Shown piece after piece: positions 1 to 64,000 of a stretch of 64,000 nt of DNA. Made by a program: the position numbers and the translations under genes. Each line of letters opens with the position of its first letter. Position 1 is the stretch's first letter. This DNA comes from Qipengyuania sphaerica (GTDB taxonomy: Bacteria > Pseudomonadota > Alphaproteobacteria > Sphingomonadales > Sphingomonadaceae): contig NZ_JAIGNR010000001.1 of assembly GCF_019711595.1 (NCBI RefSeq), positions 682,001 to 746,000 on the forward strand, given 5' to 3'. Under the pieces are notes generated by a model. That model saw only the letters and a list, made by a program, of their open reading frames with translations. It made no database searches and was not told where the DNA came from.

Positions 1-480
1 ATTTTTTCCTTCCGCACCGCCAGCCACGGATGGGACCCCAAGAGCCAGCGCCCCGAGCTGTGGAACCTCTACAACGCCAAGAAAAAGAAGGGCGAGAGCA
101 TCCGCGTCTTCCCGCTCTCTAACTGGACCGAGCTCGACATCTGGCAGTACATCCATCTCGAGAACATCGAGATCGTCCCGCTTTACTATTCGGCCAAGCG
201 CCCGACCTTCGAATACGAGGGCGGCCTGTTCATGGCCGACGATATCGAGCGGCTTGAAAAGGTCATGGGCAAGAGCCCCGAGATTACCGAACGTTCGATC
301 CGCTTCCGCACGCTCGGCTGCTTCCCGCTGACCGGCGCTGTCGAAAGCGAGGCTGCGACGCTGCCCGAAATCATCCAGGAAATGCTGCTGACGACGACTT
401 CCGAACGGCAGGGCCGCGTGATCGACAAGGATTCGGGTGACGCTTCGATGGAGAAGAAGAAGCAGGAGGGCTACTTCTGA
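1..480 (+). CDS. cysD: Sulfate adenylyltransferase small subunit (3-prime part, truncated by window edge)
   Basis: Frame 1 is open from the first base and encodes the C-terminal 159 residues of CysD, the catalytic subunit of ATP sulfurylase that makes adenosine phosphosulfate from ATP and sulfate in the cytoplasm. The visible part has the CysD-typical stretch [20 protein letters not shown] and the [10 protein letters not shown] segment. The N-terminal PP-loop lies outside the window. The stop codon shares one base with the cysNC start (TGATG), so the two subunits are probably translationally coupled. Confidence 0.96.
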
Positions 481-2387
481 TGACCGATCCCATCTACAAG
501 ACCGACGCCCTCATCGCCGAGGATATCGACGCCTATCTGGAGAAGCACCAGCACAAGACCATGCTGCGCTTCATCACCTGCGGCAGCGTGGATGATGGCA
601 AGTCGACCCTGATCGGCCGCCTGCTCTACGATTCCAAGATGATCTTTGAGGACCAGCTCGAAGCGCTGAGCAACGATAGCAAGAAGGTTGGTACGCAGGG
701 CCAGGAAATCGATTTCGCGCTGCTGGTGGACGGCCTCGCCGCCGAGCGCGAGCAGGGCATCACGATCGACGTCGCCTATCGCTTTTTCTCGACCGAGAAC
801 CGCAAGTTCATCGTCGCCGACTGCCCGGGCCACGAACAGTATACGCGCAACATGGTGACCGGGGCCTCGACCGCCGACCTCGCCTGCATCCTGATCGATG
901 CGCGCAAGGGCGTGCTGGTCCAGACCAAGCGCCACAGCTTCCTTTGTCACCAGTTGGGCATCAAGAACCTCGTCCTGGCCGTGAACAAGATGGACCTGAT
1001 CGATTACGACCAGCAAAAATACGACGCAATCATCGCGGACTACAAGGAATTCGCGGAAAGCATCGGAATAGAAAGCTTCACCGCCATCCCGATTTCGGGT
1101 CTTGCGGGCGACAACATCACCTCGCGGTCCGAAAAGACCGCCTGGTACGATGGTCCGACGCTGATGGAGCATCTCGAAGCGGTCGAAGTCCGCTCGGACG
1201 CGAACCTCGGCAAGCCCTTTCGCATGCCGGTGCAGTGGGTTAACCGCCCGAACCTCGATTTCCGTGGCTTCTCCGGCCTCATTGCGACTGGCAGCGTCAA
1301 GCCGGGCGACAAGGTCCGCTCGCTGCCTTCGGGCAAGACCAGCACGGTGAAATCGATCGTCACCATGGATGGCGATCTGGACGAGGCGATTGCCGGCCAG
1401 TCGGTCACCGTGACGCTCGAAGACGAGATCGACTGCTCGCGCGGCGACGTTCTTGCCGCTGCCGACAGCCCGCCCGAAGTCGCCGACCAGTTCGAAAGCA
1501 CCATAGTCTGGATGGACGAGGAGCCGCTGGTTGTCGGTCGCGCCTACTGGATGAAGCTCGGCACGCAGATGGTCAGCGTGACCGTTGCCGAGCCGAAATA
1601 CGAGATCAACGTCAACACGATGGAGCATCTCGCGGCCAAGACGCTCGAGCTGAACTCGATCGGCGTCAGCGAGATCACCACCGACAAGCAGATCGTTTTC
1701 GATCCCTATGGCGAGAACCGCGCACTTGGCGGTTTCATCCTGATCGACAAGATCACCAATCGCACCGTGGGTGCGGGCATGCTGCATTTCAGCCTGCGCC
1801 GCGCACAGAACGTGCACTGGCAGGCGGTCGACATCACGCGTGACGATCACGCGGCGATGAAGAACCAGCGCCCGCGCGTGCTGTGGTTCACCGGCCTGTC
1901 CGGCTCGGGCAAGTCGACCATCGCCAACGAGGTCGAGAAGAAGTTGGCGATCATGAACCGCCACACCTTCCTGCTCGATGGCGACAATGTTCGCCACGGT
2001 CTTAACAAGGATCTGGGCTTTACCGAAAGCGACCGTATCGAGAATATCCGCCGCATCGGTGAAGTGGCCAAGCTGATGACCGATGCGGGCCTGATCGTGC
2101 TGACCGCGTTCATCAGCCCCTTCCGCGCCGACCGCCAGCTGGTCCGCGACATGATGGGCGAGGGCGAGTTCATCGAGATTCACGTCGACACGCCGCTCGA
2201 AGTGGCCGAAGCGCGCGATGTGAAGGGTCTCTACAAGAAGGCGCGTGCAGGCGAGCTGAAGAACTTCACCGGCATCGATAGCCCCTATGAAGAGCCCGAG
2301 GAGCCGGAAATCCGCGTCAACACGGTGGCGATGAGCCCGGAAGAGGCCGCGGATTACATCATCAAGCAAATCCTGCCGCTCAAGTAA
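480..2387 (+). CDS. cysNC: Bifunctional sulfate adenylyltransferase GTPase subunit / adenylylsulfate kinase (CysNC fusion)
   Basis: 635 residues. The N-terminal two thirds is the CysN GTPase that drives ATP sulfurylase: G1 motif GSVDDGKST (residues 35-43), DCPGH (114-118) and NKMD (169-172). The last ~175 residues are an APS kinase (CysC) with P-loop GLSGSGKST (472-480) and the [10 protein letters not shown] segment; it phosphorylates APS to PAPS. The fusion is common in proteobacteria. It forms an operon with cysD (one-base overlap) and is followed after 17 bases by a DUF2061 gene. The products serve cysteine synthesis and sulfation. Confidence 0.97.
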
Positions 2388-2404
2388 GGCGAGACCACAG
2401 AAAC

Positions 2405-2653
2405 ATGATCCTGTTTCGCGGGCGCGAAGCCCATTCGCGCAGCTTCGCGAAGGCTGTCAGCTGGCGCATCCTCGGCAGCCTCGACACCTTCGCAATCAGC
2501 TGGTTTTTCACTGGCAACCCCAAGGCGGCAGGTGCCATCGCTTTCACCGAAGTGGTGACGAAGATGGTACTCTATTACGCGCACGAGCGCGCCTGGGCGA
2601 ACGTGTCCTGGGGTTTTGCGAAGGACGAGCCGAAAACGGAAAGAGCAGCCTGA
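2405..2653 (+). CDS. DUF2061 small membrane protein
   Basis: 82 residues with two hydrophobic segments (about 20-37 and 42-60) and the DUF2061 pattern SFAKAVSWRILGSLDTF near the N-terminus and TEVVTKMVLYYAHERAW near the middle. The biochemical role is unknown. Members are often found next to cysDNC genes, as here, 17 bases after cysNC, so a role linked to sulfur assimilation or sulfonate handling is an inference from context. Its stop codon touches the thiolase stop codon on the opposite strand with no spacer, so no terminator can fit between the two genes. Confidence 0.85.
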   Translation: MILFRGREAHSRSFAKAVSWRILGSLDTFAISWFFTGNPKAAGAIAFTEVVTKMVLYYAHERAWANVSWGFAKDEPKTERAA

Positions 2654-3922
2654 TCAATCGACGAAATCGTCGACGCGCTCGATGATGATGGCGGGCGCCA
2701 TGCCGCCCGCCGCGCACATCGTCACCAAGCCATAGCGCTTGCCCTGCCGTTCGAGTTCGTCGACCATGGTGCCGATCAGGATCGATCCGGTTGCGCCAAT
2801 CGGGTGGCCCAGTGCGATCGAGCCGCCATTGACGTTGACCTTGTCCCAGTCGAGTTCGAGATCGCGCACAAACTTGGCGGCGACAACGGCGAAGGCTTCG
2901 TTGATTTCGTAGAGGTCGATGTCGTCCTTGGTCAGGCCGGCCTTTTCGAGGACCTTTTTCGCTGCCGGGACAGGCGCGTTCAGCATGAGTGTGGGATCAT
3001 CGCCCATGTTTGCCGTCGCCACGATGCGTGCTCGCGGTTTCAGCCCGTGCTTCTGCGCATAATCCTTGCTCGTCACAAGCACGGCGGCCGCGCCGTCGAC
3101 CACGCCCGAGCTGTTACCCGCGTGGTGGAAGTGCCGGATTTCTAGGTCGGGATACTTGGCGTTGACGAGGCCAGCAAAAGTTGTCCCGTTCTTGTCCAGG
3201 GGGACATTGGCTATCTTGGCGAAAGCGGGTTCGAGTTCGGCCAGGCCCTCGCGCGTGGTTTGCGGGCGTGGGTATTCCTCGCGGTCGAGCACCACCGTCC
3301 CTTCGTCATCCAATACCGGCACAACCGACTTGTCGAAACGGCCTTCCTCGATGGCCTGCGCAGCGCGCTGCTGGCTGCGATAGCCGACTTCGTCCAGTTC
3401 CTCGCGGGTGAAGCCTTCCATCGTAGCAATCGCATCGCCGCATACGCCTTGGTGGCTCTGCGGATGGCTGCGCATCAGGCGCTCGTTATAGCTGCCCATC
3501 ATGGGCGGCCGTAGCCCGGCGGCCATCTTGTCCTTCGTCATCTGTGCGGTAAGGCTCATCATTTCTGTCCCGCCCGCGACGACGCAATCTTCCATCCCGC
3601 TCATTAACTGCGCTGCGGCCAGCGCCACCGAGGTGATCCCGCCTCCGCAGAACCGGTCGAGCGTGGTACCCGAAGAGGTGATGTCGTAGCCCGCATCGAG
3701 CGCTGCCATGCGGCCCATATCGCCTGCCTGCATTCCGTCCTGCGTGCTGACCGACCAGATCACGTCGTCGACCGTGCTGGTGTCGAGATTGTTGCGGTCC
3801 TTGATCGCCTTCAGGCAGGTTGCCGCAAGGTGCTGGGGATGCATCGCCGCCAGCGCGCCCTTGCCCTGCTTGCCGATCCCGCGCGGGGTGCGGACGGCGT
3901 CGATGATATAGGCTTCGGACAT
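2654..3922 (-). CDS. Acetyl-CoA C-acyltransferase (thiolase)
   Basis: 422 residues, thiolase family. The nucleophilic cysteine is Cys92 in DRFCGGG; the C-terminal half has [14 protein letters not shown] with the catalytic histidine and the second cysteine in CAAGGMAPA. Thiolases cleave 3-ketoacyl-CoA to acetyl-CoA and a shorter acyl-CoA in beta-oxidation, or condense two acetyl-CoA. A purine-rich ribosome site (GAGAGGA) lies about 7 bases before the ATG. The gene diverges from an enoyl-CoA hydratase and acyl-CoA dehydrogenase pair, which favours a degradative role. The exact chain-length preference cannot be read from the sequence. Confidence 0.92.
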
Positions 3923-3954
3923 GGCGTGTTCCTCTCTCGGCTGGTCGAATATTG

Positions 3955-3984
3955 CGGCAATTGCCGGTTGACGTTTGCGTAAAC
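3955..3984. promoter_or_regulatory. Two palindromic sites between divergent thiolase and crotonase genes
   Basis: The 117-base divergent region holds a perfect 12-base palindrome CGGCAATTGCCG (3955-3966) and, two bases later, TTGACGTTTGCGTAAAC (3968-3984), whose core GTTT-GCGT-AAAC is a dyad next to a -35-like TTGACG. The second resembles the motif bound by MerR-family LiuR-type regulators of branched-chain and fatty acid catabolism; that link is from memory of the motif and is inference. Both flanking genes encode acyl-CoA metabolism, which fits. Confidence 0.45.
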
Positions 3985-4039
3985 CTCCCGCACCACTCGC
4001 GCAAGAACAGTTTCAAAAAGCAATGGAGAGAGCCAGACC

Positions 4040-4801
4040 ATGTCGGATGAAGTCCTGACCGAAGTCGACGACGGTATCCTGATCGTCACGATCAACCGTC
4101 CCGAAGCCAAGAACGCGATGAACAAGGCGGCTGCCGAGGGCGTCGCTGCGGCAATGGACCGGCTTGATGCGGATGACGATCTGCGGGTTGCGATCCTCAC
4201 TGGCGCGGGCGGCACTTTCTGTTCTGGCATGGACCTTAAGGGCTTCCTGCGCGGCGAATCGCCCAGCATCGAAGGACGCGGTTTCGGGGGAATCACGCAG
4301 AAGGGTCCGAAGAAGCCCCTGATCGCAGCTGTCGAGGGCTATGCGCTCGCCGGCGGCATGGAACTGATGATTTCCTGCGACCTTATCGTCGCCAACAAGG
4401 ATGCGAAATTCGGCATTCCCGAGGCCAAGCGCGGCCTTGCCGCCGCTGCTGGCGGTCTGATGAAGCTACCCGACTTGATCCCGCCCAAGATTGCGATGGA
4501 ACTCGCATTGACCGGCGACTTCATTTCCGCAGAGCGTGCCTATCAGCTTGGCCTGCTCAACCGGGTGGTCGATGGCAGCGCGCTCGATGCGGCCAAGGAA
4601 CTGGCGGCCAAGATCAACGAGAACGGCCCGCTTGCAGTGCGCGTCTCTAAGCAGATAATCGAGGATTCGCGCGGCTGGACTCCGGAGAACCGCTGGGATG
4701 AACAGGCCAAGCTGCTCCCGCAGGTTTTCATGAGTGAGGACGCGCGCGAGGGTTCTCTGGCCTTTGCCGAAAAGCGCAAGCCCAACTGGAAGGGGAAGTA
4801 A
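4040..4801 (+). CDS. Enoyl-CoA hydratase/isomerase (crotonase family)
   Basis: 253 residues, normal for crotonases. The oxyanion-hole segments are GTFCSGMDLK (about 58-67) and GYALAGGMEL (100-109). Both hydratase glutamates appear present, Glu108 and Glu128 (FGIPEAKRG), so it can be expected to hydrate 2-enoyl-CoA. A GGAGAG ribosome site lies about 10 bases upstream. It is followed by an acyl-CoA dehydrogenase gene starting one base after the stop, so the two probably act in the same beta-oxidation-type route. The specific substrate is not evident. Confidence 0.92.
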   Translation: MSDEVLTEVDDGILIVTINRPEAKNAMNKAAAEGVAAAMDRLDADDDLRVAILTGAGGTFCSGMDLKGFLRGESPSIEGRGFGGITQKGPKKPLIAAVEGYALAGGMELMISCDLIVANKDAKFGIPEAKRGLAAAAGGLMKLPDLIPPKIAMELALTGDFISAERAYQLGLLNRVVDGSALDAAKELAAKINENGPLAVRVSKQIIEDSRGWTPENRWDEQAKLLPQVFMSEDAREGSLAFAEKRKPNWKGK

Positions 4802-4802
4802 G

Positions 4803-5966
4803 ATGAGCGTTCTCGACGTACCCCAGCCCGAGTTCATGGATGACGAGGAAATCTCGATCTTCGCCGATGCCGTGGGCAAGTTCTACCAGCAGCACGCTCC
4901 CGAGAAGCGCGTCCTGAAATGGCGCGAGGATGGCCAGGTCGAGCGCGAATTCTGGCGCGAGGCCGGTGAGGCAGGGCTGCTCGGCGTGTCGGTGCCCGAG
5001 GAGTACGGCGGTCACGGCGGCGACTTCCGGCACGAGATGGTGGTTATCGACCAGCAGGCGAAACACAATGTCGAAGGCTTTGCTGCCAGCCTGCACAACA
5101 CGGTGATCCTGCCCTATCTCGTGCGTCACGGCACCGAGGAGCAGAAGAAGAAATACCTCCCCAAGCTGGTTACCGGCGAGCTGGTCAGCGCGATTGCCAT
5201 GACCGAACCGGGCGTCGGCTCGGACCTGCAGAGCATTACCACCACTGCGCTCAAGGATGGGAACGGCTACCGCATCAACGGAGCCAAGACCTATATCTCG
5301 AACGGCCAGACCGCCGATTTCATCATCGTCGTCGCCAAGACCGATCCCAAGGAACGCGCCAAGGGCATCTCGCTCATGCTGCTTGAAACCGAGGGTGCCG
5401 AAGGTTTCCAGCGCGGCAAGAAGCTCGACAAGATCGGAATGGATGCGGCGGATACGTCGGAGCTGTTCTTCGATGACGTGTTCGTGCCTAGCGATGCCGT
5501 TCTGGGCGGCGAAGAAGGCAAGGGCTTCTATCAGCTCATGGGCGAGCTGCCTCAGGAACGCCTCATCATCGCCATGGGCGCGATGACGGGGATCGAGAAG
5601 GCGCTGGAGACGACCATGGATTTCGTCAAGAACCGCAAGGCCTTCGGCCAGACGATCTGGGACTTCCAGAACACGCAGTTCGTGATGGCCGATCTGAAGG
5701 CACGGGCCACCGCGGCACGAATATTCGTCAACGATTGCATCGCCAGGCACCTCAAGCGTGAACTGAGCGTCGATACGGCTTGCATGGCCAAGTACTGGGT
5801 CACCGAGTTGCAGGGCGAAGTGGTCGACAAATGCCTCCAATTCCACGGCGGCGCCGGCTTCATCAACGACTACCCGATTGCGCGCATGTACCGCGACAGC
5901 CGCATCACGCGGATCTTCGGGGGATCGAACGAAGTCATGAAGATGGTGATTGCGCGCTCCATGTAA
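4803..5966 (+). CDS. Acyl-CoA dehydrogenase, long-chain type
   Basis: 387 residues of the FAD-dependent acyl-CoA dehydrogenase fold. The frame is open 69 bases further upstream, but the ATG at 4803, just after the hydratase stop and preceded by AGGGGAAG, gives the normal family start. FAD/substrate segments IAMTEPGVGSDL and NGAKTYISNG are clear. The C-terminal loop reads FGGSNEVMK rather than YEGT, and the likely catalytic base is Glu252 in LPQERLIIA, as in long-chain and isovaleryl-type enzymes. It oxidises acyl-CoA to 2-enoyl-CoA, the substrate of the preceding hydratase. Confidence 0.93.
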   Translation: MSVLDVPQPEFMDDEEISIFADAVGKFYQQHAPEKRVLKWREDGQVEREFWREAGEAGLLGVSVPEEYGGHGGDFRHEMVVIDQQAKHNVEGFAASLHNTVILPYLVRHGTEEQKKKYLPKLVTGELVSAIAMTEPGVGSDLQSITTTALKDGNGYRINGAKTYISNGQTADFIIVVAKTDPKERAKGISLMLLETEGAEGFQRGKKLDKIGMDAADTSELFFDDVFVPSDAVLGGEEGKGFYQLMGELPQERLIIAMGAMTGIEKALETTMDFVKNRKAFGQTIWDFQNTQFVMADLKARATAARIFVNDCIARHLKRELSVDTACMAKYWVTELQGEVVDKCLQFHGGAGFINDYPIARMYRDSRITRIFGGSNEVMKMVIARSM

Positions 5967-6016
5967 CTTGTCGCTAACTCTCCCCGCGCTAAGGTTAACG
6001 CCTGAGCAATGGTGGA

Positions 6017-7408
6017 GTGGGGACGCTGCAGTCTCGCAAGGCAGAACGGGTATCGCGCCGGGGTATGATCGTGGCAGGCTTTATCGCCTGCGCGATGGTG
6101 CTGGGTGGCGGCGGTTCGCCAAGTCCCGCGGCCGAGCTGGCTGTGCAGATTGCGTTTGCTGCGGCGCTCCTTCTGTGGGTCTGGTGGGCTCGTACCAGCG
6201 ATAGCCGGGTGGCAAGGTTGCCGCGACTGCTGTTCTGGCCGGGTGCGGCGCTGCTCACCTTGCCGCTCTTGCAACTCGTCCCCCTGCCTCCTTCCGTATG
6301 GCAGGGATTGCCGCAGCGAGAGCTCGAGGAGGCGACCTTGTCGCTCCTTGGCCAAGATGGCACCTGGCGCGCCCTCTCGATAAGCCCGCCTGTAACCCTC
6401 GCCGGCCTCCTGGCGTTGATTCCGGCGGTCGGAGTGATGTGGGCGACCTCGAAACTAGGCGCGCGTGACCGCCAGAGGCTGGTTCTCTCGATCGGTTTTC
6501 TCGCACTTCTCGGTGCGTTCCTGGGCGCACTGCAAATGGCAAGCGGGCCAGAGGCGTTCCGCTTCTATGAACGTAGCCACAGGGGCTGGCTGACTGCCTT
6601 CCATGCCAACCGAAATGCGGCCGCCGATGTCCTCTTGATCGGTTCGCTTGCGTTCGGCTCGTGGTACGCCCGCACCCGTGCGGACATCGACGCATCCCGT
6701 CGCCGACTGCCCCTTTTCATCGCGGGCCAGGTGGTGTTGCTGGTGGCGCTGGTGCTCACCGGTTCGCGCGCCGGCATCGCGCTCGGTGGAGTGGCCCTGG
6801 TATTCAACTGGCTCATGCTGCGACCTGCCGACCTCGACCTACGCACGAGGGCATTATTCGCAGGAGTGGCCGCTGTAATCCTTGGCCTGCTAGCCATGCC
6901 TCTTGTCCTTTCCGGCAATTCGCGGTTGGCGCGGGTTGCGGATCGGTTCGACGTTACCGGAGATGCACGCATCCCACTGTGGCGCGATTCAATCGATACT
7001 CTGGCCGGTTTCTGGCCGGCAGGAAGTGGGGTCGGGACCTTTCCCAAGGCATTCCAACCGTTCGAGAGCTTCGAGTATCTCGATCCCGCCTTTCCCAACC
7101 GGGCGCATAATGACTACCTCGAATTTTTCATCGAGGCCGGACTAATGGCGATGCCGATCCTTTTGGGAGGAGCACTTGCGATTATAGCGCTTGCCCGGCG
7201 GGCATGGAAAATGTCGCCGGAAGAACACGCAGTGCAATTGTTTGCCGGTGGGACGCTGGCCGTCGTTGCACTTCATTCAATCGTGGATTATCCGCTGAGG
7301 AACATGGCAATCGCCTGTCTCGCGGGGGTCGCGGCAGGATTGCTAACCGTCACGCCGCGTCACAAAACGCCGCGCAGCGGTACAGAGGGACGGGACGAAT
7401 TACTATGA
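6017..7408 (+). CDS. O-antigen ligase / polysaccharide polymerase-like membrane protein
   Basis: 463 residues with about ten hydrophobic segments and, near residue 363, the motif NRAHNDYLEFFIEAG typical of the large periplasmic loop and following helix of the Wzy/WaaL superfamily. Such proteins transfer or polymerise lipid-linked sugar chains at the periplasmic face of the inner membrane. The longest frame starts with GTG (6017); an ATG at 6065 is an alternative that still precedes the first membrane segment, and neither has a strong ribosome site. The stop overlaps the next start by four bases, placing it first in a polysaccharide export operon. Confidence 0.85.
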   Translation: MGTLQSRKAERVSRRGMIVAGFIACAMVLGGGGSPSPAAELAVQIAFAAALLLWVWWARTSDSRVARLPRLLFWPGAALLTLPLLQLVPLPPSVWQGLPQRELEEATLSLLGQDGTWRALSISPPVTLAGLLALIPAVGVMWATSKLGARDRQRLVLSIGFLALLGAFLGALQMASGPEAFRFYERSHRGWLTAFHANRNAAADVLLIGSLAFGSWYARTRADIDASRRRLPLFIAGQVVLLVALVLTGSRAGIALGGVALVFNWLMLRPADLDLRTRALFAGVAAVILGLLAMPLVLSGNSRLARVADRFDVTGDARIPLWRDSIDTLAGFWPAGSGVGTFPKAFQPFESFEYLDPAFPNRAHNDYLEFFIEAGLMAMPILLGGALAIIALARRAWKMSPEEHAVQLFAGGTLAVVALHSIVDYPLRNMAIACLAGVAAGLLTVTPRHKTPRSGTEGRDELL

Positions 7409-8118
7409 CGCAAACGCTCGCCAAGGCAGCCATACTGAGGCTGTCGGCGCTGCTCGCCTTCGGGCTGCTGGCGGCCTGCCAGAAACCGATCGATCCAGTC
7501 ATGCCCGCGGGCCAGGCCGGTTACGATGCGGTCGCAGTCGATCCCGTCAATCTCCTCCCAGAACGCTATCCGCTCGGCCCCGGCGACAAGATTTCCGTGC
7601 GCGTTTACGGAGAGACCGAACTTTCGCTCAGCGAGATCATCATCGACAATGCCGGTTTCGTCAGTCTCCCCCTCGTCGGAGATTTGCGGGCCGCCGGGTT
7701 CACTGCCAGCGAACTGGCGCGCAATGTCGAGGCTGCCTATGCGGCCGAGTTCCTGCGCGATCCGCAAGTGAACGTATCGATACTCGAAGCCCGCAAACGT
7801 ACGATCACTGTCGAAGGTGAAGTCAAGGTTCCGGGCGTATTCCCATACGCTGAAGGGCAGACGCTTCTGACGGCGCTGGCCTTGGCGCAAAGCCCGACCG
7901 AGAGAGCCAAGCTCGATGAGGTCATCGTATTCCGCACTATCGGCGGGCAGCAGAGTGCCGGGCGTTTCGACCTGCGGGATATTCGCGGCGGGCGGATGCC
8001 CGACCTCGCGCTCGTGCCAGGCGATGTCGTCGTGGTTGGCTATTCCTCGGTTAAATCCGCTTACCTCGACGCAGTGAAGGCCTTGCCGGTCATCGGACTG
8101 TTCAGGCCGATTACCTGA
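7405..8118 (+). CDS. Polysaccharide biosynthesis/export outer-membrane lipoprotein (Wza-type)
   Basis: 237 residues. The start is set by the lipoprotein signal: a hydrophobic stretch ending in the lipobox LLAAC with Cys25. The chain then has a Poly_export domain (LPERYPLGPGDKISVRVYGE onward) and one SLBB-like domain (KRTITVEGEVKVPGVFP). It lacks the long additional SLBB copies and C-terminal helix of E. coli Wza, so it is a short member. It likely forms or caps the outer-membrane channel for an exopolysaccharide and works with the kinase encoded next. It overlaps the upstream gene by four bases and the downstream gene by one. Confidence 0.9.
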   Translation: MTQTLAKAAILRLSALLAFGLLAACQKPIDPVMPAGQAGYDAVAVDPVNLLPERYPLGPGDKISVRVYGETELSLSEIIIDNAGFVSLPLVGDLRAAGFTASELARNVEAAYAAEFLRDPQVNVSILEARKRTITVEGEVKVPGVFPYAEGQTLLTALALAQSPTERAKLDEVIVFRTIGGQQSAGRFDLRDIRGGRMPDLALVPGDVVVVGYSSVKSAYLDAVKALPVIGLFRPIT

Positions 8119-10307
8119 TGGACACGCAAGTGAACCCCGCAACCACCATGACACGCGTACCCGTAACTGGCGAAACCGCCCTGAGCTCGGCCCTACGCCA
8201 TGTGCTGGCCGCAATCCGGCGTAACCTCTGGCTGGCGCTTGCCATTGTCGGTGCAGCACTGGCGCTGGCGATCGTTGCAACCATGCTGGATACGCCACGT
8301 TACGCTGCTACCTCCTCAGTGCAGATCAATGACCAGAGCGACGAAGTCCTTGGCGCGGATTTCGAAACACAGATCGCGCCGCCTTCGGATTGGGACACCG
8401 AGCGCTTCCTCAACACCCAACTCGACGTCCTGCGCTCGCGTGCGCTGGCGGAGCGGGTGGCCGATGCGCTTTCGCTCGCCAATGACGAGCGGTTCTTCGC
8501 TTCGCTGGAGATCCCTACCAGCCAGGTGACCGGTACCGATGCACAAAACCGTGCATGGGTGATCAGCCTGCTGCGGGATAATATGGATGTCGAACTGCGC
8601 CGCTCGACACGCATTGCGCTGATCACTTTCACCAGCACCGACCCCGAAATGTCGGCACGCGTTGCGAATGCATTCGCCGAAGAATTCATTCAGCAGACGC
8701 TCCAGCGCCGCTTCGACAGTTCGTCCTATGCGCGCAATTTCGTCTCCGAGCAGCTCGACGAAGCACGCCAGAATTTGGAAGAGAGCGAAGAGGCTCTCAA
8801 TGCTTACGCACGCAACGTCGGGCTATTGCGGACGCGCGATGCTATTTCGCCGACCGGACAGGAAATCGAGGCCGGTACGGTTACATCGACCACTCTGCTC
8901 CAGTATAACCAAGCCGTGATCCGCGCACGCGAGGCCCGCATTGCGGCGGAATCGCGGTGGGACGCGGTGCGCAATTCGGGCCTGCTTTCTTCCCAGCCGG
9001 TGCTTTCCAACCTGACCGTGCAATCGCTGATGACAAAGCGGGCGGAACAAGAGAGCCAGCTGCAGGCTGCCCGTGACCGCTATCTCCCCAATCACCCTGC
9101 GATCGCGCGGCTCGAAGCCGATATCGCAGGGCTGGATAACCAGATCGAACGGACTGCGAACAGTGTCCGTCAGTCGATCCGCGCCGAATACGAGGCAGCT
9201 GCGAATGCCGAGCGACGGCTTGAAAACCAGCTGAGCCAGGCTCGCGGCGCGACATTGGCCGAACAGGACCAGTCGGTTCGCTACAATGTGCTCGCGCGTG
9301 AAGCCGATACGGCCCGTTCAATCTATGACGGCTTGCTCCAGCGCTACCGCGAACTGAACGCTTCTGCGGGCATCACTTCGAGCAATATCGCAATCATCGA
9401 CCGCGCAGAGGTGCCTTCGACGCAATCCTCGCCAAGCCTGACGCGGAACCTCGCTATCGGACTGCTGATCGGACTGGCGCTTGCCGGACTTGCAATCTTC
9501 CTGCGCGACCAGCTCGACGACGTGATCCACATCCCCGAAGATATCGAGGACAAGCTCGGCCTGCCGTTGCTCGGTGTCATTCCGCGCGCCTCCGACGGCG
9601 ATGCACTCGAGGCGATGGAAAATCCGAAATCGTCCGTCACCGAAGCCTATAATTCCATGCGCGGTGCGATGCTTTATTCGACGCCGCAGGGCCTGCCAAA
9701 GGTGATTGCCGTGACCAGCGCGCAGGCATCGGAAGGCAAGAGCACCACCAGCATCGCCATGGCGACCGGCTTCGCGCGGATCGGTATTTCGCCGCTCCTC
9801 ATCGATGCCGATTTGCGCCGGTCTTCGCTTCACCGCACGCTAGGCGTAGCGGGCGATCGCGGAGTGACGGACCTGCTCACCTCGCAAGACGATCCGGCAA
9901 GTGCCATCGTCACTATTGAACAGGGAGATGCGCCTTTCGACTTGCTCCCTGCAGGCCCGCTGCCTCCGAGCCCGACCGAGCTCGTCGCGTCCCCGCGCAT
10001 GGCCCAGCTGCTCGAAGGTTTCGCCGGGCAATACGATGTCGTGATCATCGACAGCCCGCCCGTGCTCGGCCTCGCAGATGCACCGATGCTGGCATCGATC
10101 GCCGATGGCACGGTATTCGTCATCGAGGCCGAACGTGGTCGGAGCGGCTCGCTCAAGGCTGCCCTGCGTCGCCTGCGCAGCATGGATCCGCAAATCCTCG
10201 GTGCCGTCCTTGCGAAGTTCGATCCAGGCCGGTCGGGCAATCGCTATTCGGCCTATTCGCATCGCTATTACTACACCTATGACGCGCCGGAGAGCGCCCG
10301 TTCGTGA
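8118..10307 (+). CDS. Polysaccharide co-polymerase / bacterial tyrosine autokinase (Wzc-type)
   Basis: 729 residues. An N-terminal Wzz domain starts with a membrane helix (about 38-56), followed by a long periplasmic coiled-coil region, a second membrane helix near residues 440-462, and a cytoplasmic BY-kinase domain with Walker A SAQASEGKST (534-543), Walker A-prime LLIDADLRR (about 560-568) and Walker B VVIIDSPPV (about 641-649). The tail carries six tyrosines (710, 713, 717-719, 721), the usual autophosphorylation cluster. It controls chain length and export of the polysaccharide with the preceding lipoprotein. Start overlaps the previous stop (TGATG). Confidence 0.94.
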   Translation: MDTQVNPATTMTRVPVTGETALSSALRHVLAAIRRNLWLALAIVGAALALAIVATMLDTPRYAATSSVQINDQSDEVLGADFETQIAPPSDWDTERFLNTQLDVLRSRALAERVADALSLANDERFFASLEIPTSQVTGTDAQNRAWVISLLRDNMDVELRRSTRIALITFTSTDPEMSARVANAFAEEFIQQTLQRRFDSSSYARNFVSEQLDEARQNLEESEEALNAYARNVGLLRTRDAISPTGQEIEAGTVTSTTLLQYNQAVIRAREARIAAESRWDAVRNSGLLSSQPVLSNLTVQSLMTKRAEQESQLQAARDRYLPNHPAIARLEADIAGLDNQIERTANSVRQSIRAEYEAAANAERRLENQLSQARGATLAEQDQSVRYNVLAREADTARSIYDGLLQRYRELNASAGITSSNIAIIDRAEVPSTQSSPSLTRNLAIGLLIGLALAGLAIFLRDQLDDVIHIPEDIEDKLGLPLLGVIPRASDGDALEAMENPKSSVTEAYNSMRGAMLYSTPQGLPKVIAVTSAQASEGKSTTSIAMATGFARIGISPLLIDADLRRSSLHRTLGVAGDRGVTDLLTSQDDPASAIVTIEQGDAPFDLLPAGPLPPSPTELVASPRMAQLLEGFAGQYDVVIIDSPPVLGLADAPMLASIADGTVFVIEAERGRSGSLKAALRRLRSMDPQILGAVLAKFDPGRSGNRYSAYSHRYYYTYDAPESARS

Positions 10308-11470
10308 ACCGGCGCGGGCGCATCGCGGTAACGCTGGCAGCGCTCGTTTTCGCCGTCCTTGCGACCGCATCGGGCATTGATCGAAGCGCTGCGGAAGCGC
10401 CGCGACTGGCTGCACTCCTACCCGAGGCCATGCGTGCCGAGACCTGGCGAGTGCAGTCCGAAGCGGCTCTTGCCCGGGGGGACAGTCGAGCGGCATCTGA
10501 GGCTGCCGGAAATTCCCTGGACGCCGACCCAGTCGACCCGCGTGGGGCCAGCCTGCTCGCCACAGCGGTCCTGGCCGATGGAGATCGAGAGGGAGGCGCA
10601 AAGGCATTCGCCGCTGCCGACCGTCTTGGTCTGCGAACGCCGCTCGTCCAGGCCTATTTCTTCGAGACGGCACTTGCCTCCGGCGATGCCAAGGAGGCGG
10701 CGCGCAGGCTGGACACGCTGTTGCTGGTCAATCCCTCGATGGCGGGCATCGACTATTTCTTCACCGCGCTTGAAGCGAGCGATAGCGGGCGGCGCCAGCT
10801 TGGCCAAAGACTGACGAGTGATCCCCTGTGGTCGCGCGCTTACCTTACCGGATTCCAGTCCGATGATGCGGTGCTCGTTTCTCGCGCCCGCTTCCTGGGC
10901 GACAAGGCGTCCGGAATTCAACTGGGCTGCGGCAGGATCGAACCGATGCTCCGCGAACTGGCGGTCCGGAACTTGCGCAGCGAGGCGCAGCGGCTCGCGC
11001 AAGTCCAGTGCCCTTCGCGCGCTGCCGCACAGGCACTGGCCGATCCCGGCTTCGAGGCAGTTGGCGAGGACGATGCGTTCGGCTGGCGCAGGCATGCGAG
11101 CGGGGATGTGCGGATTACCGAGGTCGGGGAAAGAGACAAAATGGTCGAGATGGAAAACCGTGCGGGCAGCACACGGCTGGTCCTTTCGCAGCCGGTTGCG
11201 CTGGAGCGCGGGGAGTACCGGATATTCGCCAGTATCGCGGCCGAGAGACCGGATGCGCTGGTAGTATCGGTCGACTGCGGCGAACCTGCACGACCTACGC
11301 GGGGCAGCGGCTCGTTGGGTCGTGGCCAGCTGGTGCAGGCCTCAGGTTGCAGCGACGAGGTGCTCGGCATCTGGCTTAGACCGCGAAGCGGGCAGGTGAG
11401 GATCGACAATCTGCGCATTTCGTCGGTGGGTGATCATGCAGGCGATTTGCCCTCGAGCAGTGCCAAGTAG
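10304..11470 (+). CDS. TPR-type protein of the polysaccharide operon, function unknown
   Basis: 388 residues with a GTG start overlapping the kinase stop (GTGA). An N-terminal hydrophobic stretch (about 8-24) looks like a signal peptide or anchor. Residues ~45-165 are alpha-helical and rich in Ala/Asp/Leu, as in TPR repeats. The C-terminal ~140 residues (DPGFEAVGEDDAFGWRR onward, ending in VRIDNLRISS) resemble a jelly-roll carbohydrate-binding module. It may sit in the periplasm and bind the nascent glycan or the export complex; this is inferred from position and fold-like features. Its 3-prime end overlaps the convergent glycosyltransferase by 37 bases. Confidence 0.7.
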   Translation: MNRRGRIAVTLAALVFAVLATASGIDRSAAEAPRLAALLPEAMRAETWRVQSEAALARGDSRAASEAAGNSLDADPVDPRGASLLATAVLADGDREGGAKAFAAADRLGLRTPLVQAYFFETALASGDAKEAARRLDTLLLVNPSMAGIDYFFTALEASDSGRRQLGQRLTSDPLWSRAYLTGFQSDDAVLVSRARFLGDKASGIQLGCGRIEPMLRELAVRNLRSEAQRLAQVQCPSRAAAQALADPGFEAVGEDDAFGWRRHASGDVRITEVGERDKMVEMENRAGSTRLVLSQPVALERGEYRIFASIAAERPDALVVSVDCGEPARPTRGSGSLGRGQLVQASGCSDEVLGIWLRPRSGQVRIDNLRISSVGDHAGDLPSSSAK

Positions 11471-12540
11471 AAGGCTTCCCAGACCTCTGCGATAGTGTCG
11501 GGTGAAAAGGGCCCGCCGGCAAGGCCCCTAGCCGCTTCAGACATCGCTTCCCAGTCCGCCTCGGCCACGTTCAGTCCCTTGACCAGTGCCTCGCATATCG
11601 AGGCGCGGTCGGTGCCGCATTCGATCGCAGCGCCGGCTGTGAAGCCTTCGGGCAGGTGGCAATGCTCGGTCATGATAGTGGGCACACCTGCGCTCCATGC
11701 CTCGAGCATCGCCATCGGCAGCCCTTCGCTGAAGGAGGGCAGCACTACGAAACGGGCGAGGTCGAACAGTGCCGCCTTCTGGCCCCCGAAGGCCGTCCCG
11801 ACGAACTCGATGCTCGCTTCCTTGTGGTCGCGCATCGCATGTTCGAGCATGTCGATGCCCGCATCGTCTCCCCAGCCGGCGATGGTCAGCGTGGCGTCTT
11901 CGGGCAGCTTGGGCTTGGCCGCGATCCATGCCGACAGCAGGGCGGCGATGTTCTTCTTCTCGTGGATACGCCCGATGTAGAGCACGTTCGGGCCGCGCGG
12001 CAGGTCGCTGTCGGATGAGAGCGGCGGAGCGGGGTTGGGGATCGTCGCCACCTTCGCCCCGCGTGTTTCGTGCACGATGTCCTGCGCCTCCGCTTCGGTC
12101 AGCGCGTGGAAAGCGGTTGCCGAGTTCCAGGCGCTGCGTTCCCACAGGAAACGCGCGAGGTGTTTCTTCCAGCTGTTGCGCCTGGTGATCCACGGGTCGA
12201 GCATGCCATGAGGGCTGATGACGACGGGTTTGTGCGTCGCTTCTGCCCAGTCGCCTGCGAACTTGGTGGTGAACTGCCAGATGCCGTGCAGGTGGACGAG
12301 GTCGAGATGCGCCGCATCGAGCAGGCCCGGCAGGTCGGGCGCATAGGCGAGCGAGGCAAATCCGGACTGGTCGGCGAGGTGGGTTTCGATACCCTCCAGC
12401 CGCCACGCATCCTCGGCGCTGGCTTCCTCGCGCACTCCCAGCACGACTGGCGCCGCGCCGAGGCTCTTCAGCATCTCGGCCTGCGCGACGACCGCCTCGA
12501 ACACGCCGCCATTGCGACGCGAGACCCACGAGGAGAGCAA
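11434..12540 (-). CDS. Glycosyltransferase family 4 type
   Basis: 368 residues from the TTG at 12540. GT-B fold features: N-terminal GLLSSWVSRRNGGVFEAV, LVHLHGIWQ, and the C-terminal domain with NVLYIGRIHEKKNI and the GT4 acidic motif PSFSEGLPMAMLEAWSAGVPTI (too long to be chance; key residues E of SEGLP and E of LEAW). It would transfer a sugar from a nucleotide donor in polysaccharide or LPS synthesis. The residues before the TTG (reading KRIG) look like a continuation of the first beta strand, but there is no ATG or GTG before the in-frame stop at 12610, so the true start is probably non-standard (CTG at 12561 has AAGGA upstream) or the TTG. Confidence 0.88.
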   Translation of the reverse strand: MLSSWVSRRNGGVFEAVVAQAEMLKSLGAAPVVLGVREEASAEDAWRLEGIETHLADQSGFASLAYAPDLPGLLDAAHLDLVHLHGIWQFTTKFAGDWAEATHKPVVISPHGMLDPWITRRNSWKKHLARFLWERSAWNSATAFHALTEAEAQDIVHETRGAKVATIPNPAPPLSSDSDLPRGPNVLYIGRIHEKKNIAALLSAWIAAKPKLPEDATLTIAGWGDDAGIDMLEHAMRDHKEASIEFVGTAFGGQKAALFDLARFVVLPSFSEGLPMAMLEAWSAGVPTIMTEHCHLPEGFTAGAAIECGTDRASICEALVKGLNVAEADWEAMSEAARGLAGGPFSPDTIAEVWEAFYLALLEGKSPA

Positions 12541-12587
12541 GCCTATCCGCTTGCCCGTCAGTGGTCCTTCGGGGGCGCGCTCAGCGC

Positions 12588-13598
12588 TCAGGCTTCGACA
12601 ACCTTCTGTTCAATCGCGCCGAAGATCGAATGGCCTTCCGCATCCTTCATTTCGACGCGGACGGTATCGCCCGGCGCCATGAAGCGGGTCTTGGCCTCGC
12701 CATCGGCGATGGTCTCGATCATGCGGATTTCGGCGATGCAGCTGTATCCGAGGCCGCCTTCGGCGACCGGCTTGCCCGGATCGCCATCGGGACCCTGGTT
12801 CGAGACCGTGCCCGAGCCAATGATCGTACCAGCACCGAGGTTACGCGTCTTGGCAGCATGCGCGACGAGGTCGGCTAGGCTGAAGGTCGCATCGACGCCC
12901 GCATTGGCGCGGCCGAAAGGCTCTCCATTGTAATCGACCATCAGCGGCAGGTGGATGACGCTGCCCTTCCATGCATCGCCCAGCTCGTCGGGCGTGACGG
13001 CTACAGGGCTGAAGGCGCTGGCGGGCTTGGACTGGAAGAAGCCGAAACCCTTGGCCAGTTCGCCCGGGATCAGGCCGCGCAGGCTCACGTCGTTCACCAG
13101 CATGACCAGCTTGATGTGGTCCGCAGCCTCTTCGCTCGACACGCCCATCGGCACATCATCGGTGATGACCGCGATCTCGCCTTCCATGTCGCAGCCCCAC
13201 TTGGTGTCTTTCAGCGGGATGTCGTCGCGCGGGGCAAGGAAGCCGTCGCTGCCGCCCTGGTACATCAGGGGGTCGTGGTAGAAGCTCTCGGGCACTTCGG
13301 CACCGCGCGCCTTACGCACCAGTTCGACGTGGTTGATGTATGCCGAGCCGTCCGCCCACTGGTAGGCGCGCGGCAGCGGCGAATGCGCCTCGCGCTCGTG
13401 GAAGCGCTCGCAAGGCACAGCCTGGTGTTCGACATCGGTGTAGAGCGCCTGCAGCTTGGGGGCGACCTCGTCCCAATGGTCGAGCGCGTGCTGCATCGTG
13501 GGCGCGATGTTGTCTGCGGCGCAGTAGCGGGTGAGGTCCTTGGAGACGACCACCAGCTTGCCGTCGCGGGTTCCGTCCTTGAGCGTGGCGAGTTTCAT
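12588..13598 (-). CDS. Fumarylacetoacetate hydrolase family protein
   Basis: 336 residues, the length of the bacterial FAA hydrolase group with an N-terminal cap. The C-terminal domain shows metal-ligand motifs typical of the family: DMEGEIAVI (acidic E-x-E), VNDVSLRG and the GSGTVSNQGPDG segment. It cleaves fumarylacetoacetate to fumarate and acetoacetate at the end of tyrosine/homogentisate degradation. An AGAGAGGAC ribosome site precedes the ATG. The isomerase gene of the previous step lies 12 bases upstream on the same strand, which supports the specific assignment. No homogentisate dioxygenase is visible in the window. Confidence 0.9.
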   Translation of the reverse strand: MKLATLKDGTRDGKLVVVSKDLTRYCAADNIAPTMQHALDHWDEVAPKLQALYTDVEHQAVPCERFHEREAHSPLPRAYQWADGSAYINHVELVRKARGAEVPESFYHDPLMYQGGSDGFLAPRDDIPLKDTKWGCDMEGEIAVITDDVPMGVSSEEAADHIKLVMLVNDVSLRGLIPGELAKGFGFFQSKPASAFSPVAVTPDELGDAWKGSVIHLPLMVDYNGEPFGRANAGVDATFSLADLVAHAAKTRNLGAGTIIGSGTVSNQGPDGDPGKPVAEGGLGYSCIAEIRMIETIADGEAKTRFMAPGDTVRVEMKDAEGHSIFGAIEQKVVEA

Positions 13599-13610
13599 AG
13601 GTGTCCTCTC

Positions 13611-14267
13611 TTATGTGTTTTCGGGCCGAAAATCGGGGTTATCGGGTTGTGCGTCCGGGTGGGCGCGCTGGAATGCGGGCAGGGCGAGGCAGGCTGCTTC
13701 GATCCGTTCGATATGGGGCTTGTCGCCGAAGTCGAACGCGAACCGGCGGGCGTTGTAGACTTGCGGCAGCAACACGACCTCGAAGAAGCCGGGCGCATCG
13801 AACAGGAAGTCGCCGGTTCCGAGCTGCGCAAGGCGCTGTTCCACGGGCAAGAGCGTGCGGGCGAGCCAGTGGCGGTACCAGACCGCGATCTCGTCCTGCG
13901 ACTTGCCGTATTCACTGGCGAGGTACTTCAGCACCGGCAGGTTGAGCGGCGCGTGCAGTTCGGTGGCGATGGCATAGCCGAGTTCGCGCGCGACGTAGCG
14001 GTCCTCGATATCGGCGGGCAGCAGCGGGTTGTCGGGATAGGCCTCGTCGAGCCATTCGATCTGCGCCATCGACTGCACGCGGTCCTTGCCATCCGCCTCC
14101 AGCAGCGGGACCGAACCGAAGGGGTTGCGGCTGGTAAAGGCCTCGCCCTTCTGCTCGGACTTGAGCAGGTTCACCGGCACATATTCGTATTCCAGACCCT
14201 TCAGCTCCAGTGCGATGCGCAGCCGGTAGCTGGTCGAGCTGCGATAGTAACCGTGCAGGCGGATCAT
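13611..14267 (-). CDS. maiA: Maleylacetoacetate isomerase (zeta-class GST fold)
   Basis: 218 residues. The frame is open upstream, but ATG at 14267 is preceded by AGGAGAGG and opens directly on the conserved MIRLHGYYRSSTSYR, whose SSTSYR (residues 10-15) is the zeta-class glutathione-binding motif. NPFGSVPLLE and the all-alpha C-terminal domain follow. It isomerises maleylacetoacetate to fumarylacetoacetate, the substrate of the hydrolase encoded 12 bases downstream, using glutathione. The two genes form a short operon. The 150 bases before it hold no gene or clear repeat. Confidence 0.92.
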   Translation of the reverse strand: MIRLHGYYRSSTSYRLRIALELKGLEYEYVPVNLLKSEQKGEAFTSRNPFGSVPLLEADGKDRVQSMAQIEWLDEAYPDNPLLPADIEDRYVARELGYAIATELHAPLNLPVLKYLASEYGKSQDEIAVWYRHWLARTLLPVEQRLAQLGTGDFLFDAPGFFEVVLLPQVYNARRFAFDFGDKPHIERIEAACLALPAFQRAHPDAQPDNPDFRPENT

Positions 14268-14417
14268 GCGGCCTCTCCTACAGCTTGGAACACATGGAAC
14301 ATGGTCCTGCGAGGAAAAACTCCGGACGCGCAAATCTGGCTGTTCCCAAGGGTTTCGGCGGGACTGCGGATGCTCATGCGCTCCTAATGGCAGGTGTGCG
14401 AAAAGTAGGAAAGGGGA

Positions 14418-15602
14418 TCAGAACGCGGCGATCCCCGTGATGGCCCGGCCGAGGATCAGCGCATGGACGTCATGCGTGCCTTCGTAGGTGTTGACCGTTT
14501 CGAGGTTCACCATGTGGCGGATGACTTGGTATTCTTCCGAAATGCCGTTGCCGCCGTGCATGTCGCGCGACTTGCGGGCGATATCCAGCGCCTTGCCAAC
14601 ATTGTTGCGTTTGACGATCGAGATCATGTCGGGGGCGAACTTGCCTTCGTCCATCAGGCGTCCGACGCGCAGGCTGCCCTGCAGGCCGAGCGAAATTTCG
14701 GTCAGCATGTCGGCGAGCTTCAATTGGTAAAGCTGCTTGCTGGCGAGCGGAACGCCGAATTGCTGGCGGTCGAGGCCGTACTGGCGCGCGGCGTGCATGC
14801 AGAATTCGGCCGCGCCCAGCGCGCCCCAGCTGATGCCGTATCGCGCGCGGTTGAGGCAGCCGAAGGGACCCTTGAGACCCTGGACTTCGGGAAGCAACGC
14901 GTCCTCGCCCACTTCGACCTCGTCCATCACGATCATGCCGGTGGTGCTGGCGCGCAGCGAAATCTTGCCTTCGATCTTGGGTGCCGACAGGCCCTTCATG
15001 CCCTTTTCGAGCACGAAGCCGCGAATGCCGCCGCCATGTGCCTCGCTCTTCGCCCAGACGACGAAGACATCGGCGAAGGGCGAATTCGAGATCCAGGTCT
15101 TCGAGCCGTTGAGGACATAGCCGCCATCGACCTTCTTGGCCGTGGTCTTCATGCCTGCGGGGTCGGAGCCTGCGTCGGGTTCGGTGAGGCCGAAGCAGCC
15201 GATAAGCTCGCCGCTAGCAAGGCCGGGGAGGTACTTCTTGCGCTGTTCTTCCGAGCCATAGGCGTGGATCGGATACATCACGAGGCTCGACTGGACGGAT
15301 GCCATCGAGCGGTAGCCGGAATCGACTCGTTCGATTTCGCGCGCGATCAGGCCGTAGGCGACATAGCCCGCGCCTGCGCCGCCGTATTCTTCGGGGATGG
15401 TCGCGCCGAGCAGCCCGGCCTGGCCCATCAGCGGGAAGAGTTCGGGCGCGTCTTTCTCCTGGGAGAAGCCCTCGATCACGCGCGGCTGCAACTCGCTTTG
15501 TGCGAAAGCGTGCGCGGCGTCGCGGATCATCCGCTCTTCCTCGGTCAGCTGGTCGTCGAGATTGAAGGGATCGGTCCAGTCGAAGGGCACCATTCCGGCC
15601 AT
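14418..15602 (-). CDS. gcdH: Glutaryl-CoA dehydrogenase (acyl-CoA dehydrogenase family)
   Basis: 394 residues from the ATG at 15602, preceded by AAAGGA at 7 bases. The sequence follows the glutaryl-CoA dehydrogenase pattern: N-terminal [33 protein letters not shown] for FAD contact, and C-terminal [20 protein letters not shown] with the catalytic glutamate near residue 374. It oxidatively decarboxylates glutaryl-CoA to crotonyl-CoA in lysine and tryptophan breakdown. A longer frame continues upstream but runs through non-conserved sequence and into the next gene. It sits apart from other acyl-CoA genes in the window. Confidence 0.93.
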
Positions 15603-15664
15603 GTCGTATCCTTTGAAACTTGTTGCGCGCCGCTTGGCAGAGCGGCGAGGGCTGCGCAAGGGGG

Positions 15665-16102
15665 TCAGGCGGGTTCTGCGTCGCCCGGAACGAGGAGTGT
15701 GTAGCGCGCTTCGTCGCACAGGCCCGTCACCCACTCCTCGCCCACCTTGAGCCAAGCGTGGAAGCGCGGGATGCCGACCTCGTCGCGCTGCGTGCCGATG
15801 AAGAGGCTGGCAGGGATGCCGCGCCGCTCCAGCATCCAGCGCGCGGCGATGGCTTGCGGCAGGCAATTGGGCGAGGCGGGGACGTTGTTGAGCGCGCGCT
15901 GCATGGCGAGGCGGACGCGGCGGATAGTGGCGATATCGCCGCTTAGGCCCGTGCCCGACGCGACGGCACCGAAGCGCGATCGCCAGCGGCGCGGGGGCAC
16001 GCTGGCGATGAGCGCCTTGGCATATAGCACCAGCACCATCGCCTCGAGCGAGGCGATCTTGTCGGCGCTATCGAGCGCGAGGAAGGTGCGCAGCTTGGGC
16101 AT
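15665..16102 (-). CDS. Lasso-peptide B2-like transglutaminase-fold protein, stand-alone
   Basis: 145 residues. The C-terminal half matches the transglutaminase-like cysteine protease fold of lasso peptide maturation protein B2: Cys80 in [15 protein letters not shown] and His115 in [10 protein letters not shown] clear aspartate at the expected third catalytic place is not obvious (VTG where an Asn-Asp or similar is often seen). There is no lasso cyclase (asparagine-synthetase-like), B1 or precursor gene nearby. It might process an unlinked peptide or have another amidase role. The start lacks a strong ribosome site, but the short 39-base gap to the upstream copper protein gene suggests co-transcription. 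Confidence 0.75.
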
Positions 16103-16141
16103 GGACTCGGCTAATCATACCACGCCTTTTGCGCAAATGCG

Positions 16142-16528
16142 TCATTTCACAAGCGGCAGCGCCTTGCGGCAATCGTCCGCACATTCGCGGCACATCGTGG
16201 CGCAGAGCTGGCAGTGGGGATTGTCGTGGCCCTCACATTCCGCAGCGCAGGTTTCGCAGGCCTTGATGCAGGTTTCAAGCTGTGCGCGCAGGACTTCGAT
16301 ATTCTGCGCGGTACGGCGGGTGGCGAGGCGCGCGGTGGCGGCGCAGACATCGGCGCAATCGAGGCAGTTCCTGATGCACTGCGCCATGTCCATGTCCTCT
16401 GCCACGCAGGCATCGGCACAGCTGGTGCAGAACAGCGAACACAGCATGGCATGCCGCGCGGCGAGGATGAGCTCTTCGGTCTCATCCTGCACCTGCGGGT
16501 GGGCATCGATCATTTTTTGCAGCGACAT
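16142..16528 (-). CDS. Four-helix-bundle Cys-rich copper-binding protein (Csp/DUF326-like)
   Basis: 128 residues with 17 cysteines, mostly arranged as C-x2/3-C along predicted helices (CSLFCTSCADAC, CIRNCLDCADVC, CIKACETCAAEC, CQLCATMCRECADDC). This is the pattern of four-helix-bundle copper storage proteins, which bind many Cu(I) ions through thiolates facing the bundle core. No signal peptide is seen, so it should act in the cytoplasm like Csp3. The ribosome site AGGAAG lies at the foot of a strong hairpin (16536-16566), hinting at translational control. Role in copper buffering is family-based inference. Confidence 0.88.
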   Translation of the reverse strand: MSLQKMIDAHPQVQDETEELILAARHAMLCSLFCTSCADACVAEDMDMAQCIRNCLDCADVCAATARLATRRTAQNIEVLRAQLETCIKACETCAAECEGHDNPHCQLCATMCRECADDCRKALPLVK

Positions 16529-16535
16529 AAGCTTC

Positions 16536-16566
16536 CTTTCCTTGAGGGGTTTACCTCTAAGGAAAG
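16536..16566 (-). promoter_or_regulatory. Hairpin covering the ribosome site of the copper-storage-like gene
   Basis: Read on the minus strand, CTTTCCTT (16566-16559), a bulged A, GAGG, a six-base loop TAAACC, CCTC and AAGGAAAG (16543-16536) form a 12-pair stem. The Shine-Dalgarno AGGAAG (16537-16532) begins in the last two stem bases and the AAGG just inside is fully paired. There is no T-run after it, so it is not an intrinsic terminator of the upstream receiver gene. It could be an RNA switch or a dyad operator. Confidence 0.55.
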
Positions 16567-16609
16567 CGGCGACCGGAAGGGCGTTCCGATTATTGGCAGC
16601 TTTTCGCGA

Positions 16610-16972
16610 TCAGGCGTGGGCGGCGGCCCGCTGGACGGAGTCGATGACTTCGGCCGGGGGGCAGGGCTTTGACAAGGCCTGCGCCTGCGGGAAGCGCGTG
16701 GCAACTTCCTGCGGGCTCAACTGACCCGAATGGAAGATCACCGGCACGTTCTCGGCCATCATCTGCTCGGCGAGCGGATAGACAATGCCATCGCCCAGTT
16801 GGACGTCGAGGATCGCGATGTCGGGTTTGGATTTCTGGTAGGCGAGCATGGCGCTCGACAGGTCGTCATAGGGACCTTCTACGATGTAGCCTGCTTCGGA
16901 AACGGTTTCACACAAATCGTAGCCGACGATCAATTCGTCTTCGGCAACAAGTACACGTAGCTGTTGTCCCAT
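16610..16972 (-). CDS. Single-domain response regulator (receiver only)
   Basis: 120 residues, a complete CheY-like receiver without output domain. The acidic pair is Glu11-Asp12 (VLVAEDE), the phospho-acceptor Asp56 (IAILDVQLGDG), the conserved Ser82 and the lysine Lys102 (LSKPCPP). GAGGAGAGG lies before the ATG. Such proteins pass phosphate between histidine kinases and other partners or act by protein binding. No kinase gene is nearby. The sequence style (VEGPYDD, CPPAEVI) is that of receivers common in Sphingomonadales linked to the general stress and HWE-kinase networks, but that link is inference. Confidence 0.9.
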   Translation of the reverse strand: MGQQLRVLVAEDELIVGYDLCETVSEAGYIVEGPYDDLSSAMLAYQKSKPDIAILDVQLGDGIVYPLAEQMMAENVPVIFHSGQLSPQEVATRFPQAQALSKPCPPAEVIDSVQRAAAHA

Positions 16973-17037
16973 CCAGCCTCTCCTCGTCTGCGCCGACCCA
17001 GATTAGTTAATGGGCGGAAGGCTATATGGTTCCTGCC

Positions 17038-17517
17038 TTATGCACCGGCTCCGTATTTGGCGTGGAAATCGGCGGATTTGCCATCGGCCAGCAGGCGTGC
17101 CTGGCCGGTCCAGTCGTCGCGGCGGATGCGGCCTTCGAAGCGGCCGAGCTGGGCATCGATACGGTCGATTTCGCCATCGTCCCAAGCGGCGATCTGCGCA
17201 AAAGAAGTGATGCCGAGACTTTCGAGCGTCGCGGCGAGTTTCGGGCCGACGCCCTTGATGCGCGTAAGGTCGTCGCCATGGCCGTCGCTGACCTTGGTGA
17301 CCACCGGCTGGGGATCGCGGGTGGCGGCTGGCGCGGCATCGACCAGCGCGGAATTACGCTGCGCCCGGTCGGCACCCTCGTCGAGCACGTCGCGGCTGCC
17401 GGCGCCGGTAACCTTCGTCCGGCGTGTGGTGCGGAACAGGAACCATGCAACGATCAGCCCGGCGACCAGCGCGATCGCCAGCAGGATCCAGTTTTCGGCG
17501 AGAAGTTCGCTCATCAT
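17038..17517 (-). CDS. Membrane-anchored helix-hairpin-helix protein
   Basis: 159 residues. One membrane helix (about residues 10-28) is followed by a charged linker and, at ~80-115, a helix-hairpin-helix-like domain DLTRIKGVGPKLAATLESLGITSFAQIAAW (key GVGPK). The tail DWTGQARLLADGKS resembles the conserved end of small alphaproteobacterial proteins related to an NADH-dehydrogenase-subunit-E extension domain. HhH domains bind DNA or proteins; a membrane-anchored one has no settled function. Its start overlaps the stop of a 40-residue membrane peptide (ATGA), and an OmpA-family gene lies just before that, so all three are probably co-translated. Confidence 0.8.
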   Translation of the reverse strand: MMSELLAENWILLAIALVAGLIVAWFLFRTTRRTKVTGAGSRDVLDEGADRAQRNSALVDAAPAATRDPQPVVTKVSDGHGDDLTRIKGVGPKLAATLESLGITSFAQIAAWDDGEIDRIDAQLGRFEGRIRRDDWTGQARLLADGKSADFHAKYGAGA

Positions 17518-17636
17518 TCTTCCTTGTCAGAAACGGTTTCGGGCCGATCGGAGCGGCCCCATAGCGCCCAGCCGATGGTCAGGCCAAGCCCGTAGGCGAC
17601 CAGCATCAGCGCGATGACTTCGAACCAGACCGGCAT
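17514..17636 (-). CDS. 40-residue single-span membrane peptide
   Basis: A short open frame begins with ATG directly after the TAG of the OmpA-family gene (no intervening base) and ends with TGA overlapping the HhH gene start by four bases. The product starts MPVWFEVIAL, has one hydrophobic helix (about residues 4-26, containing YGLGLTIGWALWG) and a charged tail RSDRPETVSDKEE. The exact back-to-back fit with both neighbours argues that it is a real translated gene. Function is unknown; a small partner of the envelope proteins on either side is plausible. Confidence 0.65.
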   Translation of the reverse strand: MPVWFEVIALMLVAYGLGLTIGWALWGRSDRPETVSDKEE

Positions 17637-18374
17637 CTATCGTGGCCCCGGCGTGTCGACGGGCGTGGGGGTTAGCGGTTCCATGCGGATTACCGAAAAC
17701 TCGATCCGTCGGTTGGCGGGGTCTTCGGGCGTGAGGCGTTCCATCGGTTCGCTCGACCCGACGCCGCGGGCGCGCAGGCTTTCGCGCGGGATGCCGCGGC
17801 GCACGAGGCCTTCGCGCACGGCGCGCGCGCGGTCCATGCTGAGCGCGACATTGGCGTCTTCGTCGCCAGATTTGTCGGTATGGCCGGTGATCGCGATGAT
17901 CGCGCCCGAACACGGTTCGAGCGCGGTCGCGACCTCGTCGAGCAGCATGCGGCTGGCTGGCAGCAGCGCAGCGCTCGCTTCCTCGAAACGGACGGTGCGG
18001 GTGCGCAGCAATCCGTCGACATCTTCCTGGCAATGGAGCGGCTCGAAGCCGCGTTCGCCGCTTTCGGCATTGACCGATCCATCGACCCAGCTGACTCCGC
18101 CGACACCGGGCAGGGCGCTGACGATTTGCGCTGCGCGGGTACGCCGCTCGTCATCGAGCCCTTCGCCGCCGGACAGCTGCGGGTGCCGTGTCGGCGCGCC
18201 GTAGCTGGTGGTAAAAGCTGCCTCGACCATGCCGAGACCTGCCTGGGAAAGCGCGGCCCGGCTGTCACTCTCAAGCCGTTCGGCCATGCTCTCGGCCCGG
18301 CCCGACCAGCTCGATAGCAAACCGATCGCGATGACCAGCAAGGCTCCGGCGGGGATGGCTAGGCGGCGCAACAT
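17637..18374 (-). CDS. OmpA-family peptidoglycan-associated protein
   Basis: 245 residues. An N-terminal hydrophobic helix (about 8-24) serves as signal or anchor. A region of ~100 residues of unknown fold follows, with a cysteine pair at CQED and EPCSG. The C-terminal ~90 residues form an OmpA/MotB domain: TGHTDKSGDEDANVALSMDR, the RAVREGLVRRG helix and NRRIEFSV, with the Asp and Arg that bind diaminopimelate. It likely ties the membrane to peptidoglycan. It is first in a three-gene unit with the 40-residue peptide and HhH protein. Confidence 0.87.
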   Translation of the reverse strand: MLRRLAIPAGALLVIAIGLLSSWSGRAESMAERLESDSRAALSQAGLGMVEAAFTTSYGAPTRHPQLSGGEGLDDERRTRAAQIVSALPGVGGVSWVDGSVNAESGERGFEPLHCQEDVDGLLRTRTVRFEEASAALLPASRMLLDEVATALEPCSGAIIAITGHTDKSGDEDANVALSMDRARAVREGLVRRGIPRESLRARGVGSSEPMERLTPEDPANRRIEFSVIRMEPLTPTPVDTPGPR

Positions 18375-18415
18375 GCAGCTGCCTTAGCCGCCGCCGATGC
18401 CGCCTGCCAAGGCTC

Positions 18416-20146
18416 CTATTTCAGCGAGTCGGCAGTCTTCACCAGCTGGAGGAACTCCTGCCGGAAGAAGTCGCCCTGCGCGCCGGCCAGCCGAGCGATG
18501 TCGCCATAGCTATAATCGGCCAGCATTGCATCGCCGCGCAGCTTCTGCCCGAAAGCTGCAACCGAGCTGGCGAAGGCGAAGTCGCCCGCCGGTGCGCGGC
18601 CGGTGCGCAGGGCGCTGGCCGGGAGCGTATAGCTGATGAGGCGCGACGTATCGCCGTCGGGCAGCTTGTAGCGCAGCTTGATATGCGCAGCTTCTGCCGA
18701 AAGCTCGACCGCCCGCGCATCGACCTTGTCTTCATAGCGCCGCGTGCCGATCCAGCCCTTCGATCCGGCTGGCACGACCTCGTAGATCGCGGTAACCTGA
18801 TGGCCCGCACCGATATCGCCCGCATCGATTGCGTCATTGTCGAAATCCTCTTCGCGCAGCGCACGATTTTCGTAGCCGACAAGGCGATACTGGCTGACCA
18901 CGGCGGGGTTGAACTCGACCTGGATCTTCACATCCTTGGCAATGGTGAAGATGGTGCCGCCCATCTCGTCGCCCAGAACCTTGCGAGCCTCCAGCGCGCT
19001 GTCGATATAGGCATAATTGCCGTTACCGTGGTCGGCGATCCGTTCCATCATCGCATCGTTGAGGTTTCCGCGCCCGAAGCCGAGCACCGTCAGCGTGGTG
19101 CCGCTCTCGCGCTCTTTCTCGATCATTTCGACCAGCGCATCGCGGTCGGATACGCCGACGTTGAAATCGCCATCGGTGGCAAGGATCACGCGGTTGACGC
19201 CGCCTTCGATCCGGTTGGCATCGGCCATCGCATAGGCGAGCTTGATGCCTTCCCCGCCGGCGGTGGAGCCGCCCGCGCTCAGGCGGTCGATTGCGTCCCT
19301 GATCTTGCGCTCGTCATTTGTGGCATCGAGTACGAGACCCGCAGCGCCCGCATAGACGACGATCGAGACCCGGTCCTTATCGGTCAGTTGCCCGGCCAGC
19401 TGGCGCATCGCGGTCTTCACCAGCGGCAGCTTGTCATAGCTGTTCATCGAACCTGAGACATCGAGCAGGAAGACGAGGTTGGCGGCAGGGCGCGCCTGCT
19501 GCGGCAATTCGTACCCCGCCAGCCCGATGCGCACGAGGCGGGTATTCTCGTTCCACGGCGTCACCGCGACATCAGTATTGACCGTGAAGGGCTTGGTGCG
19601 GTCCAGCGGCCGCTCGTAATCGTAGCGGAAGTAGTTGACGAATTCCTCGGTCCGCACGGCTGCCTGCGGAGGGATCTGGCCCTCGCTGATGAAGCGCCGC
19701 GCATTGGCATAGGCAGCCGTGTCGACATCGACCGAGAAGGTGGAAACCGGCTGGTTGGCCACCAGCTTGACCGAGGAAATCTCCTCGCCGTCATACTGGT
19801 CGCGGCTCGGCGGGGTGGGTACGAAAATCGGAGGGAAATAGCGATAGGTGACCTTCGGTATGCTGTCGGTGCCCTCGACGGTGGTCACCATCTCGTCGGT
19901 CATAACGGAGGTTACTGCAGAAGGTGAGGCAAAGCGCTGCTGCGTGACCCGAGAGCCTGTAACGACGATGCTGCTCTCGTCTGAGGCTGTTGCAGCCGGC
20001 GGCGGAGGAGGCGGGGGCGGAGGAGCCGTCTGGCCGGTCTCGCTTGCACCGGTATCGTTCTTGGCAATCGGTGAGTCGTTCGTCGACGCGCATCCGGCAA
20101 CCACCGCAAGCATTGCACTGGCGGCGGCAAGTCTCACATACCTCAT
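18416..20146 (-). CDS. von Willebrand A domain lipoprotein (YfbK type)
   Basis: 576 residues from ATG 20146, preceded by AGGGGAGA; a frame 10 codons longer lacks a ribosome site and would spoil the lipoprotein signal. Lipobox VVAGC gives Cys19. A run of nine prolines and the odd stretch SSIVVTGSRV follow. The core is the YfbK-type layout: PVSTFSVDVDTAAYANARRF, a vWA domain with MIDAS motif LLDVSGSMNS, and a C-terminal DUF3520-like domain ending in QGDFFRQEFLQLVKTADSL. Family members are outer-membrane or periplasmic proteins of unknown ligand. The IVVTGSR motif is typical of TonB receptor N-termini rather than vWA proteins. Confidence 0.9.
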   Translation of the reverse strand: MRYVRLAAASAMLAVVAGCASTNDSPIAKNDTGASETGQTAPPPPPPPPPAATASDESSIVVTGSRVTQQRFASPSAVTSVMTDEMVTTVEGTDSIPKVTYRYFPPIFVPTPPSRDQYDGEEISSVKLVANQPVSTFSVDVDTAAYANARRFISEGQIPPQAAVRTEEFVNYFRYDYERPLDRTKPFTVNTDVAVTPWNENTRLVRIGLAGYELPQQARPAANLVFLLDVSGSMNSYDKLPLVKTAMRQLAGQLTDKDRVSIVVYAGAAGLVLDATNDERKIRDAIDRLSAGGSTAGGEGIKLAYAMADANRIEGGVNRVILATDGDFNVGVSDRDALVEMIEKERESGTTLTVLGFGRGNLNDAMMERIADHGNGNYAYIDSALEARKVLGDEMGGTIFTIAKDVKIQVEFNPAVVSQYRLVGYENRALREEDFDNDAIDAGDIGAGHQVTAIYEVVPAGSKGWIGTRRYEDKVDARAVELSAEAAHIKLRYKLPDGDTSRLISYTLPASALRTGRAPAGDFAFASSVAAFGQKLRGDAMLADYSYGDIARLAGAQGDFFRQEFLQLVKTADSLK

Positions 20147-20212
20147 CTGCAGTCTCCCCTTTGAAACTTGATACAAAGTTACATCGGGAGCCAGTGAATG
20201 TTTGCTGAACGG

Positions 20213-21724
20213 TCAGGCCTGGTCAGATCGCGGAGCCGGTTCGGCGTCCTTTTCCTTCCTAAAAAGCAACCTGTCTTCCTCTCCGAAACCGCGCTTCCAG
20301 ATGACCAGGAAATAGGTCGCGAGAATTGCCGGGACGCCGAAGGCCAGTTCGGCCCATTCGGGCAGCAGGGTGAAGAGATACCCCACCAGCACGGCCGGTG
20401 CGATGGCATAGACCAGCGCCCAGCGGAACGGGTTGATCGGCTGCTGGATGATGCGCGAGAGCAGGAAGGCTTTTACGAGGCTGGCGAAGCCGAGCGAGAG
20501 CAGCAGTGCCAGCGCGGCGGCGGCAGCCTTAAAAGGCTCGCCATAGCCGTAAGCGACCGCGGTGCGGATGAGCAGCCATGTCAGCACGCCCTGCAGCACG
20601 ATGGTGGCAATCGAGATCCACAGGTTCCGGACCCGTGCGACGTACACCAGCACGGCTTCGGAAACCACGGCGGTCGCGGCAATGACTTCTGCGGTCAGCA
20701 GGAAGGCGAGAGCGCCCGTACCGCCAACATATTCGGGACCGAACAGGCCCATGATGGCCTCGCCCGGAACGCCAAGCGCCAGCGCGATTCCGGCCTGTGC
20801 GGCGATGATCCAGAAGCCCACCTGGCAAACCTGTTTGGCTATGGCGCCGAAGTTCTTGGTCTTCAGGTTCTTGGTGATGACCGGACCGAGTATCGGCTCG
20901 AAACTGGTCTTGAGCTTTTGCGGCAGGCTCGCGAGTTGCTGTGCCATGTAATAGACGCCAACCGCGGCAGGCGCGGCAAACAGGCCGAGGATGAAGATGT
21001 CGACGCGCCGCGTGCCCCATTCGATCGCATCGGCAGTGGCGAGCGGGAGGGCGCGCGCGGTCATCTTGCTCATGTAGACAGGATGAGGTCGCCAGCCGGT
21101 CGGCGCGCCGTAGCTGCGGGCGAAGGCCCAATATCCCACCGCGAGACCCGCGTAGATCGACACCAGATAGGCCATCGCGAGGCCCGATTCCGACACGCCG
21201 GGCACGAAATAAAATGCGCCCGCCATGATCGAAATCGTCCACGGTTCGACCACGGCGCGGGCGCGCACGGTTGTGGCGATATCGTACTTATATGCCTGCG
21301 CGGCGAGCACGATCTCGGTCAGCGCATAGCCGGGGATCGCTAGAACGATCAGCTTGTCGAGCTCGGTATATTCGCCGCTCGGGAAGAGCGGGGCGGGCAC
21401 GAACCAGAAGAAAGCCGCGGCGAGGCAGGAGAAGATGAGCGCGAGCAGCATGCCGTCATAGACGAGATTGGCGGGCAGGTGCTCCTCGCCTTCGGTAAGG
21501 CGCTGCGCCAGCCCGCGTTTTTCGCCCATGGCGCAGACCAGCGCCACCAGTTCGACCACCACCAGCGCCGAGGCGAACCGTCCCACCGCATCGACCCCGT
21601 ACAAACGGCCTGCAATGAACAGGAAGGGGATGCGCGCGAGCAGCCTCAGCAGGAAGCCGAGCACGTTCTGCTTGCCGCCCTTTGCGATGGCGGACAGGTC
21701 TTCGTCGTTGGTGTCTGCGCTCAC
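20213..21724 (-). CDS. Oligosaccharide flippase-like membrane protein (MOP superfamily)
   Basis: 503 residues with about 12-14 hydrophobic segments and the pattern of Wzx/PST-type lipid-linked sugar flippases (N-terminal GGKQNVLGFLLRLLARIPFLF, then GVYYMAQQLASLPQKLKTSFEPILGPVI mid-chain). It should flip an undecaprenyl-linked oligosaccharide across the inner membrane. The GTG start overlaps the gpsA stop by four bases (GTGA), so translation is likely coupled. It lies 9 kb from the polysaccharide export operon; whether they serve the same glycan is inference. It ends with a charged cytoplasmic tail. Confidence 0.85.
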   Translation of the reverse strand: MSADTNDEDLSAIAKGGKQNVLGFLLRLLARIPFLFIAGRLYGVDAVGRFASALVVVELVALVCAMGEKRGLAQRLTEGEEHLPANLVYDGMLLALIFSCLAAAFFWFVPAPLFPSGEYTELDKLIVLAIPGYALTEIVLAAQAYKYDIATTVRARAVVEPWTISIMAGAFYFVPGVSESGLAMAYLVSIYAGLAVGYWAFARSYGAPTGWRPHPVYMSKMTARALPLATADAIEWGTRRVDIFILGLFAAPAAVGVYYMAQQLASLPQKLKTSFEPILGPVITKNLKTKNFGAIAKQVCQVGFWIIAAQAGIALALGVPGEAIMGLFGPEYVGGTGALAFLLTAEVIAATAVVSEAVLVYVARVRNLWISIATIVLQGVLTWLLIRTAVAYGYGEPFKAAAAALALLLSLGFASLVKAFLLSRIIQQPINPFRWALVYAIAPAVLVGYLFTLLPEWAELAFGVPAILATYFLVIWKRGFGEEDRLLFRKEKDAEPAPRSDQA

Positions 21725-22710
21725 CCGGCGGCTTCCTGTTCGGCCTTCAAGGGGCGTGAGAGGATGCCCTGAACGACCTCGCGCGGATTGTCGCCCTTGA
21801 GCAACGCATAGACGGCAGTGGCGATGGGCATGGTGATCCCCATGCGGGCGGCCAGTTCGACCAGAACGGGCGCGGTATGCGCGCCTTCGGCCACGGTCTT
21901 GCGGTCGGACATGAGATCATCGGCGCTCTGGCCTTCGCCAAGTGCCTTACCGAGCGAGAAATTGCGGCTCGAGGTGGAGGAGCAGGTGAGGACGAGATCG
22001 CCGAGGCCGCACAGGCCGGTGAGCGTTTCGGGCTTGGCGCCCTTGGCCTCGCCGAAGCGCAGCATTTCGGCATAGCCGCGCGCGATCAGCGCGGCGCGGG
22101 CGTTCTGGCCCAGCTCCAGCCCGTCTACCACGCCGCAGGCGATGGCGAGCACGTTCTTGACCGCCCCGCCGATCTCCGCGCCGGTTACGTCGTCCGAGTA
22201 GTAGGGCCGGAACGTCGGGCGCGCGATGGCGGGCGCAATCCGGTCCCATTGCCTCTCGCCGCCGCCGCAAGCGAGGGTCACGGCAGCAGGCAGGCCGGCC
22301 ACAACTTCATGCGCAAAGGTGGGGCCCGACAGGACCGCGATCTGGCTGTCCGGTGCGACATCGCGGGCGACATCGTTCATCAGCCTGCCCGTGCCGGCCT
22401 CGATGCCCTTCGAACAAAGAATCATGTCGCGCGGCTGAGCGGGCATGGCTTCGAGAACACTGCCCATGTGCTGGGCGGGAGTGACCACGAGCAGCGCGTC
22501 GAGCATCGCCATTTCGGCGAGATCGTTGGTCGCGCGGATGCTCGCGGCGAGGTCGGCCGCCGGAAGGTAGGTGGAGTTGGTGCGCCGCGTGTTGATCTCC
22601 TCGACCAGCTCGGCCTCCCGCGCCCAGAGCAGCACCTCGCGCCCGTCGCTCGCGACCATCTGTGCGAGCGCGGTGCCCCAAGCACCTGCTCCGAGGACCC
22701 CCGTCTTCAT
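21721..22710 (-). CDS. gpsA: Glycerol-3-phosphate dehydrogenase [NAD(P)+]
   Basis: 329 residues. The NAD(P)-binding loop [10 protein letters not shown] starts at residue 7; the SKG segment at 100-102 and catalytic Lys185 in [13 protein letters not shown] match the family, as does [14 protein letters not shown]. It reduces dihydroxyacetone phosphate to glycerol-3-phosphate, the backbone for phospholipids. Start and stop each overlap a neighbour by four bases: the tsaD stop upstream and the flippase start downstream, forming a compact three-gene unit. tsaD-gpsA pairing is common in alphaproteobacteria; the flippase is a less usual addition. Confidence 0.96.
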
Positions 22711-23747
22711 GCCTTCACTCCTGCCCCGCGCACCGGCTCCGCCTCCGGGTCGAGCGGCCAGCGTGGCTGCGCCGAAATGTCGAGCGGGTCGGGTGCGAAA
22801 TTCTCCAGTCCCAGGCGTTCGATCCCCGCCCAGGCGATCATCGCCGCATTGTCAGTACACAGCTTTGGCGGCGGCGCGGTGAAGCGCATATCGTGCCTGG
22901 CGGCGACGTCTTCGAGCGCTGCGCGCACCGAGGCATTGGCTGCGACCCCGCCGGCCACCACCAGCGTTTCGCAATCGCCCATCCGTTCGAGGGCGATGCG
23001 CAGCCGATCGACCACGCAATCGATCGCCGCCTGCTGGAAGCTCGCGGCGATATCGGCCGTCTCGTATTTCCCGCTCTCGTGCGCGCGCAACACTGCGCTC
23101 TTGAGACCGGCGAAGCTGAAATGCGGCTCCCCGCTGCCGATCATCGGGCGGGGAAGGGGGACGGCCCCTGCTTCGCCTTCCTTGGCGATCCGCTCGACCG
23201 CGGGGCCTCCGGGAAAGCCGAGGCCGAGGATCTTGGCGGTCTTGTCGAAGGCCTCGCCCAGAGCATCGTCGATGGTGGTGGCAAGGCGGCGATATTGGCC
23301 GACGCCATCGACCCGCAGGATCTGGCAATGTCCGCCCGACACCAGCAGCAGGGCATAGGGGAAGCCAAGTCCGCCATCGGCCAGTCGCGGGCTCAGCGCA
23401 TGACCTTCGAGGTGATTGACCGCGATCAGCGGCACATCGCCCGCCATCGCCAGCGCCTTGGCGCTCACCAGCCCGACCATCACTCCGCCGATCAGGCCGG
23501 GTCCCGCCGTCGCGGCAATCGCATCGAGGTCTCCGAGAGATACACCCGCATCTGCCAGCACTGCCTCGATCATCGGGGCGAGCCGTTCGGCATGGGCGCG
23601 TGCGGCAATCTCCGGCACCACGCCGCCGAAGGGCGCGTGTTCCTCGTCCTGCGAGGCGATGCGCTGTGCCACGATGTGGCGCTCGCCGTCGACCAGCGCG
23701 GCCGCGGTTTCGTCGCAGGAGCTTTCGATGCCGAGAACCAGTGTCAT
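22707..23747 (-). CDS. tsaD: tRNA N6-adenosine threonylcarbamoyltransferase
   Basis: 346 residues. The N-terminus [15 protein letters not shown] is the family hallmark; metal-binding histidines are in NHLEGH (His112 and His116) and the C-terminal ASKHA motif appears as [13 protein letters not shown] with a final metal Asp in [12 protein letters not shown]. With TsaB/C/E it attaches threonylcarbamoyl to A37 of ANN-decoding tRNAs. It heads a unit with gpsA and a flippase, and diverges from hemC across only 45 bases, so both promoters must be packed or overlap there. Confidence 0.97.
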
Positions 23748-23792
23748 TGCGCTTCCCCTTAGCGGGATCGCGCGTTAGGGCAAGCGCGCGCC

Positions 23793-24722
23793 ATGCCAGC
23801 CGACCCTCTCATTCGCCTCGGAACCCGCCGCTCCCCGCTTGCGCTCGCGCAGGCGCACGAGGCGCGCGCGCGGCTGTGCGCTGCACATGGCTGGGACGAG
23901 GCGATGGTCGAACTGGTCCCTGTTGTGGCGAGCGGCGACAAGATACAGGACCGCCCGCTGGCCGACATCGGCGGCAAGGCGCTGTGGACGCGCGAGCTCG
24001 ACATGTGGCTTGCCGAGGGCCGGATCGATGCGGCGGTACACTCGATGAAGGACGTCGAGACGCTGCGCCCCGACGAGCTTGCCATCGGCGCGATCCTGCC
24101 GCGCGCCGACAAGGCCGACGTGCTGCTTGGTGCAACCTCCATCGCTGCCATCCCTTCCGGAGCCCGCGTGGGAACGAGCGCGCCGCGCCGCGCCGCGCAA
24201 TTGCTCCACGCAAGGCCCGATCTCGAAGTCGTCGGAATTCGCGGCAATGTCGCCACCCGCATGGCGAAGCTGCAGGCTGGCGAGGCCGACGCGACCTTCC
24301 TCGCCGCTGCCGGCCTTTCGCGGCTGGGCGAGGATAGCGTCGGGACCCGCCTCGATCCCGAAGAATGGCTTCCCGCTCCGGCGCAGGCCGCCATCGGTAT
24401 CGAATGCCGCGCTTCCGATGGCGAAACGCGCGAATGGCTCGCGGCCATCGACGACGAGCCGAGCAGGCAGGAGGTTCTGGCCGAACGCGCGCTTCTGGAA
24501 GGACTGGGCGGCACCTGCCACAGCCCGATCGCCGCGCTGACAAGTCGCGATGGCGACCGCCTCCACATGAAAGCCGCGATCTACAGCCCCGATGGTGCGA
24601 TCTGCATCAGGCGCGAGGCCGATTTCGCCCCGCAGGATCGTGCGGCGGCCCGCGACCTTGCGGCCTTGCTCCTCACCGAAGCGCCAGCGCATGTTCGCGC
24701 GCATTTCGGCGGCTTGGCCTGA
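23793..24722 (+). CDS. hemC: Hydroxymethylbilane synthase (porphobilinogen deaminase)
   Basis: 309 residues. LGTRRSPLALAQA at the N-terminus, VHSMKD with the catalytic Asp87, and LGGTCHSPIA with Cys242 that carries the dipyrromethane cofactor are all present. It polymerises four porphobilinogen units to hydroxymethylbilane in heme synthesis. The stop shares one base with the next start (TGATG), coupling it to uroporphyrinogen-III synthase. It diverges from tsaD, an arrangement common in alphaproteobacteria. Confidence 0.97.
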   Translation: MPADPLIRLGTRRSPLALAQAHEARARLCAAHGWDEAMVELVPVVASGDKIQDRPLADIGGKALWTRELDMWLAEGRIDAAVHSMKDVETLRPDELAIGAILPRADKADVLLGATSIAAIPSGARVGTSAPRRAAQLLHARPDLEVVGIRGNVATRMAKLQAGEADATFLAAAGLSRLGEDSVGTRLDPEEWLPAPAQAAIGIECRASDGETREWLAAIDDEPSRQEVLAERALLEGLGGTCHSPIAALTSRDGDRLHMKAAIYSPDGAICIRREADFAPQDRAAARDLAALLLTEAPAHVRAHFGGLA

Positions 24723-25405
24723 TGCGCAAGCTCTTCGTGTTCCGGCCAGAACCGGGGCTGGGCGTTACGCTCGAAACAGCGGAGGCTAGCGGGCTGGAAG
24801 CAACGGGCTGCGCGCTGTTCTTGGTCGAGCCCGTCGAATGGTCGGCATCGACCAAGACCGACGTGAATGCACTCCTCGTCGGAAGCAGCAATGTCTTCAG
24901 ACATGGCGGCCTCGAACTCGAAAAGCTTGAAGGACTGCCGGTTTATGCGGTGGGCGGGGCGACTGCCGAAGGGGCGCGGGAAAAAGGCTTCCTAGTCACG
25001 ATGACCGGCAAGGGCGGGCTGCAGAACCTGCTCGACGAGGTGGCGGGGCGCAAGCTCTCCTTCCTGCGGCTGGCGGGCGAGAAAATGGTCGACCTTTCGC
25101 CGCCCGATGGAATCTCCATCGACACGCGCGTGGTTTATCGCACCGTGCCGCTGGAAATGGATACGCGAGTCAGCAAGGCGCTGCGCGAAGAGGGCGGTGT
25201 GGCGCTGCTCCACTCGGGCGAGGCGGCCAAGCGGCTTGCCAGCGAATGCGAGCGGCTGGGGATCGACCGCAATACCATTACGATCGCCGCACTGGGCCCG
25301 CGGATCGCCGAAATTGCCGGTGATGGCTGGCAAGCTGTCCACACTTCGCCGCAGCCCGTGGATGCCGAGCTACTGGCCTTGGCGCAGGCTTTGTGCCAAG
25401 GCTGA
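24722..25405 (+). CDS. hemD: Uroporphyrinogen-III synthase
   Basis: 227 residues starting at the ATG overlapping the hemC stop; the frame is open much further upstream but only as an out-of-frame reading of hemC. The sequence is divergent, as usual for HemD, but has the bilobed pattern with LLVGSSNVFRHGG, PVYAVGGATAEGAREKGF and the late TIAALGPRIAEIAGDGW. It closes and inverts ring D of hydroxymethylbilane. Identification rests on context plus these weakly conserved segments. A Mic60-like gene follows after 24 bases. Confidence 0.9.
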   Translation: MRKLFVFRPEPGLGVTLETAEASGLEATGCALFLVEPVEWSASTKTDVNALLVGSSNVFRHGGLELEKLEGLPVYAVGGATAEGAREKGFLVTMTGKGGLQNLLDEVAGRKLSFLRLAGEKMVDLSPPDGISIDTRVVYRTVPLEMDTRVSKALREEGGVALLHSGEAAKRLASECERLGIDRNTITIAALGPRIAEIAGDGWQAVHTSPQPVDAELLALAQALCQG

Positions 25406-25429
25406 AGCAGGGGCGCGGGACGGAGTTTA

Positions 25430-26341
25430 ATGGACCAATTTTCGACAGCTAAGCGCACGCGCTCGCCAGGCATGAAGCCCTTGCTGCTGGCGGTTGCGGG
25501 GTCCTTTGCTCTTGGCGCAGCATTGGTCGGTTACATCGCATGGCGGGGTGATGGTTCCGAGACCGGCCCGGCGGTCGAGGGCGACGCACCGCAGGCCGCG
25601 CTCGCTAGTCCCGAAGCGGACGGTACGCCTTCCCCCACGCCCAGCGCCACTGCCAGCCGAGCAGCTGCTGCCGCCGAAGCGGTCGAGCAGATGGCCGAGA
25701 CGCAAGGGGGCATCGACCAGCGCCTCGCTGCTGCAGAACAGCGCCTTTCGCGGCTCGATCTGCAGGCACAGGCTGCCGCCGGGAACGCGGCACGCGCAGA
25801 GGGCCTGCTGATCGCCTTCGCCATCCGCCGCGCGATCGACAAGGGGGCACAGCTTGGATACCTCGCCGACCAGCTACGCCTGCGTTTCGGCGATGCGCTG
25901 CCCAACGCCACCAATTCCATCCTCAGTTTCTCGCGCGATCCGGTCACGCTCGACCAGCTGACCGCAAGGCTCGATGGCCTTGCCCCGCAGTTGCAATCGG
26001 GTGACGATCGCGGGGGCTTCGAACGCTTCTCGCAGGAGCTGGCGGCGCTGTTCACCGTGCGCCGCGAAAGCGCGCCTTCGCCGCAGCCGGAAATGCGCAT
26101 CGAACGCGCGCGCTTGTTCCTCCTCAGCGGGCGGACCGATGCCGCGATCGAAGAAGTGCGCAACATGCCCGGCGCTGCCAATGCGCAAGGGTGGATCCGC
26201 GATGCGGAACGCTATGCCGCAGCGCAGCAGGCGCTCGATTTGATCGAGACTGCCGCCGTGCTCGAACCGCGCCGCCTGCGCGATGGGGCGGGGAACCGAA
26301 TTTCGCAGCCGAGCCCGGGGCAGGAAACGCCTGAAGAGTAG
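25430..26341 (+). CDS. Mitofilin/Mic60-like inner membrane protein
   Basis: 303 residues: short cytoplasmic N-terminus, one membrane helix (about residues 16-39), an Ala/Pro/Thr-rich linker, a coiled coil near 80-130 and a C-terminal helical region with LARLDG-like segments (LDQLTARLDGLAPQL) as in alphaproteobacterial COG4223 proteins. The place directly after hemC-hemD is the known location of bacterial Mic60, the ancestor of the mitochondrial crista-junction protein. It is shorter than many members. It ends three bases before the convergent UbiH-type gene. Confidence 0.78.
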   Translation: MDQFSTAKRTRSPGMKPLLLAVAGSFALGAALVGYIAWRGDGSETGPAVEGDAPQAALASPEADGTPSPTPSATASRAAAAAEAVEQMAETQGGIDQRLAAAEQRLSRLDLQAQAAAGNAARAEGLLIAFAIRRAIDKGAQLGYLADQLRLRFGDALPNATNSILSFSRDPVTLDQLTARLDGLAPQLQSGDDRGGFERFSQELAALFTVRRESAPSPQPEMRIERARLFLLSGRTDAAIEEVRNMPGAANAQGWIRDAERYAAAQQALDLIETAAVLEPRRLRDGAGNRISQPSPGQETPEE

Positions 26342-26344
26342 GCC

Positions 26345-27559
26345 TCAGGCCTTCATCAACTCCGGTACGTCGCCCGATACGCCGCGCGCTTCGTCCATGA
26401 AGAACTTCTTGAGCCAGCCCGAACGCTGGACGCCGGCCATGCCGAGGCGGCGCACCGCACTGGCAGTCTTTCCGGGCACGCCGAACAGGCGGGTGAGCGT
26501 ATCGGTCGCGCCCATGACCATGATCGAATCGAGCGCGCGCCACTTTTCGTAGCGTTCGAGCACCTGCGCATCGCCGAGGTCGAGGCCGAGGCGGCGGGCT
26601 TCTTCGAGCACTTCGATGAGAGCGCCGACATCGCGCAGGCCGAGGTTAAGGCCCTGTCCGGCAATCGGGTGCATGCCATGAGCGCTGTCGCCCACCAGCG
26701 CCATCCTCTCGCCGACAATGCGTGCGGTATGCTGGAAGCTGAGCGGATAGGACGACCGTCCGCTATTGAGGCGGAGCGTGCCCAGGATGTCGCCCATGCG
26801 CTTCTCGACTTCGGCGAGGAAGGCGCGGTCCGACAGCTTGAGAACGCCTGCGGCATCCTTCTCGTCCACCGTCCAGACCAGCGCGCTGCGGTGCTTGCCA
26901 TCTTCGCTGTCGAGCATGGGGAGGAGCGCGAACGGGCCGTCCTCGTAGAAGATTTCCCAGGCCACGCCCTCGTGCGGCTTGGAATGGTCGAGCCCGGTAA
27001 TGATGGCGCGGTGCGAATAGTCCCAGCTCGCCATCTTGAGCCCTTCTTCCTCGCGCGTGGGCGAGCCGCGGCCTTCGGCGCCGATGAGGAGATCGGCTTC
27101 GAGGACCGTCCCGTCGCTAAGTGTCACGCTGGTGGTAAAGGCATCGCGGTGTCGGCTGGTCACCTCGACCGGCGCGTGCATGGCAATCAGCGGCTCGTCC
27201 TTCGCCGCCTCGAACAGGGCGGTGCGCAACTGGCGATTGGCGAACATGCGGCCGAGCGTGCCTTCGTGCGGTTCGGGGCGGAAATCGATCCGGCCGGGCT
27301 TCATCTGGTCGATTACGGCGATGGCCTCGATCTCGCAGCCATGCGGCTCGAGCGCGTCGGCAAGGCCGATATTGCGGAACAGGCGCCAGCTGGCGGTCGA
27401 AATGGCCGAAGCGCGACCGTCGAAGCCTTCTGCGGTGAGGTCGGCGGGGTCCGCGCGGTCAACGAGGTGGCTGGAAAGGCCCTTCTTTGCCGCTGCCAGC
27501 GCCAGAGTGGTGCCGACGAGGCCGCCGCCGAGGATGAGCAGGTCGCGCTTGTCTGTCAT
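26345..27559 (-). CDS. UbiH/UbiF/COQ6-family FAD-dependent hydroxylase
   Basis: 404 residues from ATG 27559; the upstream frame continues antisense to dsbD and lacks conservation. FAD motifs are LLILGGGLVGTTLALAAAKKG at the N-terminus (key GGGLVG) and GDSAHGMHPIAGQGLNLGLRD near residue 280, the signature of ubiquinone-ring hydroxylases. It probably adds a hydroxyl group to the ubiquinone precursor ring at the membrane. Which ring position cannot be told; alphaproteobacteria often use one enzyme for more than one position. Divergent from dsbD across 43 bases. Confidence 0.88.
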   Translation of the reverse strand: MTDKRDLLILGGGLVGTTLALAAAKKGLSSHLVDRADPADLTAEGFDGRASAISTASWRLFRNIGLADALEPHGCEIEAIAVIDQMKPGRIDFRPEPHEGTLGRMFANRQLRTALFEAAKDEPLIAMHAPVEVTSRHRDAFTTSVTLSDGTVLEADLLIGAEGRGSPTREEEGLKMASWDYSHRAIITGLDHSKPHEGVAWEIFYEDGPFALLPMLDSEDGKHRSALVWTVDEKDAAGVLKLSDRAFLAEVEKRMGDILGTLRLNSGRSSYPLSFQHTARIVGERMALVGDSAHGMHPIAGQGLNLGLRDVGALIEVLEEARRLGLDLGDAQVLERYEKWRALDSIMVMGATDTLTRLFGVPGKTASAVRRLGMAGVQRSGWLKKFFMDEARGVSGDVPELMKA

Positions 27560-27602
27560 GGGGGCAGTCCCTAATGCGGCACGCGTGACGGACGCAAGCA
27601 GA

Positions 27603-29660
27603 ATGGACGTGTGGCGCAGCGCATTGGCTTTCCTGCTGATGACGCTGGCGTGCCTGATGCCGTCTTTCGCGCAGGCGCAGGAAGCGCGCTTCGGCGACGA
27701 GAATATCGCGGTTGAACTGCGCAGCGACGGCCCGCCCGTTCCCGACAGCACCTGGATGCTGGCGCTGCATTTCACGCCCAAGAGCGCGGAATGGCACGGA
27801 TACTGGTCCAACCCTGGTGATGCGGGGCAGGGAATGTCACTGCAACTGAACCTTCCCGATGGTTGGGAAGCGGGCGAACCGCTTTATCCTGTGCCTCAAA
27901 AGCTGCTGATTTCGGGGCTGATGAACCACATTTACGAAGGTGAGTATGCGGTCCTCGTTCCGGTGAAGGTCCCGCTCGATGCGGCGGTGTCGAACATCGC
28001 GCCCATCACCGGCTTCGTTTCCTACCTCGCCTGCACCGACAAGATCTGCGTGCCGCAGGATGCGACGCTGCGCATTGACGAGGGCGGCGATTTCCGTAGC
28101 TGGCAGGCGTCTATCGCCCCTCAGCTCGACAGAATCGCAGGATATGAGGTTGTGCGCGACCGGCTGCGCGTGGGCATCCCGCTTCCTGCAGGCATGAACT
28201 TAGGCGACGTCCACCTCTTCCTCGAAACATCCGATTTCGGCAGTGGCCTCGCGCCCGATTACGCCGCGATCCAGACGATCGTGCGTGAAGGCGATCTCAT
28301 GGTCGTCGAGGTGCCGCTGAAACGCCGCGCAGGCTTCGATGCCTCGCCCTTGCCGGAGCGGATTGCGGGCATCCTGTCGCTGGGCGGAGGGCAGGGCGTC
28401 AGCTTCACCGCGGTGCAGCGCGATGTCCCGCTCGAAGGCGTGAAAGCCATTCGCGGCCCGGTCGAGATTCCCGATCTGTGGGTCCTCCTGTTGGCCGCGC
28501 TGGTTGGCGGATTGCTCCTCAACATCATGCCCTGCGTCTTTCCGATCCTGAGCCTGAAGGCGCTGGCCTTGGCAAAAGCGGGCGGGGACGAGATTTCCGC
28601 GCGGCGCGATGCGCTGGCCTATACGGCGGGCGTCGTGTTGGCCTGTGCGGGCCTGGGCGCGATCATCATCCTGCTGCGTTCGGCAGGCGAGCAGGTGGGC
28701 TGGGCCTTCCAGTTGCAGGAGCCGCGTGTGGTCGGGGCGCTCTTCCTGCTCGCGGTCGCGATCACCGCCAATTTTTTAGGGCTGTTCCAGGTCCCGGGAA
28801 TGGCCATTGCGGGCGGCAGGCCGTCGATGCGAGGCTCGTTCGGAACGGGTCTGCTGGCCGCCTTCGTGGCGACGCCCTGCACAGGTCCTTTCATGGCGCT
28901 TGCGCTTGGTGCAGCGCTGGTTCTGCGACCGATCGAGGGATTCGCGATCTTTACGGCGCTCGGCGTCGGGCTGGCGCTCCCCTTCCTCCTGATCGGCTTC
29001 ATCCCCTCATGGCGCCGCCGACTGCCCAAGCCAGGCGCATGGATGGAGCGCTTCCGTCGCTGGATGGCGGTTCCGATGGGCCTCACCGTGCTTGCGCTGG
29101 CCTGGCTTATCTGGCGGATCGCCGACGACTTGTGGCTGGTCATGCTGGGAGCCGTGAGCCTCGTCCTCCTGGCGCTGCTCGCCTCGCTTGGCCAGCGACA
29201 GAAGCGCGGGCGGGGCGGCGGAAAGCTGTTTTTCGCCGGTATCGTGTCGCTCGCCATTTTTGCCCTCTCGATCGTCCCTCCGCCCGAACCGCGCACGCTG
29301 GCACAATCGAGCATGCTTGAGCCGCAGGACTTTTCCGAAACTGCGCTTGCAGAGGCGCGTGCCTCGGGCAGGCCGGTCTTCGTCTGGTTTACCGCCGACT
29401 GGTGCGTGACCTGCAAGGTAAACGAGAGCGTCGCTATCGAACGCGAAGATACGCGGGACGCATTCGAACGCGCGGGTGTTGTTTCCCTGCGCGGAGACTG
29501 GACGCAGCGTGACGAAGAAATCGCGACCTTCCTCGCGCGGCAAGGCGCGGCGGGTGTGCCGCTTTACATGTGGTATCCGGCAGACGGCGATGGGCGGCAA
29601 CTGCCGCAGGTGCTCACGCCTGAGACTCTTCCGGCTCTGGCGCAGGGGCAATCTCGCTAG
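27603..29660 (+). CDS. Thiol:disulfide interchange protein, DsbD/ScsB type
   Basis: 685 residues: signal peptide ending MPSFAQAQ, periplasmic N-terminal domain with Cys144 and Cys149 (YLACTDKICVP), eight or so membrane spans with the paired cysteines Cys311 (IMPCVFP) and Cys426 (TPCTGPF), and a C-terminal thioredoxin domain with WCVTCK (Cys601, Cys604). All three cysteine pairs needed to move electrons from cytoplasmic thioredoxin to the periplasm are present. The large N-terminal domain looks more like ScsB than E. coli DsbD. The 3-prime end overlaps the convergent lipoprotein gene by 47 bases. Confidence 0.92.
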   Translation: MDVWRSALAFLLMTLACLMPSFAQAQEARFGDENIAVELRSDGPPVPDSTWMLALHFTPKSAEWHGYWSNPGDAGQGMSLQLNLPDGWEAGEPLYPVPQKLLISGLMNHIYEGEYAVLVPVKVPLDAAVSNIAPITGFVSYLACTDKICVPQDATLRIDEGGDFRSWQASIAPQLDRIAGYEVVRDRLRVGIPLPAGMNLGDVHLFLETSDFGSGLAPDYAAIQTIVREGDLMVVEVPLKRRAGFDASPLPERIAGILSLGGGQGVSFTAVQRDVPLEGVKAIRGPVEIPDLWVLLLAALVGGLLLNIMPCVFPILSLKALALAKAGGDEISARRDALAYTAGVVLACAGLGAIIILLRSAGEQVGWAFQLQEPRVVGALFLLAVAITANFLGLFQVPGMAIAGGRPSMRGSFGTGLLAAFVATPCTGPFMALALGAALVLRPIEGFAIFTALGVGLALPFLLIGFIPSWRRRLPKPGAWMERFRRWMAVPMGLTVLALAWLIWRIADDLWLVMLGAVSLVLLALLASLGQRQKRGRGGGKLFFAGIVSLAIFALSIVPPPEPRTLAQSSMLEPQDFSETALAEARASGRPVFVWFTADWCVTCKVNESVAIEREDTRDAFERAGVVSLRGDWTQRDEEIATFLARQGAAGVPLYMWYPADGDGRQLPQVLTPETLPALAQGQSR

Positions 29661-30168
29661 CGCAGCGATTGATGAATTCCCCCGGCATACTGCTGGCATT
29701 GAGCATGACCGAACCGGCCCCCGGCACTGTCGCCTCGACCCGGTTCGCGCCGGTCAGCACATCGAGCCGCGGATCGTCGGCCGCAAGCCTTCCGCGCCAG
29801 AGCCACGCGCTGCCTTCGTCCGGTTCGTCCTGCTCGGCATCGATCCATAGCCGCTCGACATGGCCGTTGCCGATCAGCGCCAGAACCGCCTTTGCATGCG
29901 GATCGGCCGCGACATAGCGCGTGTAGACTAGAGTTCCGTCCTCGCAGCCGAGCGATAGCAAGGGGCGTTCGCCGGGCTTGCCGTAAAGCAGCCGCCCGCT
30001 TTCGCTGCTCGGTGCCCAGGATGCGCCTTCGGTGTCTGGGGAATCGATGGGATCGGCAGGTGCCATGCGCTCGTCGGAAACCACGGTCCTGCTGTGGTAT
30101 TCGTCCGAAGCGGCAGGCTTGCAGGCGGCAAGCAGAAGAAGGGCAGGGAGCGCGGCGTGGCGGAGCAT
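29614..30168 (-). CDS. Hypothetical lipoprotein
   Basis: 184 residues. The N-terminus MLRHAALPALLLLAAC is a lipoprotein signal with Cys16. The mature chain has an acidic linker rich in Asp/Pro/Ser followed by a compact domain (RLLYGKPGERPLLSLGCEDG to GSVMLNASSMPGEFINRCA) with two cysteines (near 75 and 170) that may form a disulfide. I do not recognise the family by name; similar small lipoproteins are common in Sphingomonadales. It overlaps dsbD at its 3-prime end by 47 bases. Confidence 0.72.
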   Translation of the reverse strand: MLRHAALPALLLLAACKPAASDEYHSRTVVSDERMAPADPIDSPDTEGASWAPSSESGRLLYGKPGERPLLSLGCEDGTLVYTRYVAADPHAKAVLALIGNGHVERLWIDAEQDEPDEGSAWLWRGRLAADDPRLDVLTGANRVEATVPGAGSVMLNASSMPGEFINRCASEIAPAPEPEESQA

Positions 30169-30237
30169 CGGCGCAGCTATGGCACGCGCGCGGGGCGCGT
30201 CAACGTTGCCTGCATCCCCGCATCCACAGCTAAGAGA

Positions 30238-31698
30238 TCAACCGGGCCGTCCGCGATGCTCCGACCATAGAGAGAGGAAGTCGCGGCGGTTATGCGGGCC
30301 GTAGGTAGCGAAACTTGGATTCGCTTCCTCGCGGTTTTCCGCGCGCAGTTCTTCGAGGCTGTCGGGCCTCGCAAAATCCCTGGGGTCGAGCCCGTAGACG
30401 CGCGCGCCGTTGAGGCCGAATATCTTGCGCTTGGCCTCTGCCGTCAGAGCCGGGTAGCCGAAGCGCTCCTGGTATTCCTCGCTGATCTCGAAGGTGCGGA
30501 AGGCTTGGATTTGGTCCTGCGGGCTGCCGAACCAGATGCTGTCAGTGCCCCACATGATCCGGTCTTCGCCGAAATATTTGAGCAGTTTGCCCATCAGGTG
30601 CGCGGCCTCGTCGGGCCGCCCCATGTGAAAGCGCCAGACTGAGCCGAGTTCGGCATAGAGATTGCCCTCGTTGGGCTTCAGCCCTGCGTCGATCCGCGAC
30701 TTGATCAGCCGGTCGACACCTTCGGGGCTTTCGGGATTATAGGCACTCTCGACCTTCCCCGGCTCCCAGCCGGAGTGGTATACAAGGAAAGTCAGGTCGG
30801 GGTTCTGCGCGGCTGCCGGGCCCATGTCGCGGGGCGAGGAATATTCGTATTTGAGCCCGTAGAGCGGCACCCCCTTGTGCACCGCGATGGTGGTGCGGCC
30901 CAGTTCGCGCGCCTTTTCGAACGCGCGTGCGGCATAGTCGCTGGAATCGAGGAAATAGCCCACACCATCCGGCCCCCACTGCGGATACATCTTCCACGCG
31001 TCGACCTTATAGGTCTCGACCTTCTCCTGCATCGCGTCGAGATCGCCCGGATCATTGGGCAGGAGGCCGCCATGGATCAGGCAGCGCGCATCGCTGCCGC
31101 CGATCCTCTCGATGATTTCGCTCGCCTCGGCGGCGTAGTCGGTAGGGGTGGGGTTGCTCTTCTGGCTTCCCCATAGGGCGGAGACAACCGCGGCATCGGT
31201 ATCGCTGTCGAGAAAGACTTCCTTCGCCAGCGTTTGCGCCGAATAGCAGTCGTAGCCGCTCGCACCGCACTTCTGGTATTGTCCAAAGGCCTGCGTGAGC
31301 ACCGCATTCCAGATCTCGCCATCTTGCCCGACGCGCCATGCGCCCGAAGGATCGACGCAATGCGTCTGTACATCGAAGATGAATTCGTCGCCGGTCAGCA
31401 CCGACGAAGCGAGTTGCTCGTCGAGCGCCGCTTGGCGCGGCACTGAATAGCGCCCGCCCGCATCGGGGTTGGCGGTGTTGCAGGCCGTGAGCGTGGCAGC
31501 CGCTCCAGCCGACGATACGAGGAACGCGCGCCGCCCGATGCCGAGCCGTTTGGCATTCTCGCCTGCCGCTTCATGCGCGAGCCTGTTCGTAAGGACCTGC
31601 TCACGCGTCAGCTCGCGCGGCAGGAATTCGCCGTTGCTGGTCGTATCGATGCGGATCGGCAGCCGCGTACCGTCCGGATCACAATCGAAATTTGCCAT
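30238..31698 (-). CDS. Amidohydrolase-family (amidohydrolase_2) enzyme with internal Tat-like signal
   Basis: 486 residues from ATG 31698, chosen because GGAGGGAGGA lies just upstream; a longer frame runs through the operator region. A twin-arginine-like segment GRRAFLVSSAGAAATLTAC starts at residue 55, after a 54-residue hydrophilic lead. The rest is a TIM-barrel metal-dependent hydrolase with DVQTHCVDPSG, LVYHSGWEPG and RIMWGTDSIWFGS, the last giving a catalytic Asp. The substrate is unknown. It diverges from a TetR regulator with two operators between, so it is the likely regulated target. Confidence 0.82.
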   Translation of the reverse strand: MANFDCDPDGTRLPIRIDTTSNGEFLPRELTREQVLTNRLAHEAAGENAKRLGIGRRAFLVSSAGAAATLTACNTANPDAGGRYSVPRQAALDEQLASSVLTGDEFIFDVQTHCVDPSGAWRVGQDGEIWNAVLTQAFGQYQKCGASGYDCYSAQTLAKEVFLDSDTDAAVVSALWGSQKSNPTPTDYAAEASEIIERIGGSDARCLIHGGLLPNDPGDLDAMQEKVETYKVDAWKMYPQWGPDGVGYFLDSSDYAARAFEKARELGRTTIAVHKGVPLYGLKYEYSSPRDMGPAAAQNPDLTFLVYHSGWEPGKVESAYNPESPEGVDRLIKSRIDAGLKPNEGNLYAELGSVWRFHMGRPDEAAHLMGKLLKYFGEDRIMWGTDSIWFGSPQDQIQAFRTFEISEEYQERFGYPALTAEAKRKIFGLNGARVYGLDPRDFARPDSLEELRAENREEANPSFATYGPHNRRDFLSLWSEHRGRPG

Positions 31699-31796
31699 TG
31701 TCGTCCTCCCTCCAACCCCTTCTACCACCCGAGGGAGGGCATGCTGCTGCCGTTCGACCGACAGCTTCCCTGAATCCGCAAGGGACTTGACGGAAC

Positions 31797-31836
31797 TTGA
31801 TTGAACGTTCAATCAACACTTGATTGAGCATTCAAG
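31797..31836. promoter_or_regulatory. Tandem TetR operators
   Basis: TTGATTGAACGTTCAATCAA (31797-31816) is a perfect 20-base palindrome. A second, imperfect copy TTGATTGAGCATTCAAG starts at 31820, 23 bases from the first. They lie in the 150-base divergent region, 13-52 bases before the tetR ATG and 98 bases or more from the amidohydrolase ATG. The form and position are typical of TetR-family autoregulatory operators controlling both directions. Confidence 0.8.
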
Positions 31837-31848
31837 AGGGCTTCCTGC

Positions 31849-32469
31849 ATGAACTCCGCCACCCGCGACAAGATCGTCCAGACCGCGCTCGAGCTCTTCT
31901 GGGTCAAGGGTTACCAGTCGACCTCGATCTCCGACATCCTCAGCCGCAGCCAGGTACATTCGGGAAGCCTCTATCATTTCTTCCCGGGCAAACAGGATGT
32001 GCTGGTGGCCGTGCTCGAGTGGTACCGCGACGGGATCGAGGAAAACCTCTTCGCGTTCGCCTGGCAGGGCGTGGATGACCCGATCGAGCGTATCTTCTCG
32101 CTCCTCAACGGCTACCGCATGCACCTCGCATCGAGCGATTTCATGTACGGTTGCCCGATCGGGAGCCTCGCGCTGGAATTGCACGAGCCCGATCCCAAGG
32201 TGCGCGAGCTTCTTGCCATCAACTTCGCAAACTGGGTCGAGGGCGTGGAGCGCTGCCTGCGCGATGCGGGTGACCGGCTGCCGGCGGATACCGACCACAA
32301 GGCGCTCGCCGAATTTATCCTGACCATCATGGAGGGCGCGATCATGCAGGCGCGCACCCACCGCGACATCGGCCATTTCGACCGCAATGTCGAAGTGCTC
32401 AGGACCCATCTCGAAGCGCTCGAAACCAAGGCACGGGTCGATAGGAACCAGCAAGGGGAGAATGCGTGA
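31849..32469 (+). CDS. TetR/AcrR-family transcriptional regulator
   Basis: 206 residues. The N-terminal DNA-binding region is typical: TRDKIVQTALELFWVKGYQSTSISDILSRSQVHSGSLYHFF (three-helix HTH, residues ~5-45, key SGSLYHFF). The C-terminal ligand domain is about 150 residues with YGCPIGSLALEL. It probably represses itself and the divergent amidohydrolase through the two palindromic sites upstream. The stop overlaps the next start (TGATG), so the DUF1761 protein is also in its operon. Confidence 0.92.
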   Translation: MNSATRDKIVQTALELFWVKGYQSTSISDILSRSQVHSGSLYHFFPGKQDVLVAVLEWYRDGIEENLFAFAWQGVDDPIERIFSLLNGYRMHLASSDFMYGCPIGSLALELHEPDPKVRELLAINFANWVEGVERCLRDAGDRLPADTDHKALAEFILTIMEGAIMQARTHRDIGHFDRNVEVLRTHLEALETKARVDRNQQGENA

Positions 32470-32861
32470 TGGAAGTGAACTGGATAGCAGTAGTCGTGGC
32501 GGGCGTATCCGCTTTCGTGCTCGGTGGGCTGTGGTACGGTCCGCTGTTCGGCAAGGCGTGGCAGGCGGAAACCGGCCTCACCGACGAGCAGTTGAAGTCC
32601 GGCAACCGCGCCAAGATCTACGGCGTGTCGCTGGTATTGTCGCTCCTTGCCGCCTTCGTATTCGCCATGTTCCTGGGCCCCGACCAGCCGCTGTCTTTCG
32701 CGGTCGGCGTTGGCTTCGCCGCAGGTTTCGCTTGGGTAGCCGCCAGCCTCGGCATCAACTACCTGTTTGAACACAGATCGCTGAAGCTGTGGCTCATCAA
32801 CGGCGGCTATCACACACTCCAGTTCACCCTCTACGGATTGGTGCTGGGCCTGATGGCTTGA
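32469..32861 (+). CDS. DUF1761 membrane protein
   Basis: 130 residues with four hydrophobic helices. The start MEVNWIAVVVAGVSAFVLGGLWYGPLFGKAW and the GINYLFEHRSLKLWLINGGYH segment are typical of DUF1761. A GTG one codon upstream is possible, but the ATG overlaps the TetR stop and sits 9 bases after AGGGGA. Function unknown; co-transcribed with the TetR gene, so its level probably follows the same inducer. Confidence 0.83.
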   Translation: MEVNWIAVVVAGVSAFVLGGLWYGPLFGKAWQAETGLTDEQLKSGNRAKIYGVSLVLSLLAAFVFAMFLGPDQPLSFAVGVGFAAGFAWVAASLGINYLFEHRSLKLWLINGGYHTLQFTLYGLVLGLMA

Positions 32862-32931
32862 CGCTTGGTCGAATTGCGGTTGCGCCGGTGGCGGCAATGG
32901 TTCTCCTTCCGGCGCAACCGGGAGAGGCTGG

Positions 32932-33474
32932 ATGAAATTCATCAAGGCAATCGCAATTCTGGCACTAGCGGTGACGTCGCCGGGTCTCCACGCGCAAGAA
33001 ACCGCCACCGACGTGGTGCCTGCGGTGAAGCAACTTCGTGGCGCTATCGGGAAATGGGATGTCACCACCACTTTCTACCGGGACGATGGCAGTGTCGCTC
33101 GAAAGGCGGTTGGCACTTACACGTTCGACTGGGTGATCGAGGACAGGATAGTCACCGGTGTCTCAGAAATCCCGGAATTCGGCATGAAGTCGGCCATCCT
33201 CTTCTACCACCGGCCCGCGACATCCGAGGTCGAGATGGTCTCGGTCGGTCCCGATGGCCAGTTATGGACCATGACCGGGGCGGATACGACCGAAACACGC
33301 GAAACGCCGGTGGTTACCAATCCCGATGGCAGCACGATCAAACTGCGCTTCACGCGGTTCAACGTGACCGAAAACCGCTTCGAATCGCGCATGGATCGTT
33401 CGAGCGATGGCGGGAAGACTTGGGTGCAGGGCAACCACCAACTCTTCGTGCGGCGCAGTGACGAGAGTAGCTGA
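32932..33474 (+). CDS. Secreted DUF1579-like hypothetical protein
   Basis: 180 residues with a clear signal peptide (KFIKAIAILALAVTSPGLHAQ, cleavage near residue 22). The mature part is a beta-rich single domain beginning VKQLRGAIGKWDVTTTFYRDDG, with repeated WxV/T-type strands and a C-terminal FESRMDRSSDGGKTW, as in DUF1579-like or lipocalin-like stress proteins. A GGGAGAGG ribosome site lies just before the ATG. It follows the TetR/DUF1761 pair after 70 bases and ends six bases before the convergent receptor gene. Function unknown. Confidence 0.72.
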   Translation: MKFIKAIAILALAVTSPGLHAQETATDVVPAVKQLRGAIGKWDVTTTFYRDDGSVARKAVGTYTFDWVIEDRIVTGVSEIPEFGMKSAILFYHRPATSEVEMVSVGPDGQLWTMTGADTTETRETPVVTNPDGSTIKLRFTRFNVTENRFESRMDRSSDGGKTWVQGNHQLFVRRSDESS

Positions 33475-33480
33475 CCAGCT

Positions 33481-34983
33481 TTAGGCCGCGCGCAATTCCT
33501 CGAGCACTTCGCGCATCGTCTCGTGGAGCTCGCTCGAGCGTTCGGCGACGAGGCGGGCGACGCCGTTGGTCTGCTCGATGACTTCCTCGACGCTGCCGAT
33601 GGCATGGGTGAGCTGCTGCACCTTGTCCGAGGCATTGGCGACATTGCGGGCGACCTGGTGCGCCGAACCGGCGAGCGACTGGGTGCTGGCGACCTGCTCG
33701 TCGATTGAATCGACGATGAAGCTGGTTGCCCCGCGCGTGGTACCTGCAGCCGCGGCCGTTTCGCTGATGCTCTCGGTCATCGAGATCGACGCCTCGCGCA
33801 CGCCGCCGAGCATGTCGGCGATCTGGTTGGCGGCCTGCGCGGTCTGGTCGGCGAGCGATTTCATCTCGGTCGCGACTACGCCGAAGCCCTTGCTGCCCTC
33901 GTGGCTCGCCTCGATTGTGGCGTTCAGGGCCAGCATACGGCTCTGGTTCGCGATGTTCGAGATCATCTCGATGATGCGCGTCGCCTCGTCCATCGCCTCG
34001 GCCAGTTCTCCCACCTTCGGCGCAAGCCTTTCGGCGGTTTCCGCGCCGGTCATGGCGGCTTCGCGCGCGGCAGTGGCATTGTCGCCCACCGCACGGACCG
34101 AATCCGCCAGTTCTTGGACACTCTTTCCGACCATGTCGATTTCGTCCGAGACGAGACGGTGGTCGCGGTCGAGCTCGTCCGATTGTGCGACGGCATGGCC
34201 GAAGCTTTCGACCAGCGCCTCGCGCCCGGCGGAAAGCTGCGCGGCGGTTGCGCCGAGTTCGGTGACGATCTGGCCGAAGCGCGCTTCGATCTTTTCGGCT
34301 ACCTCGCGGCGACGCTCGAGGTCGGACTTGCGGCGTTCCGCCTCGGCTTCGTGCAGCTTGCGCTCGGTTTCGAGGCGCAGGGCCTCTTCTGCGCGCAGGG
34401 CCTCGATCGATTCCACCTCGCGCGCCTGCTTGAGAATGAGGCCGGTAAGCTGCTCGGTCACCCATAACAGGGCTGCGGTCTGGAGGATCACCAGCACGGC
34501 ATGAAGGATCACGCGGGGAAGGTCGCCGCTGCCGGCAAAGACCCACTCGGGCGCGACGAAATTGAACAATAAATGGTGGACCGCGATGAGGCCCGCACCG
34601 GCAAGGATGGGGCGCTTGTCGCACAGCGGGATCAGTGCGGCGAGCACGGGGAAGAAGTACATGTGCAGGTCCATCTGCCACTCGTGGCCCTGCATGAGGT
34701 AGACGAACACGGCAGGGTAGGCGCCTGCAGTCATCCCCAGCGCAATGCGGGTGACCGTGTCGAAGCGTTTTTGCGCGAAGACGAGCAGGCTCGGCACCAT
34801 GGCCATCGCCGCGCCGAGCATCAGCGCGGTGCCGCTATTGGGCGAATCCACAAGCCAGCCGACAAAGGCGAGCGCAAGCACGTTGACCCAGAACAGCGCG
34901 GCCAGCAGGCGCGCGCCCGACCGGCGGATATCGGCCAGCGTCTGGCCTTGGGTATGGGCTTGGGGAAGATCGGTTTCGTACAC
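33481..34983 (-). CDS. Methyl-accepting chemotaxis-type membrane receptor
   Basis: 500 residues from a GTG at 34983 (no ATG fits the conserved start; the ribosome site is weak). The N-terminal ~190 residues hold about six membrane helices with almost no periplasmic domain, then a coiled-coil stalk, then an MCP signalling domain with hairpin-tip segment IIEMISNIANQSRMLALNATIEASHEG. The tip departs from the canonical AAVEAARAGEQGRGF, so it may not couple to a standard CheA array. No che genes are in the window. It may sense the membrane state or an intracellular cue. Ends in LRAA without a pentapeptide tether. Confidence 0.88.
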   Translation of the reverse strand: MYETDLPQAHTQGQTLADIRRSGARLLAALFWVNVLALAFVGWLVDSPNSGTALMLGAAMAMVPSLLVFAQKRFDTVTRIALGMTAGAYPAVFVYLMQGHEWQMDLHMYFFPVLAALIPLCDKRPILAGAGLIAVHHLLFNFVAPEWVFAGSGDLPRVILHAVLVILQTAALLWVTEQLTGLILKQAREVESIEALRAEEALRLETERKLHEAEAERRKSDLERRREVAEKIEARFGQIVTELGATAAQLSAGREALVESFGHAVAQSDELDRDHRLVSDEIDMVGKSVQELADSVRAVGDNATAAREAAMTGAETAERLAPKVGELAEAMDEATRIIEMISNIANQSRMLALNATIEASHEGSKGFGVVATEMKSLADQTAQAANQIADMLGGVREASISMTESISETAAAAGTTRGATSFIVDSIDEQVASTQSLAGSAHQVARNVANASDKVQQLTHAIGSVEEVIEQTNGVARLVAERSSELHETMREVLEELRAA

Positions 34984-35006
34984 GTGTCTGGTCTTTCTGC
35001 GTGAGA

Positions 35007-35300
35007 TCAGGCGGGTTTGGCGGAGCCGCAGGCGACCGGCGGGCGCACCGCGACCAGCCCCTTGGCAAGAAGTTTGAAGAAGAGCGCGGGGTCGTCGCCG
35101 AACACGACCAGTGCGCGTCCATCGGCATCGGTTTTGAGCGGATAGGCCCCGGCCTCGCGCACACGCGCGGAGAAGGCAGCTGGCGGCTCGCCGGTGATCG
35201 AGACCACTGCGATCTGCCCGCGCGCAGGCGGCGCGACCATCACTGCCGCGATTGCCAGCGGCAGCATAACGATCTGAAATATCGGGAGGAAGCGACCCAC
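35007..35300 (-). CDS. Small exported hypothetical protein before the MCP-type receptor
   Basis: 97 residues with a GTG start at 35300 and a hydrophobic signal or anchor (about 5-27, ending APPARGQ). The mature part AVVSITGEPPAAFSARVREAGAYPLKTDADG is a small alpha/beta-like domain with one cysteine near the end. It precedes the MCP-type receptor by 23 bases on the same strand, so the two are probably co-transcribed and the small protein may be an accessory of the receptor. No family recognised. The 96 bases upstream have no gene. Confidence 0.62.
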   Translation of the reverse strand: MGRFLPIFQIVMLPLAIAAVMVAPPARGQIAVVSITGEPPAAFSARVREAGAYPLKTDADGRALVVFGDDPALFFKLLAKGLVAVRPPVACGSAKPA

Positions 35301-35396
35301 GCCCTGGATTCCGGCTCTTCAAAAAGATTGAAACTGCCGGTTTACCTAAGGAAACGGGGTAAAATCAGGGTTAATGCTGAGCCGCTTCCACGTCCC

Positions 35397-36185
35397 TTAT
35401 CCGGCCGGCTTCACGAACTTCATCACGAAGCGGTCGGTCTTACCGCGGACCGACGGGTCGAAAACGCTGGTTTCGTAATCGTCATCGGGATTGGCGAGCA
35501 TGTCGCTCTGCGCTTCGAGGACGAAACCGGCTTTCTCGAAATCGGCTTTGACGACGGAGGGAGCGATCCGGTGTGTTTCCTCCACGATCGCGCGCGTGTC
35601 GCCTTCGCTCCCCGCATGGTCGATCACCCCGACCACTCCGCCCGGCTTCATCACGGAATAAAGACCCGCGAGAAATGCGGCAGGGTCCTGTCGTGAAACG
35701 GAATACTCTTCCGATTCCCAATAAAGGTCGTGGTAGTTAAGGTTCATGATCGCGAAGTCGAACCGGTCGGCGCCGGGAGCTAATTTTTCGAAAGGATAGC
35801 GTTCGAGCGCGATGCCGGGTTCGCGTTCGCTCAGCGCGGTCCAGGCTTCCTCGTTGAAGAACTGTTCGGGTTCGAGGGCGGTGACACTGCCGCTGTCGCC
35901 CACTGCCCGCGCGAGGATTTCTGCCCAATAGCCTCCGCCGGAAATCACATCGGCGGCATCGTCGCCTTGCTCGAGGCCAAAAAAGGCGAGGATTTCGGCA
36001 GGCTTTCGCCCTTCATCGAGTTCGCGGGCGCGTTCGGGCCGCGCTTCATTGGCGACGGCTGCGCCGAGCGCCTCGGCCGACACGGTCTGCGCGGCGGCGA
36101 CCTCCTCGGTGTTTTCACTGGCGGGCTGCGAACAGGCAGCCAGCGCCAGGGCCAGAGCGTTGGTCAGGATAAGGTGCGCTTTCAT
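35397..36185 (-). CDS. Lipoprotein with SAM-methyltransferase fold (COG4798-like)
   Basis: 262 residues. The N-terminus MKAHLILTNALALALAAC is a lipoprotein signal with Cys18. After an acidic linker the chain has a class I methyltransferase pattern: AADVISGGGYWAEILARAVG (motif I), the acidic ALEPEQ after strand 2, FDFAIMNLNYHD, and LKPGG-like MKPGGVVGVIDHAG. Exported predicted methyltransferases of this type are known but their role is unexplained, because SAM is not expected in the periplasm. The ribosome site AAGGGGAG is the 3-prime arm of an 8-pair hairpin, so expression may be switched at translation. Confidence 0.8.
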   Translation of the reverse strand: MKAHLILTNALALALAACSQPASENTEEVAAAQTVSAEALGAAVANEARPERARELDEGRKPAEILAFFGLEQGDDAADVISGGGYWAEILARAVGDSGSVTALEPEQFFNEEAWTALSEREPGIALERYPFEKLAPGADRFDFAIMNLNYHDLYWESEEYSVSRQDPAAFLAGLYSVMKPGGVVGVIDHAGSEGDTRAIVEETHRIAPSVVKADFEKAGFVLEAQSDMLANPDDDYETSVFDPSVRGKTDRFVMKFVKPAG

Positions 36186-36191
36186 GGTATT

Positions 36192-36215
36192 CTCCCCTTT
36201 ACATGTGAAGGGGAG
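36192..36215 (-). promoter_or_regulatory. Palindrome covering the ribosome site of the methyltransferase lipoprotein
   Basis: On the minus strand CTCCCCTT (36215-36208), an eight-base centre CACATGTA and AAGGGGAG (36199-36192) form an almost perfect 24-base palindrome. The right arm is the only Shine-Dalgarno, six bases before the ATG at 36185. No T-run follows, so it is not a terminator for uvrB. It may act as an RNA hairpin blocking translation or a repressor operator. Confidence 0.55.
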
Positions 36216-36254
36216 CTTGAACCCTTGGCCCGCGGTGGAGAACCCCGGCGCCCT

Positions 36255-36286
36255 ACGCTGGTCGAGCGAGCGGCGACGCTGGTCGA
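36255..36286. repeat. Direct repeat pair between uvrB and the methyltransferase lipoprotein
   Basis: ACGCTGGTCGA occurs at 36255-36265 and 36276-36286, 21 bases apart, which is two helical turns. It lies just after the uvrB stop. It could be a paired regulator site or a chance repeat of a common word in this GC-rich genome. Confidence 0.35.
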
Positions 36287-36289
36287 AGT

Positions 36290-38485
36290 TTAAGGCTTGC
36301 CGCCCATCCGCTTGTAGCGTGTCTTGCCGTAGCGGGTCTTGCGCGTGCCGGGCCGACCAGCATCGCTGCGGCCGACGCGGGGGGCTTTCTTTTCCTCCTC
36401 ACCAAGGCCGAGCTCGTCGTTCTCAAGGCGGCGGATTTCGTCGCGCAGGCGGCCGGCCTCCTCGAATTCAAGATCGGCTGCGGCAGCGCGCATTCTCTTC
36501 TCCAGATCCTCGATATAGGCGCGCAAATTGTGGCCGACGAGATTGTTGCGCTCGTCGTCGCCCGTGTCCACGGTAACGCCGTCCTGTGATGCGGTATGCG
36601 CGACGATGTCGGCGATGTTGCGCTTGATCGTGCGCGGCGTGATACCGTGTTCTTCGTTATAGGCCTTCTGCTTTTCGCGGCGGCGGTCGGTTTCCGCCAT
36701 TGCTCGCTCCATGCTGCCCGTCACACGGTCGGCATAGAGGATCACGCGGCCTTCGACGTTGCGCGCGGCGCGGCCGATGGTCTGGACGAGGCTGGTCTCG
36801 CTGCGCAGGAAACCCTCCTTGTCGGCATCGAGGATGCAGACGAGGCCGCACTCGGGAATGTCGAGCCCTTCGCGCAGGAGGTTGATGCCGACCAGCACGT
36901 CGTAAACGCCAAGGCGCAGGTCGCGGATGAGTTCGATGCGCTCCAGCGTTTCGACGTCGGAATGCATGTAGCGCACCCGCACGCCCGCTTCGTGCATGAA
37001 CTCGGTTAGGTCCTCTGCCATGCGCTTGGTCAGCGTGGTGACCAGCGTGCGATAGCCCAGCTTGGCGGTCTTCTTGCATTCCTCGATGCAGTCTTGGACC
37101 TGGTCCTCGACCGGCTTGATCTCGACCGGCGGGTCGATGAGGCCGGTGGGGCGGATGACCTGTTCGGCGAAGACGCCGCCAGTCTGCTCCATTTCCCACG
37201 GACCGGGCGTGGCTGAAACACAGAAGGTCTGCGGGCGCATGGCGTCCCACTCGTTGAACCGCAGCGGGCGGTTGTCGATACAGCTGGGCAGGCGGAAGCC
37301 GTATTCGGCCAGCGTCAGCTTGCGGCGATGGTCTCCGCGCGCCATCGCGCCGATCTGCGGTACGGTCTGGTGACTTTCATCCACGAAGAGCAGCGCGTTT
37401 TCGGGCAAATATTCGAACAGCGTGGGCGGCGGTTCGCCGGGGAGTCGGCCGGTAAGGAAACGGCTGTAGTTCTCGATCCCTGCGCAAGAGCCGGTGGCGG
37501 CAATCATCTCGAGGTCGAAATTGGTGCGCTGCTCGAGCCGCTGCGCTTCCAGCAGCCGGCCTTCCTCGTGCAATTCCTTGAGCCGTTCCTGCAGCTCGAA
37601 TTTTATGGCCTCGCTGGCCTGTTTCATCGTCGGGCCGGGGGTGACGTAGTGCGAGTTCGCATAGACGCGCACCTTGTCGAGGCTGGCGCCCTTCTTGCCG
37701 GTCAGCGGATCGAACTCGCTGATCTCTTCGATCTCGTCGCCGAAGAAGCTGATCCGCCAGGCCATGTCCTCGTAATGGCTCGGGAAGATCTCGAGATTGT
37801 CACCGCGCACACGGAAATTGCCGCGGGCGAAGGCGGCATCGTTGCGCTTGTACTGGAGGGCGACGAGCTTGCGGATCAGCTCGCGCTGGTCGACCGTGCT
37901 CTCCTTCACGATGTCGAAGATCATCGCCGAGTAGGTCTCGACCGATCCGATACCGTAGAGACATGAAACCGAGGCGACGATGATCACGTCGTCGCGTTCG
38001 AGCAGCGCGCGCGTGGCCGAATGGCGCATCCGGTCGATCGCCTCGTTCACCGAGCTTTCTTTCTCGATATAGGTGTCGCTGCGCGGCACGTAGGCTTCGG
38101 GCTGGTAATAGTCGTAATAGCTGACGAAATACTCGACCGCGTTTTCCGGGAAGAAGCTCTTGAATTCGCCATAGAGCTGCGCGGCGAGGATCTTGTTGGG
38201 CGCGAGAATCAGGGCAGGGCGCTGCAATTCCTCGATGACCTTGGCCATGGTGAAGGTCTTGCCCGAACCGGTTACGCCGAGGAGGACCTGCGTCTGCTCG
38301 TCCTCCTTCGCGGCGCCGACGAGTTCGCTGATCGCGGTCGGCTGGTCGCCACTGGGTGTGTAGTCGGACACCAGCTTGAACGGCCGGCCACCCATCGACT
38401 TTTCGGGGCGCGCGGGCTTGTGGGGGACGAACTCGCCGGTGGTATCGGGTTCTTCGAGGCCGCGGCGGATGACGAGTTCTGACAT
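36290..38485 (-). CDS. uvrB: Excinuclease ABC subunit B
   Basis: 731 residues from the ATG at 38485, chosen over an upstream extension without conservation. Walker [10 protein letters not shown] starts at residue 70; the beta-hairpin segment [12 protein letters not shown], the helicase motifs ([31 protein letters not shown]) and a C-terminal UVR motif ([22 protein letters not shown]) are present. UvrB verifies DNA damage after delivery by UvrA and recruits UvrC in nucleotide excision repair. The C-terminus has a basic extension ([14 protein letters not shown]) beyond the UVR motif. Divergent from the oxygenase-like gene across 67 bases. Confidence 0.97.
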
Positions 38486-38552
38486 GCGCGCACATATGGG
38501 GAACGTAGGGCATTGCGGCAATAGCAAGTGCCTGTGTAGGGTCGCGAACTCC

Positions 38553-39449
38553 ATGCACGACCGCCTCAACCCCCGCACCATCGGCAGGCTGTTCGACGAT
38601 CCCGCGCGCGGACGCGGGATTGCGCTGCAGGTCTTCGCCCCGTGGAACAGGCTGTGCTCGGTGCAGGTGCTGGAAAAGGGCGATGCGGTGGCATTCGACT
38701 ACCTCCGACGCTGGATCGATGGTGAGCAGCTTGACGGGGGCTTCCCGATTGCCGGCCTGACGCTGGTCGAATGCGCCGCGGCGGGCCTGATCCTGCGCGA
38801 GGAGGACGAGGCGTGTTCAGGCGAACCGCAATGGCATCCCGGAGCTGCGCTGGTCGACCAGCTCAGCCAGGCTGCAGGCGACCTCCTGAGGGATGGAGTA
38901 AGTGTTGGCCCGCCTCCGCCTGCCGATCTTGCATCTTCGGGGCTGGTGGAAATCCCGCACTGTCTGGATCACCCCACTCAAGAGGTTCTGCGCGAATGGT
39001 ACGGCGCGCTGTTCGATGGCGGCTGGACGCGGCCCGAGAAGGAGGGATGGAGGCTCGCCACGCACGGCGATCCGGTCGGGCGCGAACTGGGCGAAGCCAT
39101 GCTTCCCGCAATCGAGCAAATTGCGGGCGAGGAACTGCGCTTCAGCTATTGCTTCGCCGTCGAATATGGCGAAGGCCACGGCCTCGCCCGCCATGCCGAC
39201 CGCGAACAGTGCCAGATATCGGTGACCGTTCCGATCGAATACCTGCCCGCCGCAGAAGGCGACTTTCCATGGCCGCTCGCCTTCTACCGCGATGGCAAGC
39301 GGGAAGAGATCGTCACTCGGCCCGGCAACGCGTTGGTGTTCCTCGGACAGGATATCGAGCACGAGCGCGAGCCGCTGCCAGCCGGGCACCGCGCAAGGGG
39401 CCTGTTCCTCCATTATGTCCGGCCGGACTTTTCCCTCCCGCTCGACTGA
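38553..39449 (+). CDS. Probable 2-oxoglutarate/Fe(II)-dependent oxygenase-like protein
   Basis: 298 residues from ATG 38553; the longer frame runs antisense to uvrB. The C-terminal half has the double-stranded beta-helix pattern: [24 protein letters not shown] with His-x-Asp, [18 protein letters not shown] with the distal His, and [10 protein letters not shown] with a 2OG-binding-type Arg. The N-terminal ~150 residues ([18 protein letters not shown]) are a domain I do not recognise. The iron triad fits in order and spacing, so enzyme activity is likely, substrate unknown. Confidence 0.65.
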
Positions 39450-39515
39450 CTTTCAGCGGTTGCGCCAGCGGGCGTTGCTGCTAGCGTCGCCCCCGCACCA
39501 TTCAGGGGATCATAA

Positions 39516-40064
39516 ATGCTTCGTATCGTTACAGTTGCCGCCGCCGCTCTTGCTCTTGCCGCATGCTCTTCGAGCGACGACGTCGATGCCGATGGCGATG
39601 GCACGGTGTCCGCCGAGGAGGCGAAGAACGCGGCGGCCAAGGTCCGCCCGCTCGAGCCGGGCGAATACAAGATGAGCATGGAACTGGTCGAAATCGTCGA
39701 TCCCACGATGAGCGAGGAAGAAATCGCACAGGCACGCAAGTTCTTCTCCGCGATGAGCGGGATGGCCCCTGCCAAGTGCCTTTCGGAAGAGGAAGCCAGC
39801 GAGGGCATGACCGGCATCGCCGAAGGCTTGCAGAAGGGCGATTGCACCACCGACAAGCTCACGGCCAATTCCGACGGCATGCAGGGCGAAATGACCTGCA
39901 AGGGCGACAATGGCCCGGCCAAGGTGACGATCGACACCACCTCCACCGGCACGGAATCGATGATGACCATGAGCGTTACCGAACCGACCGGCGAAGGCAG
40001 CGACAAGAAGGTCACGATGAAGATCGGCATGACCCGCACGGGCGATTGCACGCCGAATAGCTGA
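39516..40064 (+). CDS. DUF3617-type lipoprotein with an EF-hand loop
   Basis: 182 residues. Lipobox LAAC gives Cys17. Directly after it, residues 24-35 (DADGDGTVSAEE) match the 12-residue EF-hand calcium loop exactly: Asp at 1, 3, 5, Gly at 6, hydrophobic at 8, Ser at 9, Glu at 12. The remainder is DUF3617-like: LEPGEYKMSMELVEI, two cysteine pairs (CLSEEE and DCTTDK, then TCKGD and DCTPN). Family function is unknown. The calcium loop is close to the membrane anchor and could sense extracellular calcium. Confidence 0.8.
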   Translation: MLRIVTVAAAALALAACSSSDDVDADGDGTVSAEEAKNAAAKVRPLEPGEYKMSMELVEIVDPTMSEEEIAQARKFFSAMSGMAPAKCLSEEEASEGMTGIAEGLQKGDCTTDKLTANSDGMQGEMTCKGDNGPAKVTIDTTSTGTESMMTMSVTEPTGEGSDKKVTMKIGMTRTGDCTPNS

Positions 40065-40110
40065 CGTCGTTCAGGAACCCGCCATCGCTCCGGCGCATTA
40101 TTGCCGGACG

Positions 40111-40866
40111 ATGGCAACACTACCGTTTTACGAAACACGCGCGGAATGGGGGCGCAGGCTTGCGCTGGCGGCAGAACCTTGCGCCGACGACGCACGCCCA
40201 CCGCGTTTCGGCCTGTTGTTGCAGGAACTGCTGTGGCCGGTGCTTCCCTTCATGCGCCGGTTCGAACCGGAGCTTGTGGTACGGCCCGCCCTTCGCCCGC
40301 AAACGGTCATGCTCCTGCCCGGTTTCGGCGCCCATCCCATTCGCATGCGCTGGATGGCACGCAAGCTGGAACGGGCCGGGCACGAGGCCAAGAAATGGGG
40401 CCTCGGCTACAATCTCGGCGCGAACAAATGGCGCTTCAAGCGGGTCGAGAAACGTCTCAAGAAACTCTACAAACGCAACAAGCAGCCTGTCACGCTGGTC
40501 GGTTGGAGCCTTGGCGGCGTGATGGCGCGCGAACTGGCGAAAAAACATCCCAAGAAGGTGGCTAAGGTCATCACGATGGGCTCTCCGTTTTCGGGCAGTC
40601 CGCGTGCGAACAATGGCTGGCGTGCTTACCAGGCGATTGCGGGCCACCGGGTGGACGAGCCGGAAATCGACACGGTCGTTTCCGAAAAGCCGCCGGTCGA
40701 AACGGTCGCCTTCTGGAGCCCGCGCGATGGCGTGGTTGCGCCCAAATGCGCCTGTGGCAAGCCCGAGGAGCGCGATCGTGCGGTGGCGCTGCGCTGCACG
40801 CACATGGGTTTCGTGATGACCAACGAGTCCATGTCGGCGCTTCTTTTGGAACTGGACCGCGCCTGA
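40111..40866 (+). CDS. Alpha/beta hydrolase, lipase/PGAP1-like
   Basis: 251 residues. Oxyanion strand VMLLPGFGAHPIRMRWMARKLERAGH is followed by the nucleophile elbow GWSLGG with Ser133; FWSPRDGVV supplies an acid and CTHMGFV the histidine near residue 232. A lysine-rich stretch (KWRFKRVEKRLKKLYKRNKQ) precedes the elbow and may bind acidic lipids. No signal peptide. It lies 62 bases before the Anbu cassette on the same strand but has its own gap, so co-transcription is possible but not shown. Substrate unknown. Confidence 0.83.
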   Translation: MATLPFYETRAEWGRRLALAAEPCADDARPPRFGLLLQELLWPVLPFMRRFEPELVVRPALRPQTVMLLPGFGAHPIRMRWMARKLERAGHEAKKWGLGYNLGANKWRFKRVEKRLKKLYKRNKQPVTLVGWSLGGVMARELAKKHPKKVAKVITMGSPFSGSPRANNGWRAYQAIAGHRVDEPEIDTVVSEKPPVETVAFWSPRDGVVAPKCACGKPEERDRAVALRCTHMGFVMTNESMSALLLELDRA

Positions 40867-40928
40867 TTCCTTTTAAGAAGTAAGAGAGTGCGGCGTCCTG
40901 CCGTGCGGGACCGACTTTCAGGGGACAC

Positions 40929-42356
40929 ATGACCGGCTCTGCCGACTTCTTCAACGAGATGCGCGAGCCCGATGGCAGTGTGCGCTCCGCCTACTCCGAT
41001 TATTGCCAATGGTACGACGGGCAGGACCCCAAGCTCCTGCGCCGCAAGCATGACGAGGCGGAAACCAACTTCCGCAAGACCGGCATCACCTTCAACGTCT
41101 ATGGCGAGGACGAGGCCGAAGAGCGGCTGATCCCCTTCGACATGGTGCCCCGGATTATCGATGCTGGCGAATGGCGGCGGCTGAGCCGCGGGATCGAGCA
41201 GCGCGTATCTGCGCTCAACGCCTTCATGCACGACCTTTATCACCGGCAGGAAATCGTGCGCGCCGGAAGGCTGCCCGAGCGGCTGTTGCGCAATAACGAG
41301 GCCTGGCTGCCCAATATGGTCGGCTTCACCCCGCCGGGCGGGGTCTACACCCACATCGTCGGCATCGATCTCGTGCGCACCGGACCGGACGAATTCTTCG
41401 TGCTCGAGGACAATGCGCGCACACCGTCGGGCGTCAGCTACATGCTGGAAAATCGCGAAACCATGATGGCGATGTTCCCCGAACTGTTCCTGCGCTGTCC
41501 GGTGGAAAGCGTGTCGGACTATCCGCGCCGCCTGGCCAAGAGCCTCGCCGCCTGCGCGCCCGAATGCGCCGAGGAGCGCCCCGTAGTCGCGGTGCTTACG
41601 CCCGGCATCTACAATTCCGCCTATTTCGAACATGCCTTCCTTGCAGACCAGATGGGCGCCGAGCTCGTCGAGGGCAGCGACCTTCGCGTGGTCGATGGGC
41701 GCGTGGCGATGCGCACGACCAGCGGCTACAAGGCGGTCGACGTTATCTATCGGCGCGTGGACGACGAATTCCTCGACCCGCTCACCTTCAATCCCGACAG
41801 CGTGCTTGGCGTGCCGGGCATCATGGATGTCTACCGCGCGGGCGGCATAACCATCGCCAACGCGCCCGGCACCGGTGTGTGCGACGACAAGGCGATCTAT
41901 TCCTTCATGCCCGAGATCGTAGAGTTCTACACCGGCGAGAAACCGCTGCTGCCCAATGTCGAGACTTGGCGCTGCGCGGACGAGGACAGCCTCAAATACG
42001 TGCTCGACAACTTGGCCGAGCTGGTGGTGAAGGAAGTTCACGGATCGGGCGGCTACGGCATGCTGGTCGGGCCCGCCTCGACTAAGAAGGAAATCGAGGA
42101 ATTCCGCGCCAAGATCGTCGCCGATCCCGAAGGCTATATCGCGCAACCGACGCTCTCGCTCTCGACCTGCCCGATCTTCACCAAGAAGGGCCTCGCGCCG
42201 CGCCATGTGGATCTGCGCCCCTATGTCCTGGTCTCGCCCGACAAGATCGACATTACGCCCGGCGGCCTGACCCGCGTGGCGCTTAAGGAAGGCTCGCTGG
42301 TGGTAAACTCCAGTCAGGGCGGCGGGACCAAGGACACATGGGTGCTAAAAGACTGA
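40929..42356 (+). CDS. Circularly permuted type 2 ATP-grasp protein (Anbu cassette)
   Basis: 475 residues of the COG2308 (DUF404/DUF407) group. Recognisable segments: FNEMREPDGSVRSAYSDY at the N-terminus, GIDLVRTGPDEFFVLEDNARTPSGVSYMLENR, KAVDVIYRRVDDEFLDP, and VVKEVHGSGGYGMLVGP with the ATP-binding Gly-rich loop. ATP-grasp enzymes join a carboxylate to an amine using ATP, so this is the predicted peptide or amide ligase of the cassette. AGGGGA lies before the ATG. Its stop overlaps the next start (TGATG). Confidence 0.93.
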   Translation: MTGSADFFNEMREPDGSVRSAYSDYCQWYDGQDPKLLRRKHDEAETNFRKTGITFNVYGEDEAEERLIPFDMVPRIIDAGEWRRLSRGIEQRVSALNAFMHDLYHRQEIVRAGRLPERLLRNNEAWLPNMVGFTPPGGVYTHIVGIDLVRTGPDEFFVLEDNARTPSGVSYMLENRETMMAMFPELFLRCPVESVSDYPRRLAKSLAACAPECAEERPVVAVLTPGIYNSAYFEHAFLADQMGAELVEGSDLRVVDGRVAMRTTSGYKAVDVIYRRVDDEFLDPLTFNPDSVLGVPGIMDVYRAGGITIANAPGTGVCDDKAIYSFMPEIVEFYTGEKPLLPNVETWRCADEDSLKYVLDNLAELVVKEVHGSGGYGMLVGPASTKKEIEEFRAKIVADPEGYIAQPTLSLSTCPIFTKKGLAPRHVDLRPYVLVSPDKIDITPGGLTRVALKEGSLVVNSSQGGGTKDTWVLKD

Positions 42357-43300
42357 TGCTGGGACGGACTGCCAACGGCCTCTTCTGGATGTTCCGCTAT
42401 CTCGAGCGGGCCGAGAACACAGCGCGCCTGCTCGACGCAGGGCTTCGCATGGCACTAACCCGCGACCTTGTGACGGCAGAGGAAGAATGGCGCTCGGTCA
42501 TCGCGACCTCGGGCCAGAAGACCGCCTATGAGGCAAAGCACGCGAGTTACACCGGCATGCAGGCATGGAACTTCCTGCTACGCGAAAAAAGCAACCCGGC
42601 CAGCATCCTGTCGATGTTCGGCCTCGTCCGCCAGAACGCGCGGCTGGCCCGTAACGCGATCAGCGGCGAGCTGTGGGAAGCGATCAACGAGAACTGGCTG
42701 ATCATCGACGAGCAGCTGGCCAAGCCAGTTGGCGAGAACCGCGTGCTCGACACGGTCAAGACTATTCGCCGTGCCGGTACCATGGCGCGTGGGGCGCTGC
42801 AGGGTTCGATGCTGCGCGAGGAGGGCTATCACTTTGCGCTTGCGGGCATGTTCATCGAGCGCGCCGATGCCATCGCGCGCATTCTCGATATCAAGTATTA
42901 CCTGCTGCTGCCCTCGCTTTCTTACGTAGGTTCGAGCCTCGATACGGGGCAATGGGACACGGTGCTTCGCTCTGTCTCGGGCGACCGCGCCTATCGCTGG
43001 CTCAACGCGGCGCAGGTCGATGCGCGCGGGATCTGCGAATTCCTGATCCTCGACGACCGCTTTCCGCGCAGCCTTGCTTTCTGCCATTCGGAACTGCGTT
43101 CGAATCTCGCCGCGCTTGCACGGATCCATGGCAGCGAGGGAGAGAGCAATGCGCTGATGCGCGATGCCGATACGCGGCTAACCAATCTGACGATCGACGA
43201 GATTTTCGATCAGGGGCTGCACGAATTTCTCGTCGAATTCACCTCCTGCAATGCAGCGATCGGCAATGCCATTGCCCAAGATTACAGGTTCCTTGCCTGA
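42356..43300 (+). CDS. Alpha-E domain protein (DUF403, Anbu cassette)
   Basis: 314 residues starting MLGRTANGLFWMFRYLERAENTARLLD, the standard start of this all-helical family; an ATG six codons upstream is open but lies inside the ATP-grasp stop region and is not conserved. Conserved segments include FLILDDRFPRSLAFCHSEL and FLVEFTSCNAAIG. The biochemical role is unknown; it always travels with the ATP-grasp and transglutaminase genes and is thought to be its partner. One-base overlaps at both ends bind it to its neighbours. Confidence 0.92.
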   Translation: MLGRTANGLFWMFRYLERAENTARLLDAGLRMALTRDLVTAEEEWRSVIATSGQKTAYEAKHASYTGMQAWNFLLREKSNPASILSMFGLVRQNARLARNAISGELWEAINENWLIIDEQLAKPVGENRVLDTVKTIRRAGTMARGALQGSMLREEGYHFALAGMFIERADAIARILDIKYYLLLPSLSYVGSSLDTGQWDTVLRSVSGDRAYRWLNAAQVDARGICEFLILDDRFPRSLAFCHSELRSNLAALARIHGSEGESNALMRDADTRLTNLTIDEIFDQGLHEFLVEFTSCNAAIGNAIAQDYRFLA

Positions 43301-44118
43301 TGCGCTTATCCATCCGCCACACCACCCGCTATCGCTTCGACACTCCGGTAATCCATGCGCTCCAACGCCTGCGCCTGACGCCGAAGGAAACGCAAGGGCA
43401 GGAAATCCTCGAGTGGGAGATGGAATACGAAAACGCGCATGAAGAGCTGACCTATGAGGACCAGCACCACAACACCACGACGCTGGTCGGAGTGGAGCCG
43501 GAAACGAGAGAGGTCACCATCACCTGCCGCGGCAAGGTCGACACGAGTGATCATGCGGGCGTGATCGGGCGCCATGCCGGGCATCTTCCGCTCTGGAGTT
43601 TCCTTTCGCAAACGCGGCTGACGCGTCCCGGGCCAGGAATGAAGAAGCTCATCGCAGACCTCCGGAATTTCGACGGCGAGCGGCTGGACATGTTGCACGA
43701 ACTGTCCCGCAGCACTCTCGCGCGCGTCGAATACCAGATCGGCAAGACCAACTGGAACACCAGCGCCGAGGAGGCATATGCGGCCAAGAACGGCGTGTGC
43801 CAGGACCACGCCCACATCTTCATCGGCGCCGCGCGGGCGATGGATGTGCCGGCGCGCTATGTATCGGGCTACCTGATGATGAACGACCGGATCGAGCAGG
43901 AAGCGACTCACGCCTGGGCCGAGGCCTATGTCGAGGGGCTCGGCTGGGTCGGCTTCGACATTTCCAACGGCATCAGCCCGGACGAGCGCTATGTCCGCGT
44001 TGCCACGGGGCGCGATTATCGCGATGCCTCGCCCGTGACCGGCATCAGCTTCGGCAATACGAGCCAGATGCTGGAAGTCGACGTCGAGGTCGAACAGCAG
44101 CAAGTACAGCAGCAGTAA
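43300..44118 (+). CDS. Transglutaminase-family protein (Anbu cassette)
   Basis: 272 residues from the ATG overlapping the previous stop. N-terminal bacterial transglutaminase-like domain starts RLSIRHTTRYRFDTPV. The catalytic triad is intact: Cys167 in NGVCQDHAHIF, His204 in THAWAEAYV and Asp220 in WVGFDISNG. The C-terminus ends in a Gln-rich tail. Such proteins may act as peptidases or amide-forming or -breaking enzymes; here it is predicted to work on the same substrate as the ATP-grasp ligase. The Anbu gene follows after 13 bases. Confidence 0.93.
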   Translation: MRLSIRHTTRYRFDTPVIHALQRLRLTPKETQGQEILEWEMEYENAHEELTYEDQHHNTTTLVGVEPETREVTITCRGKVDTSDHAGVIGRHAGHLPLWSFLSQTRLTRPGPGMKKLIADLRNFDGERLDMLHELSRSTLARVEYQIGKTNWNTSAEEAYAAKNGVCQDHAHIFIGAARAMDVPARYVSGYLMMNDRIEQEATHAWAEAYVEGLGWVGFDISNGISPDERYVRVATGRDYRDASPVTGISFGNTSQMLEVDVEVEQQQVQQQ

Positions 44119-44131
44119 CGAAAGAAAAACA

Positions 44132-44881
44132 ATGACCTATTGCGTGGGAATGAAGCTCGACAAGGGCCTTGTGCTGATGAGCGACACGCGCACCAATTCG
44201 GGCGTCGACAATATTTCGGTCTTCCGCAAGATGTTCACCTGGCAGGTGCCGGGCGAGCGTATCATCACACTGATGACGGCGGGCAACCTCGCCACCACGC
44301 AGGCGGTCATCAGCCAGCTCGAAGAGCGCACCAAGGAACCCGACGAGCGGGACAATATCCTGCTGAAAACGCCGACCATGTTCCAGGTCGCGACCGAAAT
44401 CGGCAACCTCATGCGCGGTATCATCGGCGACCGGCAGGATGCCAACGGAGCGCGAGGGAAGGGCCGCTTCACGGCCTCGATCATCGTGGCTGGCCAGATC
44501 AAGGGCATGGAGCCGCGCTTGTTCATGGTTTACCCGGAAGGAAATTTCATCGAGGCCAGCCTCGACACGCCCTTCTTCCAGATCGGCGAGACCAAATATG
44601 GCCGCCCGATCATCATCCGCGGCTACGACCGACAGATGAGCCTCGAGGACGGGGTCAAGCTGCTGATGGTGAGCTTCGATTCCACGCTAAAGGCTAATCT
44701 GTCGGTGGGACTGCCACTGGACCTGCAGGTAATCGGGCGCGACACCTATGAAGCGAGCCACCAGCACCGCGTCGGCCATGACGATAGTTACTTCTCGGCG
44801 ATTTCCGCAGGGTGGGGCGATGCGCTGAAAAATGCGTTTCACTCGCTGCCGGACTACAGTTTCTATCGCCCGGAAGACTGA
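44132..44881 (+). CDS. Anbu proteasome-type peptidase
   Basis: 249 residues. After removal of the initiator Met, the chain starts TYCVGMKLDKGLVLMSDTRTN: Thr1 as nucleophile, Asp17 and a Lys near position 32 give the proteasome catalytic pattern. The rest follows Anbu (ancestral beta subunit; COG3484), with ITLMTAGNLATTQAVI and the C-terminal GWGDALKNAFHSLPDY. Anbu proteins assemble into open helical or ring forms and substrates are unknown. It closes the four-gene cassette with ATP-grasp, alpha-E and transglutaminase, suggesting ligation and proteolysis of a shared peptide. Confidence 0.94.
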   Translation: MTYCVGMKLDKGLVLMSDTRTNSGVDNISVFRKMFTWQVPGERIITLMTAGNLATTQAVISQLEERTKEPDERDNILLKTPTMFQVATEIGNLMRGIIGDRQDANGARGKGRFTASIIVAGQIKGMEPRLFMVYPEGNFIEASLDTPFFQIGETKYGRPIIIRGYDRQMSLEDGVKLLMVSFDSTLKANLSVGLPLDLQVIGRDTYEASHQHRVGHDDSYFSAISAGWGDALKNAFHSLPDYSFYRPED

Positions 44882-44933
44882 TCGGCCCGGCATCGATCCG
44901 GGATGTATCCAATACGGACGGATCGATTTACGC

Positions 44934-44995
44934 CTGGAAAGGCTAGGGAATGTAATTTCCAGCCGGATTTAGGACCATATCCGTAGTGTTACGGA
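44934..44995. promoter_or_regulatory. Two inverted repeats upstream of the LuxR-type gene
   Basis: The 139-base gap after Anbu holds CTGGAAA (44934-44940) and TTTCCAG (44956-44962) as 7-base arms 15 bases apart, and TCCGTA-GTGT-TACGGA (44980-44995), a 6-base-arm dyad 25 bases before the LuxR-type ATG. The second has the size of a typical dimer operator. A weaker GC-stem CCCGG/CCGGG lies at 44886-44902 just after the Anbu stop and has no T-run. Confidence 0.4.
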
Positions 44996-45020
44996 ATGCG
45001 CAGCCCTCCGGATTGTGACT

Positions 45021-45662
45021 ATGAATCCGGCCATGGAACAGCGACTTACCCTTCATATCGTGGATGGTTCGTGCCGCTCGCGGGCAGAGCAGGCTCGCCT
45101 CGGGTTCGAAATGGGCCATCACTGCGAAATCTACTCCGATGTTGCGGAACTGATGACGCTTCCCCCCGAAGACGGCATTGTCCTTGCCCGCGATGATCAC
45201 GGGGAGGGGTGCGCTGCAATCGTGCTGCGGGCGCTCGGCGATGCGGGGATATGGATACCCGTGGTGGGGACTTCGGTAGAACCGCGGCCGGGCCAGGTCG
45301 TCACCGCGATCAAGGCCGGTGCTCTGGATTATTTGCGTTTGCCGCTGCGGCAGGAAAGGCTTGGGGAGACGGTCGCACGGATCAGGCGCGAGGCGATCGC
45401 CTATGGCGAAGCGCGCCGCAAGATGGTCGAAGCGCGCAGCCGGATCGCCAGCCTGTCGCCTCGCGAACGCGAAGTGCTCGACTGGCTCGCCGAAGGGCGC
45501 AGCAACAAGATGATCGCGCGCGAGCTGCATATCAGCCCGCGAACGGTCGAAATCCACCGCGCCAACATGATGACGAAACTGGGCGCACATCATGCCGCCG
45601 AAGCCGTGCGCCTCAGGATAGAAGCCCACCTCGACGGCGGACAACGCGTGCAGGTGGGATAG
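45021..45662 (+). CDS. LuxR/FixJ-type regulator with degenerate receiver
   Basis: 213 residues from the ATG at 45021; a GTG at 45015 and an ATG at 45033 are alternatives and none has a strong ribosome site. The C-terminal 65 residues are a LuxR-type HTH: SPREREVLDWLAEGRSNKMIARELHISPRTVEIHRANMM. The N-terminal ~125 residues have a receiver-like pattern but the segment IVLARDDHGEG lacks a well-placed phospho-acceptor and the lysine region reads YLRLPLR, so phosphorylation may not be used. It may sense a ligand or partner. Located between Anbu and an extensin-like gene on the opposite strand. Confidence 0.8.
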   Translation: MNPAMEQRLTLHIVDGSCRSRAEQARLGFEMGHHCEIYSDVAELMTLPPEDGIVLARDDHGEGCAAIVLRALGDAGIWIPVVGTSVEPRPGQVVTAIKAGALDYLRLPLRQERLGETVARIRREAIAYGEARRKMVEARSRIASLSPREREVLDWLAEGRSNKMIARELHISPRTVEIHRANMMTKLGAHHAAEAVRLRIEAHLDGGQRVQVG

Positions 45663-45708
45663 AACTTACCGGACCCTTCGGATCGCAACCGGCCCCGGAC
45701 AAATCGCT

Positions 45709-46380
45709 TCAGCGGCAGAAGCTGCCGTTGCCGTGCTCGAGATGCAAATGGTCGTGATGGGCCGCATTGTAATCGGGACCGAGCACGGTGCCGAAGCGCT
45801 TGCAGGCGCTGCGGTGGACCACGCGCAGGAACTCGCGTTCCTTCTCGCTGGCATTCCACCCGTTCTTCACGCTGATGCGCCGCCCGTCGGCCAGGACGAA
45901 GGCGCCCACGTCGACCGCCTCGGCGCGCGAATGGGCGGACAAGCGTCCGGTCCCCGCAACGTTGCGGCAGGAATAGCTGCCCATGGTCTCGATCCTTACT
46001 AGCGGGCTGCCGAGGATCTGGCGCGCTGCGCGATCGACGCCGTAACGCGCCCAGCCAGAGAAAATATTGGCCAGCGGGCAGGCGAGGGGGCCGAGGTTGG
46101 TCACGGTAAGCGGGCCGAGATCGCCGCCCACGCGCTCTAGCTGGACGCTGTCGAGTGCCTGGCAACCTGCACCATAATACTTGTCTGAAAGAGGTGCGAA
46201 TTGCGCACCGCTGGCGCTCAGCTCGCTGACACACTGGCGTGCGGCGGGCTTTTCCCAATTGACCGATCCACTTCCGCTGCTGGCGGGCGCGCGGGGTACG
46301 GGTTCACGAGTGTCCGGAGCTACGCCGCATCCTGCCAAGGCAAAGGGGAGAGAGAAAACCAGGGCAGTGATGCGGCGCAT
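45709..46380 (-). CDS. Extensin-family (extensin-like C-terminal) lipoprotein
   Basis: 223 residues. Lipobox LAGC gives Cys18. The mature domain matches the bacterial extensin-like C-terminal domain, related to zinc D-Ala-D-Ala peptidases: SAHSRAEAVDVGAFVLADG (His and Asp ligands) and HHDHLHLEHGNG. It is probably a periplasmic cell-wall peptidase or hydrolase. Four or more cysteines (CRNVAG, CKRFG, CPLAN) may form disulfides. It faces the LuxR-type gene and diverges from sdpR across 97 bases. Confidence 0.86.
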   Translation of the reverse strand: MRRITALVFSLPFALAGCGVAPDTREPVPRAPASSGSGSVNWEKPAARQCVSELSASGAQFAPLSDKYYGAGCQALDSVQLERVGGDLGPLTVTNLGPLACPLANIFSGWARYGVDRAARQILGSPLVRIETMGSYSCRNVAGTGRLSAHSRAEAVDVGAFVLADGRRISVKNGWNASEKEREFLRVVHRSACKRFGTVLGPDYNAAHHDHLHLEHGNGSFCR

Positions 46381-46453
46381 GCAGGGCCATTTAAGGCGGA
46401 TATGGTTAACACCGCGCTAACGACGATCGCAAAAATTGCGATGGACACGAATC

Positions 46454-46473
46454 ATTTAGCCTATTAGCTAAAT
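46454..46473. promoter_or_regulatory. Inverted repeat at the sdpR start
   Basis: ATTTAGC (46454-46460) and GCTAAAT (46467-46473) are perfect 7-base arms around CTATTA. The repeat ends four bases before the sdpR ATG and leaves no room for a Shine-Dalgarno, so it probably overlaps the promoter and acts as the ArsR-type autorepressor site. A further TAGCTA lies just after it. Confidence 0.6.
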
Positions 46474-46477
46474 AGCT

Positions 46478-46780
46478 ATGGCGAATGTATTCGATGCCCT
46501 GTCCCATCCTATCCGGCGCGAGGTGCTGGAGCTGTTGAAGCACGGTGGAATGACTGCAGGCGATCTGGCGGACCATTTCCCGGTTTCGAAACCGACCATG
46601 TCTGGGCACTTCGCCAAGCTGAAGGCCGCTGGCCTGATCCTCGGTGAAAATCGCTCCGGCAGTATCGTCTACACGCTCAATATGTCGACGCTGGAAGAGG
46701 CGCTGCATGGCTTCATGAACCGGATGGATATGCACCGCGGGGCATCCGGCGCCGACCCACGCAACGGAGAGAGGATATGA
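46478..46780 (+). CDS. ArsR-family autorepressor, SdpR type
   Basis: 100 residues, winged-helix protein with the SdpR-type start FDALSHPIRREVLELLKHGGMTAGDLADHFPVSKPTMSGHFAKLKAAGLI. No metal-binding cysteines of classical ArsR sensors are visible. The gene overlaps sdpI by four bases (ATGA). In Bacillus SdpR is sequestered by SdpI to sense a killing peptide; here the same pairing suggests a membrane-sensed repressor. There is no ribosome site before the ATG, so the mRNA may be leaderless. Confidence 0.87.
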   Translation: MANVFDALSHPIRREVLELLKHGGMTAGDLADHFPVSKPTMSGHFAKLKAAGLILGENRSGSIVYTLNMSTLEEALHGFMNRMDMHRGASGADPRNGERI

Positions 46781-47439
46781 AAACCGTGCGGCCCTTGGTG
46801 GCCAGCCTGGCGCTCGCCGCGCTGATGGCGATATTCGCGTTTGTAACCGCGGAGCGGCTGCCCGCAGACGCCCTGCTGCCGACGCACTGGAATGCCAGCG
46901 GCGAGCCCGACAAGTTCTCGGATGCGTTGACGGCGCTGCTGCTGCCCGCCTTTCTTGCGGGCGGTATAGCCTTGCTGTTGGCCGTGATACCTCGGATCGA
47001 GCCGCTGCAGGATAAGCTCGAAGGATCGGCCCCGCTGCTGCGTGCAGCCTGGATCGGCGTGATGCTGCTATTCGTCCTCATCCAGCTGACGATCGGCTTG
47101 CCCGCGTACGGTATCGACATGCCGGTCAATGCCATAATGCTCGGCATCGGGCTGTTGCTGGTGATGATCGGAAACGCCCTGCCCAAGAGCAGGCCGGGCT
47201 TCTTTGTTGGCATTCGCACGCCATGGGCGATCCTCGATGAGGACAACTGGATTGCTACGCACCGCCTCGGCGGCAAGCTGATGATGCTGGCCGGGCTGGC
47301 AATCGTTGCGGTCAGTCTCTCTCCCGCGAGTGCCGAAACGATTGGCATCGTTGTTCTGGCAGCCGTTTTTGCAGCGGCGCTGGTGCCATTCGCCTATAGC
47401 TGGTGGATCTGGCAAAACCGCACGAAAACTTCGGACTGA
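46777..47439 (+). CDS. SdpI-family membrane protein
   Basis: 220 residues with six or seven hydrophobic helices: an N-terminal DUF1648-like part (LPTHWNASGEPDKF) and a C-terminal SdpI part with RPGFFVGIRTPWAILDEDNW. In Bacillus subtilis the SdpI protein gives immunity to the toxin SDP and sequesters SdpR. The coupling to an SdpR gene here (ATGA overlap) supports that signalling role. No toxin gene is seen nearby. The hydrolase gene follows after 11 bases. Confidence 0.88.
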   Translation: MKTVRPLVASLALAALMAIFAFVTAERLPADALLPTHWNASGEPDKFSDALTALLLPAFLAGGIALLLAVIPRIEPLQDKLEGSAPLLRAAWIGVMLLFVLIQLTIGLPAYGIDMPVNAIMLGIGLLLVMIGNALPKSRPGFFVGIRTPWAILDEDNWIATHRLGGKLMMLAGLAIVAVSLSPASAETIGIVVLAAVFAAALVPFAYSWWIWQNRTKTSD

Positions 47440-47450
47440 GGAGTTTGCCA

Positions 47451-48413
47451 ATGAGAACCGCGCTCGCTTTTGCCCCCCTCTTCGCTTTGCTCGCGGCCCC
47501 GCTGGCGGCACAGGAAGAACTCAGGGTCACGCATGATGGGCTCATGGGCGACCTTGCCGGAACACTCCTCGGCGATCTCGATGAGACGCGGAAACTTGTG
47601 CTCATCATTCCGGGTTCGGGCCCCACCGATCGCGACGGAAACAATCCGCTTGGAGTAAAGGCCGCGCCCTATCGCCTGCTTGCAGAAGCTCTGGCGGAAC
47701 ACGGCATCGCCTCCGTGCGGATCGACAAGCGCGGCATGGCCGGAAGCAAGAACGCAGTGGTCAACGCCAATGACGTGACGGTCGAGGATTATGTCGATGA
47801 TGTCGAAGCGTGGACCCGCCAGCTGGCCGAACGCAGCAGTGGCGAATGCATCTGGGTGCTGGGGCATAGCGAAGGCGGACTGATAGCCATGGCCGCCGCC
47901 GCGCGCGATCCCGTTCCCTATTGCGGCCTGGTGTTGGTTGCGGCTCCGGGAAGAAACCTTTCGGAAATTATCCGCACTCAGATTGCTGCCAATCCCATGG
48001 CCGAACCCTTGCTGCCGCAGGTCGATGACATCATTGCGCGCCTATCGGCAGGTGAGACGGTGCCTGCCGAAGACATACACCCCGGACTGCTCCCCCTCTT
48101 CGGACCCCAGGTGCAGGGACTCATTTCCAGCCTGTTCCGGCAAAACCCATCGGAACTGCTCGCCTCACACGAGCTTCCGGTGCTTATCCTCAATGGGGAC
48201 AAGGATATCCAGACGCCTGATGAAGATGCCGAACTGCTCGCCTCTTCGCGCAGCGATGCGCAGCTTGTCGTGCTACCCGGCGTCAATCATGTGCTGAAGC
48301 GGGTGGAAGGCGATGATCGCGAAGCCAATATCGCGACCTATGCTGACCCTGACTTGCCACTCGCCCCGGGTGTTGCGGATGCGATCGTGCAATTCATCGA
48401 TCAGGCGTCCTAG
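47451..48413 (+). CDS. Exported alpha/beta hydrolase of the sdp operon
   Basis: 320 residues from ATG 47451, preceded by AGGAG and starting a signal peptide (RTALAFAPLFALLAAPLAAQ). Oxyanion segment IIPGSGPTDRDGNNP and nucleophile Ser140 in LGHSEGG are clear; NGDKDIQTP and GVNHVLK give the acid and histidine near the C-terminus. Similar to secreted bacterial esterase/peptidase hydrolases of unknown substrate. As the third gene of an SdpR-SdpI operon it may cleave a membrane-active agent or repair the envelope; that is inference. Its end overlaps the convergent VOC gene by four bases. Confidence 0.85.
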   Translation: MRTALAFAPLFALLAAPLAAQEELRVTHDGLMGDLAGTLLGDLDETRKLVLIIPGSGPTDRDGNNPLGVKAAPYRLLAEALAEHGIASVRIDKRGMAGSKNAVVNANDVTVEDYVDDVEAWTRQLAERSSGECIWVLGHSEGGLIAMAAAARDPVPYCGLVLVAAPGRNLSEIIRTQIAANPMAEPLLPQVDDIIARLSAGETVPAEDIHPGLLPLFGPQVQGLISSLFRQNPSELLASHELPVLILNGDKDIQTPDEDAELLASSRSDAQLVVLPGVNHVLKRVEGDDREANIATYADPDLPLAPGVADAIVQFIDQAS

Positions 48414-48781
48414 TCGGGCGCTGCGACTTGCTCCCAGAGCTCGATCTTGATCCCGTCGGGGTCGAGCAGCCAGGCAAACTTGCCATAGCCTTCATCGACG
48501 CTGTCGAGGATTTCGACCCCCTTGTCTTTCAGCTGCGCGACGAAAGTGTCGAGATCGTCGACGCGCAGGTTGATCATGAAGCCGCCCGTGCCCGGCTTGA
48601 TATACTGGTCGTCCTTGAAGTGGCTGATGAGCGAGTAGGGCGCCTCGCCCGTCTCTTCGCTCCAGCTAAGCTGCGGGCCGTATTCCCCGTCGATGCCGAG
48701 CGTTTCGCGGTACCATGCCCGCGTCGCCTCGGGATCCTTCACGACGTAGAAAACACCGCCCAGTCCGGTAACTTTCGCCAT
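48410..48781 (-). CDS. Glyoxalase/VOC-family protein
   Basis: 123 residues from ATG 48781. VOC pattern KVTGLGGVFYVVKDPEATRAWYRETLGI at the N-terminus and KFAWLLDPDGIKIELWEQ at the C-terminus, the latter with the metal-ligand Glu of the family. A short domain of two beta-alpha-beta-beta-beta units. It could be a glyoxalase, a dioxygenase-like enzyme or an antibiotic-binding protein; the substrate cannot be told. It lies 11 bases after the gamma-glutamyltransferase gene and may be in its operon, possibly linking to glutathione metabolism. Confidence 0.85.
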   Translation of the reverse strand: MAKVTGLGGVFYVVKDPEATRAWYRETLGIDGEYGPQLSWSEETGEAPYSLISHFKDDQYIKPGTGGFMINLRVDDLDTFVAQLKDKGVEILDSVDEGYGKFAWLLDPDGIKIELWEQVAAPD

Positions 48782-48792
48782 CCTGCTTTTCC

Positions 48793-50643
48793 TCAGTAAC
48801 CGGCCGCCTGGCCATCCTTGCGCATCTCGGTCGCGCCGGTGAGCACGCCCGTTTCCGGGTCGCGCGCAATGGCCTGGTAGCCGCCGAACATGATGCCGTT
48901 GTCGACCACTTCGACCTTGTGACCCATCGCGCGCAAGGCTTCGATAGTCCCGGTCGGGATGCCGGGTTCGACATAGAGAGTGCCCAGCGGGTCGGCGCTG
49001 GGACCTTCGAGGGCCTCGGTCGGCTGGCGGCCGCCGTCGTGGTTGAAACGTGCCGCATCGCCGGCCTCCTGCAAGTTCATGCCGAAGTCGACGATGTTGA
49101 CCAGAACCTGCACATGGCCCTGCGGCTGCATCCCGCCGCCCATCAGGCCCAGCGTCATGAAGGGCTTTCCGTCCTTCTTCACAAAGGCGGGGATGATCGT
49201 GTGGAAGGGGCGCTTGCCCGGCGCATAGGCATTGGGATGCGCCGGATCGAGGCTGAAGATCTCGCCGCGGTCCTGGAACATGAAGCCGGTGCCGGGCGCA
49301 ACCAGCCCGCCGCCCATACCGCGATAGTTTGACTGGATGAGGCTGACCATCATTCCGTCGCCATCCACAACGGTAAGATAGGTCGTGTCGCCCGGCCCTT
49401 CGAGCTTGGGTTCGCCCGGTCCGAAATCGGGTGTCGCGCGCGCCGGGTCGATCAGGGCAAAGCGTTCGCGCCCGTAGTCCTCGCGGAGCAGTCCCTCGGG
49501 AAAGCGCGCAAAGTCCGGGTCGGCATAGAAGCGCGCTACATCGGCATAGGCGAGCCGCTTGGCTTCCACCATGTAATGCAAGAGTTCGGGACTGCCTCGC
49601 TCCCACTGGGAGAGGTCGATATTCTTGAGGATGTTGACCATCTGCAGGGCTGCGAAGCCCTGTCCATTGGGCGGCAACTCGCAAAGCTCGTATCCGTCCT
49701 TGTATTCGGCGCAGGCCGGTTCGACCCAGTCGGAGCGATGTTCGGCGAAATCCTTACGGGTGAAGGCGCTGCCCTGTGTTTGCAGGTACTTGACCATGAC
49801 CTCGGTCAGCGGCCCATCGTAAAAGGCATCGCGTCCGCCGGAGCCGATGGCCTCCAAAGTATCCGCTAGGTCAGGGTTGCGGAACATTTCGCCTGCTTCG
49901 GGCGGACCTTCGCGGAAATATGTCTCGCGCGCGTTTGAAAAATCGATGTAATCTGCGACCTGTTCATAGGCGCGCAGGCTACGGGCAAAGTAATGCGCGA
50001 TGACCGGCGCAACCGGGTGCCCCTCGCGGGCATAGGTCACGGTCGGCGCGAGAATGTCGTTCATCGGCAGATTGCCGAAGCGTTCGTGAAGAGCGAACCA
50101 AGCATCTACCGTGCCGGGAATTGTCACCGGCATCGCGCCATAGGCGGGTATCGCAAGCTCGCTTCGCGCCATCGCCTTGAACTGTTCGAGCGTATGGCCC
50201 GGCGGAGCGACCTCCAGCGCGTCGATCTGCCGAAGCAATGTTGCCTTCAGCTGCTCTAGCGTCTGGTTCCTTGGCGAACGGCCGGAGCCGTTAATGCCGT
50301 GCAATTTACCCGTTTTCGGATCGTAGATAATGGCGAAGAGATCGCCGCCGATGCCGTTGCCGGTCGGCTCCATCAGCCCGAGTGCGGCATTGGCGGCAAT
50401 CGCTGCATCGACCGCGCTTCCGCCAGCTTTTAGGATATCGAGCGCGACCTGTGTGGCGAGTGGATGCGCGGTCGCCGCCATGCCATGCTGAGCGACCACA
50501 GGACTACGCGACCAGTTGGCGCCCACCGGACGTCCGCCACCGCCGATCTGCTCCTCGACCGGGCGCTGCTCGGCTTCTTCCTGCGCTGCAGATGGCGTCG
50601 CCGCCAGTGCGACTGCCGCTACGCCTGCCAGTATCGCTCGCAT
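48793..50643 (-). CDS. ggt: Gamma-glutamyltransferase
   Basis: 616 residues. Signal peptide (MRAILAGVAAVALAATPSAAQ). The autocleavage nucleophile is Thr420 in GPGDTTYLTVVDGDG, and GNGIGGDLFAIIYD, NSGRSP-like NGSGRSPRNQ and MGGGMQPQGHVQVLVN match the family. It cleaves glutathione and transfers or hydrolyses the gamma-glutamyl group in the periplasm. Length and motif order are normal. Ribosome site GAGGAGA lies just before the ATG. Neighbours are a VOC protein and a proline symporter. Confidence 0.94.
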   Translation of the reverse strand: MRAILAGVAAVALAATPSAAQEEAEQRPVEEQIGGGGRPVGANWSRSPVVAQHGMAATAHPLATQVALDILKAGGSAVDAAIAANAALGLMEPTGNGIGGDLFAIIYDPKTGKLHGINGSGRSPRNQTLEQLKATLLRQIDALEVAPPGHTLEQFKAMARSELAIPAYGAMPVTIPGTVDAWFALHERFGNLPMNDILAPTVTYAREGHPVAPVIAHYFARSLRAYEQVADYIDFSNARETYFREGPPEAGEMFRNPDLADTLEAIGSGGRDAFYDGPLTEVMVKYLQTQGSAFTRKDFAEHRSDWVEPACAEYKDGYELCELPPNGQGFAALQMVNILKNIDLSQWERGSPELLHYMVEAKRLAYADVARFYADPDFARFPEGLLREDYGRERFALIDPARATPDFGPGEPKLEGPGDTTYLTVVDGDGMMVSLIQSNYRGMGGGLVAPGTGFMFQDRGEIFSLDPAHPNAYAPGKRPFHTIIPAFVKKDGKPFMTLGLMGGGMQPQGHVQVLVNIVDFGMNLQEAGDAARFNHDGGRQPTEALEGPSADPLGTLYVEPGIPTGTIEALRAMGHKVEVVDNGIMFGGYQAIARDPETGVLTGATEMRKDGQAAGY

Positions 50644-50682
50644 ATGTCTCTCCTCTGAGGAGAAACGTGTGCAGCCTTGCGG

Positions 50683-52161
50683 TCAGGCTGGCAAGGGCTT
50701 CGCATCGCGGGCGGTCGCCTTGCTGACCAGCCAGATGGCGAGCCATGCGGCGATGAAGCCCGGGACGATTTCGTACAGGCCGCCGTCGAGGCCCGGAAGC
50801 TGGCTGTTCCAGCCCAGCGCAATCCACGCCATGACCGTGCCAGCTCCGATCACGAGGCCCGCAACGGCACCTGCGCCGGTCATCCGGTCCCATGTCAGCG
50901 ACAGGATAATCAGCGGGCCGAAAGCCGCGCCGAACCCGGCCCATGCGTTGGATACGAGGCCAAGCACTTCGCTGTCCGGATCGCTCGCGATCCAGATCGC
51001 GGCGAGGGCGACCAGTGCCACGCATATACGACCGATGTTCACGCTCTCGCGCTCGCTGGCGTTCTTGCGGAAGAAGAGCTTGTAGAAGTCTTCGGTCAGC
51101 GATGACGACGCGACCAGCAGCTGCGAACTGATCGTAGACATGATCGCTGCCAGCAGTGCCGCCAGGAGGAAGCCCGTCACGATCGGGTGGAACAGCAGAT
51201 TGGCAAGCACGATGAAGATCGTCTCGGGGTCGTCGATGACGAGGCCGTTACGCTCGACATAGGCACGCCCGGCAATGCCGATGCCGATCGAGCCCAGGAG
51301 CGCCACGCCCATCCAGGTCATGCCGATGTTGCGCGCGGTCTTGACCTTCTCGACCGTGTCGATCGCCATGAAGCGCACGATGATGTGCGGCTGGCCGAAA
51401 TAGCCCAGGCCCCATGTCACCGCGCTGATGAAGCCCAGCAGTGTCAGCCCGTTGGTCAGGCTCAGGAACCCGTCGACCGGCACCTCGGTAAGCGATCCGC
51501 CCCCTTCGCCGCCGCTGCCGAACATGACCACCAGTGGCATCACCACTAGCGCCAAGACCATGATAAGCCCCTGCACGAAGTCGGTCAGGCTGACTGCGAG
51601 GAAACCGCCGACCATGGTGTAGGCAAGCACGACGAGGCAGGTGATCCAGATGCCAAGCATGTAGTCGCTCATGCCGGTGTCCGGGAAAAGCCCGGCAAAG
51701 CTGGTTTCGAAGAGCTTGCCGCCGCCTACGAGGCCTGCAGCGGTATAGACCGAGAAGAACACCACCACGATGAGCGCCGAGATTACGCGCAGCGCCACGG
51801 CCTTGTCCGGAAACCGGTTGGCGAGGAATTCGGGAATGGTCAGCGCATTGCCGCGCTCTTCGGTCTGCTTGCGCAGGCGCGGGGCGACAACGACCCAGTT
51901 GACCAGAGCGCCGACGAACAGGCCGATGCCGATCCACGCCTCCACCAGGCCGGCAGCGTAAAGCGCGCCCGGCAACCCGAGCAGCAACCAGCCGCTCATG
52001 TCAGAGGCGCCCGCAGACAGCGCTGCGACGGCAGGATGGAGGTTACGTCCCGCGAGGAGGTAGCCCTCGCTGGTGTCGGTCGAATGGCGCCAGGCCCACA
52101 GGCCGATGGCGATCATCAGGACGAAATAAAGTGCGAGTGAAATCAGTGTTCCGGTCTGCAT
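50683..52161 (-). CDS. putP: Sodium/proline symporter
   Basis: 492 residues from ATG 52161, where family members start (QTGTLISLALYFVLMIAIGLWAW); the upstream frame has no conservation. Twelve or thirteen membrane spans, sodium-site segments SAGASDMSGWLLLGLPGALYAAG and LLAAIMSTISSQLLVASSSLTEDFY place it in the solute:sodium symporter family, PutP group. It imports proline with Na+. The 106 bases before it, shared with a divergent membrane protein gene, show no strong dyad. The ggt gene starts 39 bases after its stop. Confidence 0.92.
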   Translation of the reverse strand: MQTGTLISLALYFVLMIAIGLWAWRHSTDTSEGYLLAGRNLHPAVAALSAGASDMSGWLLLGLPGALYAAGLVEAWIGIGLFVGALVNWVVVAPRLRKQTEERGNALTIPEFLANRFPDKAVALRVISALIVVVFFSVYTAAGLVGGGKLFETSFAGLFPDTGMSDYMLGIWITCLVVLAYTMVGGFLAVSLTDFVQGLIMVLALVVMPLVVMFGSGGEGGGSLTEVPVDGFLSLTNGLTLLGFISAVTWGLGYFGQPHIIVRFMAIDTVEKVKTARNIGMTWMGVALLGSIGIGIAGRAYVERNGLVIDDPETIFIVLANLLFHPIVTGFLLAALLAAIMSTISSQLLVASSSLTEDFYKLFFRKNASERESVNIGRICVALVALAAIWIASDPDSEVLGLVSNAWAGFGAAFGPLIILSLTWDRMTGAGAVAGLVIGAGTVMAWIALGWNSQLPGLDGGLYEIVPGFIAAWLAIWLVSKATARDAKPLPA

Positions 52162-52267
52162 GGGGCGGCAGGTAACAAATGAAACCTGTGCTGGCCAGCT
52201 TTGCAGCCAAAGGTAGGTATGCAGGCCGTCGGGGACCGATAGACCGTGCCTGAGCGTTGGTGGCCCG

Positions 52268-53023
52268 ATGCCGATGACGCTGGTCACCTTTGCCATGGCA
52301 CTCGCCTTTTGCGCGGTGCACCTGTTCGTCGGCAGGCTCCGTTGGCTCGAGAGCACGCCGCGAAGCCGCTGGCTGTCCTTCGCGGGCGGTGTGGCAGTGG
52401 GTTACGTGTTCCTGCACATCCTGCCCGAGCTTGGGGCGCATGCGGGGACGTTCGAACAGGCAACAGGGCTCGATGCGCAGCTGGCCGAAGGACTGGTCTA
52501 TACGCTTTCGCTTGCCGGTCTCGCGCTCTTCTACGGGCTGGAACGGGCGCTGGCAGCATCGCGGGACGAACGTATGGAGCGCGAAGGACGCGACCGACCG
52601 CACCACCCTGTCTTCTGGCTGCATATCGGGGCGAGCGCGCTGCTGGTGGCGCTAATCGCATACCTGCTCAACCACCGCGAGGACCCATCACCGGCAGGTT
52701 TGGCACTCTATTTCGCGGCGATGGTCCTGCATTTCATCACTGCCGATTTCGGCACGCGCGCCGACCATCCGGAAATCTACGACGCCCGCGGGCGCTGGGT
52801 TCTGGTTGCGGCTACGTTCGGTGGCTGGGCGCTCGGGCTGTTCGTCGAATTGCCGCCGATGGCGATAGGTTGCCTGTTCGCCTTCGTGGCAGGCGGTATC
52901 GTGCTGTTGGTGCTCAAGGAGGAACTGCCCGAGGACCGCAAGAGCTATTTCCTGCCATTCCTTGGCGGCGCGCTCCTCTACGCCGCGCTGGTGCTGGGCG
53001 AGACGTATCTGGCGACGGGTTAA
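52268..53023 (+). CDS. Integral membrane protein, ZIP-like in part
   Basis: 251 residues with seven or eight hydrophobic helices. The segment GGVAVGYVFLHILPELGAHAG recalls the ZIP-transporter helix FLHILPEL type, and a cytoplasmic loop ERALAASRDERMEREGRDRPHH is charged and His-rich. However the canonical ZIP metal-site HN-x-x-EG is not seen, so transport of zinc is uncertain. It diverges from putP; the ATG is preceded by a modest GGTGG site. A related or unrelated membrane protein gene follows after 66 bases. Confidence 0.62.
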   Translation: MPMTLVTFAMALAFCAVHLFVGRLRWLESTPRSRWLSFAGGVAVGYVFLHILPELGAHAGTFEQATGLDAQLAEGLVYTLSLAGLALFYGLERALAASRDERMEREGRDRPHHPVFWLHIGASALLVALIAYLLNHREDPSPAGLALYFAAMVLHFITADFGTRADHPEIYDARGRWVLVAATFGGWALGLFVELPPMAIGCLFAFVAGGIVLLVLKEELPEDRKSYFLPFLGGALLYAALVLGETYLATG

Positions 53024-53089
53024 ATATCGCTTCCCGCTACTGTTTGCGCCATGTTAGGCCTCGCCAATCGAGGTCGGGGAGGGCAATCG

Positions 53090-53746
53090 ATGGACGAGAT
53101 CACGCATGTCCTGCACGGGGCGATCGGCTTCGGGGCAAGCGCTGCGGCGGTGGTGGCATTGATGGTTCGCAAGGGCGGGTCGTGGCACCGCCGCGCCGGC
53201 TGGGCATTCGTTGCCGGAATGACCTTCGCCGCGCTGACAACCTGGTATTTCATGATCGCACGGCCGTTGCCGCTGGCGATGGTTTCATCGACCCTCACGC
53301 TCTACGCACTCGGCATGGCACTGTTCGCGGTGAATGCGCGCTGGCCGGGCGCGCGCAGGTGGGAATGGGGGTTGTTCGCACTGCTGGCGCTGGTGATGCT
53401 CGGCATGCTGGCGACGGCGGCCAATCTCTATCGCGCCGGGTCCAACCTGTTCCCGGCGCCGCTGGCAATGTTCGCGGTGTTCTCGGTCTTCGCGGTGATT
53501 GACCTGCGCTACCTGCGTGCAGAAGTGATTTCGGGTGCTTCACGAGTGCAACGCCATATGCTGATGATGGCGCTTGCCGTCGCGCAGATGGTGATGGCCC
53601 CGACGATCATAGTCGCGCCTGACATCGGCGTGCCTACAGCCGTGATCGTTTTCGGTTCGCTCTTGCTGGTGCCGCTGATCTATTTCGGCTTCGGCGGCGC
53701 GGCGAGGCGCGCGGCGGCGAGGGCAGTCGCCGCCGACACGGTCTAA
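53090..53746 (+). CDS. DUF2306-like membrane protein
   Basis: 218 residues with six to seven hydrophobic segments. The start MDEITHVLHGAIGFGASAAAVV was chosen because GGGGAGGG sits 7 bases upstream; a longer frame begins 39 bases earlier without support. KGGSWHRRAGWAFVAGMTF and the periodic membrane pattern suggest a DUF2306-type four-helix or heptahelical protein. Function unknown. It ends three bases before the convergent typA gene. Confidence 0.68.
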   Translation: MDEITHVLHGAIGFGASAAAVVALMVRKGGSWHRRAGWAFVAGMTFAALTTWYFMIARPLPLAMVSSTLTLYALGMALFAVNARWPGARRWEWGLFALLALVMLGMLATAANLYRAGSNLFPAPLAMFAVFSVFAVIDLRYLRAEVISGASRVQRHMLMMALAVAQMVMAPTIIVAPDIGVPTAVIVFGSLLLVPLIYFGFGGAARRAAARAVAADTV

Positions 53747-53749
53747 GGC

Positions 53750-55570
53750 CTAGGCCTGCGCCGCCCGCTTGGCGCGCTTGCGCTCGTGCGGGTCGAGGAT
53801 GGCCTTGCGCAGGCGGATGTTCTCCGGCGTCACTTCGACCATTTCATCGTCGTCGATATAGGCGATAGCCTGTTCCAGCGTCATCACGCGCGGCGGGGTG
53901 AGGCGGATGGCATCGTCCTTGCCCGTCGAACGGAAGTTCGTCAGCTGCTTCGACTTCATCGGGTTGACTTCTAGATCGTCGGGCTTGGCGTTTTCGCCGA
54001 TCACCATGCCTTCGTAGATCTTCGCGCCGCCGCCGATGAACAGTTCGCCGCGGTCTTCCAGGGCGTTGAGCGCATAGGGCACGGCTTCACCCGGAACCAT
54101 CGAGATCAGCACGCCGTTCTGGCGACCTTCAATCGGGCCGCGATAGGTATCGTACTTCTCGAACAGGCGATTCATGATGCCCGTGCCGCGCGTGTCGGAG
54201 AGGAATTCGCCGTGGTAGCCGATGAGGCCGCGCGAGGGAGCGGAGAAGGTGATGCGGGTCTTGCCCGATCCGCTCGGACGCATCTCGGTCAGCTCGGCCT
54301 TGCGGCGCTGCATCTTCTCGACGACCGTCCCCGAGTGTTCGTCGTCGACGTCGATGACGACCGTCTCGAACGGCTCCATGCGCTGGCCGTTTTCTTCACG
54401 GAACAGCACGCGCGGGCGGCTGATGCCGAGTTCGAAGCCTTCGCGGCGCATGGTTTCGATGAGCACGCCCAGCTGGAGTTCGCCGCGACCGGCGACTTCG
54501 AAGGCGTCCTTGTCCTCGCTCTCGGTGATGCGGATCGCGACATTGGTTTCCGCTTCACGATAAAGGCGGTCGCGGATCATGCGGCTGGTAACCTTGCTGC
54601 CTTCGCGGCCCGCGAGCGGGCTGTCGTTGACGGCAAAGCGCATGGCGAGCGTCGGCGGATCGATCGGCTGCGCTTCGATCGGCGTCTTGACGCTGGGATC
54701 GGCGATAGTGTTGGCGACCGTCGCCTTTTCGAGGCCAGCGAGTGCGATGATGTCGCCCGCCTGCGCGCTTTCGACCGGCACGCGATCGAGGCCGTCGAAC
54801 GAGAGCAGCTTGGTCGCGCGGCCGACTTCGATGACATTGCCCTGCGCATCGAGCGCATGGATCGGATCGTTCAGCTTGACCGTACCCGACTGGACGCGGC
54901 CCGTGAGAACGCGGCCCATGAAATTGTCGCGGTCGAGAAGGGTCGCGAGGAAGCTGAAGGGCGCTTCGGTGTCGAGACCCGGTGCGGGTACGTGATCGAC
55001 GATAAGCTTGAACAGCGGCTCGAGATCGCCCGAACGTGCGGTTTCGTCTTCGCTGGCATAGCCGTCGCGGCCCGAAGCCCAGAGGCTCGGGAAATCGAGC
55101 TGGTCGTCATTCGCATCGAGGCTGGCGAAGAGGTCGAAAACTTCGTCCAACACTTCCTGCGGACGCGCATCGCCGCGGTCGATCTTGTTGACGACCACGA
55201 TCGGGCGCAGACCGAGGCCGAGGGCCTTGCCGGTGACGAACTTGGTCTGCGGCATCGGACCTTCGGCGCTGTCGACCAGCAGGATGACGCCGTCGACCAT
55301 CGAGAGGATACGCTCCACCTCGGCGCCGAAGTCGGCGTGGCCGGGCGTGTCGACGATATTGATGCGCGTGCCGTTCCATTCGACGCTGGTGCACTTGGCA
55401 AGGATGGTGATCCCGCGTTCCTTTTCCAGGTCGTTCGAATCCATTGCGCGTTCTTCGATGCGCTGGTTTTCGCGGAAAGTGCCCGACTGGCGGAAGAGCT
55501 GGTCGACGAGGGTTGTCTTGCCATGGTCGACGTGGGCGATGATCGCCACGTTGCGAAGGTCGCGGGACAT
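53750..55570 (-). CDS. typA: Ribosome-associated GTPase TypA/BipA
   Basis: 606 residues. G1 AHVDHGKT (residues 12-19), switch and G3 DTPGHAD, G4 NKID, then EF-G-like domains and the TypA C-terminal domain with [20 protein letters not shown]. BipA binds the 50S subunit at low temperature or stress and helps ribosome assembly. The C-terminus is basic ([13 protein letters not shown]). The 271 bases before it hold the TonB receptor promoter region and no gene. Confidence 0.97.
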
Positions 55571-55723
55571 AATATGTGCTTTCGTATGGATGCCGTAGCG
55601 GCGCGCGATTCCGGCGCCTTCAAATCGTGCGCGCCCCTAGCCGATATGGTGCACTGCGGCAAGCGGGTGAAAGCGCTTCGGCGAGGTGTGACTCTAAAAC
55701 CACACTTTGCGACTGGCTGTGTA

Positions 55724-55736
55724 TTAGCGGCGCTAA
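55724..55736. promoter_or_regulatory. Short palindrome upstream of the TonB receptor
   Basis: TTAGCG-G-CGCTAA is a perfect dyad with 6-base arms, 106 bases before the receptor ATG, within the 271-base typA/receptor gap. GTGTG (55686-55690) and CACAC (55701-55705) form a second looser dyad. They may be regulator sites; no Fur-like box is obvious. Confidence 0.35.
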
Positions 55737-55841
55737 ACGCTTGAGCGCACGGCGTGCACCCAATAATTCCGCATACGTCTGCGTGGTTTGGGGACTGTGA
55801 AGCAGACCAGACACGCAAGGTTTTGAGAGGAAGCCAACACA

Positions 55842-58541
55842 ATGAAATTTTCTGCCTTCGGTCGCAGTGCGACTGTTCGTTCCGCCCTTCTTGTCGGCAC
55901 TGCCGCGCTGGCCGTTCCTTCGGTCGCTGCAGCGCAGGATGGGGGCCAGGATCAGGCCGCGCAATATGATGACGCGGAAGAACAGGCTGAAAGCCCCGAT
56001 CCCAATGTGATCGTCGTCACCGCGACCAAGCGCGAACAGACGCTGCAGGAAGTTCCGGTCGCCGTCAGCGTGACCACGGCTGAAACGATCGAGCAGGCGC
56101 AGATCCGCGATATCGCCGACCTTTCGACCGTCGTTCCCTCGCTGCGCGTCAGCCAGCTGCAGAGCGCCTTTGCCACCACTTATGCGGTCCGCGGCTTCGG
56201 AACGGACGGCAACAACATCGGCCTCGAACCCTCGGTCGCCATGTTCGTGGACGGTGTCTACCGCAGCCGCGCCATCGCGCAGATTTCCGACCTTCCCGAC
56301 ATCCAGCGTGTCGAGGTCCTGCGCGGCCCGCAGTCGACCCTGTTCGGCAAGAACGCCAGTGCCGGCGTCATCTCGATCGTCACCAAGAAGCCGGAATTCG
56401 ACTTTGGCGGCATGGTCGAAGCCAGCTATGGCAACTACAACGCAAAGGTCCTCAAGGGCTATGTGACTGGCCCGATCAGCGACAGCGTCGCCTTCAGCGC
56501 AGGCGCAGGCTGGAACAACCGTGACGGCTACCTAACCAACGGCGCCAACGGCGACGACATCAATGATCGCAACCGCTGGTTCACCCGTGGCCAGCTGCTG
56601 TTCGACAACGGCGGCCCGTTCCAGGCTCGCATCATCGGCGATTACGACCGGATCGAAGAGCGTTGCTGCGGGGTCGTGAATGTCGCTCCGTCGCTGGAAA
56701 CCATGGTGATCCAGTCTCCACTGATCGGCGGGCAGATCAACGACTTCCGCAACAATCCCGATGGCGACGTGATCTACACCGACGTGGATCCGATCAACAA
56801 GATCAAGAACTATGGCGTGTCGGGCCAGCTCGAATATGAGCTTGGCTCCCTCACGCTGACTTCGATCACTTCGTATCGCGAAACCTCGCTGTCGGCCAAC
56901 CAGGATGTCGACTTCACCAGCGCTTCGCTGGCGAGCGGTGCGAACATCGGCCAGGCAGACATCGACACCTTCACGCAGGAACTGCGCATTGCGTCGGACT
57001 TCGATGGTCCGTTGAACTTCCTGCTCGGCGGATACTATTTCGACGAAACCGTCGATACCAAGGACCAGATCGTTTATGGTGACGACTTCCGCACCTTCGC
57101 GGACATCCTGCTGCAGGCCGCCACGACCAATCCGGTAACCGGCGTCCCGGCGTTTACCGTCGACACTCTCGAAGCCACTTTCGGCGGGCTGACCGGCCAG
57201 GATTTGACCGGTGATTTCTTCGCCAGTGGCCAGGGCTTCTTCAACAATATCGTCCAGGACAACGAAGCCTATTCGTTCTTCGGCAATGTCGATTTCGAAT
57301 TCACCGACGGCCTCGTGCTGACGCTGGGTGCGAACTACACCAAGGACAAGAAGCAGATCGTTACCAACTCGCAGAGCACCGACGTGTTCGGCAGCCTGGT
57401 GATCAGCGACATTCGCGATACTGCCACCAATGTCGGCATAGCGCAGACTATCGGCGGTATTCTGGGTATCCCCGGAGGTTTTGCCGACCCGGCGACCGTC
57501 CAGGCCTTCGCGCTAGGCAATCCGGCAACATTCCAGGCGATTTCGCAGGGGGCCGCGGCGGCCACCGAGCCGCTGCTCGGCCTCACGGAGCTGCAGTTCC
57601 TCTTCCCGTTCCAGAACTGCCCGAACGTGGTCGAAACCTGCTCCACCGACGATGACGACTGGAGCTGGAACGCGCGTCTGGCCTACGAACTCAGCCCGAC
57701 GCTCAACGTCTATGCAAGCTGGGCAACCGGCTACAAGGCTCCGAGCTTCAACCTGTCGCGCGACAGTCGTCCGGTTCCGTCCGATTTCGCTGCATTGCAG
57801 GCCCAGGGCCTGACGGTGAACAACCTGGTTCCCGGCACGCGCTTCGCAAATGCCGAGAATTCGGAGGTCTTCGAAATCGGCATCAAGGGCAACTGGGATT
57901 ACGCAGCTGCGAACCTGACGGTTTTCCAGCAGAACATCGACGACTTCCAGGCGAACAACTTCACCGGCACTTCCTTCGTGCTCGGGAACGCAGGCAGCCA
58001 GGAAACCTTCGGCATCGAGTTCGACGGCAACGTCCGTCCAACCGAATCGCTAACGCTCAATGTCGCGATGACGTATCTCGATGCGATTTTCGAAAGCTAC
58101 GTCGGTTCGCCGGTCGGCGACCTGAGCGGCAAAGATCGTGCGGGTGTGCCCGAGCTTTCGGCGGTGTTCGGCGCGACCTGGAACAAGGAAATTAACGACG
58201 CGGGCGATCGCCTGATCCTTCGCGGCGACTATTCCTACCAGTCGCAGGTTCCGGCGCTCGATGGCTTTATCAACTTCATCGGAACCGACCCCGTCACCGG
58301 CGAACCCGATTACGCTCCGGCGCAGGCAATCGCGCAATTCTACACGCGTGAAGTCAACAGCATGAACGCTTCGGCGACCTATGCCATGGCGATGGGCCTC
58401 GAACTGACCGTGTGGGGCCGCAACCTGCTCGACGACCGTTACATCTCCACCTTCTTCCCGGCGGTGGCGCAGGGCGAGGCAATCTCGGGCTACCCGAACC
58501 AGCCGCGCACCTATGGTGTGGCAGCGAAGTTCAAGTTCTGA
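55842..58541 (+). CDS. TonB-dependent outer-membrane receptor
   Basis: 899 residues. Signal peptide ends SVAAAQ. TonB box NVIVVTATKREQTLQEVPVAVSV; plug domain with YAVRGFGTDGNNIGLEPSVAMFVDGVYRSR and VEVLRGPQSTLFGKNASAGVISIVTKKP; a 22-strand barrel ending GVAAKFKF with C-terminal Phe. Long inserted loops around residues 420-600 (GVPAFTVDTLE, GIPGGFADPATV) are Ala/Gly/Phe-rich and one holds the only cysteine pair in the barrel (NCPNVVETC). Substrate unknown; sphingomonad receptors often take up plant-derived or complex organic molecules. GAGAGGA precedes the ATG and a terminator follows. Confidence 0.93.
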   Translation: MKFSAFGRSATVRSALLVGTAALAVPSVAAAQDGGQDQAAQYDDAEEQAESPDPNVIVVTATKREQTLQEVPVAVSVTTAETIEQAQIRDIADLSTVVPSLRVSQLQSAFATTYAVRGFGTDGNNIGLEPSVAMFVDGVYRSRAIAQISDLPDIQRVEVLRGPQSTLFGKNASAGVISIVTKKPEFDFGGMVEASYGNYNAKVLKGYVTGPISDSVAFSAGAGWNNRDGYLTNGANGDDINDRNRWFTRGQLLFDNGGPFQARIIGDYDRIEERCCGVVNVAPSLETMVIQSPLIGGQINDFRNNPDGDVIYTDVDPINKIKNYGVSGQLEYELGSLTLTSITSYRETSLSANQDVDFTSASLASGANIGQADIDTFTQELRIASDFDGPLNFLLGGYYFDETVDTKDQIVYGDDFRTFADILLQAATTNPVTGVPAFTVDTLEATFGGLTGQDLTGDFFASGQGFFNNIVQDNEAYSFFGNVDFEFTDGLVLTLGANYTKDKKQIVTNSQSTDVFGSLVISDIRDTATNVGIAQTIGGILGIPGGFADPATVQAFALGNPATFQAISQGAAAATEPLLGLTELQFLFPFQNCPNVVETCSTDDDDWSWNARLAYELSPTLNVYASWATGYKAPSFNLSRDSRPVPSDFAALQAQGLTVNNLVPGTRFANAENSEVFEIGIKGNWDYAAANLTVFQQNIDDFQANNFTGTSFVLGNAGSQETFGIEFDGNVRPTESLTLNVAMTYLDAIFESYVGSPVGDLSGKDRAGVPELSAVFGATWNKEINDAGDRLILRGDYSYQSQVPALDGFINFIGTDPVTGEPDYAPAQAIAQFYTREVNSMNASATYAMAMGLELTVWGRNLLDDRYISTFFPAVAQGEAISGYPNQPRTYGVAAKFKF

Positions 58542-58567
58542 TCCGACCGGATCACTCGGATAAGGGG

Positions 58568-58597
58568 AAGGGGGGGCTTCGGCTCCCCTTTTCTTTT
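58568..58597 (+). terminator. Intrinsic terminator after the TonB receptor
   Basis: Ten-pair stem AAGGGGGGGC (58568-58577) with GCTCCCCTTT (58582-58591), TTCG tetraloop (58578-58581), followed by a T-rich tail TTTTCTTTT (58589-58597). It starts 27 bases after the receptor stop and faces the same strand. It is the clearest terminator in the window. Confidence 0.9.
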
Positions 58598-58683
58598 GCG
58601 CATATCTATCTGCAGCAAGTTATCGCCAAGAAATTGGTAATCTATTGGTGTAATATCTCCCAACCAAACAGGGGGTTGTTGCT

Positions 58684-59172
58684 ATGGATCAGATGTTCTT
58701 GCCGTATGCGCGGTATTTCGAATTCGGTGGCCGCTCCACGCGCACCGAATACTGGCTTTTCACCTTGCTGCTGTGGTCGGTACTTTTGGTGCTCTTCATC
58801 ATAGGCGGCGGCATGGATTTCCTGCTGCTCGATGATCCGGGCGCGATAGTGGCGGGCGCGGGCACAAGCATCGCCTTCCTGCTGCTGGGCATCTTCATGC
58901 TGTTCAGCTTCATTCCCGCACTGGCAGTTACGGTACGCCGGTTCCACGATGCCGGCTTTTCCGGCTGGGTCTATGTTGGTCTGGTCCTCGTGGCGATGAT
59001 CCCGTTTATCGGGCTGCTCGCAAATCTCGCCATGCTGGTCATTGCTGTCCTGCCGAGTGTCGCGAACAACAAGTGGGGCGACAACCCAAACGATGACTGG
59101 GGTCCCACCTCGAACTACGGCTATGACGCTCCGGAAGGGTTCGAACGCCCGCAGGGCGTGCGCTATCGCTAA
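58684..59172 (+). CDS. DUF805 membrane protein
   Basis: 162 residues with four hydrophobic segments. The start MDQMFLPYARYFEFGGRSTRTEYWLFTL and the mid-chain ALAVTVRRFHDAGFSGW are the DUF805 hallmarks. The tail is hydrophilic and Asn/Asp/Gly-rich. AGGGGG precedes the ATG. Some family members affect membrane tension or phage sensitivity, but no role can be assigned here. The stop overlaps the convergent ABC permease by four bases. Confidence 0.88.
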   Translation: MDQMFLPYARYFEFGGRSTRTEYWLFTLLLWSVLLVLFIIGGGMDFLLLDDPGAIVAGAGTSIAFLLLGIFMLFSFIPALAVTVRRFHDAGFSGWVYVGLVLVAMIPFIGLLANLAMLVIAVLPSVANNKWGDNPNDDWGPTSNYGYDAPEGFERPQGVRYR

Positions 59173-61676
59173 AGCGCTCTGAGTGCCTGGGCGGGTTTCG
59201 CTCGCAACAGCGGTAGCGACCCGCCCACGGCAAATCCCAGTACTACCGCCAGACCGAGGCCAAGCACGGCTAGGACCTGGCCCCAATCGGGCAGCCAGTC
59301 GAACTCGAACAGCTGCGTGACGACAAGCCATGCGGTGAACGTCCCGAGGCCCAGCGCGACCAGCGCCAGCGCGCCTGCAAGCAACGCATATTCCGCTAGC
59401 TGCATCGCGAGCACTTGCCTGCGGTCCGCGCCAAGGACGCGCAGGACCACCGTGTCGTAGGTACGTGAAGCCCGTGCGGCTGCAATCGCTCCGAGTAGCA
59501 CAGCAAGTCCCGCCAACACTGCTACGCTTGCTGCCGCCAACGTCGCGAGGCCGACCTGTTCGAGGATCGTGCGCGCCTGCTGCAACACCCCGCCAACCTC
59601 GATCACCGAAGTGGAGGGAAATTCGCGCACCATCGCCTGCAGGAGCGGACCGGTCGGAGTGCCATCGGACAATTCGATGGTCGCAGCGAGATTGTGCGGC
59701 ACGCCGCGCAGGGCATTCGGGCTGAGCACAAAGACGTAGTTGAAGCCCATGTTCTCCCACTCGATCGAGCGAGTGCTGGCAATGCGCGTCTCGACTTCCG
59801 CGCCGAGTATGCCGAAGGTGAGCTTGTCGCCGATTTCCAGCCCTGCGGCCCGGGCGAATTCCTCGTCGACCGAGACCAGATACTCGCCCTCGTACATCGG
59901 CCCCCACCATTCGCCGCCGGTCACGGTGCTGCCGGGAGGAACGTCTTCGGCATAGGTCAGCCCGCGCTCTCCGCGCAGGGCCCATGCTCCGTCGGGAATC
60001 TCTTCCAAGCTGGCAGTGCGAGTCATTTCGCCTTCGGAGCCGAATGCCAGCACCGAGCCGCGCAGTGCGGGGACCGCTGAGATGGTCGCATCGCTGTCTG
60101 TCTGGGCCACCAGCGTGCGGAAATCGGCCTCGCGATCGCGCGGCACGTCGAGGACGAAATAGTCCGGGGCCTGTTCGGGTACGCGGCTTTCGATATTGCC
60201 ATCGATCGAGGTCTGGATCGCGGCGAGGAGCACGAAGGCGGCAAGGCCGAAGCCGAGCGCCGTAACCAGCGCGCCGGTACTCGATCCGGGCCGATGAATA
60301 TTGGCGATCGCGGCTCGGGCTATGGGGCTTTTCGGACGCGGAAGGGAGGCGGCGAGTTTGCGGATCAGCCAGCCGAGGAGTGCCAGCAAGCCGAGAACGA
60401 CTGCAGCACCGGCGAGGAAGCCGCCAGCCAGCTCGGGTCTGGTCGAAGTGGCAAGGGCGAGGATCACGATGGCGGCGAGGCCCGCGATCACGACGGCGAC
60501 CGCAGACTTGTCCCGCGCAAGGGGGGCGACTCGCGCGCGCATCAGCGCCATGGCCGGGAACTGGCGGGCGCGCAGGAGCGGCGGAGCGGCGAATACGAGC
60601 GCGACCAGCAGCCCATAGGTTGCGGCAAGCAGCAGTGCGCCCGGATCCAGAACGAAGCCCGCATTGACCGGGAGCAGCCCCTCCAAGGCCTGCGCAAGAA
60701 TCGGAACGACGGCCACGCCCACGACGAGCCCGGCCAGGCTGCCAACTGCCGATGCCGCGAAAATCTGCAGCGCATAGATGCGGGCGATATCACGGCTATC
60801 CGCGCCCAACACCTTCAGTGTCGCAACCGATTGCCGCCGCGCGTCGAGGTAGGAGGACACGCCGCCGCCGATGCCGATCCCTGCGATTACCAGCGCCGCG
60901 AGGCCGACCAGCGTGAGGAATTCGCTCATCCGCTCGACAAAGCGGTCGGTTCCCGGTGCTGCGCGCTCTGCAGTGTCGATGTCGAAGCCTGCGTCCGGGA
61001 AGCGCGCTTTCAGCTCGTCCTCGACCGCTTCGAGATCGCGCGGCGAGAACAGCGCCACGCGGGTCTTGCTCTGGTACATCGCGCCCGGTGCAAGCAATCC
61101 GGCCCGCTCAGGCAGGTCCTCGGCGACGATGATCGTCGGACCCAGTTGGAAGCCTTCGCCCAGCCGGTCGGGTTCGTTTTCGATAATCCCTGCCACGGTA
61201 AGCGTCTGGGTGCCGATGGCAATCGTGTCGCCCGGCTGCACGCCGAGCCGGTCGGCGGCCCCTGGTGCCAGATAGGCATCGTCGCCCTGCGGAGCCCCTG
61301 CTTCCCGGCCGCCGGACAGGGTCAGCGTCCCGTAGAGCGGATAGGCATCGTCGACTGCCTTCAGTTCGATGGGCGCCGCAATATCGTCCTTGCGCGCCAT
61401 GGCCTGGAGCCGTGTGCCGGCAGAGATAGTGCCCAGTTCCTCGAGAGCGCCTCGTTCCTCTTCGTTGAGCGAGCGCTGCCACAGCTCGACCTGCACATCG
61501 CCGCCAAGGAAAGCCTGTCCATTCGCCGCCAGTTCGCGCTCGATGGCGGCGGTCAGGGAGCCGATGGCGGCCAGCGCCGCCGTGCCGAGGAAGATGCAGA
61601 CGAGAAGCAGCCGCAGCCCCTTGAAGCGCGCATTGAGGTCGCGCCGGGCGATCCGCCAGGCGGTGGCCCAGCTCAT
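59169..61676 (-). CDS. ABC transporter permease, FtsX-like (YbbP/COG3127 type)
   Basis: 835 residues. An N-terminal membrane helix, a large periplasmic region and three FtsX-like membrane blocks with the typical two-copy layout (LGADSRDIARIYALQIFAASAVGSL, then LGADRRQVLAMQLAEYALLAGAL) define the YbbP-like permease family. It partners with the LolD-type ATPase encoded upstream with a four-base overlap. Known homologues lie next to TesA and are thought to export hydrophobic or lipid-related substrates, possibly esters handled by TesA. Its end overlaps the DUF805 gene by four bases. Confidence 0.92.
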   Translation of the reverse strand: MSWATAWRIARRDLNARFKGLRLLLVCIFLGTAALAAIGSLTAAIERELAANGQAFLGGDVQVELWQRSLNEEERGALEELGTISAGTRLQAMARKDDIAAPIELKAVDDAYPLYGTLTLSGGREAGAPQGDDAYLAPGAADRLGVQPGDTIAIGTQTLTVAGIIENEPDRLGEGFQLGPTIIVAEDLPERAGLLAPGAMYQSKTRVALFSPRDLEAVEDELKARFPDAGFDIDTAERAAPGTDRFVERMSEFLTLVGLAALVIAGIGIGGGVSSYLDARRQSVATLKVLGADSRDIARIYALQIFAASAVGSLAGLVVGVAVVPILAQALEGLLPVNAGFVLDPGALLLAATYGLLVALVFAAPPLLRARQFPAMALMRARVAPLARDKSAVAVVIAGLAAIVILALATSTRPELAGGFLAGAAVVLGLLALLGWLIRKLAASLPRPKSPIARAAIANIHRPGSSTGALVTALGFGLAAFVLLAAIQTSIDGNIESRVPEQAPDYFVLDVPRDREADFRTLVAQTDSDATISAVPALRGSVLAFGSEGEMTRTASLEEIPDGAWALRGERGLTYAEDVPPGSTVTGGEWWGPMYEGEYLVSVDEEFARAAGLEIGDKLTFGILGAEVETRIASTRSIEWENMGFNYVFVLSPNALRGVPHNLAATIELSDGTPTGPLLQAMVREFPSTSVIEVGGVLQQARTILEQVGLATLAAASVAVLAGLAVLLGAIAAARASRTYDTVVLRVLGADRRQVLAMQLAEYALLAGALALVALGLGTFTAWLVVTQLFEFDWLPDWGQVLAVLGLGLAVVLGFAVGGSLPLLRAKPAQALRAL

Positions 61677-62398
61677 GCGCCCGAAACTTTCGATGTATCG
61701 GTAGCGATCTTACCGTCGCCGATGGTCAGCACCCGCTCGCAATGCTCGGCAAGCTCAGGATCGTGTGTGATGACGAGCAGCGTTGCCCCGGTTTCTTCGC
61801 GCCGCTTGAACAGCAGTTCGACGATTTCGTGGCCGGTCGCCGCATCGAGATTGCCGGTGGGTTCGTCGGCAAAGATGAGTTCGGGGCGGGGCGCGATGGC
61901 GCGGGCGATGGCGACACGCTGCTGCTCGCCGCCCGAGAGTTGCTGCGGGTAATGGTCGAGCCGATGGCCGAGGCCGACAGCCTCGAGTTCCGCCCTTGCG
62001 CGAAGCTGCGCGTCGCTTTCGCCTGCAAGCTCCATCGGCGTCGCCACGTTTTCCAGCGCGGTCATGGTCGGGAGCAGGTGGAATGCCTGCAGCACGATGC
62101 CAATGCGGCCCCTGCGTGCGCGGGCGAGTTCATCCTCGCCCATTGCGGCGAAATCCTGTCCAGCCACTGTCAGGCTGCCCGAGGTCGCCCGCTCGAGGCC
62201 GGAGAGTACCGCCATCAGCGAGCTCTTGCCCGAGCCGGAAGGGCCGAGCAACGCCACGGTCTCTCCCTTGCGAATGGTGAGGTCGAGGCCTTTTAGGATT
62301 TCCACCGGTGCTTCGGCGGAACCAAGGGTAAGGCGCAGGTCGGCGGCGCAAATCGCGTCTTGAGAAGTCGTCACGCGGCTGCGATGGCAGAAGGCCAT
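61673..62398 (-). CDS. ABC transporter ATP-binding protein (YbbA/LolD type)
   Basis: 241 residues from ATG 62398; a GTG three codons upstream (62407) or a GTG at 62374 would also work, and none has a clear ribosome site. Walker A LGPSGSGKSS, signature LSGGEQQRVAIARA and Walker B LIFADEPTGNLD are intact, with the D-loop and H-loop (ITHDPELAEH). It powers the FtsX-like permease whose gene follows with an ATGA overlap. It diverges from the TesA-like gene across about 23 bases, so the two promoters must overlap or lie within the coding ends. Confidence 0.93.
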   Translation of the reverse strand: MAFCHRSRVTTSQDAICAADLRLTLGSAEAPVEILKGLDLTIRKGETVALLGPSGSGKSSLMAVLSGLERATSGSLTVAGQDFAAMGEDELARARRGRIGIVLQAFHLLPTMTALENVATPMELAGESDAQLRARAELEAVGLGHRLDHYPQQLSGGEQQRVAIARAIAPRPELIFADEPTGNLDAATGHEIVELLFKRREETGATLLVITHDPELAEHCERVLTIGDGKIATDTSKVSGA

Positions 62399-62421
62399 GG
62401 CCTGCACAAGGAAGTCCGCCG

Positions 62422-63120
62422 ATGCGACTAAGTAGTTTATCGATACCTATCCTGGCACTCGCGCTGACCGCTTGTGGTGGCGAGGCCGAAGAATCGGATC
62501 CTCGCGCTGCACCGAGCGTGGAGAGTGCCGCACCGGAGGATATTGCTGTCGATGGACAGGAAGTGCGCATCCTCGCCTTCGGGGACAGCCTGTTCGCCGG
62601 TTACAATTTGGCTGAACACGAGGGCTATCCCGAGCGGCTTGAGCGTGCGCTGCGAGAAAATGGCATCAACGCGCGAGTAGTCGATGCAGGGGTGTCGGGC
62701 GACACCAGTGCGGCTGGCCGGCAGCGGCTCGGCTTTGTACTTGATGCGCAGGGCGAAAAGCCGGACCTCGTCATGTTGGAGCTGGGCGGCAACGATATGC
62801 TGCGCGGCATCCAGCCCGCCGATACGCGCGCCAATTTCGAGGCGATGCTGCAGGAACTGCAAACCCGGGAAATACCGGTGCTGCTGATGGGCATGCGGTC
62901 GCCGCCCAACTACGGGCCGGAATACCAGCAGGCCTTCGACGGTATGTATGGCGAGTTGGCCAGGGAGTACGGTGTCGAGCTGGTTCCGTTCTGGCTGGAA
63001 AGCATCTACCAGTCGCCCGAACTGTTCCAGTCGGATCGCATCCATCCAACCGCTGCCGGCATCGATGCGCTGGTGGCCGATACGATCGACGATGTGAGGG
63101 GCGCGCTGCCCGAAGGCTAG
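62422..63120 (+). CDS. tesA: TesA-like SGNH esterase/lysophospholipase lipoprotein
   Basis: 232 residues. Lipobox LTAC gives Cys18. SGNH motifs: block I ILAFGDSLFAGY with nucleophile Ser56, Gly in AGVSGDTSAAG, GGNDMLRG with Asn, and DRIHPTAAG with the Asp-His pair. Family enzymes hydrolyse thioesters, arylesters and lysophospholipids in the periplasm. Unlike E. coli TesA this one is a lipoprotein. It diverges from the YbbA-like ABC pair, matching the tesA-ybbAP arrangement of many proteobacteria. Ends four bases into the convergent recF stop. Confidence 0.92.
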   Translation: MRLSSLSIPILALALTACGGEAEESDPRAAPSVESAAPEDIAVDGQEVRILAFGDSLFAGYNLAEHEGYPERLERALRENGINARVVDAGVSGDTSAAGRQRLGFVLDAQGEKPDLVMLELGGNDMLRGIQPADTRANFEAMLQELQTREIPVLLMGMRSPPNYGPEYQQAFDGMYGELAREYGVELVPFWLESIYQSPELFQSDRIHPTAAGIDALVADTIDDVRGALPEG

Positions 63121-64000
63121 GCGCGTTCGGCCTTCCCGCCCGACACCCGCCAGACGGCGGCCTTGCCGGCGATGCTTTCGAAAGGTGCGAGTTCCGTCCC
63201 GGTCATCCAGACCTGCGCGCCGCTGGCATCGAGCTGGTCGAACAGGGCTGCACGCCGCACCGGGTCGAGATGCGCGGCTACCTCGTCCAGCAGGAGCACG
63301 CCGGCGCGTCCCTGCGCTGCGAGAGCTGCATGGGCAAGGGTGATTGCCACCAGCATGGCCTTTTGTTCGCCGGTCGAGCTTTGCGCTGCCGGCACGCGCT
63401 TGGCGGCGTGGATGACTTCCAGTTCGTCGCGATGCGGACCCACCAGCGTACGCTGGGCAGCGCGGTCGCGCTGGCGGCCGTCGAACAAGGCCTGCGACAA
63501 GGCTTCGGGACCGTCTGCACCTCCGGGTACGTAGGTGAGGGCAGGGCGGGCGAAGGGTTCGCTCGGCATATGCGCGATGCGCGCGGCGAGCGTGTCGACC
63601 AGTGCCGCCCGTCCCGCCACCAGCCTCCCGCCATGCTCGACCATCTGCGCCTCGATGGCATCGAGCCAGGCGCTCTCCGGTGCGCGATCGTCTGCAAGCA
63701 GGCGGTTTCGTTCTCGCAAGGCCGCTTCATATCGCGCCGCGTGCTGTGCATGTGCGGGATCGAGCGCGAGCGCCATACGGTCGATGAAGCGGCGGCGATC
63801 TGCCGCGGGGCCGGTAAAGAGACCGTCCATCGCCGGAGTCAGCCATGTCATCGCCAGCCACTCGCCAAGCGCGGTGGCCGTGGCATCGGCGCCGTTGATC
63901 CGCACCTTGCGGCGTCCGGGTGTCGCGCTTTCCGAATAGGTGGCGAGTCGGACGGGGTCGTCATTGCCTGCCGAAAGGCTGGCTCCGACGCCGAAACCGT
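63117..64000 (-). CDS. recF: DNA replication and repair protein RecF (C-terminal part, cut by window edge)
   Basis: The last ~294 residues of RecF, open to the window end. The ABC-type signature STGEQKAMLVAITLAHA and Walker B VLLLDEVAAHLD are present together with GPHRDELEV; the N-terminal Walker A is beyond the edge. RecF loads RecA at DNA gaps through RecO and RecR. The start codon lies outside; an internal GTG at 63905 is not a likely start because the family needs the N-terminal ATP site. It ends against the tesA stop with a four-base convergent overlap. Confidence 0.95.
   Translation of the reverse strand, partial: GFGVGASLSAGNDDPVRLATYSESATPGRRKVRINGADATATALGEWLAMTWLTPAMDGLFTGPAADRRRFIDRMALALDPAHAQHAARYEAALRERNRLLADDRAPESAWLDAIEAQMVEHGGRLVAGRAALVDTLAARIAHMPSEPFARPALTYVPGGADGPEALSQALFDGRQRDRAAQRTLVGPHRDELEVIHAAKRVPAAQSSTGEQKAMLVAITLAHAALAAQGRAGVLLLDEVAAHLDPVRRAALFDQLDASGAQVWMTGTELAPFESIAGKAAVWRVSGGKAERA

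Follow-up and report, generated by a model that had tools for sequence, protein, structure and literature searches.

The locus described here raises the question of what the enzymes of an Anbu operon act on. It lies in a window of 64,000 nucleotides from Qipengyuania sphaerica (contig NZ_JAIGNR010000001.1, positions 682,001 to 746,000; coordinates below count from the first letter of this whole stretch), in which a first-pass annotation had proposed a bacterial tagging system that builds and destroys a peptide or isopeptide tag on an unknown target. Both the four-gene cassette and the tagging idea have appeared in the literature before (Valas & Bourne 2008 and Iyer et al. 2009, through citations in PMC6376114 and PMC5666114), with the proposal of tagging or peptide synthesis credited to Iyer et al. 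2009 in the available text of the two citing papers. The available text of PMC6376114 (2017) states that hypotheses on the role of the operon lacked experimental confirmation, and that of PMC8665760 (2021) describes Anbu as a protein without known function. The comparison of cassettes presented here points to a narrower answer, in that a glutamine-terminated tail within the cassette, absent from the first-pass annotation, is a candidate acceptor.

The cassette occupies positions 40929-44881 on the forward strand, in the order ATP-grasp, alpha-E, transglutaminase-like protein (TGT) and Anbu. The positions of the open reading frames (ORFs) agree with the earlier description of four adjacent same-strand genes, with one-base stop/start overlaps at the gene 1/gene 2 and gene 2/gene 3 junctions and a gap of 13 bases between TGT and Anbu. 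Its family assignments for all four genes likewise stand (Pfam and PDB sequence relatives), and alignments and sequence reading support its claim of intact catalytic residues in the ATP-grasp loop, the TGT triad and Anbu Thr1/Asp17. Gene 1 (40929-42356, 475 aa) spans the full PF14403 model (CP_ATPgrasp_2, positions 1-374 of 374, 548 bits), which identifies it as a circularly permuted ATP-grasp type 2 protein. A PDB sequence search aligned it over residues 6-475 with its solved relative 3n6x (E 6e-194), and in its HGSGGYG loop (about 42039-42059, forward strand) residues G372, G374, G375, Y376 and G377 are invariant in a 12-row alignment. Gene 2 (42356-43300, forward strand, 314 aa) is an all-helical alpha-E protein matching positions 1-293 of 294 of PF04168 (Alpha-E, 284 bits), with the ER motifs E17-R18 and E168-R169 invariant in a 53-row alignment. 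Its structure model is well defined (mean pLDDT 89.7). No solved relative was found by sequence in the PDB, nor any PDB fold match at E <= 0.001; the best reached only E 0.36 and the alpha-E fold therefore offers no functional lead.

Gene 3 (43300-44118, forward strand, 272 aa) matches PF01841 (Transglut_core, 79.5 bits) and PF08379 (Bact_transglu_N, 70 bits). Its triad of Cys167 (43798-43800), His204 (43909-43911) and Asp220 (43957-43959) is invariant in a 17-row alignment, and its model (mean pLDDT 94.2) matches the fold of 3isr, also a sequence relative, at E 1e-20; triad and fold together mark it as a bacterial transglutaminase-like protein. It ends in a glutamine-terminated C-terminal tail, EQQQVQQQ (residues 265-272, 44092-44115, forward strand), and this ending is conserved. 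Proteins of the Anbu family form an open split-ring or lock-washer assembly and carry a C-terminal helix H5. Gene 4 (44132-44881, forward strand, 249 aa; PF00227, Proteasome, 41 bits) belongs to this family, its five best PDB sequence matches all being Anbu or Anbu-type (5loy at E 2e-83, then 5nyj, 5nyf, 5nyw and 5lox, to 3e-62), followed by a 20S beta subunit at E 6e-05, so that it is nearer to known Anbu than to HslV or 20S beta. Thr1 (44135-44137), Asp17 (44183-44185) and Lys32 (44228-44230) are all present on the forward strand, corresponding to the catalytic Thr1, Asp17 and Lys32(33) named for Anbu in the available text of PMC6376114. The genome of the window has one PF14403 match and one PF04168 match. 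Another proteasome-family gene lies outside this locus and, from a 204-residue frame, is probably HslV.

The locus is thus an ordinary Anbu operon, a further member of the published four-gene kind, in which the circularly permuted ATP-grasp, alpha-E and the TGT-like protein make up a ligase module and the proteasome-fold Anbu is attached to it. It resembles the operons of Yersinia bercovieri and Pseudomonas aeruginosa (PMC6376114, PMC5666114) in its four families, their order, the Anbu residues Thr1/Asp17/Lys32 and the 3n6x-related ATP-grasp, and no difference was found between it and the available descriptions of those operons, which leave the glutamine tail unmentioned. As far as the available text of PMC6376114 reports, no peptidase activity of Anbu on 20S substrates was found, nor any specific binding of Anbu to the other operon proteins, the TGT carrying a C-terminal FLAG tag. 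Without any added acceptor protein, the Yersinia ATP-grasp produced phosphate from ATP, and neither Anbu nor Gln or Glu stimulated it. PMC5666114 cites work in which Anbu was upregulated in P. putida under nitrogen limitation, and the available text of PMC5491218 describes an NtrC-dependent Burkholderia cluster that joins DUF404/407 and DUF403 to a pair of TGT genes, for which it does not show Anbu membership. PMC3710099, considered as a paper on DUF403, was discarded, as the text match was only the start of DUF4037.

Searching 200 Pseudomonadota genomes for Anbu (threshold E 1e-3) gave a match in 69, that of the window included, and the stretches around all 68 others were retrieved, some of them short at contig ends. 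The canonical four-gene order on one strand, with gaps below 700 bases, occurs at 40 loci including the window, a recurrence far beyond chance. The canonical order is also kept, across a wider gap, by at least one further locus (L050). Aligning TGTs from these 200 genomes gave operon-type TGTs away from Anbu, as well as another TGT type, adding 40 and later 18 more stretches, and plasmid records supplied 19 further loci. An ATP-grasp alignment yielded the top 80 among 590 confirmed relatives, hence near kin of the window and mostly Alphaproteobacteria. The assembled set holds 178 cassettes in which ATP-grasp is a gene of its own, open-ended ones left out, and almost all of these comparative data come from Pseudomonadota. 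A TGT was called operon-type when it scored at least 235 bits to a profile built from the 40 canonical TGTs. By script, the Thr1/Asp17/Lys motif is present in 121 of 122 operon Anbus, the remaining one having Ser1. Comparison with other Anbu clusters had been suggested as a way of finding a fifth conserved gene; when six-frame ORFs of 90 aa or more lying up to 3.5 kb from 134 cassettes were clustered, neither such a gene nor a separate tag gene emerged, the commonest flanking family occurring in 14 of 91 representative loci.

What does recur is the end of the TGT. Operon-type TGTs are nearly always glutamine-terminated, with Gln as the last residue in 110 of 133 complete proteins and at one or both of the final two positions in 129 of 133, compared with 43 and 95 of 1326 control ORFs from the same loci; since these controls are six-frame ORFs and not all genes, the other proteins of the same cassettes are the cleaner control, and among them Gln stands in the last two positions in 3/134 ATP-grasps, 8/134 alpha-E proteins and 6/119 Anbus. 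Addition of the later plasmids changes the TGT counts to 111/135 and 131/135. The ending persists when the TGTs are thinned to below 90% identity (Gln last in 101/122, in the last two in 118/122), 70% (72/90 and 86/90), 60% (44/56 and 52/56) and 50% (15/21 and 20/21). Across 56 representatives with total lengths of 261-296 residues, Gln occupies position -1 in 79%, -2 in 68% and -4 in 52%, giving a pattern of approximately Q-x-Q-Q that is set by the C-terminus and not by an alignment column. Many species have a repetitive tail (QSQSQS), and the Enterobacterales relative in the set, a Klebsiella TGT, ends in SQQAQQQ. Four of the 133 (L063, L117, L121, L212) have no Gln in the last two residues, and reading the end of the L212 TGT in three frames revealed no shifted tail. 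The tail is new relative to the literature searched, in which, including the available text of PMC6376114 and PMC5666114, it is not mentioned; an earlier mention is possible, subscription papers such as Iyer 2009 and Valas & Bourne 2008 being outside the scope of the search.

The distribution of the tail narrows what it could serve. Gln is found in the last two residues of 116/119 TGTs with an adjacent Anbu and of 13/14 without one, and the tail persists in each of the eight genomes that have an operon-type TGT and no Anbu match at E 1e-3 (G043, G107, G147, G163, G190, G191, G194 and G197), some of which are in many contigs such that an Anbu could be missed; the tail is therefore not for Anbu alone. 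The catalytic Cys is replaced by Gly, Ser or Ala in three of 134 operon-type TGTs beyond that of the window (L039, L219, L220), each of which still carries the tail; the tail therefore is not for TGT self-catalysis alone either. Glutamine runs (at least three Gln in six residues, within the last 40 residues; control 48/1447) also occur on other proteins. In cassettes adjoining the other TGT type, a run is present on alpha-E in 11/18 and on ATP-grasp in 2/18, although 10 of the 11 alpha-E runs share one family code (f21) and represent approximately one lineage, and four of the 18 were scored as tail-less in the assembled set. The alpha-E of a further cassette of this class (L263) has a terminal Gln and no run, and is left out of the 11. 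Where no TGT adjoins, alpha-E has a run in 5/25, one of these (L053) lying inside a helix and so rejected as a tail; not all cassettes have the tail, and it is missing from most of those that no TGT adjoins. Matches inside a strand of the TGT (L067, L226) were rejected as well, as were alpha-E matches in cassettes with an operon-type TGT, mostly inside the last helix (e.g. QQIEQDYRF).

An ATP-grasp tree of 65 of the 178 rows, rooted at the midpoint, places all operon-type rows in one supported group of 34. Two members of this group are the clearest cases of a tail placed on another protein: L259 (Caballeronia) has no adjoining TGT and its alpha-E ends in MQSQTQSQSQSKG, and L257 (Sphingomonas) has a TGT without Cys or tail and an ATP-grasp ending in QGQQSQIQTQGVR. 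None of the three proteins of L262, another member of the group, carries a tail, and the TGT of this cassette is also missing the Cys. Because the tail is kept without Anbu and without the Cys, and Gln runs appear elsewhere on alpha-E or ATP-grasp, its distribution fits an association with the ATP-grasp/alpha-E ligase module rather than docking to Anbu or self-catalysis by the TGT.

This behaviour leads us to propose, tentatively and at somewhat short of an even chance, that the TGT tail is the cassette's own acceptor, extended or capped by the ATP-grasp ligase and trimmed by Anbu where Anbu is present. The terminal carboxylate of the tail would be converted by ATP-grasp into an acyl phosphate, and by joining an amine or amino acid there the same enzyme would extend or cap the chain. 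Alpha-E would present the tail or complete the complex, the TGT would bear the tail and, with an intact Cys, might transfer or release the product, and Anbu, where present, would trim the tail. The proposal is made because ATP-grasp ligases require a carboxylate substrate (PMC6376114, available text), such a group is available on the tail, at a conserved final residue, and a precedent exists in RimK, an ATP-grasp that adds Glu at the C-terminus of RpsF, from which the protease RimB takes it off (PMC11957791, available text). Both systems would pair an ATP-grasp ligase with a dedicated peptidase and, should the acceptor reading prove right, would use the C-terminus of a protein as the acceptor; a conserved C-terminus is present on the TGT, and we infer its acceptor role. 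However, RimB is a retropepsin and RpsF a ribosomal protein, whereas the acceptor candidate here is a protein of the cassette. RimK also stands outside the circularly permuted ATP-grasp family. Several observations count against the acceptor reading, namely the phosphate release by the Yersinia ATP-grasp without acceptor protein or stimulation by free Gln (PMC6376114, available text), the few alpha-E runs in cassettes without TGT, the four tail-less cassettes of the other TGT type, the near-single lineage of the alpha-E runs, the four TGT exceptions and L262. If it is true, a C-terminal peptide ligase would have as its trimming partner an enzyme with a proteasome fold. In any case the tail gives the enzymes of the operon a concrete and testable substrate candidate inside the cassette, and the C-terminal FLAG on the TGT in the published pull-down (PMC6376114, available text) would cover such a tail, the Enterobacterales evidence here being the Klebsiella ending and not a Yersinia TGT.

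The main rival, possible but rather doubtful in our judgement, is that the tail is not a substrate but a peptide for docking, which would keep the ligase module assembled, for instance through alpha-E or ATP-grasp. This would explain most of the data as well: the tail is short, C-terminal and kept without Anbu and without the TGT Cys, and in the TGT model of the window it follows the last strand (residues 256-266) with its final two residues at low confidence, as would be expected for a linear motif. Placement on TGT, alpha-E or ATP-grasp according to species is, however, less expected for a docking peptide than for a movable substrate, and no specific interaction with Anbu is reported in the available text of PMC6376114, though the TGT there carried its C-terminal tag. 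Docking on Anbu itself, with activation similar to that of HslV by the HslU C-terminus, has some background, in that PMC6376114 (available text) discusses, for Anbu, activation of the HslU type through inserted C-termini, but it is very improbable given that 13 of the 14 cassettes without an adjacent Anbu, and the eight genomes without an Anbu match, retain the ending.

The published view, in which the operon is a general tagging system for some other protein and the tail is a side issue, accounts for amide-forming enzymes and a peptidase sharing an operon (an argument of Iyer et al. 2009, cited in the available text of PMC6376114 and PMC5666114). It appears improbable to us, as no tag gene or fifth gene recurs among the flanking six-frame ORFs, where the largest family reaches 14 of 91 representatives, and the tail is left unexplained. 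Transglutaminases act on Gln side chains (PMC6376114, available text), and the tail glutamines could accordingly be acyl donors for cross-linking by the TGT itself; retention of the tail in the three Cys-replaced TGTs, together with conservation of the very end as the particular spot, makes this highly unlikely. Least credible is a neutral low-complexity ending or the product of repeat slippage, since repetitive tails and exceptions are matched against a presence in nearly all representatives below 50% identity and the use of both Gln codons, terminal residues being encoded by CAG in 60 and CAA in 51 cases (728 and 118 in the body of the proteins).

Pup-proteasome systems, like the Anbu cassette, bring together a ligase, a peptidase with the proteasome fold and a protein whose last residue is Gln. 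Pup, however, is a separate small protein, attached to lysines by an unrelated ligase, whereas no separate tag gene was seen among the flanking ORFs of the 134 Anbu cassettes. In PEARL pathways, which use a carrier peptide, and in primed cyanophycin synthesis (CphA1 primers), a peptide grows on a pre-existing peptide end, and the Anbu cassette may be likened to them by description in this one respect. An extension of the acceptor reading, which we consider unlikely though worth stating, is that the cassette is not a general tagging system but a carrier-bound peptide assembly line, perhaps in nitrogen metabolism, in which the Gln tail of one of its own proteins would be the primer on which ATP-grasp builds a short peptide or polymer, released by Anbu or TGT. 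The primer carrier would usually be the TGT, with its catalytic Cys dispensable, and Anbu would in that case be a product-releasing peptidase and not a protein-degrading proteasome.

Among the plasmid records, Deinococcus and Paenibacillus each contribute one cassette with a separate ATP-grasp gene and no Gln run, and a Granulicella plasmid has, by score, only a fused ATP-grasp/alpha-E gene. The single Tsukamurella plasmid cassette has a separate ATP-grasp gene and carries a Gln run on the ATP-grasp.

The four-gene Anbu operon of the window (40929-44881, forward strand) is preceded by an ORF judged by eye to encode a hydrolase-like protein (40111-40866) and followed by one judged likewise to encode a LuxR-type regulator (45015-45662). 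Each of these families recurs in just 10 of the 91 representative cassette loci, and we therefore regard both flanking ORFs as local synteny only.

No ATP-grasp, alpha-E or transglutaminase (TGT) gene is seen in the retrieved stretch, some stretches being short at contig ends, at 8 of the 68 other Anbu loci (L041, L045, L046, L051, L056, L062, L069 and L089), and in two Pseudomonadota genomes (G095 and G187) the three-gene cassette is sited elsewhere in the genome, away from Anbu. A distinct cluster type was observed at seven loci (L037, L042, L043, L047, L048, L054 and L064), where Anbu adjoins a very large TGT of about 1100 aa. These clusters also contain a second TGT, and they encode ATP-grasp and alpha-E twice, once fused in a single gene and once as a separate pair. 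Cassettes are also plasmid-borne: a conjugative plasmid of Klebsiella pneumoniae (L283) bears the cassette with Anbu included, and those on Sinorhizobium meliloti pSymB (L260) and a Rhizobium leguminosarum plasmid (L285) have no adjoining Anbu.

Within the alpha-E protein (42356-43300), two ER segments, RYLERAENTARLLD and MFIERADAIARILD, are alike, and E17-R18 and E168-R169 are each invariant in an alignment of 53 rows. Compared by eye, the two segments suggest an internal duplication. The predicted alpha-E model matched no PDB fold at E <= 0.001.

The TGT ORF of a Burkholderia stagnalis plasmid (L262) lacks the catalytic Cys and carries a Gln-rich insertion ahead of the His motif in place of the C-terminal tail. 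Among operon-type TGTs (at least 235 bits to the canonical profile), the terminal Gln codon (44113-44115 in the window) is CAA in 51 of 111, compared with 118 of the 846 Gln codons in the body of these proteins.
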